Assembly: GCF_900110875.1 (NCBI RefSeq)
Contig: NZ_FOFM01000003.1
Location: 124,001-188,000, forward strand
Origin: Pseudovibrio axinellae
Lineage (GTDB): Bacteria; Pseudomonadota; Alphaproteobacteria; Rhizobiales; Stappiaceae
Length of the DNA stretch: 64,000 bases
Reading direction: 5' to 3'
The stretch's first letter is position 1; every line of letters starts with the position of its first letter. The notes beneath the pieces were generated by a model. That model was not told where the DNA came from. It searched no databases and saw nothing but the letters and a program-made list of their open reading frames with translations. Below are positions 1 through 64,000 of the stretch, in pieces. The translations under genes and the position numbers were made by a program.

Positions 1-1
1 C

Positions 2-517
2 AACCATCGCAGTCTCCGACTGTTGCAAAGCAATGAGGTAGATCTTTGCATCGTCACCCAACAGACTGTTCAGTCTTCACTTACACAACATCACATCGGC
101 AACGAACCGCTGTGCCTTGTGGTACCTGCTGATTTTGAAGAAAAACCATCGACCTTTGCAGACCTGGAGGCGTTGGGCTTCATCGATCATCCGGACGGTC
201 AACACTATGCAGAGCGCCTGCTCACGCCGAATTTTCCGGAGATAAATGCTGTCAACGCTGACCTCAGAGCAACCGGTTACATCAACCAGCTCAGTCAGAT
301 CCTCGTGCCTGTCGCACAGGGGCTCGGGTACACGGTTTTACCAGAAACCGCCGTCCGCAGTTTCGAGGCGCAAGAGAAAATCAGAATTCTCGAGCTGAAA
401 GAACCCGTCAGTGACCCACTCTATCTGACGGTAAAAAAGCATCGCACACTGGCAGCGCGTTATGATTGGTTCAGTAAGCAAATCGCGGACTTGTGTGGGC
501 AGATGAGCAGCAGTTAG
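2..517 (+). CDS. LysR-family regulator, C-terminal part (5' truncated by window)
   Basis: The reading frame is open to the left edge, so only the last 171 residues are present. They match the effector-binding domain of LysR-type regulators: an alternating alpha/beta pattern with the segment DLCIV, then GNEPLCLVVP, and near the end a stretch of the type VAQGLGYTVLPE, which is the usual position of the second subdomain hinge. The helix-turn-helix half lies outside the window, so neither target nor effector can be proposed. A TTG inside the frame at position 23 is not a credible start because coding similarity continues upstream of it. Confidence 0.8.
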   Translation, partial: NHRSLRLLQSNEVDLCIVTQQTVQSSLTQHHIGNEPLCLVVPADFEEKPSTFADLEALGFIDHPDGQHYAERLLTPNFPEINAVNADLRATGYINQLSQILVPVAQGLGYTVLPETAVRSFEAQEKIRILELKEPVSDPLYLTVKKHRTLAARYDWFSKQIADLCGQMSSS

Positions 518-551
518 GCTTCCGTTACAAAAGCCTAACCACGAAATCAGA

Positions 552-1340
552 TTAGCGCTGGGCCAGTTCCGCCACAGCAGCAATCATACGGTCCAGGTCT
601 TCCGAACGAGACAGACGGTGGTCGCCGTCTTTCACAAGTGTCAGCACCACATCATCATGGGCCATCCCCTCAACAATACGTAGCGCATGCTGCCACGGCA
701 CAGCATCGTCTTTCTGGCCTTGCAAAATGATGGTCTCGCAGTTGGTTATGATTGGTTCGCCAAGCAGCAGGTTTTTTCTGCCATCTTCGATGAGAGCACG
801 TGTGATGACATACGGGCTATCGTCATATTCCGAGGGGCGCTCAAAGCGTCCTTTCTCCATGATTTCCTGCTTGATCTCATCAGTAAACTCATGCTTCCAC
901 ATTAGTTCCTCTGTGAAATCAGGCGCAGGCGCAATCAGCACCATTCCAGTAAGAGAGCCGTCGATCTCACGATCAATTTCACTCAGTGCTTTTGCCAGCA
1001 ACAGTGCCATCCAGCCGCCCATGGAAGAGCCAACCACAACAGTTGGTCCTTTACAGAACTGCTTGAACACAGCGACGGCTTCTTCCAACCACTTGGAAAT
1101 AGTGCCATCCACAAACTCACCACTGGATTCTCCGTGGCCGGAATAATCCATGCGCGTGCAGGTCAGGCCTTGCTTCTCAGTCCACTCACAAAGCACTTCG
1201 GCCTTGGTGCCCAGCATGTCGGATTTGAAACCGGAAAGCCAAAGAACACCCGGTGCACCGCGTTCATCATGTCGCACTGCGATCTTCCGTGCACTGTCTC
1301 CTTTGCCAACGCTGATGAATTGCGGTAAGTCAGCACTCAT
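552..1340 (-). CDS. alpha/beta hydrolase
   Basis: This 262-residue protein has the alpha/beta hydrolase fold signature: an oxyanion-side segment around residues 33-38 (LWLSGF), the nucleophile elbow G-S-S-M-G with Ser106, a candidate acid in QKDDAVPW and a catalytic His in DGDHRLS near the C-terminus. The length and the MDYSGHGESSG stretch resemble ABHD10-like thioesterase/esterase relatives, but the substrate cannot be read from sequence. The start at 1340 is supported by a GGAGG site 9 bases upstream. It is transcribed divergently from the glycosyltransferase gene, with 130 bp between them. Confidence 0.85.
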   Translation of the reverse strand: MSADLPQFISVGKGDSARKIAVRHDERGAPGVLWLSGFKSDMLGTKAEVLCEWTEKQGLTCTRMDYSGHGESSGEFVDGTISKWLEEAVAVFKQFCKGPTVVVGSSMGGWMALLLAKALSEIDREIDGSLTGMVLIAPAPDFTEELMWKHEFTDEIKQEIMEKGRFERPSEYDDSPYVITRALIEDGRKNLLLGEPIITNCETIILQGQKDDAVPWQHALRIVEGMAHDDVVLTLVKDGDHRLSRSEDLDRMIAAVAELAQR

Positions 1341-1470
1341 TCATAACCTCCAAACACTTATCGGCTTATACTGGCCGACAATTGTTCGGAACCTGATTAC
1401 AGAGCCTCCACAGTTGCCCGCCGGACATTTTGGCGAGCATAGTTGGATCACTCTCAAAAAACATAGAGAA

Positions 1471-2646
1471 ATGTCCAAAGTGCCAACCATTTTGCAAATT
1501 GTCCCCGACCTTCAAACCGGCGGAGCTGAGCGCACCACAGTGGATGTCGCAGAGGCGATCGTCAACGAAGGCTGGAATTGCCTTGTGATTTCGCAGGGCG
1601 GACGCATGGTTCCTGAGTTGGAAGCGACAGGGGCGGTGCACTTTGAACTGCCAGTGAAGTCCAAGAACCCTTGGACCATGTGGCGCAACTCCTATCTGAT
1701 TGAGCGTATCTGCCAGCAGAACAGGGTCGATCTGGTGCATGCCAGATCCCGTGCACCGGCTTGGTCAGCATTGTGGGCAGCGCATCGCTTGAAAATTCCT
1801 TATGTCACCACCTATCATGGCATTTACAAGGAAACGAACAAGTTTAAAGCCTTCTACAACTCTTCCATGACCCGCGCTGACAGAGTGATCGCCAACTCCC
1901 GTTTTACTGCAAATCTGGTAGAAAAACGCGATCCGCAGACAAAGGGGAAAACCTCTGTCATCTACCGTGGTCCTGACGTTGCCTCGTTCAATCCCGACAA
2001 TATTAGCGATGAAAACGTAACAGAGCTGCGGGCGCGCTGGGGTGTGTCTGATAATCGCCGCGTTGTGATGAACCTTGCGCGCCTTACTGAGTGGAAGGGC
2101 CAGCGTGTTTTGATTGAGGCCACACGCCAGTTGATTGAACGCGGGGGCTATGACGATGTGCTTGTGGTTCTGGCTGGTGATGACCAGGGTCGTGAAGCGT
2201 ATCGTCAGTCGCTTGAACTTCAAATTGCAAAATCTGATCTAATCGAAAAAGTTCGCATTGTCGGGCATTGTTCAGACGTCCCAGCAGCACTTGCGATGGC
2301 AGATGTTGCCGTTGTCGCTTCGATTGAGGCGGAAGCATTTGGTCGTGCAGCTGTGGAAGCGCAAGCTGCAGGTGTCCCGGTCATCGTGTCCAACATTGGC
2401 GCAGTACCGGAAACCGTGCTCGTGCCGCCGGTCGTGAAAGATGAAGAGCGGACAGGGTGGCATTTTGAAAATGGCAACGCCGAAGAACTTTGCAATCTGA
2501 TGGCTCAGGCATTGGACATGAGCGAAGGGGAGCGGTCGAAACTCACCAACCGCGCTCACGATCATGTGGAGCGATCATTCACCAAACAGGCCATGTGTGA
2601 AGCCACACTAAACGTTTACCGCGAACTTTTACCAACAGATAACTGA
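1471..2646 (+). CDS. glycosyltransferase, GT4 family
   Basis: The product (391 residues) is a GT-B fold glycosyltransferase of family 4. It starts with a PDLQTGGAERTT segment, the glycine-rich acceptor-side loop typical of lipopolysaccharide or exopolysaccharide transferases. In its C-terminal half it carries the E-x7-E donor-phosphate motif (EAFGRAAVE) followed by AGVPVIVSN. The frame is open further upstream, but the ATG at 1471 is preferred because conserved sequence begins there. It probably transfers a sugar from a nucleotide donor to a lipid or polysaccharide at the inner membrane face. No sugar-biosynthesis genes flank it, so the acceptor is unknown. Confidence 0.85.
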   Translation: MSKVPTILQIVPDLQTGGAERTTVDVAEAIVNEGWNCLVISQGGRMVPELEATGAVHFELPVKSKNPWTMWRNSYLIERICQQNRVDLVHARSRAPAWSALWAAHRLKIPYVTTYHGIYKETNKFKAFYNSSMTRADRVIANSRFTANLVEKRDPQTKGKTSVIYRGPDVASFNPDNISDENVTELRARWGVSDNRRVVMNLARLTEWKGQRVLIEATRQLIERGGYDDVLVVLAGDDQGREAYRQSLELQIAKSDLIEKVRIVGHCSDVPAALAMADVAVVASIEAEAFGRAAVEAQAAGVPVIVSNIGAVPETVLVPPVVKDEERTGWHFENGNAEELCNLMAQALDMSEGERSKLTNRAHDHVERSFTKQAMCEATLNVYRELLPTDN

Positions 2647-2710
2647 ATGGTTGTAAATGTCGCGTCAGAATAGTCAAAACTAGTGTTGACTTACGTGGCA
2701 TTTTTCTTGA

Positions 2711-2730
2711 TTTTAGCGAAGCAGCTAAAA
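2711..2730. promoter_or_regulatory. short inverted repeat in the infC leader
   Basis: Arms of 7 bp (TTTTAGC and GCTAAAA) flank a 6-base loop in the 190-bp gap before infC. A TTGACT box at 2686-2691 lies just upstream, but no good -10 hexamer sits at 17 bp, so the promoter is only suggestive. The hairpin could be a weak terminator of the glycosyltransferase mRNA or a structural element of the infC leader. Confidence 0.3.
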
Positions 2731-2820
2731 TGATGTTCTTCCCATGTGTTTCTCGACTTGACGAAACAGTTGGAACCAGTCATTGAACTGCAATCAAATA
2801 TTCGCAAGTTCGGCAGTCTA

Positions 2821-2839
2821 AAGAGGAGATACTCACATT
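2821..2839 (+). promoter_or_regulatory. infC ribosome-binding site with AUU start codon
   Basis: The sequence AGAGGAGA at 2822-2829 is a strong Shine-Dalgarno site placed 7 bases before an ATT codon at 2837. Translation from this ATT gives an N-terminus of the form (M)[15 protein letters not shown], characteristic of alphaproteobacterial IF3. No ATG or GTG lies between this site and the conserved region. A non-canonical AUU start is the known device by which IF3 represses its own synthesis in Escherichia coli. Confidence 0.85.
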
Positions 2840-3379
2840 CGCCGTCCGTTTCGCGCACCGCCACCCACTAAGGAAGGGCCGCGCACCAATAAAGAGATTC
2901 GCGTTCGCGAAGTGCAGCTGATCAACGCCGAAGGTGACAACCTCGGCCCAACTCCAACCGAAGAAGCACTGTCAATGGCGGTGGAACAAGGTTTGGATCT
3001 GGTCGAAATTGCTCCGAACAGTCAGCCACCTGTCTGTAAAATTCTGGACTATGGTCGTTACAAGTACCAAGCTCAGAAAAAAGCTGCAGAAGCACGCAAA
3101 AAACAGAAGATCGTTGAGATCAAAGAAATCAAGATGCGTCCAAACATCGACACTCATGACTATGAAGTGAAGATGAAGAACATGCTGCGCTTCTTTGATG
3201 ATGGTGATAAAGTGAAGGTAACTCTTCGCTTCCGTGGCCGTGAAATGGCTCACCAGGATCTCGGAATGAAACTACTTCTGAAAGTCAAAGCAGAGACTGC
3301 GGACATCGCTAAAGTCGAGTCCCATCCTAAGCTTGAAGGACGGCAGATGATGATGGTGCTTGCACCTATTTCTCGTTAA
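2837..3379 (+). CDS. infC: translation initiation factor IF-3
   Basis: This is IF3 (180 residues from the ATT start), the factor that binds the 30S subunit and proofreads initiator tRNA and start-codon selection. The N-domain contains the [12 protein letters not shown] segment, a lysine-rich helical linker follows ([22 protein letters not shown]), and the C-domain ends with [10 protein letters not shown] and MMMVLAP. A shorter version starting at the GTG at 2912 would delete about 25 conserved residues. The gene is followed by an intrinsic terminator. In this genome it is separated from rpmI-rplT by a deaminase gene instead of being directly linked. Confidence 0.97.
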
Positions 3380-3447
3380 TAGGATCAGGTTGAAGGGCTC
3401 CAGCGATTTGTCTGTGTAGGTACTCAACCGAAGCTCCGAAAACTCTG

Positions 3448-3480
3448 AAAATACCCGGTACACTAGTGCCGGGTATTTTC
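3448..3480 (+). terminator. intrinsic terminator after infC
   Basis: An 11-bp perfect stem (AAAATACCCGG / CCGGGTATTTT) with a 10-base loop ends in a T-rich tract 70-100 bases after the infC stop codon. Confidence 0.85.
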
Positions 3481-3626
3481 ATTTGATGCCTTCAAAACAC
3501 AAGAGGCGACCAGCTTTAGCCGCTGGAACAGAATGCGCGCACACGAGGTCGCAAAGACATGCCATCATGGTAGAGCTCGGCATCAGGATTTGATGGAGCT
3601 GACTCTATGACCTTAAGGGGGAAGTG

Positions 3627-4136
3627 ATGTCTAACACCGAACTGGAATTGCATCACCAGCGCATGAAAAGCCTTGTAGCTTATACGGCAACGTCAATGGA
3701 AACACCCTATCCATCTCCGTTTGGCGGCGCAGTCTATTCTGCAGACGGTGAGTTGCTGGCACAAGCCTATGACAGTGTGATCAGGGAGTGTGACCCAACC
3801 TGTCATGGCGAGATCAATGCGATCCGTCTGGCCAGCAAGACCCACAAAACCCGCAGTTTTGTCGGAGGTATCCTCTACAGTACTTGTGAACCCTGCGCCA
3901 TGTGTATGGCCGCAACTGTGTGGGCTGGCTTTGATACTCTGGTCTTCGGCGCATACACAAACGAAGACGCCACCCATTTCTGGCCTCAGGAAATGGATCT
4001 GCGCGCCCGCGATGTTGCAAAGCATATGGTCGAGCGGCCAAAAATAGAGATTTTTGAAGGCATAGAGCGGGAATCCTGCCAGCAACTCTTCACAGAATGC
4101 GCTGCCGCCCATAAACGGTTGGGTATTGAAATCTGA
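3627..4136 (+). CDS. nucleoside/nucleobase deaminase, guanine-deaminase-like
   Basis: This 169-residue zinc hydrolase has the cytidine/deoxycytidylate deaminase fold. The zinc site and catalytic Glu are in H-G-E-I-N-A, and the two zinc cysteines are in C-E-P-C-A-M-C. The downstream region (YTNEDATHFWPQEMDL) is longer than in the tRNA deaminase TadA and resembles small bacterial guanine deaminases of the GuaD type, so purine-base deamination is more likely than tRNA editing. The ATG at 3627 is preferred over the overlapping GTG at 3624 because AGGGGGAA sits at a better distance. It lies between infC and rpmI. Confidence 0.75.
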   Translation: MSNTELELHHQRMKSLVAYTATSMETPYPSPFGGAVYSADGELLAQAYDSVIRECDPTCHGEINAIRLASKTHKTRSFVGGILYSTCEPCAMCMAATVWAGFDTLVFGAYTNEDATHFWPQEMDLRARDVAKHMVERPKIEIFEGIERESCQQLFTECAAAHKRLGIEI

Positions 4137-4230
4137 AGGCATTTTTCGCTAGGTAGAGGCGCTTTATTGCACACTCTAACAGGACTGAGCGCATAAATTG
4201 CACGAACTGAGGCCAATCCCAGCATATCCG

Positions 4231-4254
4231 GAGGGAATCCCCTTGCATTCCCTC
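4231..4254 (+). terminator. hairpin, possible terminator of the deaminase gene
   Basis: GAGGGAAT and ATTCCCTC form a perfect 8-bp stem around an 8-base loop, about 95 bases after the deaminase stop. A short TTTTATA tract follows 8 bases later, so it is a weak terminator candidate. Confidence 0.4.
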
Positions 4255-4327
4255 GCTGGCAGTTTTATAAGGCCGCGTTCAAAGTCGCCCGGCGGTATCC
4301 TGTGTCTTGTGTTCGCACGAGAATCAA

Positions 4328-4418
4328 ACAGGAGTTATAGGGCATGCCGTGGCGGCTTCTGATGCATCCATTGCAAATTTTTGATCGGTTTACCGATCAT
4401 CACAAGAAAGGACGCAAA
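4328..4418 (+). promoter_or_regulatory. rpmI leader with upstream in-frame start and stem-loop
   Basis: AGGAG at 4331-4335 lies 8 bases before an ATG at 4344 that is in frame with rpmI, with no stop between. A 7-bp hairpin with a TTTA loop (4382-4399, TGATCGG/CCGATCA) then precedes the normal rpmI site AAAGGA at 4407-4412. The ribosomal protein most likely starts at 4419; the upstream start may be leader translation or a regulatory element. Confidence 0.45.
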
Positions 4419-4616
4419 ATGCCCAAGTTGAAGACGAAGTCTGGAGCTAAAAAGCGCTTCAAACTGACCGCGACTGGCAAAGTTAAATGTGGCCAGGCTG
4501 GCAAACGCCACGGCATGATTAAACGCACGACCAAGTTCATTCGTAACGCACGTGGTACAACCACACTGTGTGATGCAGATGCACGTATCGTGAAAAAATA
4601 TCTGCCTTACGGCTAA
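4419..4616 (+). CDS. rpmI: 50S ribosomal protein L35 (bL35)
   Basis: The 65-residue product has the canonical bL35 sequence: [14 protein letters not shown] at the start, KRHGMIKR in the middle and IVKKYLPYG at the end. It is a small, very basic large-subunit protein. The start at 4419 is the standard one for the family and carries its own AAAGGA site. It forms an operon with rplT, 29 bp downstream. Confidence 0.97.
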
Positions 4617-4645
4617 GCCTTAAAACCTGACACTAGGAGACTACC

Positions 4646-5002
4646 ATGTCACGTGTAAAAAGAGGCGTTACCGCCCACGCTCGTCACAAAAAAGTTATTA
4701 AGGCAGCCAAAGGTTACTACGGCCGTCGTAAGAACACCATTCGCGTTGCTAAGCAGGCAGTCGAAAAAGCGGCACAGTACGCTTACCGCGACCGTAAAGC
4801 TCGCAAGCGGAACTTCCGTGCACTCTGGATCCAGCGTATCAACGCTGCGACCCGTGAACACGGCATGACCTACGGCCGCTTCATCGATGGCTTGAACAAA
4901 GCTGGTATCGAAGTTGACCGTAAGGTTCTTTCTGACCTCGCGATCAATCAGCCAGATGCGTTCAAAGCATTGGTTGAAAAGGCGCAGGCTGCTGTAGCTT
5001 AA
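4646..5002 (+). CDS. rplT: 50S ribosomal protein L20 (bL20)
   Basis: This 118-residue protein is bL20, an early 23S rRNA-binding assembly protein. It begins [16 protein letters not shown], continues with the basic helix region ([22 protein letters not shown]) and has the globular C-domain [16 protein letters not shown]. An AGGAG site precedes the ATG. A strong terminator immediately follows and pheS/pheT are not present downstream, so the common rpmI-rplT-pheST arrangement is broken here. Confidence 0.97.
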
Positions 5003-5037
5003 GTGCTATAGTAGAAAGCAGAAGCTTTTTGAAAAAG

Positions 5038-5065
5038 GCAGGTTCCGCAAGGAGCCTGCTTTTTT
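5038..5065 (+). terminator. intrinsic terminator after rplT
   Basis: A 9-bp stem (GCAGGTTCC / GGAGCCTGC, one G-T pair) closed by a GCAA tetraloop is followed by six T residues, 35 bases after the rplT stop. Confidence 0.9.
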
Positions 5066-5174
5066 GTGTTTGCACCCTTGTTCTACGAAAGGCATCTGTT
5101 CTTCCTTCTTGAAATATGAAGAACCGCGTGTCACAAGAGCGTACGTGCTCTGAGCCTGGGCACAGGGGGGAAGC

Positions 5175-5558
5175 ATGATTAACGGGAAATGTGACTGCGG
5201 GAAAGTGAGATTTCAGGTTGAAGAGGTGAGGGATACCATAACCGTCTGCCATTGCAGCCAATGTAGGCGCACGAGTGGGCACATTTGGGCCTCAACACAT
5301 GCCTCCCGTGACAAGGTTGAATTCATAACAGATGAGGGACTAAGCTGGTACAAGTCATCTGATTTCGCAAAGAGAGGTTTTTGCAAATTCTGTGGGTCTA
5401 GCTTGTTCTACCAAATGAATGATGGAGACTACGTTGCCATCGCTGCTGGTTGCATCAACGAGCCAACAAACCTCAAGATCAGTAAGCATATCTTTGTAAA
5501 AGATAAGGGTGATTATTATGAGATCACCGATGATGCTCTACAAATTGAAAAATACTGA
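5175..5558 (+). CDS. GFA-family (Mss4-fold) zinc protein
   Basis: This 127-residue protein belongs to the glutathione-dependent formaldehyde-activating enzyme (GFA) family. Visible zinc-ligand motifs are C-D-C-G near residue 6, C-H-C-S-Q-C about 25 residues later, and F-C-K-F-C-G-S in the second half. The family name comes from one member that speeds S-hydroxymethylglutathione formation; most relatives have no proven role. It is the first of three such genes in this window. It stands alone, convergent with the phoX-like gene. Confidence 0.85.
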   Translation: MINGKCDCGKVRFQVEEVRDTITVCHCSQCRRTSGHIWASTHASRDKVEFITDEGLSWYKSSDFAKRGFCKFCGSSLFYQMNDGDYVAIAAGCINEPTNLKISKHIFVKDKGDYYEITDDALQIEKY

Positions 5559-5595
5559 CACCAGATCTGGGTAATCACGCCTTCAAGCGCATCAA

Positions 5596-5624
5596 AGCCC
5601 TCCGGAAATGTTTCCCGAAGGGCT
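5596..5624. terminator. bidirectional terminator-like hairpin
   Basis: AGCCCT and AGGGCT arms, extended imperfectly by CCGG/CCCG and AAA/TTT, form a stem-loop between the convergent GFA gene and the PhoX gene. Confidence 0.55.
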
Positions 5625-5649
5625 AGTGTTATACTCTCAGCAAGGCTGG

Positions 5650-7551
5650 TTACCCAATCACACCATCATCATCACGCTTGATGACGATGACAGAGGATCG
5701 TGGCAGCTTGCCGCCGTCGGGCCAGTTGCCGCCTGGGTGCTGAATACCAACAAACATGCTGCGGCGATCTGCGGACCATGTCAGGCCAGTAACCTCACAA
5801 CCGTTGGGCCCCGTCATGAAGCGTGCGATCTCGCCGCTTACAGGATCGCCGACTAACATCTGGTTGTTGCCCATGCCAGCAAAGTCACCCTCATTACTGT
5901 CATTGCCGTCTGTTTGGATCCATACAAGACCGTTTTCATCAAATGCCATACCATCCGGTGAGTTGAACATATTGCCAGCATGAATGTTGTCGGACCCGGC
6001 ATTTGGACCATCGTGAACGGTTGGGTTGCCAGCCATCACATAAAGGTCCCAGTCAAACGTATCTGAGGCATGGTCCTCATTGTGCGGACGCCATCGTACG
6101 ATCTGTCCGTAATTGTTCGTCTCACGTGGATTCGGGCCATTTACCGAGGTGTCATCACCGCCTGCGTTTGGCTTTACACCACGGTTTTTGTTGTTGGTCA
6201 GACAACAATAAGCCTCTACTTCATTCGGATTTGTAGAAATCCATTCAGGGCGATCCATGGTGGTCGCGCCAACAGCAGAACCTGCTAAGCGGCTGAAGAT
6301 CAAGATTTCAGCTGCGTCCATGCCAGTGCTCTGCGGTGTCAGTGGCAACCACTCACCCGTCAGATCATCATTAAATTTGGCGACGTAAAGTATACCATCA
6401 TCCAATAGGCCATCGGTTGACTGACCCGGAGTGTAAACCCCGTTGGAGACAAAGCGGTACATGAACTCACCGCGCTCATCATCGCCCATGTAAACAACGA
6501 CACGGCGGTCAGGTGCCAGAACAGCCTCCGCATTCTCGTGTTTAAAGCGCCCCAGAGCCGTGTGCTTTACAGGAGTGGAGGTTGGGTCAGTTGGGTCAAT
6601 TTCCACAATCCAGCCCATACGGTGTGGCTCATTTGGATTCTTGGCAGTATCGAAACGCTCATCGAACTTGTGGTACTCGTAGCCCCACCCATCCTTGCTG
6701 AGGCCGTAGCGCTTGTAACCCGCATCAACGCCGTCAAGACGAGCGACAGGTGCAGCGTCCGTCTCTCCAAAGTAGCCGTTAAAGTTCTCTTCACAGGTTA
6801 GGTAAGTGCCCCACGGGGTCTTGCCTGATCCGCAATTGTTGAATGTGCCGAGCGATTGAACGCCAGCTGGATCAGCAGCTGTTTGCATCAACGGGTGGCC
6901 AACAGCAGGGCCTGCCAGTTTCATAGGTGTATTGTGTGTGATACGGCGATTAAAGCGGCTGCCTTTGACGATCTGCCAACCGTTTTCGCTGTCTTCTACC
7001 TCAATAACGGAAGCGCCCTGTAAGTTTTGCAACTTCAGAACGTCCTCAGCGCTTTTTGGTATACCCTCTTCATTTAGAGGGAGGTTGAGCTTGCGAGTTG
7101 CAAATTCGTGGTTGATCGCGAGCAATTGCTTGCCCTGATACACGAAATTTTCCATGCCATCCGTGTTCTCACCAAACACCTTGTCAGAGCTTGCAGCAGA
7201 ACCACCGGTTTCGTCGTTGAATGCCTCGGCGCCCTCGATTAAGGGGTCGCCCCAACTGGTAAGAATTTTCCAGTTGTAACCTTCTGGTACATGCACGGTG
7301 GAATCGGTGTGTGTTGGAATAGGCGTAAAAGCAAAGCGGGAAACAGAAGCTTTTGCCTCAGAAGCAGTGAGCCCCAAAATACCTGTACCCATTACCGCCG
7401 CGCCAGAACCAAATGCAAGTGCCCCCCCAAGGAAGCCGCGACGTGAAATTGCACGCTCAACCACACGGTCAAATTCATTTTCTTCTGCCCGTGGGAAGTT
7501 TTGTTCATCCCATTCGTCTGCAGAAAGTTCATTAAGAATAGTATTCGACAT
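5650..7551 (-). CDS. PhoX-type alkaline phosphatase (DUF839), Tat-exported
   Basis: The protein (633 residues) has a twin-arginine signal near residues 40-75 (SRRGFLGG followed by a hydrophobic Ala/Gly stretch and an AKA-type cleavage site). This matches PhoX, whose metal cofactor requires folding in the cytoplasm before Tat export. The mature part carries typical DUF839/PhoX segments: FNNCGSGKTPWGTYLTCEEN, KHENAEAV, VYMGDDERGE and DGPDG-like DGMAFDENGLVWIQTDG. PhoX enzymes are Ca/Fe phosphatases that release phosphate from organic esters. The start at 7551 is preferred; an ORF extending to 7623 adds residues with no similarity to signal peptides. Confidence 0.88.
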   Translation of the reverse strand: MSNTILNELSADEWDEQNFPRAEENEFDRVVERAISRRGFLGGALAFGSGAAVMGTGILGLTASEAKASVSRFAFTPIPTHTDSTVHVPEGYNWKILTSWGDPLIEGAEAFNDETGGSAASSDKVFGENTDGMENFVYQGKQLLAINHEFATRKLNLPLNEEGIPKSAEDVLKLQNLQGASVIEVEDSENGWQIVKGSRFNRRITHNTPMKLAGPAVGHPLMQTAADPAGVQSLGTFNNCGSGKTPWGTYLTCEENFNGYFGETDAAPVARLDGVDAGYKRYGLSKDGWGYEYHKFDERFDTAKNPNEPHRMGWIVEIDPTDPTSTPVKHTALGRFKHENAEAVLAPDRRVVVYMGDDERGEFMYRFVSNGVYTPGQSTDGLLDDGILYVAKFNDDLTGEWLPLTPQSTGMDAAEILIFSRLAGSAVGATTMDRPEWISTNPNEVEAYCCLTNNKNRGVKPNAGGDDTSVNGPNPRETNNYGQIVRWRPHNEDHASDTFDWDLYVMAGNPTVHDGPNAGSDNIHAGNMFNSPDGMAFDENGLVWIQTDGNDSNEGDFAGMGNNQMLVGDPVSGEIARFMTGPNGCEVTGLTWSADRRSMFVGIQHPGGNWPDGGKLPRSSVIVIKRDDDGVIG

Positions 7552-7950
7552 TGATAATATCCCGTACATGAAAGTTGCTATATCAATATGGTGCCAACAT
7601 GACAATTTTACGAGACCATTCACATCGTTAAATACTGCATAAATGATATAACCGTAGTTTTCATATTATGGGGTGGTGTATCCAAAAATATCTTCTGAGC
7701 ATCTCACACAACCTAAGGCTATGTATTTCTTGGCTTATAAGATATTTTGCTGTCTTTGGTCCGATGATTTATTTAAAATACAACTTTACTATTACTATCG
7801 TATAGGATGACGGGATTCGTCGATGAGAAATACAGTGTATTGGCACCCGGAGGGTTAATTCCTATTGCAAATCTGGGCGCTACACCCAGGCACCTTAAAG
7901 GAGTTCGATCAGCGTATCTCAGGCCTGTGAAACCTGCGTAAAACTCACCA
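7552..7950. other. intergenic region with no convincing gene
   Basis: This 399-bp AT-rich stretch separates the phoX-like gene from the acetyltransferase gene. It holds a 63-codon minus-strand frame at 7773-7964 with no recognisable features and no good ribosome-binding site. The phoX promoter should lie in its left part; a single Pho-box-like half site (ATGACAA at 7599) is not enough to call PhoB control. Confidence 0.5.
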
Positions 7951-8367
7951 TCACGCTGGCTCAATTACCTTTTGCAGGCAAATGGATTGAGTGTCTTTGT
8001 AGCCTTGTGCCTTATAGAAGTCGGTCGCTTGTGCGTTGTCTCCTCGTACAAGCAATTGGACCTTCCAGATACCGCGTGCGCGTAACCATTCCTCAGCTGC
8101 TTGCGTGATGGATTTGCCAAGACCTTTGCCCTGATGGTCAGGATGTGTGCTTACATAATAGAACCACCCGCGATGACCATCTTCGCCGCACATGATGCTG
8201 GCCACAATTGCACCCTCCAGCTCACCAATCAGTATAGTGGAGTGTTCTCCTTCCAGCGCTTTCTTAATATCTCGGACCGGCTCATTCCACTTACGAAAGA
8301 CCCCGGTGGCCTTCCAAAGGGCGATAACCGCATCTTGCTCGGACAAACACATTTCGCGACAAATCAT
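7951..8367 (-). CDS. GNAT-family N-acetyltransferase
   Basis: The 138-residue product is a single-domain GNAT enzyme. It has the acetyl-CoA loop HPDHQGKGLGKSI (Q/R-x-x-G-x-G/A type) and the late strand-helix segment ATDFYKAQGYKD. It resembles the small YpeA-type acetyltransferases found with an aspartate-rich start. The frame is open to 8532, but the ATG at 8367 has a GGAG site 10 bases upstream and gives the usual family length. The substrate is unknown. Confidence 0.8.
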   Translation of the reverse strand: MICREMCLSEQDAVIALWKATGVFRKWNEPVRDIKKALEGEHSTILIGELEGAIVASIMCGEDGHRGWFYYVSTHPDHQGKGLGKSITQAAEEWLRARGIWKVQLLVRGDNAQATDFYKAQGYKDTQSICLQKVIEPA

Positions 8368-8530
8368 ATGCGCTCCGCATAGTAGTTCAAAAATAGAGAG
8401 ATAATCACAGGATATTTTCAGATTAATCTTTCTAATACAGTGAGTTGCAGATTCAAATAAGAATAATGACAGGGTTAATAGTCTATAAGTAAAACTATGA
8501 AAGCCTTTGCGCGATTGAGAGGTTTTTAAC

Positions 8531-10006
8531 ATGGCTTTTTTTAAGCGTAACGCACAAATTCTTGTTGAAGCTGCCGCAAATGATCAAGGGGAAGTAATTG
8601 ATCAGTCATCTGAAGCGGAGTTCGTAGAGCATAACAAATCGATTGATAGCACACGTTTGTTTGGCGAATTGGATGTACTTGCTTTGGAAATGGCATCAGC
8701 TGCGGGAGAGCTGGAGGCGGTTAACAACACTGCAAGTGCGCTTAAAACGGCTATGGAGAGCCTACAGGATGCGTCGGGACGGGTAGTAGAAAGCAATCGG
8801 AACGTCAGTGAAGCTGTTGTGCAAACCACCGAGCAGACATCCAGTGCGCGTGACACGATGACCAGCTCACAAGAAGTGGTGCAAGGCGCAATCATCAGTA
8901 TCAATAGCCTGTCGGCAACGATTAGCAATATCAACCGTAACCTGGAAGGCCTTCAGGCGTCGTTTGCTAATGTCCGCCAGTTTTCCAGCTCCATTGATGC
9001 CATCGCGCGCCAAACCAACCTGCTGGCGCTCAACGCCACGATTGAAGCCGCCCGCGCAGGCGAAGCAGGCAAGGGGTTTGCGGTGGTGGCAAGTGAGGTG
9101 AAAGCACTTGCGACACAAACCAGTGTGGCAACCGAGCAGATTGACCAGACGATCTTACAACTCGGCAAAGAAGCTGACACGCTCGTTGATTTGGGCAAGG
9201 GAGCACTGGATACGGTGGCCACTGCTGAAACTGGCACACAGTCGATCAATGACCTGTTTCAGAAATTGGGAACGATGGTAGATGCCATTTCCACCAATAC
9301 AGATGCAATCCGAGCCGCCTGCACTAACAATGATGCTGACACGGAAGAGCTGCTTCAAAACCGTGATCAGGTTATGGGAATCGTGACAACAAATGCTGAG
9401 AGCATTGAGCAGGTGTCGGGGCAGATGCTTCAAACATCTCAAACTGCAGATGCATTTCTGGCAGAGGTTGCCGTGGAGCATGGCGATAATCTCAACCAGC
9501 AGATGATAGATTACGTCAAGGTGGCTGCGGATAAAGCCATAGATGCCTTTGAGGCCGAAGTTGACGCAGGACGGATATCTCTGCAAGAGCTCTTCGATTT
9601 CAACTATGCTCCAATCGAAGGCTCAAACCCCGAACAGTTCATGACGTCCTTCACGCAAATGGCAGACCGTGTATTGCCAGCGATTCAAGAGCCGGTCATA
9701 GAACTTGATTCCCATATCATATTCTGCGCTGCCTTGGATAAGAATGCCTACCTGCCAACGCATAGCAAAGAATACTCCAAGCCACAGGGCAACGATCCGG
9801 TTTGGAATGCTGCAAACTGCAGAAACCGCAGGATGTTTAACGACCGAGCCGGCTTGAATGCCAGCAAAAACACAAAGGAATACAGCCTGCAAACCTATCG
9901 CCGGGATATGGGGGGCGGAAAAGTGATGATGATCAAGCTGGTGTCCGCACCAATTTGGGTTCAAGGCAATCACTGGGGTAACACGCTCATTGCTTTTAAT
10001 GCCTGA
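8531..10006 (+). CDS. soluble methyl-accepting chemotaxis protein
   Basis: This 491-residue chemoreceptor has no membrane segment or signal peptide, so it should act in the cytoplasm. Residues 50-330 are coiled coil with the conserved hairpin tip near residues 156-190 ([22 protein letters not shown]), which contacts CheA and CheW. The C-terminal 170 residues form a separate globular domain rich in conserved Cys, Trp and Asn (NCRRN-like [22 protein letters not shown]). I take this to be a sensory domain found in alphaproteobacterial soluble receptors. GAGAGG upstream supports the start. No other chemotaxis gene is nearby. Confidence 0.9.
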
Positions 10007-10104
10007 GAGCGTGATAGGCGCACGCTTGTTGTGGCGAATGTCCTTCAACCAAAAACTGCGGTTGGCCAACACCTTAGGCCCCGCAGTTGATGCCCGATGT
10101 GCGG

Positions 10105-11007
10105 TCACTGCATATGCTCAGCAGTACATGAGGTGTTAAACTCATTGGTAATCCAGTCTAAGAAAAGGCTGACTTTCTGGCTAGCCTTTTTCTCTTCTGG
10201 GATGATGGCGTAGTAAGATAGTCCAGCAACCTGAATATCTCCCTTATAGGGTCGCAGCCACCCATTAGTCACAGCTGTCTGTACCAGTAGTTTACTGACA
10301 AGTGCGATTCCCTGACTTGCCACGGCCGACTGAACAACATGGTGTTCCTGATCGAACCGGGTGATGCGATGAGGGCGGGAGAGCAGCTCATGCTGCGCTA
10401 ACGATGTGGTCCATGTGATTGGTGGCAGACTGGTGTTCTTCCAGGACGTTTCAATCAAGTTTAACTCATCTGTCGTTTGTGCTGTTTCAATATAGTTTGG
10501 GCTAGCATATAGCCCAAACTGTTCTGCAGAAAGCTCAACGCCGCGAGCCGCTTCACTGGTGTGCTGGCCATACCTGATGGCAAGGTCTATGCGCGCGTTT
10601 TGTCCAAAATCCTGAACCGTTTCCGTCGTGTCCAGAACAACTTGGATCTCAGGAAAAAGCAGGTGAAACTTTTCAAGTCTGGGTACCAGCCACATGGCCG
10701 CAAATGAGGCTGTCGTGCTCAAGGTAAGGACCTTTTGCCGAGTTGAAATCACCTCGATAGCATCAAGCAATTGCTGTTGCGCGCTCCTGGCTGCTAAGGC
10801 CAGCTGCGTCCCTTCTGCCGTGAGTTCCACCGCCCGTGTTTTACGCTGAAAAAGCAATAGACCCAAATGATCTTCAAGTTTTCGTATCTGGTGGGAAACC
10901 GCCGTTGGCGTCACGTGAAGCTCTTCTGCTGCGGCTTTAAAACTTCGATTGCGCGCAGCCGCCTCAAAAACCCTAAAACTGTTTAAAGATGGTAACCGAT
11001 TAAACAT
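10105..11007 (-). CDS. LysR-family transcriptional regulator (GcvA-like)
   Basis: This full-length LysR regulator (300 residues) has the winged helix-turn-helix in residues 1-65 (SFRVFEAAARNRSFKAAAEELHVTPTAVSHQ) and an effector-binding domain behind it. The N-terminus resembles the GcvA/AmpR group. It is divergent from the azoreductase gene with a 101-bp shared region, the classic layout for a LysR protein controlling its neighbour. The effector may be an aromatic or quinone-like compound, but this is an inference from the neighbour only. Confidence 0.88.
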   Translation of the reverse strand: MFNRLPSLNSFRVFEAAARNRSFKAAAEELHVTPTAVSHQIRKLEDHLGLLLFQRKTRAVELTAEGTQLALAARSAQQQLLDAIEVISTRQKVLTLSTTASFAAMWLVPRLEKFHLLFPEIQVVLDTTETVQDFGQNARIDLAIRYGQHTSEAARGVELSAEQFGLYASPNYIETAQTTDELNLIETSWKNTSLPPITWTTSLAQHELLSRPHRITRFDQEHHVVQSAVASQGIALVSKLLVQTAVTNGWLRPYKGDIQVAGLSYYAIIPEEKKASQKVSLFLDWITNEFNTSCTAEHMQ

Positions 11008-11108
11008 GTAGATCTCACAGGTGAATTTGAATCATCTATGGGTGAGTTCTGACCATTTGTCAAAAAATACGGAAAGCACTAGCAACGCAACATCTTGAAA
11101 CCTCCAAA

Positions 11109-11822
11109 ATGGATGACAAAGCTTTGCCTAGTATCTTGCATGTGGACAGCAGTGTCCGAAGAACCGATAACTCAACCGCCAGATATAACTCCATTTCTAA
11201 AGGCCTGGCGAAAGGCTTTATTTCAACGTGGAACACTGAGAGACCTGATGATGAGGTGATTTACCGCGATGTTGGGATTTCGCCCCCTGACTTCATGAGC
11301 GAAGCGTGGATTGCAGCAGCATTTACCCCCGAGAGTAAGAGAACGAGTGAACAGGCCCGTGCTTTGGAACTCTCTGACCTGCTCATTAAAGAAATTCGGC
11401 AGGCCGATATCATTCTAATCTCCGCGCCGATGTACAATTATGGCTTACCTGCAGCTCTAAAGGCGTGGTTTGATCAAGTTATACGTGTCAACGAGACGTT
11501 CTCTTTTGACCTTGCACGCGGTGATTTCCCTCTTGAGCCCATTATGGCCAAGAAAACCCTCGTCCTTGTGTCATCATCAGGCGAGTTTGGCTTTGAACCT
11601 GGTGGAATCAGGGAGGCAATGAACCACCTTGGGCCACATATTAAGGTTATGAGTAAGTACTTGGGAGTAGAGACCTTCCACGAGGTACGGGCCGAGTATC
11701 AAGAGTTTGGCGATGAAAGGCACGCACAGTCTGTCTCCAATGCAAAACTGGCTCTGGCACAGCTTGCACAAGGCCTTGCTGCGAACCACCAAGACACGTT
11801 GGAAATATCGTCAGCTCATTAA
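11109..11822 (+). CDS. FMN-dependent NADH-azoreductase
   Basis: The 237-residue protein has the flavodoxin-like fold of the AzoR/NQO family. Features are LHVDSSVR at the start (phosphate-binding loop for FMN), SAPMYNYGLPAALKAWFDQVIR near residue 115 (isoalloxazine contact) and LVSSSGEFG later. Such enzymes reduce quinones and azo compounds with NADH and often serve as quinone-stress protection. It is longer than Escherichia coli AzoR by about 35 residues, mainly in the first half. No strong Shine-Dalgarno site is visible before the ATG. It is probably controlled by the divergent LysR gene. Confidence 0.85.
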   Translation: MDDKALPSILHVDSSVRRTDNSTARYNSISKGLAKGFISTWNTERPDDEVIYRDVGISPPDFMSEAWIAAAFTPESKRTSEQARALELSDLLIKEIRQADIILISAPMYNYGLPAALKAWFDQVIRVNETFSFDLARGDFPLEPIMAKKTLVLVSSSGEFGFEPGGIREAMNHLGPHIKVMSKYLGVETFHEVRAEYQEFGDERHAQSVSNAKLALAQLAQGLAANHQDTLEISSAH

Positions 11823-11889
11823 AAAGTCTTGGAGTTTCCGGGGACACTTTGCAGTCACCCATGCCATAAGCCCCAAGTGTTGAATATTG

Positions 11890-13038
11890 CTATGCGGTTG
11901 CTCTGAAAGTCAAAGGAAGCTTTGCAGCTTCACTTTGAAACCTTCTAAGATGGGCATCCAGCTCTTTGGTATGCCGCACCAGACCTGCCTTGTGTAGGTC
12001 TGCAGCGGTGTTAAATCGACGCGAACCCGCATAGCAAGGAGAAGATGTTAGGATAGTCTGCATTCCATCAAAGTAGGTTTTGTATTCATGCCCTTCGGCA
12101 TAATACTGTTTGCGCTCCATTTCTTCTTCAACGCGTTCCTGAAAGTCCTGAAAGAACTTAAAGTGAAGGAGCGCGCCCCAGTCGTCTGCAAGCTTCGTGT
12201 GGCTATCAACCCAGTGTACGCCTCGGTTTTCCGTGTATTCTGGGCGCCAATAAAGAAGCGGAACTTTGTTTAAGACAGGGATTTCGCGCGGAATGTATCC
12301 ATGAAGCTTCCTTTGCGCCCACCGTTGAAACGCCAAGCCACTCCAGGCGCGGGAGGGTTTTAAGCAAAAGTGACGTATTTCATCGTGCAACCAACCGACT
12401 TTTTTCTTCGATGGACGACCAAATAGCCTGCCGCGGACACCTCCGCGAATCTCAAAGGGCGGGGCAAGTCGCGAACCTTCGTAAAATAACACCCAGGTGC
12501 TCGTCGTGTCGAAGAATGGACAGGTGTCGAGAAAAGGGGTTTCACTTTGATATTCAACTTCGCGTAAAGGCCGATCAGAATACATATCGACAAGTGGAGC
12601 ATGCACACCCTCTACTTTTTGGTCTGCCCAAAATTTAAGAACATGTTGGAATGGCACGTCGGGCCAACCTGGATAAACAAATTGTTCGTCTGCATCGACC
12701 AAAAATACCCAGTGCCCCATGCAGTAACGGTTGAGGAGCGCGCGCGGCCATAACGCCTTGCAGTCTTTGAAGGCCTTGCTTGACGCAAACCGTGTTACAT
12801 CGCTTTGAGCCTCCAGAAAAGCAGACGTGCCATCTGTTGATGCGTTGTCGATAATGAGGAAGTGCTGTACGCCAATACTGCGATAATGCTTAAGAAAGAA
12901 TGGCAATCGCAACAACTCATTACGGAGCTGAACGATAAGGTACAGCCCGTCTTCTGGCAGGTTTAACTCTGGAAAATCATCAAAATCAAAGAGTTCAGAA
13001 ACACTCGGCACTGGATCACGCCCCACACTCATCCCCAT
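11890..13038 (-). CDS. glycosyltransferase family 2-like protein
   Basis: This 382-residue protein has a GT-A nucleotide-sugar fold. The N-terminal half contains LRNELLRLPFFLKHYRSIGV, IIDNASTDGT (donor-binding loop) and VFLVDADEQFV, which supplies the D-x-D metal site. The pattern is typical of the GT2/GT92-like enzymes annotated for cell-surface glycans. The C-terminal third is rich in aromatic and basic residues and may bind the acceptor. The start is uncertain: ATG codons at 13038 and 13032 are both possible and neither has a clear ribosome-binding site. Acceptor and donor are unknown. Confidence 0.8.
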   Translation of the reverse strand: MGMSVGRDPVPSVSELFDFDDFPELNLPEDGLYLIVQLRNELLRLPFFLKHYRSIGVQHFLIIDNASTDGTSAFLEAQSDVTRFASSKAFKDCKALWPRALLNRYCMGHWVFLVDADEQFVYPGWPDVPFQHVLKFWADQKVEGVHAPLVDMYSDRPLREVEYQSETPFLDTCPFFDTTSTWVLFYEGSRLAPPFEIRGGVRGRLFGRPSKKKVGWLHDEIRHFCLKPSRAWSGLAFQRWAQRKLHGYIPREIPVLNKVPLLYWRPEYTENRGVHWVDSHTKLADDWGALLHFKFFQDFQERVEEEMERKQYYAEGHEYKTYFDGMQTILTSSPCYAGSRRFNTAADLHKAGLVRHTKELDAHLRRFQSEAAKLPLTFRATA

Positions 13039-13096
13039 TGTGGTGGAAAGTGTAGGGCCGTGGTCAGATAGCGTCTTCCCTTGAATTGGAAGGGGC

Positions 13097-13549
13097 TTAC
13101 AGCTCTCCGCGGATCACATAACGCAGCAGATCAACAACCTGATCAGGGTCTTCTGCAACAGCGAGTGCAGCTCCATCTACTTCCTTAAGTGGGTGCGTCA
13201 GAGCTGGCTCATGCAGCACGATGATGCTCTTACCCAGCGCAGATGCAAAACCAGCGTCAAATGCAGCGTTCCACTGTCGGTATTTGTCACCAAAGCGCAC
13301 AACAACAATGTCAGCTTCTGAAATCAGAGTACGCGTGCGAATTGCATTCACCTTTGCCCCTTTGTGATCTTTCCAGAAGTTGTTGTCTTCTGCGCCTAGA
13401 ATTTCAACACCGCAATCATCACTTGCTTCATGATCAGTTACAGCGCTGTCGAAGTGAACTGGCAGGCCTGCATCAGCTGCACCATGTTCGATACGCTCCC
13501 TCCAGTCGGTGTGGATCTCGCCTGAAAGATAAACACGCCACGTTTTCAT
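13097..13549 (-). CDS. YtoQ-family protein
   Basis: The 150-residue product matches the YtoQ family. It begins MKTWRVYLSGEIHTDWRE, a segment resembling the nucleoside 2-deoxyribosyltransferase fold, followed by WKDHKGAKVNAIRTRTLI, ADIVVVRFGDKYRQWNAAFDAGFA and GKSIIVLH. The function of the family is not established; a nucleoside-binding or glycosidic-bond role is only structural inference. The ATG at 13549 is preceded by GGAAGG. It is followed, in the direction of transcription, by the glycosyltransferase gene 58 bp away. Confidence 0.85.
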   Translation of the reverse strand: MKTWRVYLSGEIHTDWRERIEHGAADAGLPVHFDSAVTDHEASDDCGVEILGAEDNNFWKDHKGAKVNAIRTRTLISEADIVVVRFGDKYRQWNAAFDAGFASALGKSIIVLHEPALTHPLKEVDGAALAVAEDPDQVVDLLRYVIRGEL

Positions 13550-13590
13550 TGGCTCGCCTTCCCCTAAGAATCTGCAATTACCCATAAATT

Positions 13591-14223
13591 CTAGGAGGGG
13601 TTGTAGCTTGGTTCAAGGTCAAGCAGCTTGTCTGTCACCTCTTTTCGGACGCGGTCACGCTGGCGTTCCAGCGAAAATAGCCGGTTTTGGGCAAGCAGTA
13701 AGTCTGCGCGTGCCAAATATGAGTCAATTCGGGCTTGCTCGGCTGCCTTCCGGCAGGCTTTCCCTTCCTTGCCAGACACACAGTCTTTCCCCGAGGCCTG
13801 TTCTTCAAGGCTCTCTATTCGGTATTGAATCCTGTGAAGGTTCTCTCGCGCTTCAACGGCTGCAGCACTGGCTTCCTGCAGCTGGCTCCCAAGGGAATAT
13901 CCAACTTTAAAGCTCTCCTCTGAAGTGATGGGACAAACCCCGCGATAGGTCTTTCCCTCTCGGCCCTGCTCAAAGCCTGAGATAGGCGTACAATAGCTCT
14001 GCAGCCCCATCATACGCCCTGCCATATAGGCGTTCACATCCGGTGCAATATCGTATTTGCTACAAGCCTTTGTATGTTCATTTAACTTGTCTGAGGTGTA
14101 GCCTGCTTTGCCGTCGACCATGCCGACGCCTTGCCAATCACCTGTCATACAATCTTCTTCAGATAAAGATGCGCAACTTGTGAGCGCTAAACTCATAGCA
14201 ATAAGAACAAATAATACCCGCAT
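13591..14223 (-). CDS. DUF2799-family lipoprotein
   Basis: This 210-residue protein starts with a lipoprotein signal (MRVLFVLIAMSLALTSC), where the lipobox L-T-S-C places the lipidated Cys at residue 17. The mature part has the DUF2799 pattern CMTGDWQGVGMVDGKAG, DVNAYMAGRMMGLQSYC and GKTYRGVCP, followed by a predicted helical coiled-coil region from about residue 115 to the end. It should be anchored in the outer membrane or periplasmic face. The function of the family is unknown. The start is set by the signal peptide and a GAGTTGGA site. Confidence 0.82.
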   Translation of the reverse strand: MRVLFVLIAMSLALTSCASLSEEDCMTGDWQGVGMVDGKAGYTSDKLNEHTKACSKYDIAPDVNAYMAGRMMGLQSYCTPISGFEQGREGKTYRGVCPITSEESFKVGYSLGSQLQEASAAAVEARENLHRIQYRIESLEEQASGKDCVSGKEGKACRKAAEQARIDSYLARADLLLAQNRLFSLERQRDRVRKEVTDKLLDLEPSYNPS

Positions 14224-14252
14224 TTCCAACTCGACCCCCGGCAAAAAAATGC

Positions 14253-14343
14253 ATTCAGCAAAAGCGTTCAGCTTAAGATCTGAATGATAAAAATAACATC
14301 CTACAATTCGACATAGAAGGCTTAACCTGAACGCTTGCTGAAT
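14253..14343. repeat. inverted repeat pair with about 22-24 bp arms
   Basis: The left arm at 14253-14276 and the right arm at 14322-14343 are near-perfect inverted copies: ATTCAGCA then AAGCGTTCAG, versus CTGAACGCTT then GCTGAAT. They are separated by about 45 bp of AT-rich sequence. The pair lies in the divergent gap between the lipoprotein gene and the tandem GFA genes. It could be a cruciform-type regulator site, the remains of a small mobile element, or a two-ended binding site. Confidence 0.8.
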
Positions 14344-14435
14344 ACAATTGTTCGCGTTATGTTCTGACTCCGAATATGCAGTGTGAGTCTTTAGCTCAAG
14401 CAGATCTGTTATTTATAAGACCGGGCAGGAAGAAC

Positions 14436-14852
14436 ATGACACAAACTACTCAGTTCAAAGGGCGCTGCATGTGCGGCGCGGTTTCATTTGAAGGTGAATC
14501 ACCAAAAGAACCTGTCAGGACCTGCCATTGCAAACAATGCCGACGCTGGGCAAGCGGCCCGGTTGATGCCTACTCTGTCCCAGTAGACACTCTGAATTTC
14601 ACGGCAGGCGAAGACAAAGTAAAATATTTTGTGTCCTCTGAATACGCTCGGCGTGGCTTTTGTGCAGACTGTGGGTCCAACCTGTTTTGGCACGGGGATC
14701 GCCATCCTGAATTCAAGCATCGCGTTGCAATAGCGGTAGGCGCTCTGGAACGCCCAACAGGTTTGGTGGCCGGGAACCACATTTTCTGTGAGAGCAAAGG
14801 GGATTACTACGAAATTGAGGGTAATCGGCCGAAATTTGCTCACGAAGATTGA
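14436..14852 (+). CDS. GFA-family zinc protein, tandem copy 1
   Basis: This is a 138-residue GFA/Mss4-fold protein. The zinc ligands lie in GRCMCGAVSF, CHCKQCRRW and GFCADCGSNLFW, and the end has the shared HIFCESKGDYYEIEG motif. The ATG at 14436 follows AGGAAG. It is clearly homologous to the next gene, with the same length and the same motif spacing, so the two arose by tandem duplication. Glutathione-adduct or aldehyde chemistry is suggested by the family name only. Confidence 0.87.
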   Translation: MTQTTQFKGRCMCGAVSFEGESPKEPVRTCHCKQCRRWASGPVDAYSVPVDTLNFTAGEDKVKYFVSSEYARRGFCADCGSNLFWHGDRHPEFKHRVAIAVGALERPTGLVAGNHIFCESKGDYYEIEGNRPKFAHED

Positions 14853-14869
14853 TTTTTGGGGAGTTGGAA

Positions 14870-15286
14870 ATGTCTGAAATACGGAATTACAAGGGAAAGT
14901 GTTTGTGCGGAGAGGTCTCATTTAAGGCCGAAACCCCTCACAAGGATGTAGGTTTATGTCACTGCACCATGTGCCGTCGCTGGAACAGCGGACCGTTTCA
15001 TGTAGTGGAAATCCCATTTGATGCTTTGAGCTTTGAGAATGGTGAGGAGAGCATCTCTTACTACCGTTCCACTGACTATGCGCGCCGAGCGTTTTGCAAC
15101 AATTGTGGCAGCAGCCTGTTCTACCACGGTGATCAAATACCTGAGATATCTAACAAGGTTTATCTCAGTGCAGGGCTCCTTGACGAGCCAACAGGTTTGA
15201 AACTGGCAGGTCACATCTTTTGCGCCAGTAAAGGCGATTACTACGAGATAGAAGGAGACCTGCCTCAGCACGAAAATGTTGGATAA
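14870..15286 (+). CDS. GFA-family zinc protein, tandem copy 2
   Basis: The 138-residue paralogue of the preceding gene starts 17 bp after its stop, with GGGGAGTTGGA as ribosome-binding site. Motifs are GKCLCGEVSF, CHCTMCRRW, AFCNNCGSSLFYHGD and HIFCASKGDYYEIEG. All Cys positions of the two zinc sites are retained, so both copies are probably functional. The pair is likely co-transcribed. Confidence 0.87.
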   Translation: MSEIRNYKGKCLCGEVSFKAETPHKDVGLCHCTMCRRWNSGPFHVVEIPFDALSFENGEESISYYRSTDYARRAFCNNCGSSLFYHGDQIPEISNKVYLSAGLLDEPTGLKLAGHIFCASKGDYYEIEGDLPQHENVG

Positions 15287-15312
15287 AGCACCGGTGCACG
15301 GTATTTGGTGAG

Positions 15313-15334
15313 CGGCTGGAGTTAACTCCAGCCG
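15313..15334. terminator. perfect 22-bp palindrome at the convergent gene ends
   Basis: CGGCTGGAGTT is followed directly by its reverse complement AACTCCAGCCG. The centre is the stop codon of the SDR gene on the minus strand, so its last codons form half of the palindrome. It may act as a bidirectional terminator between the GFA pair and the SDR gene, although no T-run follows on either side. Confidence 0.5.
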
Positions 15335-16185
15335 TTCTCCCACATGTAATCCAGTGCTTCACGATAGGTCGGAAATTTGAATTTATAGCCGAGGGCGCCC
15401 TTTAGCTTGGCATTGCTCGCCCGCTTGACTTCACCGTAAAAAGTGATCGCCATGGGAGAAAGGTCTGCATCTTCAAAAGCCACTGCCGGCGGCGGTGCAA
15501 CGCCCATAAGGCGTGCAGCGTATTCCACCACATCTTCCGGCGGACAAGGTGCATCATCACACACGTTGTAAATGCCAGATGCATTGTCTTCAAAGGCATG
15601 CTGAATAGCGCCAGCAATGTCCATCACATGAATGCGGTTGAAGACCTGACCTTCCTTGATAATCCTGCGAGCCGTTCCCTTGTCCAGATTACACAGAGCG
15701 TTTTGACCACGACCATAAATGCCAGCCAGGCGCAAAATGCTTACAGGAATGCCTGTCTCATCAGAAAACGACAGCCACTGTTTTTCCGCCGCCAACCGTT
15801 GCTTGGAACGAGTGGAAATAGGATTGCAATCAGCATTTTCTGTGATCCACCGGCCCTTATGGTCGCCATAAACCCCAATGGTCGACAGGTAGCAGATAAC
15901 CTTCGGATTTGCCTCTGCCACCGCATCACGTGCAGCGTTGAGTAAGGGGTCTCCGTCCGCAGTCGGGGCGGCTGAGACCAGTATGTGCGTTGCGGTAGAA
16001 ATAGCCTCTAGCAGCTGCGCACTTGCTGAAATGCCATCGAAGACAATGGGGTGGATGCCAATGGCTTGCAGCTCAGCTGCTTTCTCAGGAGAGCGGGTTG
16101 TTCCGCCGATCCAGGAGAACTCGGTTCCAAACATTTTCACAAAATGGCGAGCTGAATACCCAGCCCCCAAAATCAACAAGCGCAT
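15322..16185 (-). CDS. NAD(P)-dependent epimerase/dehydratase-like SDR protein
   Basis: The 287-residue protein is an atypical short-chain dehydrogenase. It has the nucleotide-binding loop GAGYSARHF at residues 7-15, an LSTIGVYGDHKG segment that carries the active-site Tyr region, and SILRLAGIYGRGQN downstream. It resembles the YeeZ-like branch, whose members are annotated as epimerases without known substrates. It lies upstream of nothing obviously related. A 22-bp palindrome overlaps its stop codon. Confidence 0.78.
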   Translation of the reverse strand: MRLLILGAGYSARHFVKMFGTEFSWIGGTTRSPEKAAELQAIGIHPIVFDGISASAQLLEAISTATHILVSAAPTADGDPLLNAARDAVAEANPKVICYLSTIGVYGDHKGRWITENADCNPISTRSKQRLAAEKQWLSFSDETGIPVSILRLAGIYGRGQNALCNLDKGTARRIIKEGQVFNRIHVMDIAGAIQHAFEDNASGIYNVCDDAPCPPEDVVEYAARLMGVAPPPAVAFEDADLSPMAITFYGEVKRASNAKLKGALGYKFKFPTYREALDYMWENGWS

Positions 16186-16207
16186 TCCAAGCCCCCCAGG
16201 ACAGTGA

Positions 16208-17044
16208 TTAAAGCTTCAAATAATCACGACGTACTTCATAAAGCATCACAGCAGTTGCAACCGCCAAATTCATAGAATCAGCTTGCCCAGCTTGTGGTAT
16301 TTTTACGAGATCAGAGCAAGCATCGGCAAGCTTATCACTCAATCCAGCTTGCTCATTGCCCATCATCAAAAGAACGGGCTCTTTATACTGTACTGCACGA
16401 TAGTCTTTTGTCCCACGCAAATGCGTTCCCACAACCGGACCGGGCCAGTTTTTGCGGAAGGAAATGAATTCATCGCTGCTGCACCGCACAATCGGCATGT
16501 GGAATAGAGACCCCATTGTTGCGCGCACACACTCAACAGCAAACGGATCGGTGGTGTCGTCGATTAACACAACACCGCTGGCTCCCACCGCATCCCCGGT
16601 TCGCATAATCGTACCCAGGTTACCGGGATCGCGAACGCGGTCCAGAACAATCCATGTGGTGGAGTTCTCCGGGGTAATGTCAGCAAGTGAGAGCGTTTGT
16701 TGCTCGTAAACGCCAACAACCATCTGCGGATTGTCTCGGCGAGTAATGGCGCCAAGCACCGCATTGCTAACTTCAAGGATCAGCGCGCCACGCGCTTTAG
16801 CCTTGGCGGCAGCATCAAGTGCGGTTTTGTTCTCGCGAGCCTCTGGTCCAAGTGCTAGGTAACGTACTCCCCAGCCGGCCTCCAGCGCATCTGTCGCCAG
16901 CTTCAGTCCTTCAGCAACAAAGAGCCCACTGTCACGGCGGTGTTTGCGCTGCGCAACGAGGCCTTTGATCTCTTTAACAATCGGATTGGAGTGCGACGTA
17001 ATCTGCTTTACGGCACCCTGCCGTTGGTTCGGATTAAATTCCAT
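16208..17044 (-). CDS. SpoU/TrmH-family RNA 2'-O-methyltransferase
   Basis: The 278-residue protein has the substrate-binding N-domain (SHSNPIVKEIKGLVAQRKHRRDSGLFVAEGLKL) followed by the SPOUT catalytic domain. Its three motifs are visible: LDRVRDPGNLGTIMRT (motif 1), LLMMGNEQAGL (motif 2) and IPQAGQADSMNLAVATAVMLYE (motif 3). These enzymes transfer a methyl group from SAM to a ribose in rRNA or tRNA; the 23S enzyme RlmB is the closest named type, but the target cannot be assigned. The ATG at 17044 is preferred to an upstream in-frame start. It is 4 bp from the preceding methyltransferase gene. Confidence 0.88.
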   Translation of the reverse strand: MEFNPNQRQGAVKQITSHSNPIVKEIKGLVAQRKHRRDSGLFVAEGLKLATDALEAGWGVRYLALGPEARENKTALDAAAKAKARGALILEVSNAVLGAITRRDNPQMVVGVYEQQTLSLADITPENSTTWIVLDRVRDPGNLGTIMRTGDAVGASGVVLIDDTTDPFAVECVRATMGSLFHMPIVRCSSDEFISFRKNWPGPVVGTHLRGTKDYRAVQYKEPVLLMMGNEQAGLSDKLADACSDLVKIPQAGQADSMNLAVATAVMLYEVRRDYLKL

Positions 17045-17048
17045 GGAG

Positions 17049-18251
17049 TTATGCTCCCTTTGCCTTGTTGTTATCAGGTGCGCTCCACCGGCTGAAGAGG
17101 GAGGTTGAGAGCATTCTTGGTCCATTGTGTTCGCGAATAGCAAGTTCGCCAGATTCCAGTGTACCCGGCAGACCATCCAGACATTCGCGCATCAGTTCGT
17201 GAGAGGCAAGGAAGCTGGCACGAATAGCGTAGCTGGACATCAGCAAGAACTGTGCATTCGGAGACAAAAGCTTACGAACACAAGCCAGCATATTCGGCAC
17301 GCTTTCAAAAAAGTCCCAGACTTCACCATTGGGGCCGCGTCCAAACTTTGGTGGGTCGAGAATGATGCCGTCATAGGTAGAACCGCGGCGAACCTCTCGC
17401 TCAACAAACTTCATTGCATCATCACAGATCCAGCGAATTGGCTTGTCGCCCAGGCCGGAGAGTTCTTGGTTTTCGCGTGCCCAGCCAATAGCTTTCTTAG
17501 AAGCATCAACATGGGTAACCTGCGCCCCCAGCGCAGCAGGTAAAAGAGAAGCGAGACCGGTGTAGCCAAACAGATTGAGCACTTTCAGCGAACGATCTGC
17601 TTTCTTGATCTGCTCACCAACCCAATCCCAGTGTGCTGCTTGTTCTGGGAACACACCGACATGACGAAATGACATGAACTGACCGTTGAAAGTGGCCGGG
17701 CCGTACTTCATCTGCCAGATTTCGTCGACTTGCTTGGTGAACTTCCAGCGGCCTGGACCTTCTTCTTCCATGTCTCCGGTGAAGATGGCATCAGCACGCT
17801 TCCACTCAATTTCTGGCAAACGTGGAGCACCCATCGCCTGTGCTTCAGGGCGGATTAGCGTATAACGGCCATACCGTTCAAGCTTTTGGCCGTGTCCCAT
17901 GTCCAGAAGGGCATAATCATCCCAACCATCCATCTCCACCATGACAGGCAAGACACTGGCTGGTGTTTTGAAGCGGGCAGATGTTGGCTTATGCTCGCGC
18001 ACAATCGGTTCAACAACAATCGGAGTTGGAGCCGTACGGGGCTGCTCGCGTCGCGGAGATTGAGAGCGGGCTACAGGCGCGGCTTCCTTGTTGCCACTGC
18101 GACTATCGCGGCCATCCCGCTTTGGTGCAAAGCTACGCTTGGGGCCATTGTCCTTGCGTACTCCGCCTTTTTTGGACTGCGCATTGCGCCCTCGCGGAGC
18201 GCCGCTTTTGGGTGATTTGCTCAAGGGTATTGCCTTTGATGTTCTGCGCAC
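17049..18251 (-). CDS. class I SAM-dependent rRNA methyltransferase (COG1092/RlmI-like)
   Basis: This 400-residue protein starts with about 85 residues rich in Lys, Arg, Ser and Pro, likely disordered and RNA-binding. A catalytic domain follows with SAM motif I VLNLFGYTGLASL, VDASKKAIGWAREN, and the D-P-P-K-F motif, typical of C5-cytosine or related base methyltransferases of the RlmI/RlmL group. The GTG at 18251 is the only start consistent with the long basic tail; a shorter start inside the tail is also possible. It forms an operon with the SpoU-type methyltransferase immediately downstream, and both act on RNA. Confidence 0.85.
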   Translation of the reverse strand: MRRTSKAIPLSKSPKSGAPRGRNAQSKKGGVRKDNGPKRSFAPKRDGRDSRSGNKEAAPVARSQSPRREQPRTAPTPIVVEPIVREHKPTSARFKTPASVLPVMVEMDGWDDYALLDMGHGQKLERYGRYTLIRPEAQAMGAPRLPEIEWKRADAIFTGDMEEEGPGRWKFTKQVDEIWQMKYGPATFNGQFMSFRHVGVFPEQAAHWDWVGEQIKKADRSLKVLNLFGYTGLASLLPAALGAQVTHVDASKKAIGWARENQELSGLGDKPIRWICDDAMKFVEREVRRGSTYDGIILDPPKFGRGPNGEVWDFFESVPNMLACVRKLLSPNAQFLLMSSYAIRASFLASHELMRECLDGLPGTLESGELAIREHNGPRMLSTSLFSRWSAPDNNKAKGA

Positions 18252-18255
18252 ACAC

Positions 18256-18268
18256 GAGGCAATGCCTC
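18256..18268. promoter_or_regulatory. 13-bp palindrome next to the methyltransferase start
   Basis: GAGGCA-A-TGCCTC is a perfect palindrome around one base, 4 bases upstream of the GTG start of the RlmI-like gene on the minus strand. It overlaps the expected ribosome-binding region, so it could hide or expose it. Confidence 0.3.
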
Positions 18269-18579
18269 ACGCTAAAATTCGTTTATTTAACTGCAAGGCA
18301 TTAAGCCGCAAGAGAGCTTCGGTCAACGGTTTCTACCTAAAACAAGCACTTTACCGTTAAGCGACTTTCCACAGAGTACAGAAGTGGCTTTGTTAAAGTC
18401 ATTTAAAACGCGTTTGTGCCTTGGAAAGAGGTTTTGAGCGTGCATGGCAATTTTAACGCGAGAGGTACTTGTCTTTTCCATCAATTTAAGTCCACTCTAC
18501 ATGTTGAAGAATACGAAAGTGACCTGAAGGCGTGGAGCCTACCTAAAGGAAGCACTGAAAAAGATGAGGGGGCCAGTCC
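18269..18579. other. intergenic region upstream of coxG
   Basis: The roughly 310 bp between the methyltransferase operon and coxG contain no supported gene. A 62-codon plus-strand frame at 18416-18604 overlaps coxG in another frame and lacks coding features. The coxG promoter must lie here, but I see no hexamer pair worth reporting. Confidence 0.4.
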
Positions 18580-19281
18580 ATGGAAATGTCAGGTGAACAA
18601 TTAATAGGGGCGAGTAAGGAAAAAGTTTGGGAAGCGCTCAATGATCCTGAATTGCTAAAAAAGTGTATTCCGGGCTGTGACAGTCTTGAGAAAACGTCTG
18701 ACACTGAAATGTCTGCCACGGTGACTGCCAAGGTTGGTCCGGTAAAAGCAAAATTCAAAGGTGATGTGACTCTCTCAGAGTTGAATCCACCGAACTCCTA
18801 TAAGATTTCTGGTGAGGGCAAAGGCGGCGTTGCAGGATTTGCGAAGGGCTCGGCAGATGTGACCCTGTCAGAGAGTGGGGATGGAACTCTTCTGAACTAT
18901 GAGGTTAAAGCAAAGGTTGGCGGTAAACTTGCCCAGCTTGGTAATCGTCTGATTGATTCAACCGCCAAAAAGCTGGCGGAAGAGTTTTTCGCAAACCTAA
19001 ATACTGAGCTCGGTGGCAAGCCAGCAGCTGATGATGCAGCTGTGCTGGAATCGGTAGAACTAGACCCGGGTTTGGTTGAGGAAGCAAAGTCTATCGCCAA
19101 CGAGCAGGCTATTGAAGGCTCAGCAGAAGCCATTGCTGAGGCAGAGCACGCATTGGAAGACGCTGTAAAAGACGTCGAGGAAAAAGTTGAGGTTGCAGCA
19201 GGTAAAGGCGTTCTGGGCGGTCCCATGGGATGGGGTATTTTAACCCTGATTGTCCTTATTGCACTTTATTGGCTGCTTTAA
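18580..19281 (+). CDS. coxG: CoxG-like SRPBCC protein, CO dehydrogenase accessory
   Basis: The first 145 residues are a CoxG/SRPBCC domain: MEMSGEQLIGASKEKVWEALNDPELLKKCIPGC and the GGVAGFAKGSADVTLSE and GGKLAQLGNRLID segments are typical. An Ala/Glu-rich linker follows and the protein ends in a single membrane helix (GWGILTLIVLIALYWLL). CoxG anchors CO dehydrogenase to the cytoplasmic membrane, or carries quinone, in characterised systems. The gene precedes coxS by about 200 bp in the same direction, so it belongs to the cluster functionally. Confidence 0.85.
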   Translation: MEMSGEQLIGASKEKVWEALNDPELLKKCIPGCDSLEKTSDTEMSATVTAKVGPVKAKFKGDVTLSELNPPNSYKISGEGKGGVAGFAKGSADVTLSESGDGTLLNYEVKAKVGGKLAQLGNRLIDSTAKKLAEEFFANLNTELGGKPAADDAAVLESVELDPGLVEEAKSIANEQAIEGSAEAIAEAEHALEDAVKDVEEKVEVAAGKGVLGGPMGWGILTLIVLIALYWLL

Positions 19282-19434
19282 AAATTGACGAAATTTGGCG
19301 GCTATTTCTAAAAGCTCCAGCATTGGGGGCTGCCTAAAATAGATTAAGGGTCCAGCCGAATAGTATGGCCTAGTGCCAATTTTTAAACTGATTGTTCTGA
19401 TTGGATGGGAGATCTGAAAAGGACGATCAGCTTC

Positions 19435-19463
19435 AAAGTCCGTGGACGCGAAAAGCGGACTTT
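19435..19463 (+). promoter_or_regulatory. stem-loop in the coxS leader
   Basis: AAAGTCCG and CGGACTTT form an 8-bp stem around a 13-base loop, ending a few bases before the coxS ribosome-binding site (GAGGGAGG). Position suggests control of translation or mRNA stability. Confidence 0.45.
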
Positions 19464-19480
19464 ATTGAGGGAGGAAAACC

Positions 19481-19969
19481 ATGACGACTGTCTCAATGAC
19501 GGTGAATGGAAAAAACATTTCTGGTGAGGTCGAAGACCGCACTCTTTTGTCAACATTTCTGCGAGAAAATCAAGGTCTTACAGGCACGCATGTGGGATGT
19601 GACACATCTCAATGTGGTGCTTGTCTCGTTCATATGGACGGCAAGGCCATTAAGTCTTGCAGCACGCTGGCCGTACAGGCTTCAGGCTCTGCTGTCACCA
19701 CCATCGAAGGCGTTTCCCAAGATGGTCAGCTGCATATTATGCAAAAAGCCTTTAAAGAAAATCACGGTCTTCAGTGCGGTTTCTGTACGCCGGGAATGAT
19801 CATGTCAGCCATTGATATGATCAACCGTCTTGGCACGGATCTGGATGAAAAAACTATTCGCCATGAGCTGGAGGGCAATATCTGTCGCTGCACCGGCTAC
19901 CACAATATTGTCAAAGCGATCAAAGCTGCTGCCGATGAAATGGCGGAAGTTCTGGAAGCTGCTGAATAA
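19481..19969 (+). CDS. coxS: CO dehydrogenase-like small subunit (2x[2Fe-2S])
   Basis: The 162-residue iron-sulfur subunit has the plant-ferredoxin type cluster Cys40, Cys45, Cys48 and Cys60 (CDTSQCGAC), then the second cluster with Cys99, Cys102, Cys135 and Cys137 (CGFCTPGM and CRCTGYHNI). This is the electron-transfer chain of xanthine-oxidase-family molybdenum enzymes, passing electrons from the Mo site in CoxL to FAD in CoxM. It is first in an S-L-M order, which is typical of form II cox clusters. Confidence 0.93.
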
Positions 19970-20087
19970 TCGTAGAACCGACTGACTATCAAACTCAAAC
20001 CGGTCCCTAGCTTGCAATGCAGGCTTAAGAGAAAGAGCCGGAAAGGGAGAACAGTTGCTGAAGTGAACCTTCCGGGAGGGAATGGAA

Positions 20088-22451
20088 ATGACAGCAGAAG
20101 GAATCGGCGCACGAGTGCTGCGCAAAGAAGATAAAAGATTTATCACAGGAAATGGCCGTTACACGGATGATATGACCATGCCTCGCATGGGGTATGCGGC
20201 CTTTGTGCGTTCAACATATGCTCACGCACGCATCAAATCCATCAATACAGATGACGCTATGAAAATGCCTGGTGTTGATGCCGTGTTAAACGGTCACCAA
20301 CTGGTTGCTGATGGCATAGGCAATATCATTTGTGGCTGGATGGTCCATTCCAAAGACGGGTCCCCAATGAACATGGGTGCTTATCGTGCATTGGAATCTG
20401 AGATTGTTCGTTACGTGGGTCAGGCCATTGCAATCGTTATTGCTGATACCCAGCAGCAGGCACGCGATGCCGCAGAAGCTGTTGTCGTTGACTACGAAGA
20501 ACTGACAGCTGTTGTTGATAGCCTGGATGCGCTGAAGGATGGCGCACCACAGCTACATCCCGAAGCTGCAGGTAACCTGATTTACGATTGGGAAATCGGA
20601 GAGGAAGCAGAAGTTGATGCAGCTTTCGCCAAAGCTGCTCACATCACCAAGATGGATATTGATAACAACCGTCTTGTGCCAAACCCAATGGAACCTCGTG
20701 CAGCCTTGGCGCACTTTGATCCCTCCGAAGAACACTACACGCTCTACACCACATCACAGAATCCGCATGTAGCGCGTCTCGTTCTCTCAGCATTTTACAA
20801 TGTTGCTCCAGAGAATAAGCTCCGCGTGATTGCACCGGATGTGGGCGGTGGTTTTGGCTCCAAAATCTTCATCTACCCAGAGGAGATTGCGTGTCTGTGG
20901 GCGTCTAAACGAGCAGGCCGTCCAGTTAAGTGGACTTCTGACCGTACAGAAGCGTTTCTGACAGATGCACATGGGCGTGATCATCATTCGCAAGCTGAGC
21001 TGGCACTGGATGAGAACAACAAGATTCTCGGGTTTCGCGTAAAGACTGTTGCGAATATCGGCGCATATATGTCCTTGTTCTCCTCGTCTGTTCCAACCTA
21101 TCTGTACGCGACTCTTCTGTCGGGGCAGTACAACATTCCCTGTATCCACGCGAATGTGAAGGCGGTGTACACCAACACCACGCCGGTTGATGCTTACCGC
21201 GGAGCAGGCAGGCCAGAAGCCTCCTACCTTGTCGAGCGTGTGATGGAGACGGCTGCTCGTGAAGTTGGCATGTCGCCAGCAGATTTCCGCCGTAATAACT
21301 TCATCCGTGAGTTCCCCCACCAAACGCCGGTGATTATGGCGTATGATGCAGGTGACTTTGATACATCGCTGGATTTGGCGATGAATGCAATTGACTATAA
21401 CGGCTTTGCACAGCGCAGGGCTCAATCCGAGGCAAAAGGCATGCTTCGTGGTATCGGCATATCCTGCTACATTGAGGCCTGCGGTATAGCGCCCTCTCAG
21501 GCGGTTGGTAGTCTTGGTGCTGGTGTGGGTCTTTGGGAGTCCGCTGAGGTACGTGTGAATGCTGTTGGCACTATCGAAGTGCTAACCGGATCGCACAGCC
21601 ACGGTCAGGGGCATGAAACAACCTTTGCACAGCTGGTCTCTGATCGCCTTGGCCTGCCAACTGAAAGCATCTCCATAGTACATGGCGATACTGACAAGGT
21701 GCAGATGGGTATGGGCACATACGGGTCCCGCTCTGGCGCCGTTGGTATGTCTGCAATCGCAAAAGCGCTCGACAAGGTTGAAGTCAAAGCGAAAAAGATT
21801 GCCGCGCATCTCATGGAAGCGTCCGAAGGTGATATCGAAATTGAGAACGGCGAACTGAAAGTTGCCGGGACTGATAAGAAACTCGCTTTCGCTGAGGTCG
21901 CTCTTTCTGCTTACACAGGCCACAACCTTCCAGAGGGCATGGAACCAGGCCTGAAAGAAGGTGCGTTCTACGATCCAACAAACTTCACCTTTCCGGCTGG
22001 TTGTTACATTTGCGAGGTGGAAGTCGATCCAGATACGGGGGTGGTGACCATTGTCGACTTTGTGGCAGCCGATGACTTTGGCAACATCATTAATCCGATG
22101 ATTGTGGAAGGTCAGGTGCACGGTGGTCTGGTACAGGGCATCGGTCAGGCCATGTTGGAGAACACGCAATACGATGAGGACGGTCAGCTCCTCACTGCAT
22201 CCTACATGGACTACACCATGCCGCGTGCAGATGATGTGCCATCTTTTAAGCTGGAAACTTCTGTCACCGAATGTCCTGGCAACCCGCTGGGCATGAAAGG
22301 GTGTGGCGAAGCTGGAGCGATTGGCTCGCCACCGGCTGTCATCAATGCTGTGACGGATGCTCTTGGTATCCGCGACATGTCCATGCCTGCTTCACCGAAC
22401 CGTGTGTGGCAGCTCATTCAGGACAAAGGCATGAAAGAAGCCGCGGAGTAA
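20088..22451 (+). CDS. coxL: form II CO dehydrogenase-like large subunit
   Basis: The 787-residue subunit carries the molybdopterin cytosine dinucleotide site. The active-site loop reads A-Y-R-G-A-G-R at residues 369-375, the signature of form II enzymes; form I would have AYxCSFR with the Cys that binds copper. The catalytic Glu is conserved at residue 741 (GCGEAGAIG). Form II proteins are widespread in marine bacteria, but CO oxidation by them is doubtful, so the substrate is open. GGAGGG is 7 bases before the second of two ATG codons, so 20088 is chosen over 20082. Confidence 0.92.
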
Positions 22452-22455
22452 AAAT

Positions 22456-22974
22456 GTGAACAAGGCTGGCAGCACACAGGCACTGGACCACAGGACGGTC
22501 GCTATTGAACTCAACCAGCGTGCATGGGCTCTGCTTGAAAAGCAGGACCGCACGTTAGAGGACAATGACGAACTGCTCCATGCTGCCCATGCCAGCCTTT
22601 GGCACTGGCTTCAGGTGGGAACAAAGAGAAACGAGCAACGCGGATTGTGGCTTGTTGGTAGGGTTCATGTTCTTCAAGGCAATAAAGAAGCAGCAATGCG
22701 TTATGCCAAGAAGACAATGACTCTGACGACGAGCAATGAAGAGGACATGGTGGATTTCGATCATGCTTATGCCTATGAATTGTTCGCTAGAGCCACATTT
22801 CTTGCAGGGGAAAAAGACAAAGCTGAGGGCCTTTTCGAAAGGGCCTCTCGGCTTGGTCAATTGATCCATGGTGAGCAGAACCGCAAGATTTTCTTTTCTG
22901 ATCTTGAGGCCATTCCCTATCCGAAACTTCAAGTTTTTGAGTATACTCAACGTAACTCTGCCAAAAGCCCTTAA
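22456..22974 (+). CDS. TPR-like protein inserted between coxL and coxM
   Basis: The 172-residue protein is predicted to be all-helical. Pairs of helices with the spacing of tetratricopeptide repeats are visible (RAWALLEKQDRTLEDNDELLHAAHASLWHW, GRVHVLQGNKEAAMRYAKK, ARATFLAGEKDKAEGLFERA). I do not recognise a named family beyond this. The start is GTG at 22456, 4 bases after the coxL stop, with GGAG at a good distance; coxM follows 19 bp later. Its location inside the operon suggests a role in assembly or regulation of the enzyme. Confidence 0.7.
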   Translation: MNKAGSTQALDHRTVAIELNQRAWALLEKQDRTLEDNDELLHAAHASLWHWLQVGTKRNEQRGLWLVGRVHVLQGNKEAAMRYAKKTMTLTTSNEEDMVDFDHAYAYELFARATFLAGEKDKAEGLFERASRLGQLIHGEQNRKIFFSDLEAIPYPKLQVFEYTQRNSAKSP

Positions 22975-22993
22975 GAGGGATGGGAGGCTATAA

Positions 22994-23794
22994 ATGTACG
23001 AGACAAAATATCACCGAGCATCAACAGTTACAGATGCTGCCGCAATGTTAAAAGACGCAGAAGATGGCAAGCTATTATCTGGTGGTCAAACCTTGATCCC
23101 AACGATGAAGCAGCGTCTTGCAGCTCCTAGTGATTTGATTGACTTGCGCCATGTCGATGGAATGGGTGGCATCGTTAAACAAGCCGATGGGTCTATCCGC
23201 ATTGGCGCTGCCACATGTCATGCGGATGTGGCAGGCAACGATGATGTCAAAGCAGCCCTTCCGGGACTGGCTGAACTTGCAGGCAATATTGGCGATCCAC
23301 ATGTTCGCCACATGGGCACTCTTGGCGGTTCAATTGCCAACAATGACCCAGCCGCGGATTACCCAGCTGCTTTGTTGGCTCTTGGGGCAACTATTGAAAC
23401 CAATAAACGCGAGTTCTCGGCCGAAGACTTCTTCACTGGAATGTTCGAAACAGCATTGGACGAAGATGAGATCATAACTGCTGTTGTGTTCCCGGTAGCA
23501 TCCAACACTGCGTATGCCAAATTCCCGAATCCGGCATCTCGTTATGCAATGGCTGGCGTGTTTGTTGCCAAAACAAACGCAGGCGCGCGTGTCGCTGTAT
23601 CAGGTGCAGGGCAGGGGGGCGTTTTCCGTATGCCAGATATGGAGAAGGCTCTGGATGCGAATTGGGCAGCTGACTCTGTGGTTGGCATTGCTCCATCTGA
23701 AGAGGACATGCTCTCAGACATGCACGGAACCGCCGCATACCGCGCTAACCTAGTGACCGTGATGGCAAAGCGTGCTGTGAAGGCGTCCGCTTAA
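22994..23794 (+). CDS. coxM: CO dehydrogenase-like medium subunit, FAD-binding
   Basis: The 266-residue flavoprotein subunit has both FAD loops: GGQTLIPTMKQRL near residue 32 and TLGGSIANNDPAADYPA near residue 112. It completes the S-L-M enzyme by passing electrons from the iron-sulfur clusters to the respiratory chain or another acceptor. The ATG is preceded by GGGAGG. A hairpin follows the stop codon, so coxM is probably the last gene of the operon. Maturation genes (coxD, coxE, coxF) are not in the window. Confidence 0.92.
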   Translation: MYETKYHRASTVTDAAAMLKDAEDGKLLSGGQTLIPTMKQRLAAPSDLIDLRHVDGMGGIVKQADGSIRIGAATCHADVAGNDDVKAALPGLAELAGNIGDPHVRHMGTLGGSIANNDPAADYPAALLALGATIETNKREFSAEDFFTGMFETALDEDEIITAVVFPVASNTAYAKFPNPASRYAMAGVFVAKTNAGARVAVSGAGQGGVFRMPDMEKALDANWAADSVVGIAPSEEDMLSDMHGTAAYRANLVTVMAKRAVKASA

Positions 23795-23798
23795 AAAC

Positions 23799-23834
23799 GT
23801 TTCTCCGAAACCCATTTGTAGGCTTCGGAGAAAC
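23799..23834 (+). terminator. hairpin after coxM
   Basis: GTTTCTCCGAA and TTCGGAGAAAC form a perfect 11-bp stem with a 14-base loop starting 5 bases after the coxM stop. A T-run is lacking, so it may be a stability or processing hairpin as well as a terminator. Confidence 0.55.
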
Positions 23835-23875
23835 TATATGATTCCATTCTAAGAGAAGAGGCACTGACCCTTCTC

Positions 23876-24601
23876 TTAGTTTTTTGTCAGCATATAACCA
23901 GCTTGCCCTGACCTTTGGAATGTAAGCACAGCATACCCGTGGATCTCGCCAAGGTAGGCAAGAAGAGCAGAAAGGAAGGTCGTCAGGCCGATCAGCTCGA
24001 AGGTTTCCTCTACAATATAGAAGATTTTGTAGCCGAGCGATTCAAAGCCTTCACTCCCCGCATACCCTGCGCTAAGCATTTCAAAACCAAGGGCACCTCC
24101 TAGATAAATACTGCCGGAAATCATAAATAGTACGGTGAATTTCCGCGGCAGACGCCATAAAAAACGCAAGTATACGAGCCCAAAAGTACAAACGAGGATT
24201 GCACCGGGAATAACCCAGGCAAAGTACAGTGCGCCAGTCAGGTTAAATGTGGTCCGCAGTGGGCTGATTGTGATCTCATGAATACCGATATTCTCGTCGA
24301 CCGACATATATAGAAAACCGACGGCAAGCCCCATCCAGTAAAGCCAGTTCTGAGGTTTGGAGGAGTGCCTTTCAAGAATGCTATGGATAGCCGCCAAGCC
24401 TGCAATGCAAAGCATTACCATGGACGAAAACCATGCGCCAAGGTTGGTCTCGTGGTCCAGCGAGATATGGCGAAGGTCTTTCAGTGGGGTTTCGACCCCA
24501 ATAGTGTCGACGAACACCCGTTGCACAATGCCAAGCAAGACGATTAGAAAGACCATCCCGTAGAGAAATATAGGTATTTTTTTTAGATTGACTGTTGGCA
24601 T
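23876..24601 (-). CDS. multipass membrane protein of unknown function
   Basis: The 241-residue protein has about six hydrophobic helices, beginning with IPIFLYGMVFLIVLLGIV and including WFSSMVMLCIAGLAAIHSI, WLYWMGLAVGFLYMSVDENIG and FAWVIPGAILVCTFGLVYL. The acidic motif SVDENIGIHE in a membrane loop and the segment YIVEETFELIGLTTFLSALL are notable because Glu residues lie inside or beside helices. I do not recognise the family. It is convergent with coxM and has no obvious partner. Confidence 0.65.
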   Translation of the reverse strand: MPTVNLKKIPIFLYGMVFLIVLLGIVQRVFVDTIGVETPLKDLRHISLDHETNLGAWFSSMVMLCIAGLAAIHSILERHSSKPQNWLYWMGLAVGFLYMSVDENIGIHEITISPLRTTFNLTGALYFAWVIPGAILVCTFGLVYLRFLWRLPRKFTVLFMISGSIYLGGALGFEMLSAGYAGSEGFESLGYKIFYIVEETFELIGLTTFLSALLAYLGEIHGYAVLTFQRSGQAGYMLTKN

Positions 24602-24721
24602 CGGGCCGTCCCTGAAAAATACTGAAACTGAAACCAGTAAATTAAATCAAAGGAACCATAAAAAAGGACTAAGAAAATAAACGGATTCTACAGAGAGGTT
24701 GATGCGTGCTTTGCCCAACAG

Positions 24722-24744
24722 AAAAAGGGCGCGCAGAGCGCCCT
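24722..24744 (-). terminator. intrinsic terminator of the SDR gene
   Basis: On the minus strand AGGGCGC and GCGCCCT form a 7-bp stem with a 5-base loop followed by five T residues, 22 bases after the SDR stop codon. Confidence 0.85.
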
Positions 24745-24765
24745 AAAACGTGATGAAAACCGGAA

Positions 24766-25527
24766 TTATACGTGCTGTCCGCCGTTAATATGAATCTCAG
24801 CGCCTGTCACATAAGACGAGGGAGCAGAACACAGGAAGTAGATCGTGTCAGCAACCTCTGTCGTGGTGCCAAGGCGACGCATTGGAATGGTTTCCACAAT
24901 CTTATCCGTGCCTGGTGACAGGATAGATGTATCAATCTCACCGGGTGCAATTGCATTGACGCGCACACCATGCGGGCCGAAATCAGAAGCCATTTCGCGT
25001 GTTAGCGAGGCCAATGCAGCTTTGGATGTTGCATAAGCCGTACCGGCAAACGGGTGTACACGGCCGCCTGCGATAGAGGTGACGTTGACCACTGAACCCT
25101 TCGCAGCCTTAAGTTCTTCAAATAAACCGCGAGCAAGCATAATTGGTGCAAAGAAATTTACCTGAAACACATCCCGCCATGTTTGCATGGGGGTCGTCAG
25201 GGAATCGAGACGCTGACCGTCATCATTCTTGGGGCTGATTCCCGCATTGTTGACCAGCGCATGCAGCTTAGAGCCATTGTCTTGAAGGCGCTCTTTAATC
25301 TGAAGAACGGCTTCCTCAAGGTTTGCGTCATCGCCAAGGTCCACTTCAATATGGTCTTCAGGTCCAGAGGGCCAAGGGCATTTGTCAGAGAAGGGTTGTC
25401 TGGAGCAGGTAATAACCCGATATCCTGCTGAAGAGAATTTTTTTACAGTTGCGTGGCCAATTCCACGGCTCGCGCCTGTCAAAACGATTGTCTTTCGGTA
25501 ATCCGTCGTCGTTTGGTTGGTGTTCAT
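24766..25527 (-). CDS. short-chain dehydrogenase/reductase
   Basis: The 253-residue enzyme is a classical SDR. The cofactor loop is TGASRGIGHA at residues 18-27, NNAGIS follows, the catalytic Ser lies in NVTSIAGG, and the Tyr/Lys pair is in Y-A-T-S-K. The early acidic region (HIEVDLGDD) and the Arg in TCSRQ suggest NADP as the likely cofactor, but this is uncertain. The substrate is unknown. It is divergent from bfd. Confidence 0.88.
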   Translation of the reverse strand: MNTNQTTTDYRKTIVLTGASRGIGHATVKKFSSAGYRVITCSRQPFSDKCPWPSGPEDHIEVDLGDDANLEEAVLQIKERLQDNGSKLHALVNNAGISPKNDDGQRLDSLTTPMQTWRDVFQVNFFAPIMLARGLFEELKAAKGSVVNVTSIAGGRVHPFAGTAYATSKAALASLTREMASDFGPHGVRVNAIAPGEIDTSILSPGTDKIVETIPMRRLGTTTEVADTIYFLCSAPSSYVTGAEIHINGGQHV

Positions 25528-25558
25528 AGGGGCTTTGCTCGTGATAGGACTGCAGGAA

Positions 25559-25605
25559 ACTGGAGTATTATTCTCTAGTTTTAAAAGATCTACAGATTAT
25601 ATAAT
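25559..25605 (+). promoter_or_regulatory. bfd promoter with overlapping palindromic operator
   Basis: A TATAAT box at 25600-25605 lies 40 bases before the bfd start. An imperfect palindrome (ACTGGAG, 7-base spacer, CTCTAGT) at 25559-25579 covers the position of a weak -35 element. A repressor bound there would block the promoter; the likely protein is an iron regulator of the Irr/Fur type. Confidence 0.55.
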
Positions 25606-25644
25606 GCTTTGCAAGCAAAATTGGGAGCCTGAAAGCAACCTTCA

Positions 25645-25854
25645 ATGATCATTTGTCACTGCAACGTCATTAATGACAAACAAGTAAAACAAGCTGCCCG
25701 TGAGCTTTGCGATAACCCTGAGGGGGGGGTACCCACTCCAGGAGCGATTTTTCGTCATTTGGGTTACAGACCAAAATGTGGTGGTTGCTTTAAGAGCATC
25801 ATCGAAGTTGTATACGCAGAGGCTGAACAAGTTAAAGATGACTCTGGACAGTAA
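25645..25854 (+). CDS. bfd: bacterioferritin-associated ferredoxin
   Basis: The 69-residue protein has the BFD [2Fe-2S] Cys set C4-x-C6 (ICHCNVIN) and C45-x-x-C48 (CGGC). Bfd donates electrons to the haem of bacterioferritin so that stored iron can be released. It lies 54 bp upstream of bfr, with an Irr-like box between them. The protein carries about seven more residues between the Cys pairs than the Escherichia coli protein. The ATG at 25645 is the only in-frame start. Confidence 0.9.
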   Translation: MIICHCNVINDKQVKQAARELCDNPEGGVPTPGAIFRHLGYRPKCGGCFKSIIEVVYAEAEQVKDDSGQ

Positions 25855-25871
25855 CTTGGAATTATTCTAAA
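25855..25871 (+). promoter_or_regulatory. ICE/Irr-box-like site upstream of bfr
   Basis: CTTGGAA-TTA-TTCTAAA matches the iron control element TTTAGAA-N3-TTCTAAA at 12 of 14 positions. It starts immediately after the bfd stop codon and lies 38 bases before the bfr start. In related alphaproteobacteria Irr regulates bfr through this element, so this is a good candidate site. Confidence 0.65.
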
Positions 25872-25908
25872 AAAGGGTAATACCTCAATTTGTCAAGGAG
25901 AGAGTGAC

Positions 25909-26394
25909 ATGAAGGGTGAACCTAAAGTACTGGAATACCTAAATAAAGCGCTTCGCCACGAGCTGACCGCAGTCAACCAATATTGGCTGCACTACCGTCT
26001 CCTTGAAGATTGGGGCTTCACAAAGCTTGCAAAAAAAGAGCGTGAAGAATCAATCGAGGAAATGGAACACGCTGATAAACTGATCGAGCGTATCATTTTC
26101 CTCGAAGGCCACCCAAACCTCCAAACGCTTGACCCACTTCGTATTGGTCAAGATCTTAAGGAGTGTCTTGAGTGTGATCTGGCCGGAGAATACTCCGCGC
26201 GTGCGCTTTACAAAGAAGCCCGTGAAGTATGCCGCGATGATGGCGACTACGTCACAATGAAGCTCTTTGAGGACCTGATGGCTGACGAAGAAGGGCACAT
26301 CGACTTCCTCGAAACACAGCTTGAACTTCTTGAGAAAATTGGCGTCGAGCGTTACGGTTTGCTTCAGGCAACCCCGGCGAACGAAGGCGAATAA
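25909..26394 (+). CDS. bfr: bacterioferritin
   Basis: This 161-residue protein builds the 24-subunit haem-containing iron store. All expected residues are at the Escherichia coli positions: haem ligand Met52, and ferroxidase ligands Glu18, Glu51, His54, Glu94, Glu127 and His130. The end reads [29 protein letters not shown] site precedes the ATG. With bfd it forms the iron storage and release pair, probably shut off by low iron. Confidence 0.97.
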
Positions 26395-26449
26395 GCTTTT
26401 CTCAATTGAATTTAAAGAAGCCGGAGAGCCGAAATGCTCTTCGGCTTTT

Positions 26450-28909
26450 CTACTTTCGTGGCTTCACCCGCCGCGTTGCTTCAGCATCCAACGGATTGTC
26501 CGGCCATGGGTGCCGAGGGTACTGTCCCTTCATATCAGCCTTCACATCCGCCCAAGACCCTTGCCAAAAGCCGGGTAGATCCTTTGTGATTTGAATAGGC
26601 CGCTGAGCAGGGGAGAGCAGTTGCAACACCAGCTGGATTTTGCCGCCGCAAATGCTTGGATGCTCTGCAAGCCCAAATAACTCTTGCACTCGAACCGAGA
26701 GCATTGGTCCTTGCTCTCCAGCATAATCAACCGGAATGCGCGATCCTGTCGGAACGGCAAAATGTGACGGTGCCAAACGATCTAGCTCACTGCTTAATTC
26801 CCAGGGTACCAAAGTGGACAGGGCATCTCCAAGTGTACCGGCATCAATCTGCGAAATTGCAGTTTTGCCAGCAAGGAATGGTCGTAGCCAACTCAGGTCA
26901 GCATCCAATGCCTTATCGCTCAGGTCCGGCCAGCTCTGCCCGATTGTGTCGCGCAAATATTGAATACGACCTCGGTAACGCAACTGGTCTTTGCTCCAAG
27001 GCAGGCGGGCGGTTCCTTTGCGACCAATCAACGCCAGTAATGCATCAGTGACGGCTTCTGGGTCTGGGCTAGATATTTTCTTTTCCTCCAGAACCAACTT
27101 GCCCAAAACACGCTGGCGTACCGCTTTAATAGCTCCCTCAGGCGTAAGCTGAACGTGCTCCTGCTCGCGAATATGTGTGGTAAAACGAGTTTCAAGTTCT
27201 CTGAGCGAAAGCGGTGCTGCAAGCAAAATACGAGCGCGGGCCGCAGTGCCTGTCACCTCTGCAATGCTAAGGAACTTTTCTGCGTAAAGGCTTTCGCTTT
27301 CTTCCAGTTGCGCACCCCGCCCGTTTGCAAGCCTAAAACTGCCTTTGGCCCCGCGTTGCTGCGCAATGCGGTCAGGGTATGCAAGGCTTAAAATATCCCC
27401 TGCATCCTCGAAATTCGCTGGTTGGGACGTTCTTCCGCGCACCATTTTAACCCAGCGCTTGGCCTGCGCGCGCGCTTCCCGTCCGCGTGGGCTGTGGTCT
27501 TGCATTAAGCGGCGCAGGCGGTCACGTAAGTCTGTGGAACGTCCGCCAAGCCCATGCTCGCCGATAATAACGGCGATGAGAGACGCCAGTTCCGCTTGTT
27601 CTTCGTGAGCGGCTTGTACCAGCATATGCCCAAGGCGCGGGTGTAACGGCAATCCAGCAAGGTCACGCCCAGCTGTTGTCAGTGCCCCATCCGCATCCAG
27701 CGCGTCCAACTCTTGCAATAGGTCTTTTGCTTCAGACCATGCCGCAGCAGGAGGGGGCGTCATAAATTTCAGTTGGGTTGGGTCTGTAACGCCCCAGTTA
27801 GCGACGTCGAGCACGAGGCCGGAAAGATCACTCTCTAAGATTTCAGGTTTTTCAGCTGCAGGTAAAGCTTTGGTCTGCGCTTCTTCCCATAGGCGGTAGC
27901 ACGTTCCCGGTTCCACACGGCCTGCTCGGCCCTTGCGCTGCTCTGCTGTCGCGCGGGAAACTTTGACTGTCTCAAGGCGCGTCAGTCCGGTCTGCGGATC
28001 ATAGCGCGGGACGCGAGACAGGCCGGAGTCAATAACAATGCGCACGCCCTCAATAGTCAAAGACGTCTGAGCGATGGCCGTAGTCAACACCACTTTGCGA
28101 CGGCCAGATTTTGCAGGGCGAACCGCAAAATCTTGGGCTTTGCTATCCAAAGCTCCATATAGCGGCGCGATATCCGTGTCAGCGGGCACGCGGCCCTCCA
28201 ATAAGGACTGCGTGCGCTTAATCTCGCCTTGGCCCGGCAAAAAAACAAGCACTGACCCGCTATCTTCAATCAGGGCTGAACGAACAGCGCGGGCCACTTG
28301 GTCTTCCAACCGTCCACGTGGATCGCGCCCTATATATTGTGTTGCAACCGGATACTGCCGGCCTTCGCTCTTCAAGACAGGGGCATCACCAAGCAGCTGA
28401 GAGACCCCAGCTGCATCGAGCGTGGCAGACATCGGTACAATGCGCAGGTCATCGCGAAGCGCCTCTTGCACATCAAGCGCAAGAGCCAGCCCAAGATCCC
28501 CGTCCATGGAACGCTCATGGAATTCATCAAACAGGACAGCGCTGATGCCAGACAGTTCTGGATCATCCAATATCATCCGTGTGAATACACCTTCAGTCAC
28601 CACCTCAATGCGGGTTTTGGTGGAGACCTTGCTATCCATGCGCACCCGGTATCCCACTGTCTCGCCAACAGCCTCACCAAGGGTTTGCGCCATACGCCGC
28701 GCGGCTGCACGCGCCGCCAGCCTGCGAGGCTCCAGTACGATGACTTTTCCATCTCCGCGCCAAGCAGCCCCCAGTAATGCAAGTGGAACACGTGTCGTCT
28801 TACCAGCTCCCGGCTCCGCAACCAAAACGGCATTGCAGGATTGTTCCAGAGCGGTAAGGAGCTGAGGTAGGATGGCATCAATTGGAAGTGGGGAAGAAGT
28901 CATTGGCAC
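26450..28909 (-). CDS. hrpB: ATP-dependent helicase HrpB
   Basis: The 819-residue DEAH-type helicase has Walker A EPGAGKTTRVPLALL near residue 37, the D-E-F-H-E-R box near residue 127, the SAT motif MSATLDAAG and motif VI QRKGRAGRVEPGTCYRLW. The C-terminal HrpB-specific domain is present (PLHPRLGHMLV, YPDRIAQQRG). The cellular role of HrpB is RNA remodelling but is poorly defined. It is convergent with bfr, 55 bp apart, with no clear terminator seen. Two ATG codons (28909, 28903) are possible starts. Confidence 0.93.
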   Translation of the reverse strand: MPMTSSPLPIDAILPQLLTALEQSCNAVLVAEPGAGKTTRVPLALLGAAWRGDGKVIVLEPRRLAARAAARRMAQTLGEAVGETVGYRVRMDSKVSTKTRIEVVTEGVFTRMILDDPELSGISAVLFDEFHERSMDGDLGLALALDVQEALRDDLRIVPMSATLDAAGVSQLLGDAPVLKSEGRQYPVATQYIGRDPRGRLEDQVARAVRSALIEDSGSVLVFLPGQGEIKRTQSLLEGRVPADTDIAPLYGALDSKAQDFAVRPAKSGRRKVVLTTAIAQTSLTIEGVRIVIDSGLSRVPRYDPQTGLTRLETVKVSRATAEQRKGRAGRVEPGTCYRLWEEAQTKALPAAEKPEILESDLSGLVLDVANWGVTDPTQLKFMTPPPAAAWSEAKDLLQELDALDADGALTTAGRDLAGLPLHPRLGHMLVQAAHEEQAELASLIAVIIGEHGLGGRSTDLRDRLRRLMQDHSPRGREARAQAKRWVKMVRGRTSQPANFEDAGDILSLAYPDRIAQQRGAKGSFRLANGRGAQLEESESLYAEKFLSIAEVTGTAARARILLAAPLSLRELETRFTTHIREQEHVQLTPEGAIKAVRQRVLGKLVLEEKKISSPDPEAVTDALLALIGRKGTARLPWSKDQLRYRGRIQYLRDTIGQSWPDLSDKALDADLSWLRPFLAGKTAISQIDAGTLGDALSTLVPWELSSELDRLAPSHFAVPTGSRIPVDYAGEQGPMLSVRVQELFGLAEHPSICGGKIQLVLQLLSPAQRPIQITKDLPGFWQGSWADVKADMKGQYPRHPWPDNPLDAEATRRVKPRK

Positions 28910-28975
28910 CGAGAAAAGTTAGGGAGACCAGCTTTGTACCCAGTCCCCCCATCAAGTGCAAATTGTCTTTGGGTC

Positions 28976-30025
28976 TTATGACGCTACTGAAGCGTCGTTG
29001 AGATTTCGAGACCAGCTGCGGCCCGTTTGGTCCACAAGGTAACTCTCTGGCGCATGGGTATAGGCAGCAAGCCCCGCAAGCGCGGGACTGCTATGTTTAA
29101 CGATATAGGTTGGGATCGAGCGCATAATTGCCTCGTGCGGCGCTTTTGCTTCAAATGCAGCGCGGAATTCACCGCCATGGAGCCAATGCGAAATTTTGGG
29201 CGCAATGCCGCCAGCCAGATAAACACCACCGCCCGCTAGATTTGTAATGGCAAAATCACCAGCAACACGGCCAAGAGCTGCACAGAACAGACGCATTACC
29301 TTTTGCGCCACCTCGTCGCCCTCGTCGGCTGCACCTGGCACATCTGATGGGTTTTCAAAGGAACGATCAAGATTATCTGCTCGCAGAACTGCCCGAGCCA
29401 GTCTTACCAAGCCCGCGCCACATATAATCTGCTCAGCTCCAATACGTCCACCCAACCGCTCAATGAAAGGCCAGATGCGATACTCCTCATCACTAAGCGG
29501 ACCTAGCTCAACGTGGCCGCCTTCGCCCGGAACAGGGATCCACTTGCCACAAGCATGAATGAGCGCACCTGCACCCAAGCCGGTGCCGGGGCCTAATACA
29601 AACTTTGTGGTATTGGCCTTGGCGTCTCCACCGCCAATCTGATCAAGGTCGCCTGATGTGAGGGAGGGAAGGGCAAGGCCCTGCGCCTCAAAGTCATTTA
29701 CAATCGCGACCTGTTCCAGTCCAAGTTCTTCTATGAGAGCTGGCGGTTCAATTACCCAATTTGCGTTGGTGAGTGGGATCTGATCGCCGGAGACGGGGGC
29801 AGCTATGGCCAAAAGAGCAGAACGCGGGGTAGCGTGTCCTGCATTTAAGACCGCAGTGCGTATGGCATCTTGAATTGTGGCGTGGGCCTTGGTGCTTTCC
29901 TGCCCGCAAAGGATCGTTGCGCTGTTGGGGTCCTCAATCAATGCAAAGCGGGCATTCGTGCCACCAATATCTGCAACGAGAACTGGGTAGGACAGATTAC
30001 GTGTAAGTGGAGCAGTGTGCAGCAT
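28976..30025 (-). CDS. glk: glucokinase
   Basis: The 349-residue protein is a ROK-independent Glk-family kinase. The phosphate loop is VADIGGTNARFAL at residues 17-29, NDFEAQGLALP follows, and GPGTGLGAG and PGEGGHVELGP carry the sugar-binding Glu and His. It phosphorylates glucose for the Entner-Doudoroff or pentose phosphate route. It starts 18 bp after the mgsA stop, so the two are an operon with mgsA first. The start is uncertain, as there is no clear ribosome-binding site. Confidence 0.93.
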   Translation of the reverse strand: MLHTAPLTRNLSYPVLVADIGGTNARFALIEDPNSATILCGQESTKAHATIQDAIRTAVLNAGHATPRSALLAIAAPVSGDQIPLTNANWVIEPPALIEELGLEQVAIVNDFEAQGLALPSLTSGDLDQIGGGDAKANTTKFVLGPGTGLGAGALIHACGKWIPVPGEGGHVELGPLSDEEYRIWPFIERLGGRIGAEQIICGAGLVRLARAVLRADNLDRSFENPSDVPGAADEGDEVAQKVMRLFCAALGRVAGDFAITNLAGGGVYLAGGIAPKISHWLHGGEFRAAFEAKAPHEAIMRSIPTYIVKHSSPALAGLAAYTHAPESYLVDQTGRSWSRNLNDASVAS

Positions 30026-30043
30026 CTAGATGTCTGACGTATA

Positions 30044-30469
30044 TTATTGAGTTAAAATTTCTGGTGTCTGAGATGAAGTAGACAGACCAGCAAGACGTGC
30101 CGAACGCAAAACAATGTCAGCAGTAGTGCGATTCAGTGCCATTGGAATATCATAGACCAACGCAAGGCGCATCAGGGCCTTCACGTCCACGTCGTGCGGC
30201 ATAGGGGAAAGCGGGTCGACAAAGAAAAATAAGCCATCAAGGGCGCGTTCGGCAATGAGTGCGCCAATCTGCTGGTCGCCGCCTAATGGGCCACTCTTCA
30301 TGCGCTCTACATGAAGAGATGGGCAGGATTCTTGTATGAGGCTACCAGTTGTACCCGTCGCATAGAGTTTATAGTCAGCAAGTTTGTGCTCATGTTGCTT
30401 AGCAAACGTGACCATTTCATTCTTTTTGGCGTCGTGGGCAATAAGGGCAAGAGTTCTGCGCTCAGTCAT
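30044..30469 (-). CDS. mgsA: methylglyoxal synthase
   Basis: The 141-residue enzyme converts dihydroxyacetone phosphate to methylglyoxal and phosphate. Family landmarks are [24 protein letters not shown] (phosphate-binding), [15 protein letters not shown] (with the catalytic Asp) and [20 protein letters not shown]. The ATG at 30469 has a GGAG site. The pairing with glk is functionally sensible: methylglyoxal synthase relieves sugar-phosphate stress when glucose phosphorylation outruns lower glycolysis. Confidence 0.95.
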
Positions 30470-30548
30470 TTTAGCTCCGTCAAACACACCGCTTAGTATC
30501 TTGGTATTACTTATCCTTTAGCGCGTCTTGGAAGCCAATGAAAGAGAC

Positions 30549-30599
30549 AACTTATGCCGTCTGTGCCTGTTATTTAAGCGATAACAAACGGCATAAGTT
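30549..30599. terminator. long imperfect hairpin between mgsA and the VWA gene
   Basis: Outer 12-bp arms (AACTTATGCCGT / ACGGCATAAGTT) are perfect. An inner 6-bp stem (TGTTAT / ATAACA) closes a 7-base loop. It lies downstream of the VWA gene and upstream of mgsA, both on the minus strand, and probably insulates them. Confidence 0.6.
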
Positions 30600-30638
30600 C
30601 ATAAACAGATATGAAAAACCTGGTAGCTCACATCGCGT

Positions 30639-31463
30639 TTAGTCAAATAGGGAACACATGATAGCGTCTCTGCGAGATTTTGCGCGAATGAATTTAGGTG
30701 TTTCCGTTACAAGTCCGGCGATTTCCAAAACAAGCTTCATGCGGATTGCATCACTGAAACCTTGCTTGGAGCGTACCGGAATCGAAAATGCACCAGGGCC
30801 GCCAATCACGCAGTCCTCATAGTAATGGTCCAGATGCAGCATGGACTGCCATGAAATGGTCTCTTCTTTCAGCATCAAAGGCAGTCCGTTGACAGTAACG
30901 CCTTGCGCGATTGCAGCGTCGCGAGCTTCAGTCACCGCACTGCCTTGATTGTTCGGGCCGTCGCCAGAGATATCAATCACGCGGCGTATCCCGTTATACT
31001 CGTTTGCGGTGACAAGATTAACGGCCTGGGTCAATGCCGAAGAGATCGAGGTACGCTGCACACGACGAAGAGGGGCCTCGGCAATCTTGTCAGCAAACTT
31101 GCCAGCAGATGACTCATCGGAAATAACAGTCCAGTCCGCGACGACGAAGTGTTCATCCTTGCCACCCCATTCCATATAGGCAACAGCAATGCGGCCGATG
31201 GGCCCGTACTTGATCGCATCAAGAACTTCAGAAGATGTCAGCGCTGCAACATATCCGTCTCGCTGAACACGCTGTTCTTCGGGGTCCATACTTTGAGAAA
31301 TGTCCACCGCAAGCACCAGCTCCAAGTCTACTTCCTTGGACATATCGAAGTTCAAAGATGCATGAGCGGTAGGTTTTGCAAGAAGAGGGGTCGCAAGCAA
31401 AAAGCCACCAAGTGCGACTGCGCCCGCAATCGCTGTGAGGGGGTGTGTGCACATGGGCCGCAT
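30639..31463 (-). CDS. DUF1194 protein with von Willebrand A domain, exported
   Basis: The 274-residue protein has a signal peptide (AIAGAVALGGFLLATPLLAKP) ending around residue 32, then a VWA-like domain. The metal site D-I-S-Q-S is in VLAVDISQSMD, and ISGDGPNNQG carries the second acidic loop. This is the DUF1194 family, common in alphaproteobacteria, with no established function. It probably resides in the periplasm and binds a partner through a divalent metal. ATG codons at residues 1 and 4 are alternative starts. Confidence 0.82.
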   Translation of the reverse strand: MRPMCTHPLTAIAGAVALGGFLLATPLLAKPTAHASLNFDMSKEVDLELVLAVDISQSMDPEEQRVQRDGYVAALTSSEVLDAIKYGPIGRIAVAYMEWGGKDEHFVVADWTVISDESSAGKFADKIAEAPLRRVQRTSISSALTQAVNLVTANEYNGIRRVIDISGDGPNNQGSAVTEARDAAIAQGVTVNGLPLMLKEETISWQSMLHLDHYYEDCVIGGPGAFSIPVRSKQGFSDAIRMKLVLEIAGLVTETPKFIRAKSRRDAIMCSLFD

Positions 31464-31566
31464 TTTCAGCCTCCTTTTTACAAGGTTCAGGGTGTTCCGG
31501 TCACGACCTCCCCACCTCGTTTCTTATTATTTGCTGTAATCGGCACTGAGCTAACGAAAACAGAAT

Positions 31567-31601
31567 ACATCCATAGTATTCCAGCGGTCATCTATGGATG
31601 T
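31567..31601. repeat. inverted repeat, 10-bp perfect arms
   Basis: ACATCCATAG and CTATGGATGT are exact reverse complements around a 15-base spacer. The site lies about 100 bp upstream of the VWA gene on the minus strand, so it could be an operator for that gene. Confidence 0.6.
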
Positions 31602-32039
31602 GGAACAATATTTCATAGCATTGATATATATAGGGTTGTATTAAGCGGTACCTGTCAGAAATAATTGTTTTATTTGCCAGTAAACGCAGTGTGAAAAAAA
31701 TACGGCGTCAATTGTTGTGTAGGTTAGTGCGTTGAAAATATTTTGTTTATTTAGTAAGTGTTAAAAGTTGAACAAATATTACATAAAGTTGATCACCTTA
31801 TTCACGTTCTCTTTGCCAAACTGCCTTCGTAAGTGAGTCGTTGTATAAGTAATTTCCGCAAGTACTTGAATTGAAACTATTTAACTTTATTAGTATGGCA
31901 AAAACAGTGAGTTAGTTAGATTGTAATAAAATTCTGCAAATGGCACTGTTTATTTCCTTGACCTTCCGTTTCTCCTAATGCAAATGTGTCTTTGAAATAT
32001 TTCTCACGCTGTGAAGAAATATTCTTTTCTGATTGGGGG

Positions 32040-32068
32040 AATGCTCAGTTGCTCGAAACCTGAGCATT
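32040..32068. promoter_or_regulatory. 9-bp inverted repeat upstream of the SorC-type gene
   Basis: AATGCTCAG and CTGAGCATT are exact reverse complements separated by 11 bases, ending 70 bp before the regulator start. It is a candidate operator for autoregulation, or a leader stem-loop. Confidence 0.5.
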
Positions 32069-32138
32069 TCAGACGGAAGTTTGGGATGGATTCCGGGAGC
32101 ATTCTGGAACTCCATATAGGAATATAAGAGGCTAGACC

Positions 32139-33119
32139 ATGAAGGCAGACGAATGGACCACATCTTTGGCCATTAGAGCCGCTTGGATGTCTTTCATTGG
32201 CCGAAGCACTCAGGGAGAGATTGCTGGTCGCCTTGGGGTTTCTCCTGCAAAGGTTCACCGCCTGATAGCACATGCTCAAAAAGAAGGCTTGATAAAATTT
32301 CATATCGAGGCCCGACCTTCTGAGTGTGTTGAGTTAGAGCAGTTTCTCTGTAAACGCATGAACCTGGAAAATTGTTTCATTGCGCCAGACCTTGGCAGCG
32401 GTGACGAAGCAGATTCTTTCACTGCGGTTTCATCATTTGCAGGTCATTATCTTCATTCTATTTTTGCGACAAACCCGCCTAAACGCATTGGCGTAGGCAT
32501 GGGGCGGACACTACAGTCAACCATTGAGGCAATGCCTCGTGTCCACCTTCCAGAGCTTGAGCTGCTTTCTGTATCCGGCTCGCTCACCCGTCGCCTTTCT
32601 GCCAACCCATATGATGTTGTGCAGCAGTTATGCGCAAAGACCGGCGGCGAGGGTTTCTACCTTCCTGTTCCTTATATTGCTGAAACTGAAGAAGAAAGAG
32701 ACACATTCGTCTCTCAGGGCGCGGTGCAGGAACTGTTGTCCAGAGCGAAAGCTGCTGAACTGTTCATTATTGGCATCGGGTCTGTTGAGGAGAAAGGTCA
32801 CCTTGTTCAACGCAAGCTGATCACCTCCCAAGAGCGTGAAGAACTGCTGGCAAGTGGCGCTTGTTCAGATGTGATGGGGCGTTTTGTCGACATCAACGGT
32901 AAGGAAGTGTCCTGCTCTTTAAATGAAAAAGCCGTCGGGTTGCATTTTGATGAAGTCCGTGAGGCGCATGTTGTTGCAATAGTTGGCGGAAACCGTAAGG
33001 CGAAAGCAACCTTGGCAGCATTGGCGACCGGCATCATCAAAGATCTGATAATTGATGAGGTTTTGGCCAGAGAACTTGCTGGCCTACTGGAAGAGACTGA
33101 GCTTAACACAACGGCATAG
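32139..33119 (+). CDS. SorC/DeoR-type (B. subtilis DeoR-like) transcriptional regulator
   Basis: The 326-residue protein has an N-terminal helix-turn-helix (STQGEIAGRLGVSPAKVHRLIAHAQKEGLI) and a large sugar-phosphate-binding domain of the SorC family (RIGVGMGRTLQSTIEAMP, LFIIGIGSVEEKGHL, VGLHFDEVREAHVVAIVGG, KATLAALATGIIKDLIID). Bacillus subtilis DeoR is a SorC-family protein that senses deoxyribose-5-phosphate. Its position at the head of a nucleoside import and degradation cluster makes a similar effector likely. It starts the cluster and is followed by the transporter gene after 69 bp. Confidence 0.85.
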   Translation: MKADEWTTSLAIRAAWMSFIGRSTQGEIAGRLGVSPAKVHRLIAHAQKEGLIKFHIEARPSECVELEQFLCKRMNLENCFIAPDLGSGDEADSFTAVSSFAGHYLHSIFATNPPKRIGVGMGRTLQSTIEAMPRVHLPELELLSVSGSLTRRLSANPYDVVQQLCAKTGGEGFYLPVPYIAETEEERDTFVSQGAVQELLSRAKAAELFIIGIGSVEEKGHLVQRKLITSQEREELLASGACSDVMGRFVDINGKEVSCSLNEKAVGLHFDEVREAHVVAIVGGNRKAKATLAALATGIIKDLIIDEVLARELAGLLEETELNTTA

Positions 33120-33188
33120 TTGGGAGCTTGTTCTTCTTAAGGGAGAGACCTTTCCGCTCTGCGGGAAGACGATAATAAGGAAGAAACC

Positions 33189-34187
33189 GTGAAAACTAAA
33201 ACAATCCTCGGTGCAGTTGCACTGGCAGCAGTTATGACAACTGGTGCTATGGCAGAAACTTTCAAACCCGCAGTCGTATATGATTTCGGTGGTCGTAATG
33301 ATCGTTCTTTCAACGAAGCTGCTTACAAAGGCGCGTTGCAGTTCAAGGGACGGACAGGCATCAACTTCCGCGACTTCGAAATCCAGAATCCATCTCAGCG
33401 CGAACAAGCTCTGCGCAACTTTGCGCGCCGTGGCCTAGACCCAGTCATCACGATTGGCTTTGCCCAGGCAGCAGCTCTGGAGAAGGTTGCAAAGGAATTT
33501 CCTGATACGCACTTCGCTATCGTAGATGCTGTTGTAGACCTGCCGAACGTTCGTTCAATCGTCTTTAAAGAAGGCGAAGGTTCCTTCCTCGTTGGAATGC
33601 TGGCTGCAATGGCAACTGATACCGACACGATCGGTTTTGTTGGTGGCATGGATATCCCGCTCATCCGCAAGTTTGCATGTGGCTACAAGCAAGGCGCGAA
33701 ATACGTAAACTCTGACACTGAAATTATTGTCAACATGACCGGCACCACTGGTGCGGCTTGGACTGACCCACTCAAGGGCGGTGAGCTTGCGCGTTCACAG
33801 TTCGCTCGTGGCGCAGATGTGGTGTTCCACGCTGCTGGCCTGACCGGTACTGGTGTTCTTCAAGCAGCAGCTGACGAAGGAAAGCTTGGCATCGGCGTAG
33901 ATTCCAACCAGAACCAGCTGCACCCAGGCTCTGTGCTGACCTCCATGGTTAAAGGTGTTGATGTTGCTGTTGACCGCACACTGACAGATGCAAAAGAAGG
34001 CAACTGGACATCAGGCGTTGAAGTTCTTGGCCTTGCTGAAAACGGTGTTTCCTGGGCATTTGACGAGCACAATAAAGCGCTCATCACTGAGGAAATGAAT
34101 GCAGCTGTTGAGCAGGCAAAAATGGATATTATCTCAGGCAAAATAGAAGTTCACGATTACATGGTCGATTCTAACTGCCCGATCTAA
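33189..34187 (+). CDS. BMP-family substrate-binding protein, nucleoside ABC transporter
   Basis: The 332-residue protein starts with a Sec signal (MKTKTILGAVALAAVMTTGAMA) and has the basic membrane protein family fold: VYDFGGRNDRSFNEAAY, VITIGFAQAAALEKVAKEFP, GFVGGMDIPLIRKF and DVVFHAAGLTGTGV. BMP proteins bind purine or pyrimidine nucleosides in the periplasm. The start is GTG at 33189 with AAGGAAG upstream. A terminator-like hairpin after the gene should make it more abundant than the permease subunits. Confidence 0.9.
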   Translation: MKTKTILGAVALAAVMTTGAMAETFKPAVVYDFGGRNDRSFNEAAYKGALQFKGRTGINFRDFEIQNPSQREQALRNFARRGLDPVITIGFAQAAALEKVAKEFPDTHFAIVDAVVDLPNVRSIVFKEGEGSFLVGMLAAMATDTDTIGFVGGMDIPLIRKFACGYKQGAKYVNSDTEIIVNMTGTTGAAWTDPLKGGELARSQFARGADVVFHAAGLTGTGVLQAAADEGKLGIGVDSNQNQLHPGSVLTSMVKGVDVAVDRTLTDAKEGNWTSGVEVLGLAENGVSWAFDEHNKALITEEMNAAVEQAKMDIISGKIEVHDYMVDSNCPI

Positions 34188-34194
34188 TCCAATT

Positions 34195-34226
34195 AAAATG
34201 CCCGCGCTGTTACGTGTGGGCATTTT
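34195..34226 (+). terminator. terminator-like hairpin after the binding-protein gene
   Basis: AAAATGCCC and GGGCATTTT are perfect 9-bp arms around a 14-base inner part that can pair further. The downstream arm ends in four T residues. It is placed between the binding-protein gene and the ATPase gene, where partial termination is common. Confidence 0.8.
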
Positions 34227-34416
34227 CGCTTACGGTAGCTCTTAGGAACTACTAGCTCTTCAGGGCTTTAGGCCTTGAAGAATTTTACGAGGGACTTGCG
34301 CCCCTGTAGTCCGAGTGGAAGATTTAGCCTTTGGGAGCGAAGGCTAAAAGGGAAGCAAGGAAACTGCATCGGGATCTCTTCGCTGCTTCTCCTGGGGGTG
34401 GGGCGACGCTTTTGAA
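34227..34416 (+). promoter_or_regulatory. structured leader before the transporter ATPase
   Basis: Two further stem-loops follow the terminator: an imperfect one at 34257-34280 (CTTCAGGGC / GCCTTGAAG) and a perfect 9-bp stem at 34323-34348 (TTTAGCCTT / AAGGCTAAA). This is not a recognised riboswitch class. It may be a regulatory leader for the ATPase and permease genes. Confidence 0.45.
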
Positions 34417-36036
34417 ATGGTGTACTTCGAAAGCAGGAATGAGATTGATGCGCAAGTTATTGATTTGATAGACCAGAAAGGCCGGGCAACAGTGGCTGGA
34501 AGCAATGTACCTGCCATCGAATTAATTGGCGTAAATAAGAGTTTTGGGCCTGTTCATGCAAACAAAGACATTGATCTTGTTGTAGGAAAAGGGTCCATTC
34601 ACGGGATCATTGGTGAGAACGGTGCGGGTAAGTCCACCTTGATGTCGATCCTCTACGGCTTTTATCATGCTGATAGTGGAACAATTAAGATTGATGGTAA
34701 GGCAACCACTATTCCTGATTCGAAGAGCGCGATTTCGCAGGGCATCGGTATGGTGCACCAGCATTTTATGCTCGTCGATCCATTCACAGTTCTAGAAAAC
34801 GTGGTTCTTGGCGCGGAGGGCGGGGCACTGTTGAAAGACGGTGTAGCGAACGCACGTCGCGAACTTAAGCGTTTAGCTGACGAATATGACATGACAATTG
34901 ACCCTGACGCAGTCGTGGGTGAATTGCCAGTCGGTTTGCAGCAACGGGTAGAGATCTTGAAAGCGCTGTACCGTGGCGCAGACATTCTCATCCTTGATGA
35001 GCCGACAGGGGTTTTAACTCCCTCTGAAGCTGATCATCTCTTCCGTATTCTTCGCGTGTTGCGTGATCAGGGCAAGACAGTGCTTTTGATCACCCATAAA
35101 CTGCGCGAAATCATGGACGTAACAGATACAGTTTCAGTTATGCGCCGTGGTGAAATGGTTGCTTCGCGCAAAACCGCGCAAACCTCCATGGAAGAGCTCG
35201 CAGAGCTTATGGTTGGCCGCAGCGTTCTGCTTGAAGTGAGCAAACCAGACGTTGAAGTGGGCAAGCCTCTCCTTAAGGTTGAAGGCTTGAACGTTAAGGA
35301 TGAACGTGGCGTTCGTCGTGTGAAAGACGTCTCGTTTGAAGTGCGGGCTGGCGAAGTTCTCGGTATTGCCGGGGTGTCTGGTAATGGCCAGTCAGAACTG
35401 ATGGCAGCGCTTGCAGGTATCACGCGTGCTGAAAGCGGCAGCATGGAGCTTGCAGGCCAGAAGCTGGACCTGTCTGAAGTGCATGATGCCGCTCAGATGC
35501 GTGACCGGGGCATGAGCCATGTGCCGGAAGATCGTCACCGTATGGGGCTGGTTAATAAGTTTTCTGAGGCTGAAAACTCCATTCTTGGGTATCATCGCGA
35601 ATCCAAATACTCAAAGGGCATGTTCCTCGATAAAGACGCTATCCGTAAGGAAGCGAAAGAGCGTATCGAGAAGTATGACATTCGCCCACCACTCACAGAA
35701 ATGACAGCAGCGAAATTCTCTGGCGGGAACCAGCAGAAGATCGTTTTGGCTCGTGAGATTGAGTGCAATCCAGACGTTCTGCTGATTGGTCAGCCGACAC
35801 GTGGCGTGGATATTGGTGCGATTGAGTATATTCATAACCGGATCATGGACATGCGTGCCCAAGGTAAAGCAGTCCTTCTTGTATCCGTTGAACTTGACGA
35901 AATTCGCTCTCTCTCTGACCGCATCATTGTCATGTTTGATGGCAATGTGGTTGGTGAGCGTGGGCCAGAAGCAACAGAACAGGACCTTGGTCTGCTCATG
36001 GCTGGTGTCAATCAAGAGGCAGCAGAACTCGTATGA
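34417..36036 (+). CDS. ABC transporter ATPase with two nucleotide-binding domains (nucleoside)
   Basis: The 539-residue protein is a tandem ATPase. Domain 1 has Walker A GENGAGKS, a signature-region variant LPVGLQQRVEI and Walker B ILILDEPTGV. Domain 2 has GVSGNGQS, FSGGNQQKIVLARE and LLIGQPTRGVD, where Gly-Gln replaces the usual Asp-Glu of Walker B. This asymmetric pair is typical of BMP-type nucleoside and ribose importers. The ATG at 34417 lacks a good ribosome-binding site; a GTG at 34491 is an alternative and would remove 24 non-conserved residues. Confidence 0.9.
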   Translation: MVYFESRNEIDAQVIDLIDQKGRATVAGSNVPAIELIGVNKSFGPVHANKDIDLVVGKGSIHGIIGENGAGKSTLMSILYGFYHADSGTIKIDGKATTIPDSKSAISQGIGMVHQHFMLVDPFTVLENVVLGAEGGALLKDGVANARRELKRLADEYDMTIDPDAVVGELPVGLQQRVEILKALYRGADILILDEPTGVLTPSEADHLFRILRVLRDQGKTVLLITHKLREIMDVTDTVSVMRRGEMVASRKTAQTSMEELAELMVGRSVLLEVSKPDVEVGKPLLKVEGLNVKDERGVRRVKDVSFEVRAGEVLGIAGVSGNGQSELMAALAGITRAESGSMELAGQKLDLSEVHDAAQMRDRGMSHVPEDRHRMGLVNKFSEAENSILGYHRESKYSKGMFLDKDAIRKEAKERIEKYDIRPPLTEMTAAKFSGGNQQKIVLAREIECNPDVLLIGQPTRGVDIGAIEYIHNRIMDMRAQGKAVLLVSVELDEIRSLSDRIIVMFDGNVVGERGPEATEQDLGLLMAGVNQEAAELV

Positions 36037-36091
36037 CCAAATTGTTTGAACATGTGCATTGCTTTGGCTTAAAATTTAGGGGGACTCAGGG

Positions 36092-37195
36092 ATGAGTAAG
36101 GGGCAACTTCCTCGTTGGGTTGACTATGGTCTATTACCGGCCCTCAACCTGATCGCAGCATTTATCGTTTCTGGCTTAGTTGTTGTTGTTATTGGCGAAG
36201 ACCCATTTGAAGCTGTTAAGTGGCTTGTTTGGGGCGCGCTGGGGTACGGAGAGGGCGTTGGTTACACCCTCTACTACGCAACCAACTTTATCTTTACCGG
36301 ACTTGCTGTCGCCGTGGCGTTTCACGCTGGCCTTTTCAACATTGGTGGTGAAGGGCAGGCCTATGTGGGCGGTCTGGGTATCGCTATTGCTTGTTTAGCG
36401 CTTGATAGGTTTGTACCGTGGTGGGTCACACTCCCATTTGCCATTGCTGGCGGCGCATTGTTTGGCGCAGCCTGGGCGTTTATCCCGGCATACCTGCAGG
36501 CAAAACGCGGATCACACATTGTTATCACGACAATCATGTTCAACTTCATCGCGTCAGCGCTGATGGTGTACTTGCTGTCTAATGTTTTGATCCCACAGGG
36601 AACCATGTCCCCGTCCACCCGCAACTTTGAGGCAGGCGGACAGCTGCCTCTGTTGCGAAATGTCTTCACAACACTCGATTTCGGTCAGTCCCCTGTGAAC
36701 CTGGCATTCTTCATTGCTCTGGTTGTTTGTGTGGTGGTTTGGTTGCTGATCTGGCACACCAAACTCGGCTATGAGATCCGTAGCTTCGGCGCGAACCCAG
36801 ATGCAGCAGCATATGCAGGCATTTCTCCAGTTCGGATCACTGTTGTCACCATGCTGATTTCCGGCGCTCTTGCTGGCCTGATGGGTATGAACGTTGTGAT
36901 GGGTGAGCAAACCCGATTACTGCTCGACTTCGCAGGCGGTGCTGGCTTCGTGGGTATCGCTGTTGCTTTGATGGGCCGCGGGCATCCGGTGGGAATCATC
37001 CTCGCCTCTTTGCTGTTCGGTTTGTTGTATCAAGGCGGTGCTGAGCTTGCCTTTGAAATTCCAACCATCTCCCGCGACATGATCGTGGTTATTCAGGCCC
37101 TCGTGATTTTGTTTGCAGGTGCCCTGGAGCATATGTTCCGCCCAGCAGTTGTTGCGTTCTTTGATCGCTTCTCATCTGAAACAGCAGAAGCATAA
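36092..37195 (+). CDS. nucleoside ABC transporter permease 1
   Basis: The 367-residue inner-membrane protein has about nine hydrophobic helices and the family motifs FHAGLFNIGGEGQAYVGG and SFGANPDAAAYAGI of BPD_transp_2-type permeases (the RbsC/NupB group). It forms the channel with the second permease. A GGGGGACTCAGGG region precedes the ATG. It is 55 bp downstream of the ATPase gene. Confidence 0.9.
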   Translation: MSKGQLPRWVDYGLLPALNLIAAFIVSGLVVVVIGEDPFEAVKWLVWGALGYGEGVGYTLYYATNFIFTGLAVAVAFHAGLFNIGGEGQAYVGGLGIAIACLALDRFVPWWVTLPFAIAGGALFGAAWAFIPAYLQAKRGSHIVITTIMFNFIASALMVYLLSNVLIPQGTMSPSTRNFEAGGQLPLLRNVFTTLDFGQSPVNLAFFIALVVCVVVWLLIWHTKLGYEIRSFGANPDAAAYAGISPVRITVVTMLISGALAGLMGMNVVMGEQTRLLLDFAGGAGFVGIAVALMGRGHPVGIILASLLFGLLYQGGAELAFEIPTISRDMIVVIQALVILFAGALEHMFRPAVVAFFDRFSSETAEA

Positions 37196-37205
37196 GGAGA
37201 AGGAC

Positions 37206-38174
37206 ATGTTAGACACAATTATTCTTGTTCTCGACAGTACATTCCGCCTGTCAACTCCGCTCCTGTTTGCCTGCCTTGCAGGGTTGTTTTCAGAACGTTC
37301 AGGTATCGTAGATATCGGTCTGGAAGGTAAAATCCTTGGCGCAGCTTTTGCTGCTGCTGCTGCCGCCTACGTGTTCCAAAGCCCGTGGATTGGCTTGCTG
37401 GCTGGCATAGGGGTTTCGGTTCTTCTGGCATTGGTGCATGGTTTCGCGTCTATCACCCAGCGCGGCAACCAGGTGGTTTCCGGTGTTGCAATCAACTTCC
37501 TTGCTGCCGGTTTGACCGTTCTGCTCGGGCAGGCTTGGTTCTCACAAGGTGGCCGAACTCCAGCGCTGCCAAAGACGAGCCGCTTTGGTAACATTGAGCT
37601 TCCATTTGCAGAAGCTTTGAAAGACGTCCCTGTTCTGGGGCCAATCTATTATGACCTCATCTCTGGTCACAATATCTTGGTATATGCGTCTTTTGCTGCC
37701 GTACCGTTGGTATGGTGGATTGTATTCCGCACACGTTTTGGTCTTCGTCTTCGTGCAGTCGGCGAAAACCCATCCGCAGCAGATACTGCTGGTCTGTCAG
37801 TAACACTGCTACGTTACCGGGCGACGATCATTTGTGGTATTCTTTGCGGGTTTTCTGGCGCGTACCTGTCCATTGCGCAGGGTGCTGGTTTTATTAAGGA
37901 TATGAGTGCTGGTAAGGGCTTTATTGCTCTGGCAGCTTTGATCTTTGCAAAGTGGAAGCCAGTGAATGCAATGTTCACATGTCTTCTCTTTGGTTTTCTA
38001 GATGCATTGGCAATCCGCCTTCAGGGTCAGGAAATTCCTGGTATTGGTGAAGTGCCAGTTCAGGTCTTCCAGGCTCTGCCATATGTGCTGACAGTGGTTC
38101 TTCTTGCCGGCTTTATTGGTCGCGCAATCCCACCGAGGGCATCAGGCATCCCATATGTTAAAGAGCGTACATAA
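37206..38174 (+). CDS. nucleoside ABC transporter permease 2
   Basis: The 322-residue permease has the motif SERSGIVDIGLEGKILGAAF near residue 25 and RAVGENPSAADTAGL in the cytoplasmic loop. The AAGGAGAAGG site supports ATG 37206; longer frames start inside the first permease gene. The motif with GLEG replaces GGEG of permease 1, the usual difference between the two subunits in BMP-type systems. Downstream, cdd follows after 11 bp. Confidence 0.9.
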   Translation: MLDTIILVLDSTFRLSTPLLFACLAGLFSERSGIVDIGLEGKILGAAFAAAAAAYVFQSPWIGLLAGIGVSVLLALVHGFASITQRGNQVVSGVAINFLAAGLTVLLGQAWFSQGGRTPALPKTSRFGNIELPFAEALKDVPVLGPIYYDLISGHNILVYASFAAVPLVWWIVFRTRFGLRLRAVGENPSAADTAGLSVTLLRYRATIICGILCGFSGAYLSIAQGAGFIKDMSAGKGFIALAALIFAKWKPVNAMFTCLLFGFLDALAIRLQGQEIPGIGEVPVQVFQALPYVLTVVLLAGFIGRAIPPRASGIPYVKERT

Positions 38175-38185
38175 GGACAATAATA

Positions 38186-38590
38186 ATGAGCGCATTTGAC
38201 AAACTTTTCCAAGAAGCAAAGGCGGCCCGAGAGACCGCCTATGCACCATACTCCAACTTCCAGGTGGGCGCAGCTTTGCTCACCTCCGATGGCAAAGTTG
38301 TCTCCGGGTGTAACGTCGAAAATGGCGCTTTCCCAGAAGGCACTTGTGCTGAGGGTGGGGCAATCGCGGCGATGGTTCGCGCTGGCTCTACGAAAATCGA
38401 TGAGGTTGTTGTTTTGGCAGATGCGGCACTGTGCACACCATGCGGTGGGTGTCGTCAAAAACTTTCTGAGTTTGCAAGCAACAGGCAGATCAAAATCCAT
38501 GTGGCCAACCTTGAAGGTCTGCGCAGAACCTTCACCATGGAAGAGTTGCTGCCTGCGGGTTTTGAACTAAACGAACAGATTGAGGATTGA
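38186..38590 (+). CDS. cdd: cytidine deaminase
   Basis: The 134-residue protein is a homotetrameric-type cytidine deaminase. It has YAPYSNFQVGAAL, the zinc and catalytic loop GCNVENGAFPEGTCAEGGAI (Cys plus Glu), and the second zinc motif PCGGCRQ. It converts cytidine and deoxycytidine to uridine and deoxyuridine, supplying deoA and the uracil route. It overlaps or nearly touches its neighbours (11 and 2 bp), so it is in the same operon. Confidence 0.95.
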   Translation: MSAFDKLFQEAKAARETAYAPYSNFQVGAALLTSDGKVVSGCNVENGAFPEGTCAEGGAIAAMVRAGSTKIDEVVVLADAALCTPCGGCRQKLSEFASNRQIKIHVANLEGLRRTFTMEELLPAGFELNEQIED

Positions 38591-38592
38591 TT

Positions 38593-39399
38593 ATGAGCGG
38601 ATTTGGTAAGGAATCAGCGGATATTGTACGCGCTGCTCGCCCGGGTGATTACAAAGTAGGTATGATCCTCGGCTCTGGTCTGGGCTCTCTGGCGACAGAA
38701 GTCGAAGATGCTGTCCGTGTTCCATATAGTCACCTCACTGGGTTCCCAGTTTCATCTGTAACAGCACACGCAAGTGAACTTGTTGCAGGCACGCTGGAAG
38801 GTGTTCCGGTTATTATTCTATCTGGTCGCGCGCACTATTATGAGAGCGGCAACCCTTCCATCATGCGTACCCCGCTTGAGACCCTTAAAGAGCTTGGCTG
38901 CGAAACGATTGTAGCCACGAATGCAGCCGGTTCTTTGCGTGTGCATATCAAACCGGGCTCTCCAATGCTCATCAATGACCACATCAACTGGTCAGGACTG
39001 AACCCGCTTATTGGCGAAGAAGACGAGAGTCGTTTCCTCGATCTTTCCTCCGCCTATGATGCTGACCTCAGAGAGCAGCTCAAAAATGCAGCGACTGAGG
39101 TTGGCGAAGACCTCGAAGAGGGCGTTTACATGTGGTTCTCCGGTCCGTCTTTCGAGACACCGGCAGAAATTCGCATGTCTCAGGTGCTTGGTGCTGATGC
39201 CGTTGGCATGTCAACTGTGCCAGAAGTGATACTCGCCCGTTTTCTGGGTATGCGTGTTGCAGCAATCTCCACCATCACCAATATGGGAGCTGGCCTTCAG
39301 GCGCATGGCCTCTCTCACGATGAAACCAAGGAAATGGCCCCGCTCGGAGCGGCCAAGATCAAAAAGATTTTGCGTGCCTTCCTCAAAAATATGGCTTGA
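38593..39399 (+). CDS. purine nucleoside phosphorylase (trimeric type)
   Basis: The 268-residue enzyme has the PNP-I features GSGLGSLATEV, the TGFPVSSVTAHA segment, RAHYYES, ATNAAGSL, and the base-binding FETPAEIRMSQVLGADAVGMSTVPEVI. It splits inosine, guanosine and their deoxy forms with phosphate to base plus (deoxy)ribose-1-phosphate. The start at 38593 follows GAGG and lies 2 bp after cdd. Product use by deoB and deoC follows directly in the operon. Confidence 0.93.
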   Translation: MSGFGKESADIVRAARPGDYKVGMILGSGLGSLATEVEDAVRVPYSHLTGFPVSSVTAHASELVAGTLEGVPVIILSGRAHYYESGNPSIMRTPLETLKELGCETIVATNAAGSLRVHIKPGSPMLINDHINWSGLNPLIGEEDESRFLDLSSAYDADLREQLKNAATEVGEDLEEGVYMWFSGPSFETPAEIRMSQVLGADAVGMSTVPEVILARFLGMRVAAISTITNMGAGLQAHGLSHDETKEMAPLGAAKIKKILRAFLKNMA

Positions 39400-39413
39400 A
39401 GGAAACTGGCATA

Positions 39414-40193
39414 ATGACCGAAGCATCGATAAAAGAAACAGCAAAGCGTGCACTAGGGCTCATCGATCTGACGAACCTGAATGATGACTGCACCCAAGAA
39501 GATGTGACAGCGTTGATTGAACGCTCGTCAACACCTTACGGTCACACAGCAGCCATTTGCATTTGGCCTCGCTTTATTAAGCATGCGGCTGAACTGCTGA
39601 AGAACTCTCCTGTTCGTATTGCAACAGTGGTGAATTTTCCGGCAGGTGGTGAAGATACAGCTGCAGTTATCGCAGAAACCAAGCAAGCTCTCGAAGACGG
39701 AGCGGACGAGATTGATCTTGTGATGCCATACCGCGCATTCGCAGCAGGTCGTCGTGGTTTCGCAGAAGACCAGATCAAACAGGTACGCGCAGTAATTTCT
39801 GCTCCTGCTCAGTTGAAGGTTATTCTTGAAACTGGCGAGTTGGAAGATCCTCGCTTGATCCATATGGCTTCAGAGGTTGCAATCGCGCAGGGTGCGGACT
39901 TCATCAAAACCTCTACCGGTAAGGTGAAAGTCAATGCAACGCTGGAAGCTGCTGAGATCATGCTGAGCGTTCTGAGCGAAACCTCTAAAGAAGATCATCG
40001 CACTGTCGGCTTTAAGCCAGCAGGTGGTGTGCGTTCATTGGATGACGCAGCTGCTTACCTCAAGCTTGCTGACGAGCTGATGGGTGAAAACTGGGTATCT
40101 TCCTCTACCTTCCGTTTCGGTGCGAGTGGCTTGCTCGACGCTGTACTGGCTGGAATTGAAGACCGCGAAAACAACACAAAAGAGACCTACTGA
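39414..40193 (+). CDS. deoC: deoxyribose-phosphate aldolase
   Basis: The 259-residue enzyme cleaves deoxyribose-5-phosphate to acetaldehyde and glyceraldehyde-3-phosphate. It has the TIM-barrel motifs [19 protein letters not shown] and the Schiff-base lysine motif FIKTSTGKV; the end shows [11 protein letters not shown]. The start at 39414 is chosen because an AAGGA site lies 11 bases upstream and the family starts here. It nearly overlaps deoA (stop TGA at 40191, deoA ATG at 40195). Confidence 0.95.
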
Positions 40194-40194
40194 T

Positions 40195-41511
40195 ATGCTT
40201 CCTCAAGAAATCGTTCGTAAGAAACGTGAAGGTGAAGTCCTGACAGCTGAAGAAATTCAGTTCTTTGTAAAAGGCATCACTGACAATAGTGTAACTGAAG
40301 GGCAGGTTGCTGCTCTGGCAATGGCTGTGTTCTTTAAAGGTCTCAGCGTTGATGAGCGTGTTGCTCTTACACTTGGCATGCGCGATAGCGGTGATGTTCT
40401 CGACTGGTCTGGTATCGATGCCCCAATCGTCGACAAGCACTCAACGGGTGGTGTTGGCGACAACGTTTCCCTGATGCTTGCCCCAGCTCTTGCAGCCAAT
40501 GGTGCAGCAGTTCCAATGATCTCCGGTCGCGGCCTTGGTCACACCGGTGGCACTTTGGACAAGCTGGAAACCATCCCTGGTTACACTGCAAAGCCATCCA
40601 ACGAGCTGTTCAACAAAGTTGTAAAAGAAGTTGGTTGTGCAATCATCGGTCAAACTGGTGATCTTGCTCCAGCTGACAAGCGCTTTTACGGTATTCGTGA
40701 TGTGACGGCGACTGTTGAGAGTATTGATCTCATCACTGCATCCATCCTGTCCAAGAAGCTGGCAGCTGGCCTTGAAACTCTGGTACTCGACGTTAAGTGG
40801 GGCACCGGTGCATTCATGGCGAACTACGAAGATGCAAAAGCTCTTGCAGAAAGCCTTGTTCTTGTTGCAAACGGTGCTGGTCTTAAAACCACTGCATTGC
40901 TGACAGACATGAACGAGTCCCTTGCATCAGCAGCTGGTAACGCGATTGAAGTTCAAAACGCAGTGGACTTCCTGAAGGGTACTCACATCGACAACCGCCT
41001 TTGGGACGTAACAGTTGCAATCGGTGCCGAAGGTCTCGCCACTTCAGGTCTTGCAGACTCCGTTGATGACGGTAAGAAGAAGATGGAAGACGCTTTCACC
41101 TCCGGTAAAGCTGCTGAAATCTTTGGCAAGATGGTTGGCGAACTTGGCGGCCCTAACGACTTTATGGAAAAGCCAGAAGCTTACCTTGCAAAAGCTCCGA
41201 TCCAGCGCCCTGTATATGCTGAAGAAGCATCTCTGGTGGCTGGTGTTGACGCACGTGCAGTTGGCTTGGCTGTGGTTGAACTTGGTGGTGGCCGTCGTGC
41301 GGCAGCCGACGAAATTGATCCAGCTGTTGGTCTGACTGATATCGCGGGTGTTGGTACATCCGTTGATAGCGAAACACCAATTGCCATCATTCATGCTCAT
41401 ACGGAAGACCAGGTAGAGCGCGCAGAAAAAGTTCTGCGTGATGCTTACACCTTCGGTTCTGCTGGCGACGTAAAAGAGTTTGCCACTGTCCGTGACCGTG
41501 TTGCGCCATAA
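40195..41511 (+). CDS. deoA: thymidine phosphorylase
   Basis: The 438-residue enzyme has the pyrimidine nucleoside phosphorylase signature: [34 protein letters not shown] and [11 protein letters not shown]. It splits thymidine and deoxyuridine to the base and deoxyribose-1-phosphate. It begins one base after the deoC stop region, so the two are translated together. The uracil and thymine products may feed the upp and URC4 route further on. Confidence 0.96.
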
Positions 41512-41537
41512 TTTTGTGCATCAATAACTAACTGGCA

Positions 41538-41594
41538 GGACAGTATCTCTCCCTCCGGCTGACGGAGAATAAGAACAAGAAATGAGAGCTGTCC
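41538..41594 (+). promoter_or_regulatory. stem-loop between deoA and deoB
   Basis: GGACAG and CTGTCC with inner CTCT/AGAG and CTCCG/CGGAG arms can fold into one long interrupted hairpin in the 104-bp gap. It may act as an RNA stability element; no T-run follows. Confidence 0.4.
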
Positions 41595-41615
41595 TCCAAA
41601 ACTAAGGAAACGCGA

Positions 41616-42836
41616 ATGCCACGCGCAATTTTGTGTGTACTCGACAGCTTTGGTATCGGCGCTGCTGATGATGCTGAAAAGTTCGGCGATGTCGGATCCG
41701 ACACGCTCGGTCATATCGCCGATGCCTGTGCTGAAGGTAAAGCTGACAAAGAAGGACTGCGTAAGGGTCCGTTGTCTTTGCCAAATATGGACCGTCTCGG
41801 TTTGGGAGCTGCTGCACGTGCCTCCACTGGTAAGCCTGTTAAAGGCTTGGATTTCAGTGGGACTCCAGAAGCAAACTGGGGCTACGCACAGGAAGTTTCT
41901 AACGGCAAAGATACCCCATCTGGCCATTGGGAAATTGCGGGCGTACCGGTCACTTTTGATTGGGGCTACTTCCCAGATACCAACCCAAGTTTCCCTGCTG
42001 AGTTGATTGAAAAGATCATCGAAGTTGGTGAGCTTCCTGGCGTTTTATGCCTGACCCATGGGTCTGGTACAGTTGTCATCGAAGAGTTTGGCGACGAGCA
42101 TGTCAAATCTGGCAAGCCAATTGTCTACACGTCCGCTGACAGCGTTCTCCAGATTGCAGCACATGAAGAAAGCTTCGGTCTTGAGCGCCTTCTCGATCTC
42201 TGTGTGAAATGCCGCACACTTGTTGATGAGTACAACATTGGCCGCGTGATCGCACGCCCATTTGTTGGCTCTGTTCAAGACGGTTTTGAGCGCACTGCTA
42301 ACCGTCGTGACTACTCAGTTCTTCCTCCAGCTCCAACTGTTTTGGATCGTTTGGAAGGCGCTGGTCGTCAGGTGATCGGTGTTGGTAAGATCTCTGACAT
42401 TTACGCTGCTCAGGGTGTAACGAAGGTCATGAAGGGTGCAGGCAACGACCAGTTGTTCGACCGCACGCTGGAAGCAATGGATATGGCGAAGGACGGAGAC
42501 CTCGTGTTCTCTAACTTCGTTGATTTCGATATGCTGTTCGGTCACCGCCGCGACGTTCCAGGTTATGCCGCTGCGCTTGAGCACTTTGACAAGCGCTTGC
42601 CAGAAATGATCGAAAAGATGAATGATGGCGACCTGCTTATTCTCACGGCCGACCATGGTTGTGACCCAACCTGGAAAGGCACAGATCACACCCGTGAACA
42701 CGTGCCTGTAATTGCTCTCGTAAAAGGGCAGTCGGGCAAAGATCTCGGCAGACGGTCAACTTTTGCTGATATGGGCGAGACAATTGCCGCGTTCCTTTCA
42801 GTGCCTACAGGTGAAAACGGAAAGAGTTTTCTGTAG
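41616..42836 (+). CDS. deoB: phosphopentomutase
   Basis: The 406-residue enzyme converts ribose- and deoxyribose-1-phosphate to the 5-phosphates. It has the alkaline-phosphatase-superfamily metal site ([14 protein letters not shown]), [11 protein letters not shown] with the phosphorylated Thr/Ser region, [14 protein letters not shown] and TADHGCDPT near the end. The AAGGAAACG region upstream supports the start. It finishes the deo pathway in this operon. Confidence 0.96.
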
Positions 42837-42858
42837 ATCTGACAGGCGATTATGAAAT

Positions 42859-42889
42859 TAAACCGGGCAAGCTTTGTTTGTCCGGTTTA
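42859..42889 (+). terminator. hairpin after deoB
   Basis: TAAACCGGGCAA and TTGTCCGGTTTA form a 12-bp stem (one G-T pair) around 7 bases. No T-run follows, so it may be a partial terminator or mRNA protection element. Confidence 0.55.
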
Positions 42890-42983
42890 GTGTAGCGCGA
42901 TATATCTGTGTTTTGCGAATGACTTGCAAACTACAAGGATGCAGGGTGTGGCATCCGTCGTGATACAAAAAGGGGAAACCAAA

Positions 42984-43859
42984 ATGCAGGCACGAAAGTT
43001 TACTGCGCAACAAGACGGCAGCTTGACTTCAGAGATGAAACAAGCGTTTGAAGAGGACGGTTTCCTTATACTGGAAGGGTTCGCAACCCCAGACGAATGC
43101 GATGAGCTACAGGCTCAGATGCATGACCTAATTGACGAGTTTGATCCTTCTTCTGTTGCCTCTGTTTTTGAGACCAACGCTCAAGCACATGCAAGAGATG
43201 CTTACTTCCGCGAAAGCGGCGACAAGATTCGCTTCTTCTTTGAAGCCGAAGCCTTTGATGAAAAGGGCAATCTCAAAAAAGAAAAGCATCAGGCACTCAA
43301 TAAGGTCGGTCACGCGCTACATGATCTTGACCCTGTGTTTAAGAAATTCTCTCGCTCAGAAAAAATGGAACGATTAGCAAAAGACCTGGGATTTGTAGAT
43401 CCGCTTCTGGCGCAGTCTATGTATATCTTCAAACCACCACATATTGGTGGTGAAGTGAACAACCATCAGGATTCGACATTTCTCCACACTGCGCCGTTGT
43501 CCTGCACAGGCTTCTGGTTCGCATTGGAAGACGCTGATGAGACCAATGGCGGTCTTTATGGCGTTCCTGGTGGCCACAAAGGTCAATTGCGCAAACGTTT
43601 CCATTATAATGGCGAAGCACTGGTCATGGAAACACTAGACGAAACCCCGCTCGAAAAATCTGCAGATGATGCAGCACCCCTTGTCGCTCCGAAAGGAACC
43701 CTCGTCATCCTTCATGGATTGGTGCCGCACAAATCTGCTCCAAACCGCTCTGATAAATCCCGTCATGCCTATGCAGTGCATATGGTAGATGGAACCGCAA
43801 AGTGGTCGGATGATAACTGGATTGTTCGAGCTAAAGATAAGCCAATGCACGGATTTTAA
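42984..43859 (+). CDS. PhyH-family 2-oxoglutarate/Fe(II) dioxygenase
   Basis: The 291-residue protein has the double-stranded beta-helix oxygenase site: His161 and Asp163 in H-Q-D-S-T, distal His249 in VPHKSAPN and a 2-oxoglutarate-binding Arg near 255-260. It resembles the phytanoyl-CoA dioxygenase and PHYHD1 subgroup. The ATG 42984 with AGGGGAAA is preferred to an ORF start 60 bases upstream. It ends 3 bp before add. An oxygenase located here could act on a nucleoside or base (fungal thymidine 2'-hydroxylase and thymine-7-hydroxylase use the same chemistry), but the substrate is unknown. Confidence 0.85.
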   Translation: MQARKFTAQQDGSLTSEMKQAFEEDGFLILEGFATPDECDELQAQMHDLIDEFDPSSVASVFETNAQAHARDAYFRESGDKIRFFFEAEAFDEKGNLKKEKHQALNKVGHALHDLDPVFKKFSRSEKMERLAKDLGFVDPLLAQSMYIFKPPHIGGEVNNHQDSTFLHTAPLSCTGFWFALEDADETNGGLYGVPGGHKGQLRKRFHYNGEALVMETLDETPLEKSADDAAPLVAPKGTLVILHGLVPHKSAPNRSDKSRHAYAVHMVDGTAKWSDDNWIVRAKDKPMHGF

Positions 43860-43862
43860 GAC

Positions 43863-44864
43863 ATGAGACCAAAGCAGAACGTGGTGCCACGCGCCGAACT
43901 GCACTGCCATATCGAAGGTGCTGCACCTCCAACGCTCGTAAGAAAGCTGGCAGAGCGCTATGATGTCGACCTTGGTGATCTGTTCGACACCAATGGAAAC
44001 TACAGCTGGCACGACTTCACCACCTTTATTCAGCAGTACGATGTTGCAGCGTCCCTGTTTCGCCGCCCTGGCGATTACGCAGAACTTGCTGAAACCTATT
44101 ACAAGATGCTGGCCGCTGAGGGCGTGATCTATGCAGAGGTCTTTATCTCTCCAGACCACGCAGTCAAAGCAGGTCTCAGCTACAATTCCTACCTTGAAGG
44201 GCTTGTTGCTGGATTAGAACGCGCAAAAGCCGACACTGGTATTGAAGGTCGCCTGGTTCCACTGGGCGTCCGTCATGAAGGTGCTGAATCTGTGGAAGCT
44301 GCGATCAAGGAAGTCATCGACAATCCTCACCCAATGGTAACCGGGTTTGGTCTTGCTGGTGATGAGCGTATCGGACCTGCCAAAAACTTCGAGAAAGCCT
44401 TTGCTATGGCTGGTGAAGCTGGTTTGGGCCTGACGGCACACGCAGGTGAATTTGGTGGTGCTCAAAGCGTCAAAGATGCGCTTGATTACCTCAAGATCAC
44501 ACGTGTTGGCCATGGTGTCCGCGCTGTAGAAGATGAAGCGCTTGTTCAGCGTCTGGTGGAAGAAAAAATTACACTGGAGGTTTGCCCGCATTCAAACATT
44601 GCGCTTGGTGTCTATTCGAACCTGCGGTTCCACCCAGTGAATATGCTGCGTCAGGCCGGTGTTCGTATCACTTTGAACTCCGATGATCCGCCATTCTTCC
44701 GCACGACACTTGGTCATGAGTATGTCGAGACCTCTCGTGTGTTCGGCTGGACCAGAGACATTCAGAAATCGATCACGAAAAATGCACTGGAAGCAGCGTT
44801 CGTGGACGAGGCGACCCGAGCAGTTCTTCTGGAACGTTTGGAAGCATTAACTGAAGACGCGTAA
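43863..44864 (+). CDS. add: adenosine deaminase
   Basis: The 333-residue zinc enzyme has H14-C-H16-I-E-G at the start, HAGEFGG with the catalytic Glu and His, and NSDDPPFF with the zinc Asp. It converts adenosine and deoxyadenosine to (deoxy)inosine, which the purine phosphorylase of this cluster can cleave. It begins 3 bp after the dioxygenase gene. A strong terminator follows, closing the main operon. Confidence 0.94.
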   Translation: MRPKQNVVPRAELHCHIEGAAPPTLVRKLAERYDVDLGDLFDTNGNYSWHDFTTFIQQYDVAASLFRRPGDYAELAETYYKMLAAEGVIYAEVFISPDHAVKAGLSYNSYLEGLVAGLERAKADTGIEGRLVPLGVRHEGAESVEAAIKEVIDNPHPMVTGFGLAGDERIGPAKNFEKAFAMAGEAGLGLTAHAGEFGGAQSVKDALDYLKITRVGHGVRAVEDEALVQRLVEEKITLEVCPHSNIALGVYSNLRFHPVNMLRQAGVRITLNSDDPPFFRTTLGHEYVETSRVFGWTRDIQKSITKNALEAAFVDEATRAVLLERLEALTEDA

Positions 44865-44950
44865 ATTTCCGCTGGATTTGAATGTGCATAAGCAGGAAAA
44901 CGAGCATACTCGGATTTCTTATGCCCAAAACCTCAGAGCGTAGATTGCAA

Positions 44951-44989
44951 AAAGCCCGTACCTGAATAAATAGGGTACGGGCTTTAAAT
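44951..44989 (+). terminator. intrinsic terminator after add
   Basis: GCCCGTACC and GGTACGGGC form a perfect 9-bp stem with a loop of 11 bases, flanked by AAA and TTTAAATTT, about 90 bases after the add stop. Confidence 0.85.
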
Positions 44990-45021
44990 TTGTGAGCTCC
45001 TCCAATAAATATAAGTGAGGT

Positions 45022-45050
45022 GGGAAGACCCGCAAACGCGAGCTCTTCCC
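45022..45050 (+). promoter_or_regulatory. stem-loop in the URC4 leader
   Basis: GGGAAGA and TCTTCCC are perfect 7-bp arms with a small inner CGC/GCG pairing. It lies 36 bases before the URC4 start, so it could control translation. Confidence 0.4.
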
Positions 45051-45085
45051 GTGCTTCATCAACGTAACAACAGAAAGCAATAAAG

Positions 45086-46321
45086 ATGGAGATGCAGACA
45101 TCGCAGGCTTTGTCCTTGCTCAATGCAAAAGCGGTGCGTGAACGCGCAAATCAGCTTTTGGAACTGGGCTTGCAGGGCGAACTTGAGCATTTTGCGGTCG
45201 ATCTGTCTCATCTGGCGCAGGCTGCCCGCAGAACGCTTGCCGCGACCGACAATGCATACCCTGACCGGCAGATTCCGTTTCATGCACGTTGGCGCCATTT
45301 TGAGGCTGGTGGAGTAGATCGTTGGTCAATGCTGGCAGGCGCACGCCGCTTTTCCGATGTGCAGGGCATGGGCCGAGCCGCCTTTGATCTGGCAATCGTC
45401 TCTGCATTACTGGATGCCGCAGCTGGCAACCACTGGCACTATCGCGAAGCAATCACGGGCGAGACTTATATGCATTCCGACGGTCTCGCTGTTGGGTCGC
45501 TCTCCATGTTTTCAGCAGGCTTCTTTTCAGATGATCCGCTAGACCCACTCAGAGCAGACGCGATCACGTTGTTTAGGTTGGATGAAGATGAACTGGCTGA
45601 AGGTTTACAGGTTGCAGGAAAGAACCAGCTTATCGGCTTGAATGGGCGTTTAGCGCTGTTAAACAGCTTGGGGCAGGCCACGTCGTTACGGCCTGATCTT
45701 TTTTCAAAAGAAGAAGAACCCCGCCCCGGTGGTCTCTTTGATGTCCTTTATGACGAAGGGCAGCAAGGACCACTTCCGGCTGAACGCATTTTGGAAGTGG
45801 TGCTGGATGGTCTTGGACCGATCTGGCCCAACCGTGAGCAGATTGATGGAGTAATTTTGGGGGATACCTGGCGGCACTCCAAAATAGTCACGCAGGATAA
45901 AACAAATAATCTGGTTCCGTTCCACAAACTCTCCCAATGGATCGCTTACTCTCTTGTCGAACCGCTCTCATGGGCAGGTGTCGAGATAGAGGACATTGAT
46001 GGATTGACGGGACTGGCTGGACATCGCAACGGTGGTTTGTTCATGGATACGGGCGTTCTGCGCCTTAAGAACCCAGAACAGGCCTTAATCCGACACGAGG
46101 TCAGCAGCGAGCTGGTTGTTGAGTGGAGAGCGTTAACAATCGCTCTTCTCGACAAGCTCGCAGATTGGATTCGAACAGATTTGTCGGTCTCCAGAGACCA
46201 GTTGCCACTGGCATGCGTGCTGGAAGGCGGGTCTTGGGCCGCAGGACGACAAATTGCCCTTGAAAAACGCGGTGATGGTTCTCCGCCTCTGATGATTATC
46301 AGTGATGGAACCGTTTTTTGA
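45086..46321 (+). CDS. URC4/urg3-family protein (DUF1688)
   Basis: The 411-residue protein matches the URC4/urg3 family. Recognisable parts are RWRHFEAGGVDRW, RAAFDLAIVSALLDAAAG, YREAITGETYMHSDGLAVGSLSMF, FDVLYDEGQQG, LGDTWRH and the end with LPLACVLEGGSWAAGR. URC4 is required for uracil catabolism in the yeast Lachancea kluyveri but its chemistry is unknown. A second ATG lies 6 bases downstream with GGAG ahead of it. It is followed by upp after 125 bp, the same pairing of URC4 with UPRT that marks the URC pathway. Confidence 0.87.
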   Translation: MEMQTSQALSLLNAKAVRERANQLLELGLQGELEHFAVDLSHLAQAARRTLAATDNAYPDRQIPFHARWRHFEAGGVDRWSMLAGARRFSDVQGMGRAAFDLAIVSALLDAAAGNHWHYREAITGETYMHSDGLAVGSLSMFSAGFFSDDPLDPLRADAITLFRLDEDELAEGLQVAGKNQLIGLNGRLALLNSLGQATSLRPDLFSKEEEPRPGGLFDVLYDEGQQGPLPAERILEVVLDGLGPIWPNREQIDGVILGDTWRHSKIVTQDKTNNLVPFHKLSQWIAYSLVEPLSWAGVEIEDIDGLTGLAGHRNGGLFMDTGVLRLKNPEQALIRHEVSSELVVEWRALTIALLDKLADWIRTDLSVSRDQLPLACVLEGGSWAAGRQIALEKRGDGSPPLMIISDGTVF

Positions 46322-46446
46322 GCTATAACATCTAGCGAATTGCACCATTGATACTCAACGGTGCCTTACTGAAAATATGCCCTGCTCATGCTGGCAGGTG
46401 TCAGACAACACATGAATACCCGCTTGGGTTTAATAAGAGGAACATG

Positions 46447-47076
46447 ATGTCCGGAGCAACAGTAATCGACCACCCGCTTGTGCAGCACAAACTGACACAC
46501 ATGCGGAGAAAAACAACTCCGACGCAGGATTTCCGTCGTTTGCTTCGCGAGATTTCTTTGTTGCTTTGCTACGAAGTTACTCGTGACCTGAAAATGACCA
46601 GCCAGACGATCGAGACGCCAGTTGCAGAAATGGATGCACCTGTTCTCGCTGGTAAAAAACTCTGCTTTGCATCTATCCTGCGTGCTGGTAACGGCTTGCT
46701 GGAAGGTATGCTTGAGCTGATCCCATCTGCGCGCGTTGCTCACATCGGTCTGTACCGTGACCCTGAGACCCTGGAAGCTGTTGAATACTACTTCAAAGCG
46801 CCTCAGGAGCTGGATGAGCGTCTGGTGATCGTTGTTGATCCAATGCTTGCGACAGCAAACTCCGCGATTTCTGCGGTTGAGCGCCTTAAAAAGCGCGGTG
46901 CTAAGAACATGGTGTTCGTTTGTTTGCTTGCTGCGCCAGAAGGCGTTAAACGCTTTAACGAAGAGCACCCAGATGTGCCAATCTATACAGCGTCCATCGA
47001 TGAGAAGCTGAATGAGAAAGGCTACATCATTCCAGGTCTGGGTGATGCCGGTGACCGGATGTACGGCACAAAATAA
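46447..47076 (+). CDS. upp: uracil phosphoribosyltransferase (URC-type, altered PRPP loop)
   Basis: The 209-residue protein is clearly Upp: [11 protein letters not shown] at the start, [13 protein letters not shown], and the uracil-binding end [17 protein letters not shown]. It forms UMP from uracil and PRPP. The PRPP loop reads [10 protein letters not shown], whereas normal bacterial Upp has DPMLATGGS; this affects the pyrophosphate contact and suggests a specialised branch. The second of two adjacent ATG codons (46447) has the better spacing from AGAGG. Another upp may exist elsewhere in the genome. Confidence 0.9.
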
Positions 47077-47090
47077 ACTTTTTGTTTTGA

Positions 47091-47123
47091 AGCGTCAGGC
47101 AATATGTCTGGCGCTTTCTTTTT
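47091..47123 (+). terminator. intrinsic terminator after upp
   Basis: AGCGTCAG and CTGGCGCT pair with one G-T, around a 9-base loop, followed by a T-rich run (TTCTTTTT). It makes continued transcription into the TrpF-like gene at best partial. Confidence 0.75.
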
Positions 47124-47172
47124 AAGTGCACTTAGTTTTTCTCAGATGACGATCGCGCAGGGGGAAAATGGA

Positions 47173-47835
47173 ATGCCAACCAACGCACGTACTCGTTTGA
47201 AGATCTGTTGTATCTCAACGTCCAGCGAAGCTGCATTAGCCGTCGCTTGTGGCGCAGATGCTGTTGGGCTTGTTGCACACATGCCCTCAGGACCCGGTGT
47301 GATAGAAGACGATCTTATTCTCAATATCGCACGTCATGTGCCTCCTCCTGTCTCAACCTGGCTTTTAACCTCCCGAACCTCGGCAAATGACATTGTCGAA
47401 CATGCTTTGACATGTGGGACAAACACGCTGCAAATCGTGAGCCCGATTGACCCAGGAGAATATCAGGAACTCCGTCTCAATCTTCCAGCCAGCACGCGCA
47501 TTGTGCAGGTTGTCCATGTTGAAGATGAATACTCGCTTGAAATTGCTCAGGAATATAGCGGTGTTGCTGATGCGGTTTTGTTGGATTCCGGCAGTCCCTC
47601 CCAAAATGAACTTGGCGGGACAGGGCGAACCCACAATTGGGATTTAAGCCGCCACATCGTCAACAAACTGGATATTCCAGTATTTCTGGCTGGCGGATTG
47701 ACCCCGCAAAATGTCATCGAAGCCATCGAGCTTGTAAGGCCCTACGGCGTAGATGTGTGTACGGGTGTACGGGTGGATGGCCGTTTAAATCGAACAAAGC
47801 TATCTGAATTTGCAGCCGCAATTGCGTGCACCTGA
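47173..47835 (+). CDS. TrpF-like phosphoribosyl isomerase homologue, non-trp context
   Basis: The 220-residue protein is a TIM-barrel phosphoribosylanthranilate isomerase homologue. The general base Cys12 (KIC, TrpF Cys7) and general acid Asp138 (LLDS, TrpF Asp126) are kept, as are GGTGRTHNWDLS and LAGGLTPQNV for the phosphate. The TrpF KSPR-type motif whose Arg contacts the anthranilate carboxylate is replaced by PSGPG (Pro41), and QLHG is replaced by QIVS. No trp gene is near. An N-phosphoribosyl substrate without anthranilate is likely, for example phosphoribosylurea. The start follows GGGGAAA. Confidence 0.8.
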   Translation: MPTNARTRLKICCISTSSEAALAVACGADAVGLVAHMPSGPGVIEDDLILNIARHVPPPVSTWLLTSRTSANDIVEHALTCGTNTLQIVSPIDPGEYQELRLNLPASTRIVQVVHVEDEYSLEIAQEYSGVADAVLLDSGSPSQNELGGTGRTHNWDLSRHIVNKLDIPVFLAGGLTPQNVIEAIELVRPYGVDVCTGVRVDGRLNRTKLSEFAAAIACT

Positions 47836-47843
47836 CTCTTTAT

Positions 47844-47896
47844 AAAAAAGGCCCGAAACCTTGAAGATTCTGCGCCGAATTCTTGCCTTTTTTGTG
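47844..47896 (+). terminator. terminator-like hairpin after the TrpF-like gene
   Basis: AAAAAAGGC and GCCTTTTTT form 9-bp outer arms around a 32-base loop that has an additional imperfect stem. The T-rich downstream arm supports termination. Confidence 0.5.
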
Positions 47897-47985
47897 CGCG
47901 CGAATGTATACCTAAAAATGTGATGGGCAAAACGCTGTAGGTTCTCTGACGCAAAATAAGTTGCGACGTGGTCGGCCCAAAAGAA

Positions 47986-48504
47986 ATGGTGGAACGCGTG
48001 CAACGATATATTTGGGTCATGGTCGTTGTTTTTTGTGTTGCACTGATTGTGCCCAAAGTGCTTGAAGAGCGCTTGATGGGTGTTGTCGAAGTACACGAAC
48101 CCCAAGCCCAAGCCACAACGCAAAACCCTAAGCGCCCGACAAGACTTCGGAAATCGCCCAACGGGCATTTCGTGGCCACTATTAAAATCAATGGCCACAA
48201 AACGCAGGCTTTGGTTGATACAGGGGCAAGCCTGCTCGCGATCCCATACAGCATTGCACGTAAAGCCGGCATCAGGGTGCAAAACGAAGACTTCACTGTT
48301 GAGGTTCGCACAGCAAACGGCATCGCCTCAGGTGCGACCGCATCAATCTCCAATCTCCGTCTTGGGTCTATCCATATACGTAATGTTAAAGGATTGATTT
48401 TGAAAGATGAATCTCTTTCGCAAGTGCTGTTGGGCATGTCTGCGCTAAATCGCCTTGGCAAGATCACTCTTGGGCAAAGAGAGCTGGTAATTCAACCAAG
48501 ATAA
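47986..48504 (+). CDS. retropepsin-like aspartic protease (TIGR02281 type)
   Basis: The 172-residue protein has one N-terminal membrane helix (YIWVMVVVFCVALIVP) and a single clan AA domain with the active-site triad D-T-G-A-S (residues about 75-79) and the flap region VRTANGIASG. It probably acts as a dimer, as other one-domain members do. The substrate is unknown. The ATG at 47986 is preferred to the GTG at 47968. It follows the TrpF-like gene by 150 bp. Confidence 0.8.
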   Translation: MVERVQRYIWVMVVVFCVALIVPKVLEERLMGVVEVHEPQAQATTQNPKRPTRLRKSPNGHFVATIKINGHKTQALVDTGASLLAIPYSIARKAGIRVQNEDFTVEVRTANGIASGATASISNLRLGSIHIRNVKGLILKDESLSQVLLGMSALNRLGKITLGQRELVIQPR

Positions 48505-48709
48505 TCATGAAAATAAACCCCTTCTTTTGGGAGGCTTTTACCAGCGGTATTCTTTTGTCTTGCTTGTGCTAAAGCTGGTTTCATAGCAGGCTGATATCTG
48601 TGGAACTCGCTGATTAAGCGCTTCATCCAAATGCGCATGAACTGCAAGTAATCAAAAGCAGTTTCATCTGATGTGCTGAGGAGAGAGGGTGTGTCAGCTG
48701 TTGTAAAGG

Positions 48710-49768
48710 ATGATGGCAGTGAAAACTATTTTTTCTCCTGATCAGCTCTTGCATGCCCCAACCAAAGAAATCTCGGATGGAAAACTAGTAGCTGCCCATG
48801 AGGTGCCAGCACGTGCTGAAATCATTCTAGAACACATTAGGAAAGCTCAGTTTGGTGAAATACAACCGCCAAAAGAGTTTACATTGAATGCAATCTTGAA
48901 GGTGCATGATACCGACTACGTCCACTTCTTGCAGGACTTTTGGAAGCTTTGGCAGGAGGCGGGGCGCACTGAGGAGGAAGTCTTCCCGTTTGTCTGGCCA
49001 GTGCACGGCCTCAGGCATGATATCGTGCCTGATCACATCGATGGAAAGCTTGGGTTTTATTCGTTCGATGCAGGTTCCCCGATGGGAGCTCATACTTGGA
49101 CTGCCGCGCGCAGCAGTGCCGAAACGGCGCTGACTGGGGCAGATCTGATCCTATCTGGCGAGGGGGCCGCGTTTGCTTTGTGCCGCCCACCTGGGCACCA
49201 TGCTCACCGCCGTCTGTATGGCGGCTATTGCTTCCTCAATAACGCAGCAATAGCCGCACAACATTTGCGTGACCAAGGTGTTGGCAAAGTCACGATCCTT
49301 GATGTGGACTACCATCATGGCAACGGGACCCAGGCGATTTTTTATGACCGTGCAGACGTGCAATTCCTCTCCATACATGCAGATCCCAAAGTCGAGTTTC
49401 CTTACTACCTTGGCCATGCCAATGAGCGAGGTCTGAAGGAAGGGGCGGGCTACAACCATAATTACCCCCTGCCGCACGGGACATCATGGGACAAATGGGG
49501 GGAAGCACTGGAAGATGCTTGCCGTACCATTATGAAGTTTGCACCAGACGTCGTCATTGTTTCTCTTGGCATGGACCCATATGAAAATGATCCGATATCG
49601 CAATTCAGATTAAAGACGGATGACTTCACAAGAATTGGTGCACGAATTGCTCAATTAGGGTGCCCGACACTGTTTGTTATGGAAGGCGGGTACTTGATCG
49701 GGGAATTAGGCGTCAATTGCACCAAGGCGCTGAGTGGTTATCTCGACGCAGAGAAAATTAGCTTGTGA
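48710..49768 (+). CDS. histone-deacetylase-family amidohydrolase (acetylpolyamine type)
   Basis: The 352-residue zinc hydrolase has the class II HDAC fold: RPPGHHAHRRLYGGYCFLNNAA, DVDYHHGNGTQ (zinc Asp and His) and SLGMDPYENDP. The conserved His pair and the Tyr/Gly-rich end agree with bacterial acetylpolyamine amidohydrolases. A deacetylase acting on acetylated polyamines or similar amides is likely, but not certain. Two adjacent ATG codons (48710, 48713) follow AAAGG. Confidence 0.88.
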   Translation: MMAVKTIFSPDQLLHAPTKEISDGKLVAAHEVPARAEIILEHIRKAQFGEIQPPKEFTLNAILKVHDTDYVHFLQDFWKLWQEAGRTEEEVFPFVWPVHGLRHDIVPDHIDGKLGFYSFDAGSPMGAHTWTAARSSAETALTGADLILSGEGAAFALCRPPGHHAHRRLYGGYCFLNNAAIAAQHLRDQGVGKVTILDVDYHHGNGTQAIFYDRADVQFLSIHADPKVEFPYYLGHANERGLKEGAGYNHNYPLPHGTSWDKWGEALEDACRTIMKFAPDVVIVSLGMDPYENDPISQFRLKTDDFTRIGARIAQLGCPTLFVMEGGYLIGELGVNCTKALSGYLDAEKISL

Positions 49769-50020
49769 TTAATTAAGTTGCTAAAAAATATAGTTGTTTT
49801 CAGGCTGTAATAGCATCTTTGGGCGGCTACTTGTGTCTTGCCGCACCGGCCCTCTTGAAAGCAACCCAGATTATGCGTACATCCTTGCGAACTGAAATCT
49901 CTTAAAGCGTATTCCCAGAGGATGGGGAGCGTTTTGGGGATGGTAACACGTAAGAACATGAGGGATTAAAGCAGTAGGGCCAACTCAACAAGATGGCAGG
50001 CTGCTTTAAGTGATCAAATA

Positions 50021-50464
50021 ATGCCAGAGCAGAAAAGCCCGCGGACAAGCCTTCTATGGTTGTTTTTCAACCCATTTGGTCGGATTTCCCGAGAACCGTA
50101 CTGGCTGGCATTCGGGCTGATATGGTGTGTTCTATTTATTGCGCTGAACACCACCATCGGTTCGCTCTCCCCTAGTTACACATCCTCCGGCTCAACAGAA
50201 GTTGCATTGGCACAGATCTATCAAGATATGCTGATGACCAACCCGTTGCTCTATCCCTTGATGCTCTTTACGAATTTTATGGTATTGATGTTGGTTGCGA
50301 AACGCTTGCAGGACCGTGGTATCACGGGCTTTGTTGCATTGACCCTTTTCTTGCCCTTTCTGAACCTGCTGGTTCCCTTTATCGTTGGCTTCTTAAAGAG
50401 CGAATCTGGACCAAATAAATACGGGCCATATTCCAACAGCCGTCCAATGCGCCGCAAGAAATAA
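50021..50464 (+). CDS. DUF805 membrane protein
   Basis: The 147-residue protein has the DUF805 pattern: an N-terminal FFNPFGRISREPYWLAF segment, three to four hydrophobic helices, the RLQDRG loop and an ending with SESGPNKYGP. The family is of unknown function in the inner membrane. The gene stands between the HDAC-like gene and dapE. Confidence 0.88.
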   Translation: MPEQKSPRTSLLWLFFNPFGRISREPYWLAFGLIWCVLFIALNTTIGSLSPSYTSSGSTEVALAQIYQDMLMTNPLLYPLMLFTNFMVLMLVAKRLQDRGITGFVALTLFLPFLNLLVPFIVGFLKSESGPNKYGPYSNSRPMRRKK

Positions 50465-50566
50465 GTGCTTTTCTTGAGATTTTTCTTGGCGATGTGAGCG
50501 TGAAAATCACGAAGTTCTGGCAACTCGTGATTGACCGCAGGTCTCAGCACAGCTAAATCTCGAGAT

Positions 50567-51736
50567 ATGACTGATACGCTCTCTCCTGCGGTACAAATCT
50601 GCCGCGATCTCATCCGTTGTCCAAGTGTAACCCCAGCAGAAGGCGGTGCTCTTTCCGCTCTTGAAAAGCTGCTTGCTACTGCTGGTTTTGGCGTCTCGCG
50701 TGTGACCTTCTCAGACGAGAATACACCGGACGTTGAGAACCTGTTTGCAACGATTGGTTCCGGCAAACCACATTTCGTGTTTGCAGGGCATACAGACGTG
50801 GTTCCGGTTGGCGATGAAGCGGCATGGACACACGGGCCGTTTGATGGCGCTATTGCTGATGGCATGCTCCATGGACGCGGTACTGCAGACATGAAAGGCG
50901 GCGTTGCTGCGTTTGCTGCTGCTGCGATCGATTATGTCAAAGCCCACCCAGATGGTATTCCCGGTCAGATTTCATTCCTGATTACCGGTGATGAAGAAGG
51001 CCCGGCAGTCAACGGAACGGTTAAGCTGCTGGACTGGGCCAAAACGCAAGGCCATACGTTTGACGCATGCATTGTAGGTGAGCCAACCAACCCAAACGCT
51101 CTGGGCGATGCGATTAAAGTGGGTCGTCGTGGTTCCCTTACTGGCACGGTAAAGATCAACGGTACACAAGGCCACGTTGCCTATCAGCACCTTGCGGATA
51201 ATCCAGTGCCCGGCATGCTCAAGCTGCTCAGCGCAATTGCCGAGGTTGAGCTGGACAAAGGCAATGAACGGTTCCAGCCATCGAACCTGGAAATTACGAC
51301 TGTTGATGTCGGCAATACGGCAACCAATGTTATTCCTGCCCATGTGATGGCCAAGTTCAATATTCGTTTTAATGATCAGTGGACTGTGAGCTCGCTCAGC
51401 CAGCAAATTGAGAGCTTGCTAGAAGATGCAGCACCTGCCGGTCTGGATTACAGCATTGAGTTTGCGCGCGAAAGCACAGATAGCTTCCTAACCCATGATG
51501 AAGCGCTGATTAAGACCTTGTCCAACTCCATCAAGGCCGTGACCGGTCGTACACCAGAGCTTTCAACAAATGGCGGCACGTCTGATGCGCGATTCATTAA
51601 GAACTACTGCGCTGTGGTTGAGTTCGGGCTGGTCGGGCAGACAATGCACAAGGTTGATGAGCATGTTGCAGTCTCAGACATTGAGCAACTCTCTGATATT
51701 TACCTTCGCTTCCTGCAAGACTATTTTAAAGTATAA
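50567..51736 (+). CDS. dapE: succinyl-diaminopimelate desuccinylase
   Basis: The 389-residue M20 metallopeptidase makes LL-diaminopimelate from its N-succinyl form in lysine and peptidoglycan synthesis. Zinc and catalytic residues are in FAGHTDVVPVG, GRGTADMKGG, TGDEEGPA (catalytic Glu) and MHKVDEHV at the end; STNGGTSDARF is the substrate-binding loop. The ATG at 50567 is the typical start, the ORF being open a further 36 bases upstream. Confidence 0.94.
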   Translation: MTDTLSPAVQICRDLIRCPSVTPAEGGALSALEKLLATAGFGVSRVTFSDENTPDVENLFATIGSGKPHFVFAGHTDVVPVGDEAAWTHGPFDGAIADGMLHGRGTADMKGGVAAFAAAAIDYVKAHPDGIPGQISFLITGDEEGPAVNGTVKLLDWAKTQGHTFDACIVGEPTNPNALGDAIKVGRRGSLTGTVKINGTQGHVAYQHLADNPVPGMLKLLSAIAEVELDKGNERFQPSNLEITTVDVGNTATNVIPAHVMAKFNIRFNDQWTVSSLSQQIESLLEDAAPAGLDYSIEFARESTDSFLTHDEALIKTLSNSIKAVTGRTPELSTNGGTSDARFIKNYCAVVEFGLVGQTMHKVDEHVAVSDIEQLSDIYLRFLQDYFKV

Positions 51737-51760
51737 GGTTTTGAAGGGCAGGGTGTATTG

Positions 51761-52372
51761 ATGTCTTTTGGCCTACAAGAAATTCGTCAGTCCTGCATTG
51801 CATCCTGGCGGATCATGAAGGGCGAGTCAGAAGCCTTGCAGCAGTTCGATCTGTCTGCAGATGGTTTCTGGCGGTCATTTCTGGTCGTCTTTGTGCTGTT
51901 ACCCTTCTACTTTCTTGGGCTTTTGGCGGAACAGTCATTGCTCCTTGAAACGCATTTAGCAAAAGGGCAGGAGGCTGCTGAATTTATTTCTGACGGCTCC
52001 CCGCTGTACCTTGGCAAATCCCTAGCCCTCTTTGTAGATTGGATTACATTTCCGATTGTCGTTGGCTTCCTCTCCGCATCAATTGGGCTGAGAAAAAACT
52101 ACGGCCCCTACATCATTGTAAGGAACTGGAGCACACTGATTATTCTGCTCCCACAGACCCTAGTGAATCTGTTGTATCTGAGCGGATTGATCCCCTCTGC
52201 ATTGTTGGTCATGTTGACCTTACCAATCGTGGGATGGGTGCTTTGGTATCGCTTCCAGATTGCCCGTGTTGCTGGTGGATGCAAATTCTCCATCGCAGTC
52301 GGCTTGGTGGTTTTGGATCTGGTTCTTTCAATCCTGATCAGCACCTCATTTGACAGATTGTTTGCTGCGTGA
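51761..52372 (+). CDS. small integral membrane protein, unknown
   Basis: The 203-residue protein has about five hydrophobic segments (FLVVFVLLPFYFLGLL, LALFVDWITFPIVVGFLS, LIILLPQTLVNLLYL, SALLVMLTLPIVGWVLW, GLVVLDLVLSILIS). I do not recognise the family. The ATG at 51761 is preferred to the TTG one codon upstream. It is 24 bp after dapE, so it may be co-transcribed with it. Confidence 0.72.
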   Translation: MSFGLQEIRQSCIASWRIMKGESEALQQFDLSADGFWRSFLVVFVLLPFYFLGLLAEQSLLLETHLAKGQEAAEFISDGSPLYLGKSLALFVDWITFPIVVGFLSASIGLRKNYGPYIIVRNWSTLIILLPQTLVNLLYLSGLIPSALLVMLTLPIVGWVLWYRFQIARVAGGCKFSIAVGLVVLDLVLSILISTSFDRLFAA

Positions 52373-52465
52373 GTCTTATCTATCTGTCATCACGACTAAA
52401 ATATCAGTAGCGCTCCTCTCAGTTTCCGCGCACACTTGACGCTGAGGAAAATTGGGAGGGACGCA

Positions 52466-53284
52466 ATGTCAGACAATAATCTGACTGTGCCTGCGCAGGC
52501 ACCTAATGCGCAGAAAGACTTGGCGAAGCCTATCGCTCGTAAGGTTACTCTGGAGGATATAACAGGCTCATTAAAGTTTGGTATTCTGGACTTTGTTAAG
52601 GCACCGGTTATTGGCCTAACCTTTGGTGCATTCTTTATGATCGGTGGAATAGCGGTTACGCTGCTCTCATTCTGGGTCGATATGAGCTACATCAGCTATC
52701 CGCTGGCCTGTGGCTTTTTGTTGCTGGGACCGTTCGCAGCTTTAGGGCTCTACGAAGTCTCCAGGCGCTTGCACGCAGGGCAGACACCACGTATGCGCGG
52801 CTTGTTTACCTTGATGTGGGAGCAACGTCGCGGTGAGATCGCATGGATGGCTTTTGTTGTTATCTTCATCCAGTTCCTATGGATGTTTAAGGTGCATCTC
52901 TTACTGGCGTTATTTCTGGGAATGAAGGGATACGGCACATTCGTCCAATTTGCCCAAACGCTTTTTCAAACCCCTGATGGACTTTTGTTTCTTGTACTAG
53001 GTCATTCGGTTGGGGCATTTTTTGCTGTTCTGCTCTTTGCAGTTAGCGTGGTCTCTTTTCCGATGCTGCTGGACACAGAGCTGGATTTTGTCACAGCAAT
53101 GATCACGAGCTTTAAAGTGGTTACTGGCAGCCCTGTGATCATGGTTGGCTGGGGACTGCTCATCACGGCCATTTTGATGGCCTCCATGGTTCCCGCATTT
53201 GTAGGCTTGCTCATTACACTGCCGGTACTGGGCCATACAACATGGCACCTTTACAAGCGTGTGGTCAGCTTTGAGGAGAACTAA
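52466..53284 (+). CDS. DUF2189 membrane protein
   Basis: The 272-residue protein has an N-terminal cytoplasmic part (ITGSLKFGILDFVKAPVIGLTFG) and six hydrophobic helices. The DUF2189 features GPFAALGLYEVSRRL and SFPMLLDTELDFVTAM are visible. Function unknown, though family members are frequently near respiratory genes. A GGGAGGG site precedes the ATG at 52466. Confidence 0.85.
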   Translation: MSDNNLTVPAQAPNAQKDLAKPIARKVTLEDITGSLKFGILDFVKAPVIGLTFGAFFMIGGIAVTLLSFWVDMSYISYPLACGFLLLGPFAALGLYEVSRRLHAGQTPRMRGLFTLMWEQRRGEIAWMAFVVIFIQFLWMFKVHLLLALFLGMKGYGTFVQFAQTLFQTPDGLLFLVLGHSVGAFFAVLLFAVSVVSFPMLLDTELDFVTAMITSFKVVTGSPVIMVGWGLLITAILMASMVPAFVGLLITLPVLGHTTWHLYKRVVSFEEN

Positions 53285-53347
53285 GGTTCTGCGTGACCGG
53301 AGGTAGGTTGCCCCCGGTTACGTGTTTTCGGGTTGCCTCAGAGAGGC

Positions 53348-54178
53348 TCAGTCTTCCTCGTCCGCCGGCGCTTCATCTGCAACGAAGCTCTTCAGGCTGT
53401 CCTGATAGGCAAGGAAAGACGCCTCATCCTCTGCTGGAGAGCGATAGTCGACCTGTGTGAGGTAAAGCCCCTCAGGAACCGACACAGGACCACATGCCTG
53501 TCTATCCTTCGCCTCAAGAGCAGCTTTCAGATCCTCTTTTGTCCAGCGGCCTTCACCGACCAGACGTAGACTTCCAACCATAGAGCGCACCTGATTGTGC
53601 AGGAACGAGCGGGAACTGCACTCAAGAAATACGTGGTACCCTTCGCGGTAAACGCAAATGCGTTCCATCGTCTTCATAGGGCTCTTCGCCTGACATTTGG
53701 TGTGGCGGAAAGTCGTAAAATCATGGTGCCCCAAAAGCACCTGAGCAGCTTCATTCATGGCCCCGGCGTCCAGCTCTGGCTTCACATGCCACGCAAGGCC
53801 GCGGTCATGTGTCAAAGGCTCCAGACGGTTTGCAATTTTAAACCGGTAATGGCGGCGGATAGCAGAAAAGCGGGCATCGAACCCAAGCCCGGCCTTTTCA
53901 CAGGCAAGAATGGCAACGGGATCTGGTTGAGCATGAAAGTTGAGTGCGTTCTTTACCGTTTGAGCAGGCCAGTCCTTTGAAAGGTCGAGATGAGCCACTT
54001 GCCCAGTTGCATGAACGCCGGAATCTGTACGGCCTGCACCGCCGATGGTCACGCTTTCCCCTGTGAAAGATTTGATTGCGCGCTCAATAACACCTTGAAC
54101 GGTAGGTCCATTGTCCTGGCGCTGCCAGCCAACAAAAGGGCGTCCGTCATAATCAATGGTAATTTTGTAACGCGGCAT
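53348..54178 (-). CDS. truA: tRNA pseudouridine(38-40) synthase
   Basis: The 276-residue enzyme isomerises uridines 38-40 of tRNA anticodon arms. The catalytic Asp is in GAGRTDSGVHA and FLECSSRSFLHNQVRSMVG is the RNA-binding end. The ATG at 54178 is chosen over the frame start at 54193. The C-terminal 25 residues are acidic and not conserved. It is downstream of fmt and the GNAT gene on the same strand. Confidence 0.94.
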   Translation of the reverse strand: MPRYKITIDYDGRPFVGWQRQDNGPTVQGVIERAIKSFTGESVTIGGAGRTDSGVHATGQVAHLDLSKDWPAQTVKNALNFHAQPDPVAILACEKAGLGFDARFSAIRRHYRFKIANRLEPLTHDRGLAWHVKPELDAGAMNEAAQVLLGHHDFTTFRHTKCQAKSPMKTMERICVYREGYHVFLECSSRSFLHNQVRSMVGSLRLVGEGRWTKEDLKAALEAKDRQACGPVSVPEGLYLTQVDYRSPAEDEASFLAYQDSLKSFVADEAPADEED

Positions 54179-54329
54179 TGTTGCTCTTTGCAAAGGTTAT
54201 GTGAGCAGACATGAGACCGGTATGCTTATCTTGCACAGGCGATTGGCTGCTGGATGTATCGGGAATTCGGGCTGTACTACCAGATGTGAATAAGCAAGGC
54301 CAGACCTCTTGCCAAGGCCCAAAAGGAAC

Positions 54330-54869
54330 TTATTCAAATTCCTCAAAAGGGGTGGCATATGTGACATCAGTAGGTAGTTCTATTCGTCCAGCCTGTGTAA
54401 ACGGCAGCGCCATGAAGATAGGTCCGGCATACGGACCATGAACCTTCTTGGCCAGTTCGCTGTCGAAGCCAAAGCGGGAGAAATAGGCTGGCGCGCCAAG
54501 GACGAGAACCAAATCTTCGCCCAGTCCCTGCAAATCATCAAGTGCGCTTTGAATGAGCTTTGTGCCAATGCCCTTTCTTTGCGTGCTGGGGCAAACACAA
54601 ACAGGGGCGAGGCAACTGATCTTTAAGCGATGGCCATACCCAGTGCCAGTCACACGAGAAAGTGCAAGGTAGCCAAGCAGATCGCCGTTGCGATCAGTGG
54701 CCATACGTTCCAGAACCACAGCACCACAGGCGCGTAGACGTTTGATCAACCGTCCTTCGTTGCTTTGGCCGTAAGCTCTGTTAAGCAAAGAGCGGATCGT
54801 ATGCTCATCTTGTTTTGCAGGCACGCGAAGGCTGACTTGCTGCTCACCAATCTGGTGGAACTCAACCAT
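54330..54869 (-). CDS. GNAT-family N-acetyltransferase
   Basis: The 179-residue protein has the GNAT acetyl-CoA motif with STQRKGIGTKLI and YFSRFGFD near the end. It is of the family often annotated as predicted N-acetyltransferase YhbS. The substrate is unknown. It is positioned between truA and fmt, on the same strand, and probably in one operon. Confidence 0.82.
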   Translation of the reverse strand: MVEFHQIGEQQVSLRVPAKQDEHTIRSLLNRAYGQSNEGRLIKRLRACGAVVLERMATDRNGDLLGYLALSRVTGTGYGHRLKISCLAPVCVCPSTQRKGIGTKLIQSALDDLQGLGEDLVLVLGAPAYFSRFGFDSELAKKVHGPYAGPIFMALPFTQAGRIELPTDVTYATPFEEFE

Positions 54870-54924
54870 GCTGCCTCCACGTATCTGGATACTCTTTTTT
54901 AAAACCCTATCCTATTGTGCAGGG

Positions 54925-55869
54925 TCAGGATACAGCGTCTCCCGCATTAAGCTTAGAACCGCGTAAAAACTCATCAGCAGACATCGGCTTCTTTCCAGCA
55001 CGTTGAAGCTGAACAAGCGTGATAGCACCTGAGCCGCACGCAATGCTCAAGGTGCTTCCTTGTGCAGCGATGACTTCACCAGCGGTGCCGGAGCCTTCGG
55101 TCAGGTTACTGCGCAGAACTTTGACGCGCTCGGCTTTTTTGCCGCCCAGTTCCATCTCGCACCATGCGCCAGGAAAGGGCGAAAGGCCGCGAATATGGTT
55201 GTGGACCTGCTCTGCGGGGAGGGACCAGTCAATACGCGTTTCGCTCTTTTGGATCTTGCGGGCGTAAGTCACACCCTCCTCTGTCTGTGGCCGGGAGCCC
55301 AGTCCGCCGCGCGACAATGCAGAAAGTGCCCGTAGCATCAAGTCTCCGCCCAGTGCAGAAAGGCGGTCATGCAGCTCGCCAGCTGTCATGTCATCCGTAA
55401 TCGCAACGGTTTCAGACATGCAGACAGGGCCGGTATCCAGCCCTTCTTCCATGCGCATCACCTGAATGCCGGAAGCTTTGTCCCCTGCCATGATAGCCCG
55501 GTTGATAGGCGCCGCGCCGCGCCAGCGCGGAAGCAGGGAGGCATGGCCATTCAGGCAGCCATGTTCGGTGCCATCTAGAATTGCCTTTGGAAGCAGCAGG
55601 CCATAGGCCACAACCACAGCAACGTCAGCCTCAAAGGAGCGGAACCGTTCTTGCTCTTCTTCGCTTTTTAAAGATGTGGGTGTGAAGACAGGGATGCCAA
55701 GGCTTTCGGCAGCTTCGTGGACAGGCGTCTTTTTCAGTTCCATGCCACGCCCGGCTTTGCGTGGTGGCTGCGAGTAGCAAGCGACCACATCCCATCCTTG
55801 CCCGACAATCTCAAAGAGGGTCGGGACGGAGAAATCAGGGGTACCCATAAAAATAACGCGCAATGACAT
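54925..55869 (-). CDS. fmt: methionyl-tRNA formyltransferase
   Basis: The 314-residue enzyme formylates initiator Met-tRNA. It has [11 protein letters not shown], the catalytic region [20 protein letters not shown], and MEEGLDTGP, followed by the RNA-binding OB-like domain. The order def-fmt-GNAT-truA on the minus strand makes it functionally linked with the deformylase gene. Confidence 0.96.
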
Positions 55870-56003
55870 AGCTGACCTGCTTGGCTGTAATTCCTGTGTT
55901 CCTGCTGTAATGCGTCAGCAGCTCGCGCGGGACAAGAAAAAAACGCCAAAATAAGCGGCTCTCCCAAGAAGGTCGCTCATTCTTTTTGCAAATCTGAAAA
56001 TGA

Positions 56004-56531
56004 TCAGCCTTGTTTGGCCTGCTTGATCATTTTTTTCACGATCCGCTCACGCTTTAAGCGAGACAGATAATCGATGAAAAGAACACCATTCAGGTGGTCT
56101 ATTTCATGTTGGATGCAGGTACCCAGCAAGCCGTTTGCTTCGATCTCCTGTTGTTTCCCGTCGATATCGAGGAAGGAAACCCGAACTTCGCTTGGGCGTT
56201 CCACGTCCTCATATACGCCGGGAATAGACAGGCATCCTTCCTGATAGACGCTTTTTTCTTCCGAAGACCATGTGATGACAGGGTTGATGAAAACCATCGG
56301 CTCCTTTTTGACGGAGTCGTCTTCTTCGTTTTCACGCTCTGCAACATCAAGAACAACGATCCGTTTCAAAACGGCAATCTGGCTGGCCGCAAGTCCGATG
56401 CCTGGTGCGTCGTACATGGTTTCAAGCATGTCGTCGGCAAGTTTTTTGATCTCTTCGTTAAAGTCTTCGATCGGAGCACACACCTCGCGCAGGCAAGTTT
56501 CCGGGATAAGTTTGATCTGGCGAATCGTCAT
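56004..56531 (-). CDS. def: peptide deformylase
   Basis: The 175-residue metalloprotease removes the formyl group from new proteins. All three motifs are present: GIGLAASQI, EGCLSIPG (Cys metal ligand) and QHEIDHLNGVLF (His-Glu-x-x-His). It lies 134 bp upstream of fmt, the usual partner. Confidence 0.97.
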   Translation of the reverse strand: MTIRQIKLIPETCLREVCAPIEDFNEEIKKLADDMLETMYDAPGIGLAASQIAVLKRIVVLDVAERENEEDDSVKKEPMVFINPVITWSSEEKSVYQEGCLSIPGVYEDVERPSEVRVSFLDIDGKQQEIEANGLLGTCIQHEIDHLNGVLFIDYLSRLKRERIVKKMIKQAKQG

Positions 56532-56763
56532 AATTTCTTTTGAAGTTGTTCTCGTTGCAAAGCTGCCCGCTCAACGTGACGTCGGCTGACAAGGATGTTC
56601 TTGCTACATATCCTCTTATAGGAAATTTGCCAAGTCGTTGACCATAGGCTTTTGACTGGTACCATTTGTGGGGTAGCCCTCAGCTATTCAAGGATGTGGG
56701 TTGCAGTGCATCCAAGAAAGCTGAGAGGTATCGCTGTTTTATAAAGTGTTCTATGTTTGTTTC

Positions 56764-57987
56764 ATGGAACAGATAGTTTTTACATTCGGTGCATTCACCC
56801 TATCATTTATGCAGATGGCCATCGCTGGGGCGGGCCTTTTATTCTTACTGCTGCTCATTTGGGTTATGAGATTGCGGGCCAAACTGGGCAACGTGCGTTG
56901 CACATCCGTGCTTGAGCAAAAAAGAGCCGAAGACACCGAAGCTGCGCTTTCTGAGCTGGTGCGCGCCCACGGTGAGATGACAGGGCGAATGCAAACCATG
57001 GCGGAGGTGTTCGGTTCACGCCAGTCGGACCTGTTGCGGGTCGTGAATGACCGTCTGGATGGACTGGGTAAAACACTGGGTGCCTCTGTTTTGGAGACAC
57101 ACCGCCAAACCCATGCAAGCTTGACAGGGTTGCAAGAGCGTATGGCCCTTTTGGACATCGCCAACAAAACGATGGGTGAGCTTGCCGGACAGGTCACAGA
57201 CCTTCAAATGGTTTTGAATGACAAGCAATCGCGTGGTGCCTTTGGGCAAGGGCGGATGGAAGCAATTATCGATGATGCCCTGCCGCCAACCAGCTTTACA
57301 CTGCAAGGGACGCTTTCAAATCGGTCCCGGCCAGACTGTCTGATCCATATGCCAACAGGTGCCCCGCCACTCGTGGTGGATGCAAAGTTCCCTCTGGAGG
57401 CCTTTGCTGCGATTAAAGATGCTGAAACCAAACAGGACCTTAAAGAAGCTGCAAGCCGCTTCCGTAAAGATATTTCAAAACACCTGGAGGATATCTCAGG
57501 CAAATACCTTTTGCCGGGAGAAACTCAGGACACTGCGTTGATGTTCGTTCCCTCTGAGAGCCTTTTCGCTGAGATTCATGAAGGTTTTCCAGACCTCACC
57601 CAGAAAGCACATCGCCTTCGTGTGGTTATTGTGTCCCCGTCCCTGCTTGTTCTTGCGGTACAAGTCATTCAGTCTGTACTAAGAGATGCACGGATGCGAG
57701 AGCAAGCACATCTTATTCAAGCCGAAGTGGGAAAATTGCTTCAGGATGTAGGACGGTTGACCGAACGAGTCTCCAAATTGCAAAATCACTTTGCGCAAAC
57801 CAATAAGGATATCGATCAGATCATGATATCGGGCGATAAGATCAGCAATCGTGCGCGTAAGATTGATGAAATGCAATTGGGCGGCAAAGCAAGTGGTCAG
57901 GTACAATCCTCCGGGGCTCAATCTGTGAACCCACAGCACCTTGCTGAGGATGAGTTGCCCTCACCATTTCAGTTTGAGCACCGATAA
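56764..57987 (+). CDS. rmuC: DNA recombination protein RmuC homologue
   Basis: The 407-residue protein has an N-terminal membrane helix (AGAGLLFLLLLIWVMRL), a coiled-coil region and the RmuC nuclease-like domain, with KFPLEAFAAIKDAETK, FVPSESLFAEIHEGFP and VIVSPSLLVLAVQVIQSVL. RmuC limits inversion between short repeats in Escherichia coli. The start is uncertain: ATG 56746 and 56764 are both possible and neither has a clear ribosome-binding site. Confidence 0.9.
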   Translation: MEQIVFTFGAFTLSFMQMAIAGAGLLFLLLLIWVMRLRAKLGNVRCTSVLEQKRAEDTEAALSELVRAHGEMTGRMQTMAEVFGSRQSDLLRVVNDRLDGLGKTLGASVLETHRQTHASLTGLQERMALLDIANKTMGELAGQVTDLQMVLNDKQSRGAFGQGRMEAIIDDALPPTSFTLQGTLSNRSRPDCLIHMPTGAPPLVVDAKFPLEAFAAIKDAETKQDLKEAASRFRKDISKHLEDISGKYLLPGETQDTALMFVPSESLFAEIHEGFPDLTQKAHRLRVVIVSPSLLVLAVQVIQSVLRDARMREQAHLIQAEVGKLLQDVGRLTERVSKLQNHFAQTNKDIDQIMISGDKISNRARKIDEMQLGGKASGQVQSSGAQSVNPQHLAEDELPSPFQFEHR

Positions 57988-58039
57988 ACCTGAAAGAGCA
58001 TATATGCGGGATTAACTGCGGGTTTTCCGGTAAATGCCT

Positions 58040-58975
58040 TTATGTAGACTGGAGGAGGTAGTCCCTAAAGGCGGCAACGGCAGGGCGCCTCCATGCTGCG
58101 GCGCTTCCAACCATATAATAGCTATTCCCAGTGACGTGGCGTGCTTTAAGGGGCTCAACAAGAGTGCTATTTGCTAAATCCTGCTCAACAAGGAGTAAGG
58201 GAAGCAGCGCAAGGCCAAGCCCCTGACGGGCGGCTGCCAACACCATAAAGAAATGCTCAAACGAAAGAGACCGGTCGCTGCTAAAGTAGCCTGAAAGCCG
58301 ATGAGCTTCTGCCCAGTACTCCCAGCTGCCGAGCCGCGTGGAGTGAATGAGGCGCGGTAGCCCAAGAAGGTCCTCTAAGGTGCCGATAGTTGCATCGCCC
58401 AAAAGGCTTTGATGACAAACCAGCACCATCTCCTCCTCACAAAAAGCGTAGCTCTCCAGCGCGGGCCAACTGCCCCGTCCCACTGTTAAAGCCACATCAA
58501 CACTGGAGGGATCCCAATTGACGGGGTCTTTGTGACCAGCAGAAAAGTCAGCAGGAATTGTAATAAGATCAACGCTAATCGCCGGAAAATCTTGAGTGAA
58601 CCCTTTAATCTGCTCCATAAGCCAGCGGTTGGCCAGAGAAGGCAATGTCCCTAGGCGCAGCTGCCCAGAAACAGAGCCTTTCAGCTCGTGTTCAAGGTCT
58701 TCCACCAGCTTGAGCGCTGTCTTTGCCTTTTGGCTGAGCAAGAGCCCATCTTGAGTGAGCGCAAGCGTTTTGCCTTGACGAGAAAACAGCACAAGGCCCA
58801 GCTGTTCCTCCAAACTTTGAATGCGGCGTGACACAGCTCCCTGCGTAATACCAAGCTCACGTGCGGCGCGCGTAAAGCTTCCATGGCGGGCTGCAGCGTC
58901 AAAAACAGGTAGTACGGAAAGAATTTGAGATGTGATGGAAAGCCTGTGCCTCGTCATATTATGAGTTTTACTCAT
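58040..58975 (-). CDS. LysR-family regulator (GcvA-like)
   Basis: The 311-residue regulator has its winged helix-turn-helix near residues 20-80 (FDAAARHGSFTRAARELGITQGAVSRRIQ) and a ligand-binding domain. The ATG at 58975 is chosen over a longer frame open to 59122. It is divergent from the VOC-nitrilase-dehydrogenase genes with 94 bp between starts, so it should regulate them. The effector would be a substrate or product of those enzymes. Confidence 0.88.
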   Translation of the reverse strand: MSKTHNMTRHRLSITSQILSVLPVFDAAARHGSFTRAARELGITQGAVSRRIQSLEEQLGLVLFSRQGKTLALTQDGLLLSQKAKTALKLVEDLEHELKGSVSGQLRLGTLPSLANRWLMEQIKGFTQDFPAISVDLITIPADFSAGHKDPVNWDPSSVDVALTVGRGSWPALESYAFCEEEMVLVCHQSLLGDATIGTLEDLLGLPRLIHSTRLGSWEYWAEAHRLSGYFSSDRSLSFEHFFMVLAAARQGLGLALLPLLLVEQDLANSTLVEPLKARHVTGNSYYMVGSAAAWRRPAVAAFRDYLLQST

Positions 58976-59069
58976 GTTGATGTGATTTTTCCAGTTATAT
59001 CTATGAGGACTGTGAAAGCTTATAAGAATTATAAGATGAGTTATATGAATAGTAGAAGGCAAAACTAAA

Positions 59070-59495
59070 ATGGCGCATCCATTCCATTTGGCATTTCCGG
59101 TTGATGACCTGGCGCAAACCAAAACGTTCTACATGGACATTCTGGGGTGTAAACAAGGGCGCGAACGCGAAGGCAAATGGGTGGATTTTGATCTGTTTGG
59201 CCATCAAATGTCCGCTCATCTTCATCATAAAAAACAGACCACTCCCGATGCCACTGGTATTGTTGATGGAGATAGTGTGCCCGTTCCACATTTTGGCGTC
59301 GTTTTGCCAATGGAAGAATGGCGAGCACTGGCTGACCGATTGAAACCTGTGAAGGGTATTGAATGGGTATTGGAACCAAAAATTCGGTTTGAGGGCCAGC
59401 CGGGGGAACAGGGAACATTCTTTATTAAAGACCCTTCCGGCAACGCCCTTGAATTTAAGGGCTTCACCAACGAAACATCAATTTTTGCAACCTGA
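59070..59495 (+). CDS. VOC-family (glyoxalase/dioxygenase fold) protein
   Basis: The 141-residue protein has the vicinal oxygen chelate fold: FHLAFPVDDLAQTKTFYMDILGC at the start, with metal ligands likely His6, then HLHH in the middle and Glu in NALEFKGF near the end. No distinct enzyme activity can be assigned. It is the first gene of a three-gene cluster with the nitrilase 9 bp downstream. Confidence 0.82.
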   Translation: MAHPFHLAFPVDDLAQTKTFYMDILGCKQGREREGKWVDFDLFGHQMSAHLHHKKQTTPDATGIVDGDSVPVPHFGVVLPMEEWRALADRLKPVKGIEWVLEPKIRFEGQPGEQGTFFIKDPSGNALEFKGFTNETSIFAT

Positions 59496-59504
59496 GTAAA
59501 TCCG

Positions 59505-60503
59505 ATGGAAATTTTAGAAGTTACACATTGTGGTCCTAAAACCGCAGCCTCTGACAAAATCAAGGTTGGCCTTGCTCAGATTGCTCCAGTCTGGCTAAAG
59601 CGCGAACAAACCTTACAAAAAGTTGCAGATGCAGTCGAACTGGCAGGGAAACAAGGCTGCCAGTTGGTCACATTTGGCGAAGCCCTAGTCCCAGGATATC
59701 CGTTTTGGATTGAACGAACTGACGGTGCGCGCTTCAACGACCCTAAGCAAAAGGCTATTTATGCAGAATACCTTGAACAAGGTGTGGTGATTGAAGAGGG
59801 CCATCTTGATGAAATTTGCGCCCTTGCGAAAAAATACAGCATCTCCGTTTACCTCGGTGTAATGGAACGAGCGTCCAACCGAAGTGGACATAGCCTGTAC
59901 TGCACGTTGGTTTACATCGATCAAAAAGGTGAGATCGGGTCAGCGCATCGCAAATTGCAGCCAACCTATGAAGAGCGCCTTGCCTGGGCACCGGGAGATG
60001 GGCATGGATTACGCGTTCACCCGCTGGGCCGCTTCACTGTAGGTGGGCTCAATTGCTTTGAAAACTGGATGCCTCTTTCGCGCGCCGCATTGTACGCACA
60101 AGGTGAAGATCTGCATGTAGCAGTTTGGCCAGGTGGGCTGCACAACACCGAAGACACAACACGCTTTGTTGCAAAGGAAAGCAGAAGCTATGTGATTTCT
60201 GTCTCCGGCTTGATGCGCAAAACAGACTTCCCCGCAGACACCTTGGCTCTCTATGAGATTTTGGAAAACAGTGATGAAATCCTCTCCAACGGCGGATCTT
60301 GCATTTCCGCCCCGGATGGGACTTGGGTTGTTGAGCCACAGGTGGGCAAAGAAATCCTGATCACAGCCGAATTGGACCATGCCGTTGTGCGCGGGGAGCG
60401 CCAGAATTTCGACCCAACTGGGCATTACAGCAGACCAGATGTCACGCGCCTTATCGTGGATCGTAAGAGACAGCAGCTTGCTGATTTCATCGACTCTGAA
60501 TAA
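59505..60503 (+). CDS. nitrilase-family carbon-nitrogen hydrolase
   Basis: The 332-residue enzyme has the catalytic triad Glu (FGEALVPGYP), Lys (HRKLQPTYEE) and Cys (GGLNCFENWMPLSR). The Cys region matches true nitrilases (aliphatic or arylacetonitrile type), not amidases. It should convert a nitrile to acid and ammonia. It is followed by a D-2-hydroxyacid dehydrogenase, so its product may be a hydroxy- or ketoacid. The start follows no strong ribosome-binding site, and translational coupling with the VOC gene is likely. Confidence 0.9.
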   Translation: MEILEVTHCGPKTAASDKIKVGLAQIAPVWLKREQTLQKVADAVELAGKQGCQLVTFGEALVPGYPFWIERTDGARFNDPKQKAIYAEYLEQGVVIEEGHLDEICALAKKYSISVYLGVMERASNRSGHSLYCTLVYIDQKGEIGSAHRKLQPTYEERLAWAPGDGHGLRVHPLGRFTVGGLNCFENWMPLSRAALYAQGEDLHVAVWPGGLHNTEDTTRFVAKESRSYVISVSGLMRKTDFPADTLALYEILENSDEILSNGGSCISAPDGTWVVEPQVGKEILITAELDHAVVRGERQNFDPTGHYSRPDVTRLIVDRKRQQLADFIDSE

Positions 60504-60543
60504 AACAAAGTTTGCATCGTGATATATAAGAAAGGGTGTTTGC

Positions 60544-61488
60544 ATGAACTTGGTCTTGTCAATCAAAAACGTCAATGAAACAGAGTGGATTGACCGGCTG
60601 CAGGCACTTCTTCCTGATAGAAAGGTTGAAGGGTGGAATGGAGGCGACTGCGAAGCGCAAAGCGCAGAGTATCTTCTGGCATGGAAGCCCGACCCAGCGA
60701 TCTTCGCAGCGCTGCCCAACCTGAAGGTGATCTTCTCATTGGGGGCAGGGGTCGACCATCTGACGTCCCTGCCTGAGCTACCTCAACTGCCGCTGGTTCG
60801 GATTGTGGACCCTGACCTGACCAGCCGGATGACGGAATGGGTGGTCTTCCAAACTTTACTGCACCATCGGCAACACCTCACCTATGCTGCTCAGCAAGAG
60901 GCTGGTGTATGGAATAGCCACAAGCAATGCGCAGCGAAAGATGTCCGCGTTGGAATCTTGGGGCTTGGGGAGTTGGGTCTTGATTCAGCCAAGGCTTTAA
61001 AGCTTTTGGGTTTCCAGATCGCAGGTTGGTCCAGACGGCCAAAACTCGTGGAAGGACTGGAGAGTTTTGCGGGCAATGACCAGCTGGAGAGTTTCCTGAA
61101 TCAAACGGATATTTTGATTAACCTGCTCCCAGCAACGCCTTCGACACACAAACTTATAGATGCAAAAAGACTAGCAATGCTGTCCCAGACTGGAGCTTTG
61201 GGCGGTCCTGTCTATATCAATGCGGGACGAGGCGCGACGCAGGATGAGGAAGCTATTGATGCGGCTTTGACCTCTGGCCTCCTCAAAGGTGCAAGTATTG
61301 ATGTTTTTGCCGTAGAGCCGTTGTCACACAGCAGCCCGCTTTGGAAGCAGCGGAACTGTATCATCACGCCGCATGTTGCAGCAGATAGCAATGCGCAGGC
61401 TCTTTCAGAATATGTTGCTGGGCAGATCAAGCGGTTTGAGCAGGGCGAAGCGCTCCAAAACCTCGTTGATTTGGAGACAGGCTATTAG
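60544..61488 (+). CDS. D-2-hydroxyacid dehydrogenase (GhrA-like glyoxylate/hydroxypyruvate reductase)
   Basis: The 314-residue protein has the NAD-binding loop VGILGLGELGLDSAKAL and the catalytic Arg/His region: INAGRGATQDEEAID and PLWKQRNCIITPHVAA. The typical reaction is reduction of glyoxylate or hydroxypyruvate. It is the third gene of the LysR-controlled cluster, 41 bp after the nitrilase gene. Confidence 0.88.
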   Translation: MNLVLSIKNVNETEWIDRLQALLPDRKVEGWNGGDCEAQSAEYLLAWKPDPAIFAALPNLKVIFSLGAGVDHLTSLPELPQLPLVRIVDPDLTSRMTEWVVFQTLLHHRQHLTYAAQQEAGVWNSHKQCAAKDVRVGILGLGELGLDSAKALKLLGFQIAGWSRRPKLVEGLESFAGNDQLESFLNQTDILINLLPATPSTHKLIDAKRLAMLSQTGALGGPVYINAGRGATQDEEAIDAALTSGLLKGASIDVFAVEPLSHSSPLWKQRNCIITPHVAADSNAQALSEYVAGQIKRFEQGEALQNLVDLETGY

Positions 61489-61621
61489 GCCAGCAAAGGT
61501 CCTTTCACAAAGCTTAGTTCAACCTGCAAAATAGCATTCAAATTGCACCGCTTTACTCAATTCAGGGTTTAGCGGCCAAGGCTATGATCAATCACAACTA
61601 TAACAACCTGTTTGTGATCTG

Positions 61622-61837
61622 ATGCTTTCTTTACTCAGTGGTCTTCTTCAGCGAGAGCTAGGCAGTGCAACGATTGAATTCGGCCTCCTGTCCGGCCTGA
61701 TCGCTCTCGCAATTATGGCGATGGCGTCGACGCCCACGCTCACCGAAACAGCTTTTATTCCCGGCAGCGCAACTCAGCAACAACATGAAACCGAAGCAGA
61801 CCTGGAGCTGTGGGAACTCGTCAAACCTAATATATAA
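61622..61837 (+). CDS. small Flp/Fap-type pilin-like protein
   Basis: The 71-residue protein has a prepilin-type N-terminus: a cut after Gly14 before S-A-T-I-E-F, with Glu at the fifth position after the cut and then a hydrophobic helix (GLLSGLIALAIMAMA). The residue after Glu is Phe, where most Flp prepilins have Tyr. The tail is short and acidic, and longer than in a minimal Flp. It stands at the head of the Tad-type genes, so it is the likely pilin or a minor pilin. Confidence 0.72.
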   Translation: MLSLLSGLLQRELGSATIEFGLLSGLIALAIMAMASTPTLTETAFIPGSATQQQHETEADLELWELVKPNI

Positions 61838-61946
61838 AAGTTTAAATATCTTGGGTTAAAGGGGACAAAAATATCACGTGTTAAGGTCTTCTTTGTAATT
61901 CGCGATGCAAAAATATGACTAGGCACATACTGGGGGAGTTCGCGAA

Positions 61947-62459
61947 ATGATTGCAAATGGACTACTGCTTGTCTTTCCATTGCTGCTTGCAATTGCTGCG
62001 TTTTTTGATCTCTTCACCATGACAATCCCAAACAAGCTCAACTTGGTTTTGATACTCTCGTTTTTCGCGATGGCGTTTTTACTCCATATGCCAATTGAGC
62101 AGGTCGCTATGAGCTTTGCTCTTGGCCTAGGTGTCATGATTGTTGGCTTTGGCCTCTTCGCCCTTGGCTTAATGGGAGGGGGAGATGTCAAATTCCTGGC
62201 TGCAATCTCTCTTTGGTTTGGCCACTCCGTGAATATGTTGGAGTTTATCTTGCTCATGAGCATTTATGGGGGCGTATTAACGCTTATCATTTTGGCTTTA
62301 AGAAAGGTTCCGTATTTCCCGCAATTCATGCAAGGGCAGGCTTGGCTCCTAAAACTGCATGACAAGCAATCGGGTGTTCCCTACGGAATTGCAATCGCAA
62401 TTGCGGGTATCCAAGTCTATCCAAATACGAGTTGGTTCCTACAAATTCCGGCCTTGTAA
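61947..62459 (+). CDS. cpaA: prepilin peptidase, A24 family (CpaA/TadV)
   Basis: The 170-residue membrane protein has the A24 aspartates: Asp21 in FFDLFTMTIPN and Asp80 in GGGDVKF. About five hydrophobic helices are present. It would cleave the Flp prepilin. It is 109 bp downstream of the pilin gene. Confidence 0.9.
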   Translation: MIANGLLLVFPLLLAIAAFFDLFTMTIPNKLNLVLILSFFAMAFLLHMPIEQVAMSFALGLGVMIVGFGLFALGLMGGGDVKFLAAISLWFGHSVNMLEFILLMSIYGGVLTLIILALRKVPYFPQFMQGQAWLLKLHDKQSGVPYGIAIAIAGIQVYPNTSWFLQIPAL

Positions 62460-62689
62460 GCGGGCTGCAACCAAACAATCTAAATAAAGTATTAATCGTC
62501 CAGTATGGCGCTGTTGTTCTGAGCTAACATGCTATTATTTAAGCTGGTTTGCTGTTTACACATTGCCGTCTAAGTAAAATATGCAGATATAATTATCATT
62601 ACGCTAAATTAACTATGTATTGATATTTTTTGTTCAAATTAGATTTAACAAATGCTGCCAAAACAAATCTCTTAGAGGGTGGGTGCCAC

Positions 62690-63469
62690 ATGAAGGCCTC
62701 CAGAATTTTAGTTTTAATTATTGCTTTAAGCGCGGGTGGGTTAGCTGCTTGGCTTAACTTATCTTCTGGCTCGCGTGAGCAACCCCCAACAATTGTTGTT
62801 CAAGAGCAGTCCATCCCATCATTGGAAATTCTGGTTGCAGGTCAAGATCTTAAAGTAGGAACATCCCTTACTGATGGTGACTTGAACTGGGTAAATTGGC
62901 CAGAGGACTCCGTCTCCGATGGCGCAATTTTGCGTAATTCAAACCCCAAAGCTGATCAGGAATTCTTAGGCCAGATCGTAAAGTCTGCCATGTTCAGCGG
63001 GGAGCCAATTCGTGCAGAGCGTTTGATCAATACTGATAAGGGCTTCCTTGCAGCGATACTTCCAAGAGGTAAACGCGCAGTCGCTGTTTCAGTTGACGCA
63101 GTCACCACGGCAGGCGGTTTTATTCTTCCTGGCGATAAAGTGGATATTTTGCTCAGCATGCGGGCTCAAAAGCGCGACGAAGGTTACGTCAGCGACACAA
63201 TCCTTGAAAATATCAAAGTGCTCGCAATTGATACAACGACAGCTTCTGAAAACACTGAAAAAGCGATGTCACCGGATCAAACTGCCACATTGGAGCTGCT
63301 CCCTCATGAGGCCGAGGTGGTCGCGCGTGCAACTCAGATGGGGACCTTGTCGCTTTCATTGCGTAGTGCCGCTGATTCAAAGGATGGCCTCAAGCAACCT
63401 CCTCGGGTCAAAGGCGGCGTTAAGTTTGTGAAATTCGGGATTGCCTCCCAGTCTGTGAACGGAAATTAG
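62690..63469 (+). CDS. cpaB: Flp pilus assembly protein CpaB/RcpC
   Basis: The 259-residue protein has an N-terminal membrane helix (SRILVLIIALSAGGLAAWL) and the SAF-type domain of CpaB (ILVAGQDLKVGTSLTDGDLNW, VSVDAVTTAGGFILPGDKVDILL). It is thought to link pilin export to the secretin. The ATG 62690 follows GAGGGTGGG. The next gene starts 10 bp later. Confidence 0.92.
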   Translation: MKASRILVLIIALSAGGLAAWLNLSSGSREQPPTIVVQEQSIPSLEILVAGQDLKVGTSLTDGDLNWVNWPEDSVSDGAILRNSNPKADQEFLGQIVKSAMFSGEPIRAERLINTDKGFLAAILPRGKRAVAVSVDAVTTAGGFILPGDKVDILLSMRAQKRDEGYVSDTILENIKVLAIDTTTASENTEKAMSPDQTATLELLPHEAEVVARATQMGTLSLSLRSAADSKDGLKQPPRVKGGVKFVKFGIASQSVNGN

Positions 63470-63479
63470 TAGGTAAGCC

Positions 63480-64000
63480 ATGGTTTTTCTTCAACATATT
63501 GGCCTGGCAAAAGGCTTAGTGAAGAGCTTTAGTTATTTCAAAAAGCTCCTGCGCCTCACATTTGCCGTTGGTTTAGTGTTATCTGCACCACACAGCGCCA
63601 GCGCGCAAACGCACTTTGAGGCGACCGTAGAAGTCACCTCCCAATACAACGGAAAAGTGCGCCAGTTAAACGTTGGCAAAGGGCGTTCGATTGTTTTGAA
63701 CACGAACGAAGAAGTACGCGACGTCCTCGTTTCAAATCCAGACATAGCTGATGCCGTGGTTCGAACCAGAAACCGTGTGTTTGTATTTGGCAACGAAATT
63801 GGCCAAGCCTCCCTGGTGCTGTTCGGCAATGGTGGCAGGCAACTAGCGTCCTTTAATCTAAACGTTCAGCCAGACCCTTCCGGCCTTGTTGAAATCCTTG
63901 GAAGGTTGCTTCCAAATTCGGCAATCAATGCCGACATCATCAATGAGAGTATCGTTCTATCTGGTACCGCAGTTTCCCCACTCGAAGCGCAACAAGCCTA
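63480..64000 (+). CDS. cpaC: secretin CpaC/RcpA, N-terminal part (cut by window end)
   Basis: The first 173 residues show a signal peptide (FAVGLVLSAPHSASA) and the T2SS/T3SS pilus N-domain: GKGRSIVLNTNEEVRDVLVSNPDIADAVVRTRNRVFVFG. A BON-like part begins at the edge (LLPNSAINADIINESIVLSG). The gene continues past the window. It forms the outer membrane channel for Flp pili. Confidence 0.9.
   Translation, partial: MVFLQHIGLAKGLVKSFSYFKKLLRLTFAVGLVLSAPHSASAQTHFEATVEVTSQYNGKVRQLNVGKGRSIVLNTNEEVRDVLVSNPDIADAVVRTRNRVFVFGNEIGQASLVLFGNGGRQLASFNLNVQPDPSGLVEILGRLLPNSAINADIINESIVLSGTAVSPLEAQQA

Follow-up and report, generated by a model that had tools for sequence, protein, structure and literature searches.

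We favour, with moderate confidence, a composite origin for the three genes URC4, upp and TrpFL, which follow a nucleoside-catabolism operon in the window, a 64,000-nucleotide stretch of Pseudovibrio axinellae DNA. URC4 and upp would be the remainder of an alphaproteobacterial URC1-URC4-upp operon that has lost URC1 in part of the genus, with upp still usable for ordinary uracil salvage. TrpFL, a TrpF-like gene encoding a predicted isomerase, would be allied to the nucleoside-catabolism operon and not to the URC genes.

The sequence-only reading had described URC4, a uracil phosphoribosyltransferase (UPRT) and a TrpF-like gene beside a nucleoside catabolism operon, with terminators after add and upp, and this layout holds (Table 1). 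URC4 (DUF1688), upp and TrpFL are intact plus-strand ORFs with profile matches, the operon genes from cdd to add were recognised by profile match, and a hairpin is present at both sites. The upp product additionally scores 256.4 bits with the UPRTase profile. The hairpin 3' of add (about 44950-44986; fold of 44945-44998, -24.1 kcal/mol) has a loop exceeding the length allowed by the terminator scan and was taken from the fold; the upp terminator region (47080-47135) folds at -18.8 kcal/mol. The first start of the TrpFL frame (47104) lies inside this terminator, and the start was therefore set at the ATG at 47173. The PhyH-family gene within the operon has a relative in the same place in genome G803 (locus L249).

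Table 1. Features of the nucleoside-catabolism, URC4, upp and TrpFL region of the window.
Feature	Coordinates	Strand	Evidence or remark
cdd, cytidine deaminase	38186..38590	+	TIGR01354, 139 bits, above cut-off
pnp, purine-nucleoside phosphorylase	38590..39399	+	TIGR01698, 319 bits, above cut-off
deoC, deoxyribose-phosphate aldolase	39414..40193	+	TIGR00126, 210 bits, above cut-off
deoA, thymidine phosphorylase	40174..41511	+	TIGR02643, 661 bits, above cut-off
deoB, phosphopentomutase	41616..42836	+	TIGR01696, 500 bits, above cut-off
PhyH-family dioxygenase-like gene within the operon	42984..43859	+	PF05721, 147.9 bits
add, adenosine deaminase	43863..44864	+	TIGR01430, 329 bits, above cut-off
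add-URC4 spacer	44865..45085	.	URC1 site in URC1-bearing Pseudovibrio; terminator-like hairpin
URC4/DUF1688 without URC1, intact	45086..46321	+	PF07958, 457.5 bits
upp, uracil phosphoribosyltransferase	46447..47076	+	TIGR01091, 272.6 bits, above cut-off
Intrinsic-terminator-like hairpin, upp/TrpFL gap	47089..47117	+	13-pair stem, T-rich tail
TrpFL, TrpF-derived isomerase subfamily	47173..47835	+	PF00697 (PRAI), 69.9 bits

Among 23 other alphaproteobacterial DUF1688 loci, upp adjoins DUF1688 in all and URC1 lies directly upstream of URC4 in 22. Within Pseudovibrio, URC1 sits between add and URC4 in 4/16 genomes, and it occupies this point in loci L204-L207, L009 and L011; P. flavus and P. exalbescens are among the URC1-bearing species. 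URC1, which combines GTP_CH_N with a GTP cyclohydrolase II-like part, had been noted as missing from the window, and a search with the URC1 profile (E 1e-10) did not find it in the whole genome (G000) either; the sole PF00925 gene there, read by eye, is a ribBA-like fusion. Matching URC1 to the window by tblastn detected no remnant in the add-URC4 spacer, the matches all lying elsewhere with E of at least 0.49. Since URC1 is the first enzyme of the known URC route, its absence means that uracil would not be opened that way. The proposed URC origin thus stands for the URC4-upp pair, and does not extend to a working URC module with a TrpF-like step.

Where URC1 is missing, the role of URC4 is probably relaxed or altered, because the gene is kept under selection yet has lost residues that are invariant alongside URC1. 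The window's URC4 lacks 6 of the 66 residues invariant in URC1-bearing relatives (V107A, G112A, E132D, A137G, E312G and Y313H), and the URC4 of URC1-bearing Pseudovibrio lacks one or two. That it is a decaying, functionless leftover, which would be compatible with our preferred account of TrpFL, is a serious alternative that we nonetheless lean against. These losses speak for decay, as do the URC1-lacking genomes of the family without TrpFL (n = 13), in which URC4 has lost 5-39 of 62 invariant residues, compared with 2-5 of 62 in those with TrpFL (n = 10), a comparison that excludes the broken URC4 of G313 and G318 as well as L148 and L158; URC4 is broken in two URC1-lacking genomes without TrpFL. 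Against decay, URC4 in URC1-lacking Pseudovibrio has a median dN of 0.056 and dS of 0.90, indicating purifying selection, the frame is full-length in all 10 of these genomes with a normally scoring URC4, and the reading frame still spans 388-424 aa in 13 of the 15 other orphan copies. Sequence searching found no solved relative of DUF1688, and an AlphaFold2 model, built from nine sequences of the genus that share 71-88% identity with the URC4 of the window, reached a pLDDT of 35.3, so we claim no fold. URC4 after the loss of URC1 amounts to a natural experiment on which of its residues matter.

TrpFL is a distinct TrpF subfamily present in many phyla, with Niabella drilacis as one of its carriers. 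The window's protein, to which this comparison of scores is confined, exceeds the Pfam PRAI cut-off (69.9 bits against 22.7) and falls below the cut-off of every listed NCBIfam TrpF model (best 120.6 bits against 215). In a tree, TrpFL separates from canonical TrpF with support of 100/100, based on three canonical rows whose long branches leave the depth of the split rough, and with the short matches L067, L257 and L271 left out. An altered active site had been suggested from the sequence, and this is borne out in a residue table of 46 TrpFL and 13 canonical TrpF proteins. The catalytic Cys and Asp of TrpF are conserved in all 46 TrpFL (Cys12 and Asp138); they correspond to Cys7 and Asp126 of Thermotoga maritima TrpF, residues that we take to be its catalytic pair. 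The equivalents of Arg36 and His83, which presumably line the anthranilate side of the pocket, are Gly and Val/Cys/Trp, respectively, in 46/46 TrpFL, as opposed to Arg and His in 13/13 canonical proteins, and Cys13, His115, His154, Cys196 and Arg200 are new at fixed positions in 46/46. Selection of the canonical rows relied in part on a K-[IV]-C-G motif, which makes the Lys, the Cys and the next Gly of these rows a matter of choice; T. maritima TrpF has the same three residues. An AlphaFold2 model of TrpFL has a pLDDT of 90.6, and its best solved folds are PRAI. Three proteins scoring 155-184 bits (G275, G834 and G040) were rejected as TrpFL, as most of the signature is missing, and are outside the 12 alphaproteobacterial genomes counted below. 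The 17 kb retrieved from G040 does contain pnp, deoC, deoA and add. A scan of viral contigs found one TrpFL locus (L238) and no URC4.

The retained fold and catalytic pair would also suit a second, redundant phosphoribosylanthranilate isomerase, and a single PRAI match was obtained in 8 of the 50 TrpFL genomes from other genera than Pseudovibrio. This explanation is improbable: the Arg36 and His83 equivalents are replaced in 46/46, the window's genome has a canonical TrpF at another site next to a gene read as trpB, 42 of the 50 genomes have at least two PRAI matches, and the remaining eight comprise seven MAGs and one fragmented draft.

The gene neighbourhood points to nucleoside breakdown. 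In 6 of 12 alphaproteobacterial genomes, belonging to six different families, TrpFL directly adjoins add, deoB or upp, compared with 0/20 canonical TrpF loci (Fisher p = 0.001; 5/11 and p = 0.003 without the window), some loci of both sets being cut by contig ends. The arrangements include cdd-pnp-deoC-ALDH-deoA-add-TrpFL (L248), cdd-pnp-deoC-ALDH-deoA-deoB-TrpFL (L163), cdd-pnp-deoA-deoB-phyH-add-TrpFL (L249), add-TrpFL (L028 and L247), and upp divergent to TrpFL (L063/L169). The other six genomes have no such linkage, and in G001, G044 and G764 the contig ends near TrpFL. The link became visible only once more alphaproteobacterial genomes had been added. Linkage labels change four times on the tree, of which well-supported branches force only two, so many independent gains are not shown.

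Several observations weigh against the composite reading: half of the 12 genomes lack the linkage, many independent gains are not shown, linkage is seen in Alphaproteobacteria only, and a terminator-like hairpin separates upp from TrpFL in the window. Among 43 loci outside the class, several of them short, no nucleoside gene was found to adjoin TrpFL; two loci carry one at a distance of about 6.5 kb, L023 with cdd and L037 with deoC. For all sets of loci, nucleoside genes were sought with window proteins as queries at E 1e-4, which may miss divergent genes. In a BLAST clustering of neighbours across 64 loci, no partner outside Pseudovibrio was common to more than close relatives. TrpFL may have a general role, such as repair of a phosphoribosylated metabolite, its position beside nucleoside genes being incidental in some Alphaproteobacteria. 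Its scattered neighbours elsewhere, named by eye (infB- and rbfA-like in Robiginitomaculum, pheA-like in Lysobacterales, dapB-like in an acidobacterium), are consistent with this; we consider it rather unlikely, given the direct adjacency in six families and its absence from the control loci.

The sequence-only reading had placed all three genes in one uracil-catabolism module, with TrpFL acting on phosphoribosylurea. Ribosylurea does have an N-H next to the ribose, like the substrates of TrpF and HisA. URC4, upp and TrpFL occur together in 13/16 Pseudovibrio genomes, four of them with URC1, and TrpFL is split over contig ends in one further genome (G296). Among URC1-lacking genomes URC4 is best conserved alongside TrpFL, in a single lineage and hence confounded by descent. 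We nevertheless regard such a module as highly improbable. The search of the window's genome for URC1 was negative, TrpFL is absent from all 23 other alphaproteobacterial DUF1688 loci, and no DUF1688 gene lies near TrpFL outside Pseudovibrio in the loci examined, where 3 of 50 TrpFL genomes carry one, unlinked, and 47 have none. In other genomes the TrpF-like gene is thus unlinked to URC4, and to upp as well except in L063/L169, contrary to what the module would lead one to expect. Across the class sample, TrpFL and DUF1688 show no significant co-occurrence (2/8 against 22/280, p = 0.14), and a published account (PMC7530994) already assigns ribosylurea to URC4 itself.

Returning to the composite reading, TrpFL would combine a phosphoribosyl-isomerase barrel and a Cys/Asp catalytic pair with a different pocket. 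Its predicted reaction is an Amadori isomerisation of the TrpF/HisA type, on an N-(5-phosphoribosyl) compound that is not phosphoribosylanthranilate and would arise during nucleoside breakdown. The added Cys and His residues could instead indicate different chemistry. A more specific proposal is a long shot: TrpFL would be a new nucleoside-catabolism enzyme that isomerises N-(5-phosphoribosyl)-ureido compounds or ring-opened, formamidopyrimidine-like ones, and in URC1-lacking Pseudovibrio it would join a re-tuned URC4 and UPRT to clear or salvage such ribosylated nitrogen compounds by a route that does not need URC1. TrpFL is a widespread, strongly conserved TrpF branch with a fixed, different active-site signature, which, together with its recurrent nucleoside-gene neighbours in Alphaproteobacteria, narrows the candidate substrates to a short list that can be tested, and may mark a nucleoside-catabolism step missing from current pathway charts. 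A literature search, mostly of papers available without subscription, recognised no published description of this branch or its nucleoside link.

The window shares adjacent URC4/DUF1688 and UPRT genes with the URC pathway (Lachancea kluyveri; urg genes of fission yeast), but its genome has no detected URC1, its URC4 has changed at several sites that do not vary in URC1-bearing relatives, and TrpFL is absent from the other URC loci examined. TrpFL shares with TrpF (PF00697) the fold (TMq 0.84 to 1nsj), the equivalents of Cys7 and Asp126, and the glycines, Asn and Asp of the phosphate-side motifs; it differs in the replaced equivalents of Ser34, Lys102, Arg36 and His83, in the five added residues, and in accompanying a canonical TrpF in the same genome. 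Bacterial deo/nucleoside-catabolism operons have the same single run of cdd, pnp, deoC, deoA, deoB and add, from which the loci described here differ by TrpFL at the end in several alphaproteobacterial families and by a PhyH-like gene before add.

The window's genome (5.13 Mb) carries a cdd-pnp-deoC-deoA-deoB-phyH-add run that precedes URC4 (DUF1688), the uracil phosphoribosyltransferase gene upp, and a member of a distinct TrpF-derived subfamily, which we refer to as TrpFL. Terminator-like hairpins are seen 3' of both add and upp, where the sequence-only reading had placed terminators. Among the matches listed in a genome scan, those closest to the window's TrpFL are from named Pseudovibrio species (58–88% identity). 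The PhyH-family dioxygenase-like gene, which may act on modified nucleosides, also precedes add in the fetched loci L249, L217, and L218; the copy in L249, from a genome of an unrelated family (G803), is 53% identical.

Coordinates of the genes discussed (positions in the window)
Feature	Position	Remark
PhyH-family dioxygenase-like gene	42984-43859	directly before add, within the nucleoside operon
DUF1688/URC4	45086-46321	
upp	46447-47076	
TrpF-like gene (TrpFL)	47173-47835	

DUF1688 was found in 25 of the 289 genomes of the class sample. Leaving out the window's own genome and G025, a fragment at a contig end, upp adjoins DUF1688 in 23/23 loci, and URC1, identified as GTP_CH_N plus GTP cyclohydrolase II (PF12471, PF00925; established on two examples), lies immediately upstream in 22 (21 by clustering, plus L158, which is cut by a contig end); the fetched stretch around DUF1688 in L148 contained no URC1. 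According to PMC7530994, ribosylurea and 3-hydroxypropionate are products of URC1 and URC6 via uncharacterised steps, and the step from ribosylurea to urea is assigned to URC4. We surveyed 61 relatives for DUF1688, URC1, and TrpFL. All 16 Pseudovibrio genomes have DUF1688 (weak scores in G289 and G301) and four have URC1; the 21 genomes from other genera of the family have DUF1688 in 13 and neither URC1 nor TrpFL; and the 24 order-level genomes have DUF1688 in five, all with URC1, and an unlinked TrpFL in one (G343). The four URC1-bearing Pseudovibrio genomes share the order add-URC1-URC4-upp-TrpFL, with abutting or overlapping URC1 and URC4 matches. URC1 was not found in the window's genome. 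No URC1 remnant was detected in the add-URC4 interval of the window, and the sole gene matched by the GTP cyclohydrolase II family in its genome is ribBA-fusion-like (by eye). Some relatives have a ribokinase-like gene 3' of upp or TrpFL (PfkB in L214; L209 and L011 by eye), which was not seen at that position in L005 or the window.

The ten Pseudovibrio genomes that lack URC1 and have a URC4 of normal score all retain its full-length frame, with a median dN of 0.056 and dS of 0.90 (Nei-Gojobori), much like TrpFL (0.081, 1.39) and deoA (0.027, 0.49); upp is stricter (0.016, 0.57). Six of 66 residues fixed in 26 URC1-bearing relatives outside Pseudovibrio are lost from the window's URC4 (V107A, G112A, E132D, A137G, E312G, and Y313H), while one or two are lost in URC1-bearing Pseudovibrio and three to five in the window's URC1-lacking sisters. 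These losses are not merely distance, because overall identity to the URC1-bearing Pseudovibrio (69–74%) differs little from the values these species show with one another (70–81%). Frame retention, dN/dS, and the lost invariant residues together indicate that the window's URC4, as judged from its sequence, is not simply a pseudogene, but not a typical URC4 either. Elsewhere in the family, 13 more URC4 copies that are full-length and lack URC1 (two from this genus, 11 from other genera) have lost 5–39 of 62 invariant residues, and two additional copies are broken. Across Stappiaceae loci with URC4 and no URC1 (L209, L210, L214-L219, L224-L230), the gene is mostly full-length, with family-invariant residues diverging fast.

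We examined 50 TrpFL genomes from outside the genus (50 of the 55 loci L013-L067), just three of which have DUF1688, on a separate contig (G362, G377) or ~1.9 Mb distant (G397). Nine of the 289 class-sample genomes have TrpFL at ≥277 bits, and DUF1688 is present as well in three of these, namely the window's genome and two in which separate contigs carry the two genes (without the window, 2/8 vs 22/280, p = 0.14). No TrpFL was found in the 23 other DUF1688 loci searched up to ~8 kb per side. The sequence-only reading had proposed a uracil-catabolism module in which the TrpF-like enzyme could act on phosphoribosylurea. Such a substrate is not chemically absurd, because ribosylurea, like ring-opened purine ribotides and the substrates of TrpF and HisA, has an N-H adjoining the ribose; but the URC pathway is incomplete in the window's genome and TrpFL does not travel with URC elsewhere, so that a TrpF-like step in the URC module is not borne out. 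TrpFL is most likely an isomerase of an N-phosphoribosyl compound arising in nucleoside breakdown, as predicted here.

In 385 class genomes, which include most of the earlier sample, TrpFL proper occurs in 12, and in six of these, from six families, it lies directly beside a nucleoside gene: beside upp in the window's genome and, divergently, in G131; cdd-pnp-deoC-ALDH-deoA-add-TrpFL in G160; cdd-pnp-deoC-ALDH-deoA-deoB-TrpFL in G196; add-TrpFL with deoB, deoC, and ALDH nearby in G202; and cdd-pnp-deoA-deoB-phyH-add-TrpFL in G803 (neighbours named by tblastn with the window's proteins and, for some, family scans). The other six have no adjoining nucleoside gene, and contig ends are close by in G001, G044, and G764. 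Twenty canonical TrpF loci of the same class, ten from TrpFL-bearing or TrpFL-like genomes, have no nucleoside genes within 8 kb or up to the contig end (6/12 vs 0/20, Fisher p = 0.001; p = 0.003 without the window). The linked state changes label four times on the TrpFL tree; because just two changes are forced by well-supported branches, there may have been either one old association with losses or a few gains. The G803 order suggests that TrpFL once lay directly after add and that the URC block sits between them in Pseudovibrio. None of 43 non-alphaproteobacterial TrpFL loci adjoins a nucleoside gene; L023 and L037 have one ~6.5 kb away.

Outside the 6/12 count, TrpFL lies near a Bmp transporter gene (PF02608) in G761 and follows add in the uncultured L028. 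It is flanked by infB-like and rbfA-like genes (by eye) in Robiginitomaculum (L057, L061, L062), and follows a chorismate mutase/prephenate dehydratase-like gene (by eye) within a few bases in Lysobacterales MAGs (L017, L018). In L248 and L163, deoC and deoA flank a gene for an aldehyde dehydrogenase-family protein of ~800 aa, and in L247 a similar gene adjoins deoC; the protein of L248 (7007-9520) has 837 aa, with Pfam Aldedh in two stretches.

TrpFL does not stand in for TrpF. A canonical trpF (158.8 bits) is also present in the window's genome, next to a gene read as trpB, and 42 of the 50 TrpFL genomes outside the genus have at least two phosphoribosylanthranilate isomerase (PRAI) matches; the eight with one are seven MAGs and a fragmented draft (Sandarakinorhabdus). 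The TrpF-like scan returned at least 80 loci, of which those at ~30% identity include non-TrpFL; we aligned 46 members (identity to the window's protein down to 45%) from Alpha- and Gammaproteobacteria, Bacteroidota, Acidobacteriota, Gemmatimonadota, Planctomycetota, Cyanobacteriota, and other lineages. One TrpFL gene is in an IMG/VR viral contig (L238), possibly host DNA. TrpFL splits from three canonical TrpF rows at 100/100 support, with long branches. Its AlphaFold2 model (pLDDT 90.6) matches solved PRAI at ranks 1–10 (1nsj, TMq 0.84).

Compared with 13 canonical alphaproteobacterial TrpF, Cys12 and Asp138, equivalent to the catalytic Cys7 and Asp126 of Thermotoga maritima TrpF, are present in all, and Gly8 is Cys13 in 46/46 TrpFL. 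Because a KICG-type motif partly guided the choice of canonical rows, their first Cys and the residue that follows it are fixed by selection. Arg36 and His83, on the anthranilate side, are replaced by Gly42 in 46/46 and by Val, Cys, or Trp, respectively. Ser180→Cys196, Glu184→Arg200, and Phe139→His154 likewise distinguish all 46 TrpFL, and His115 is fixed in TrpFL at a position that varies in canonical TrpF.
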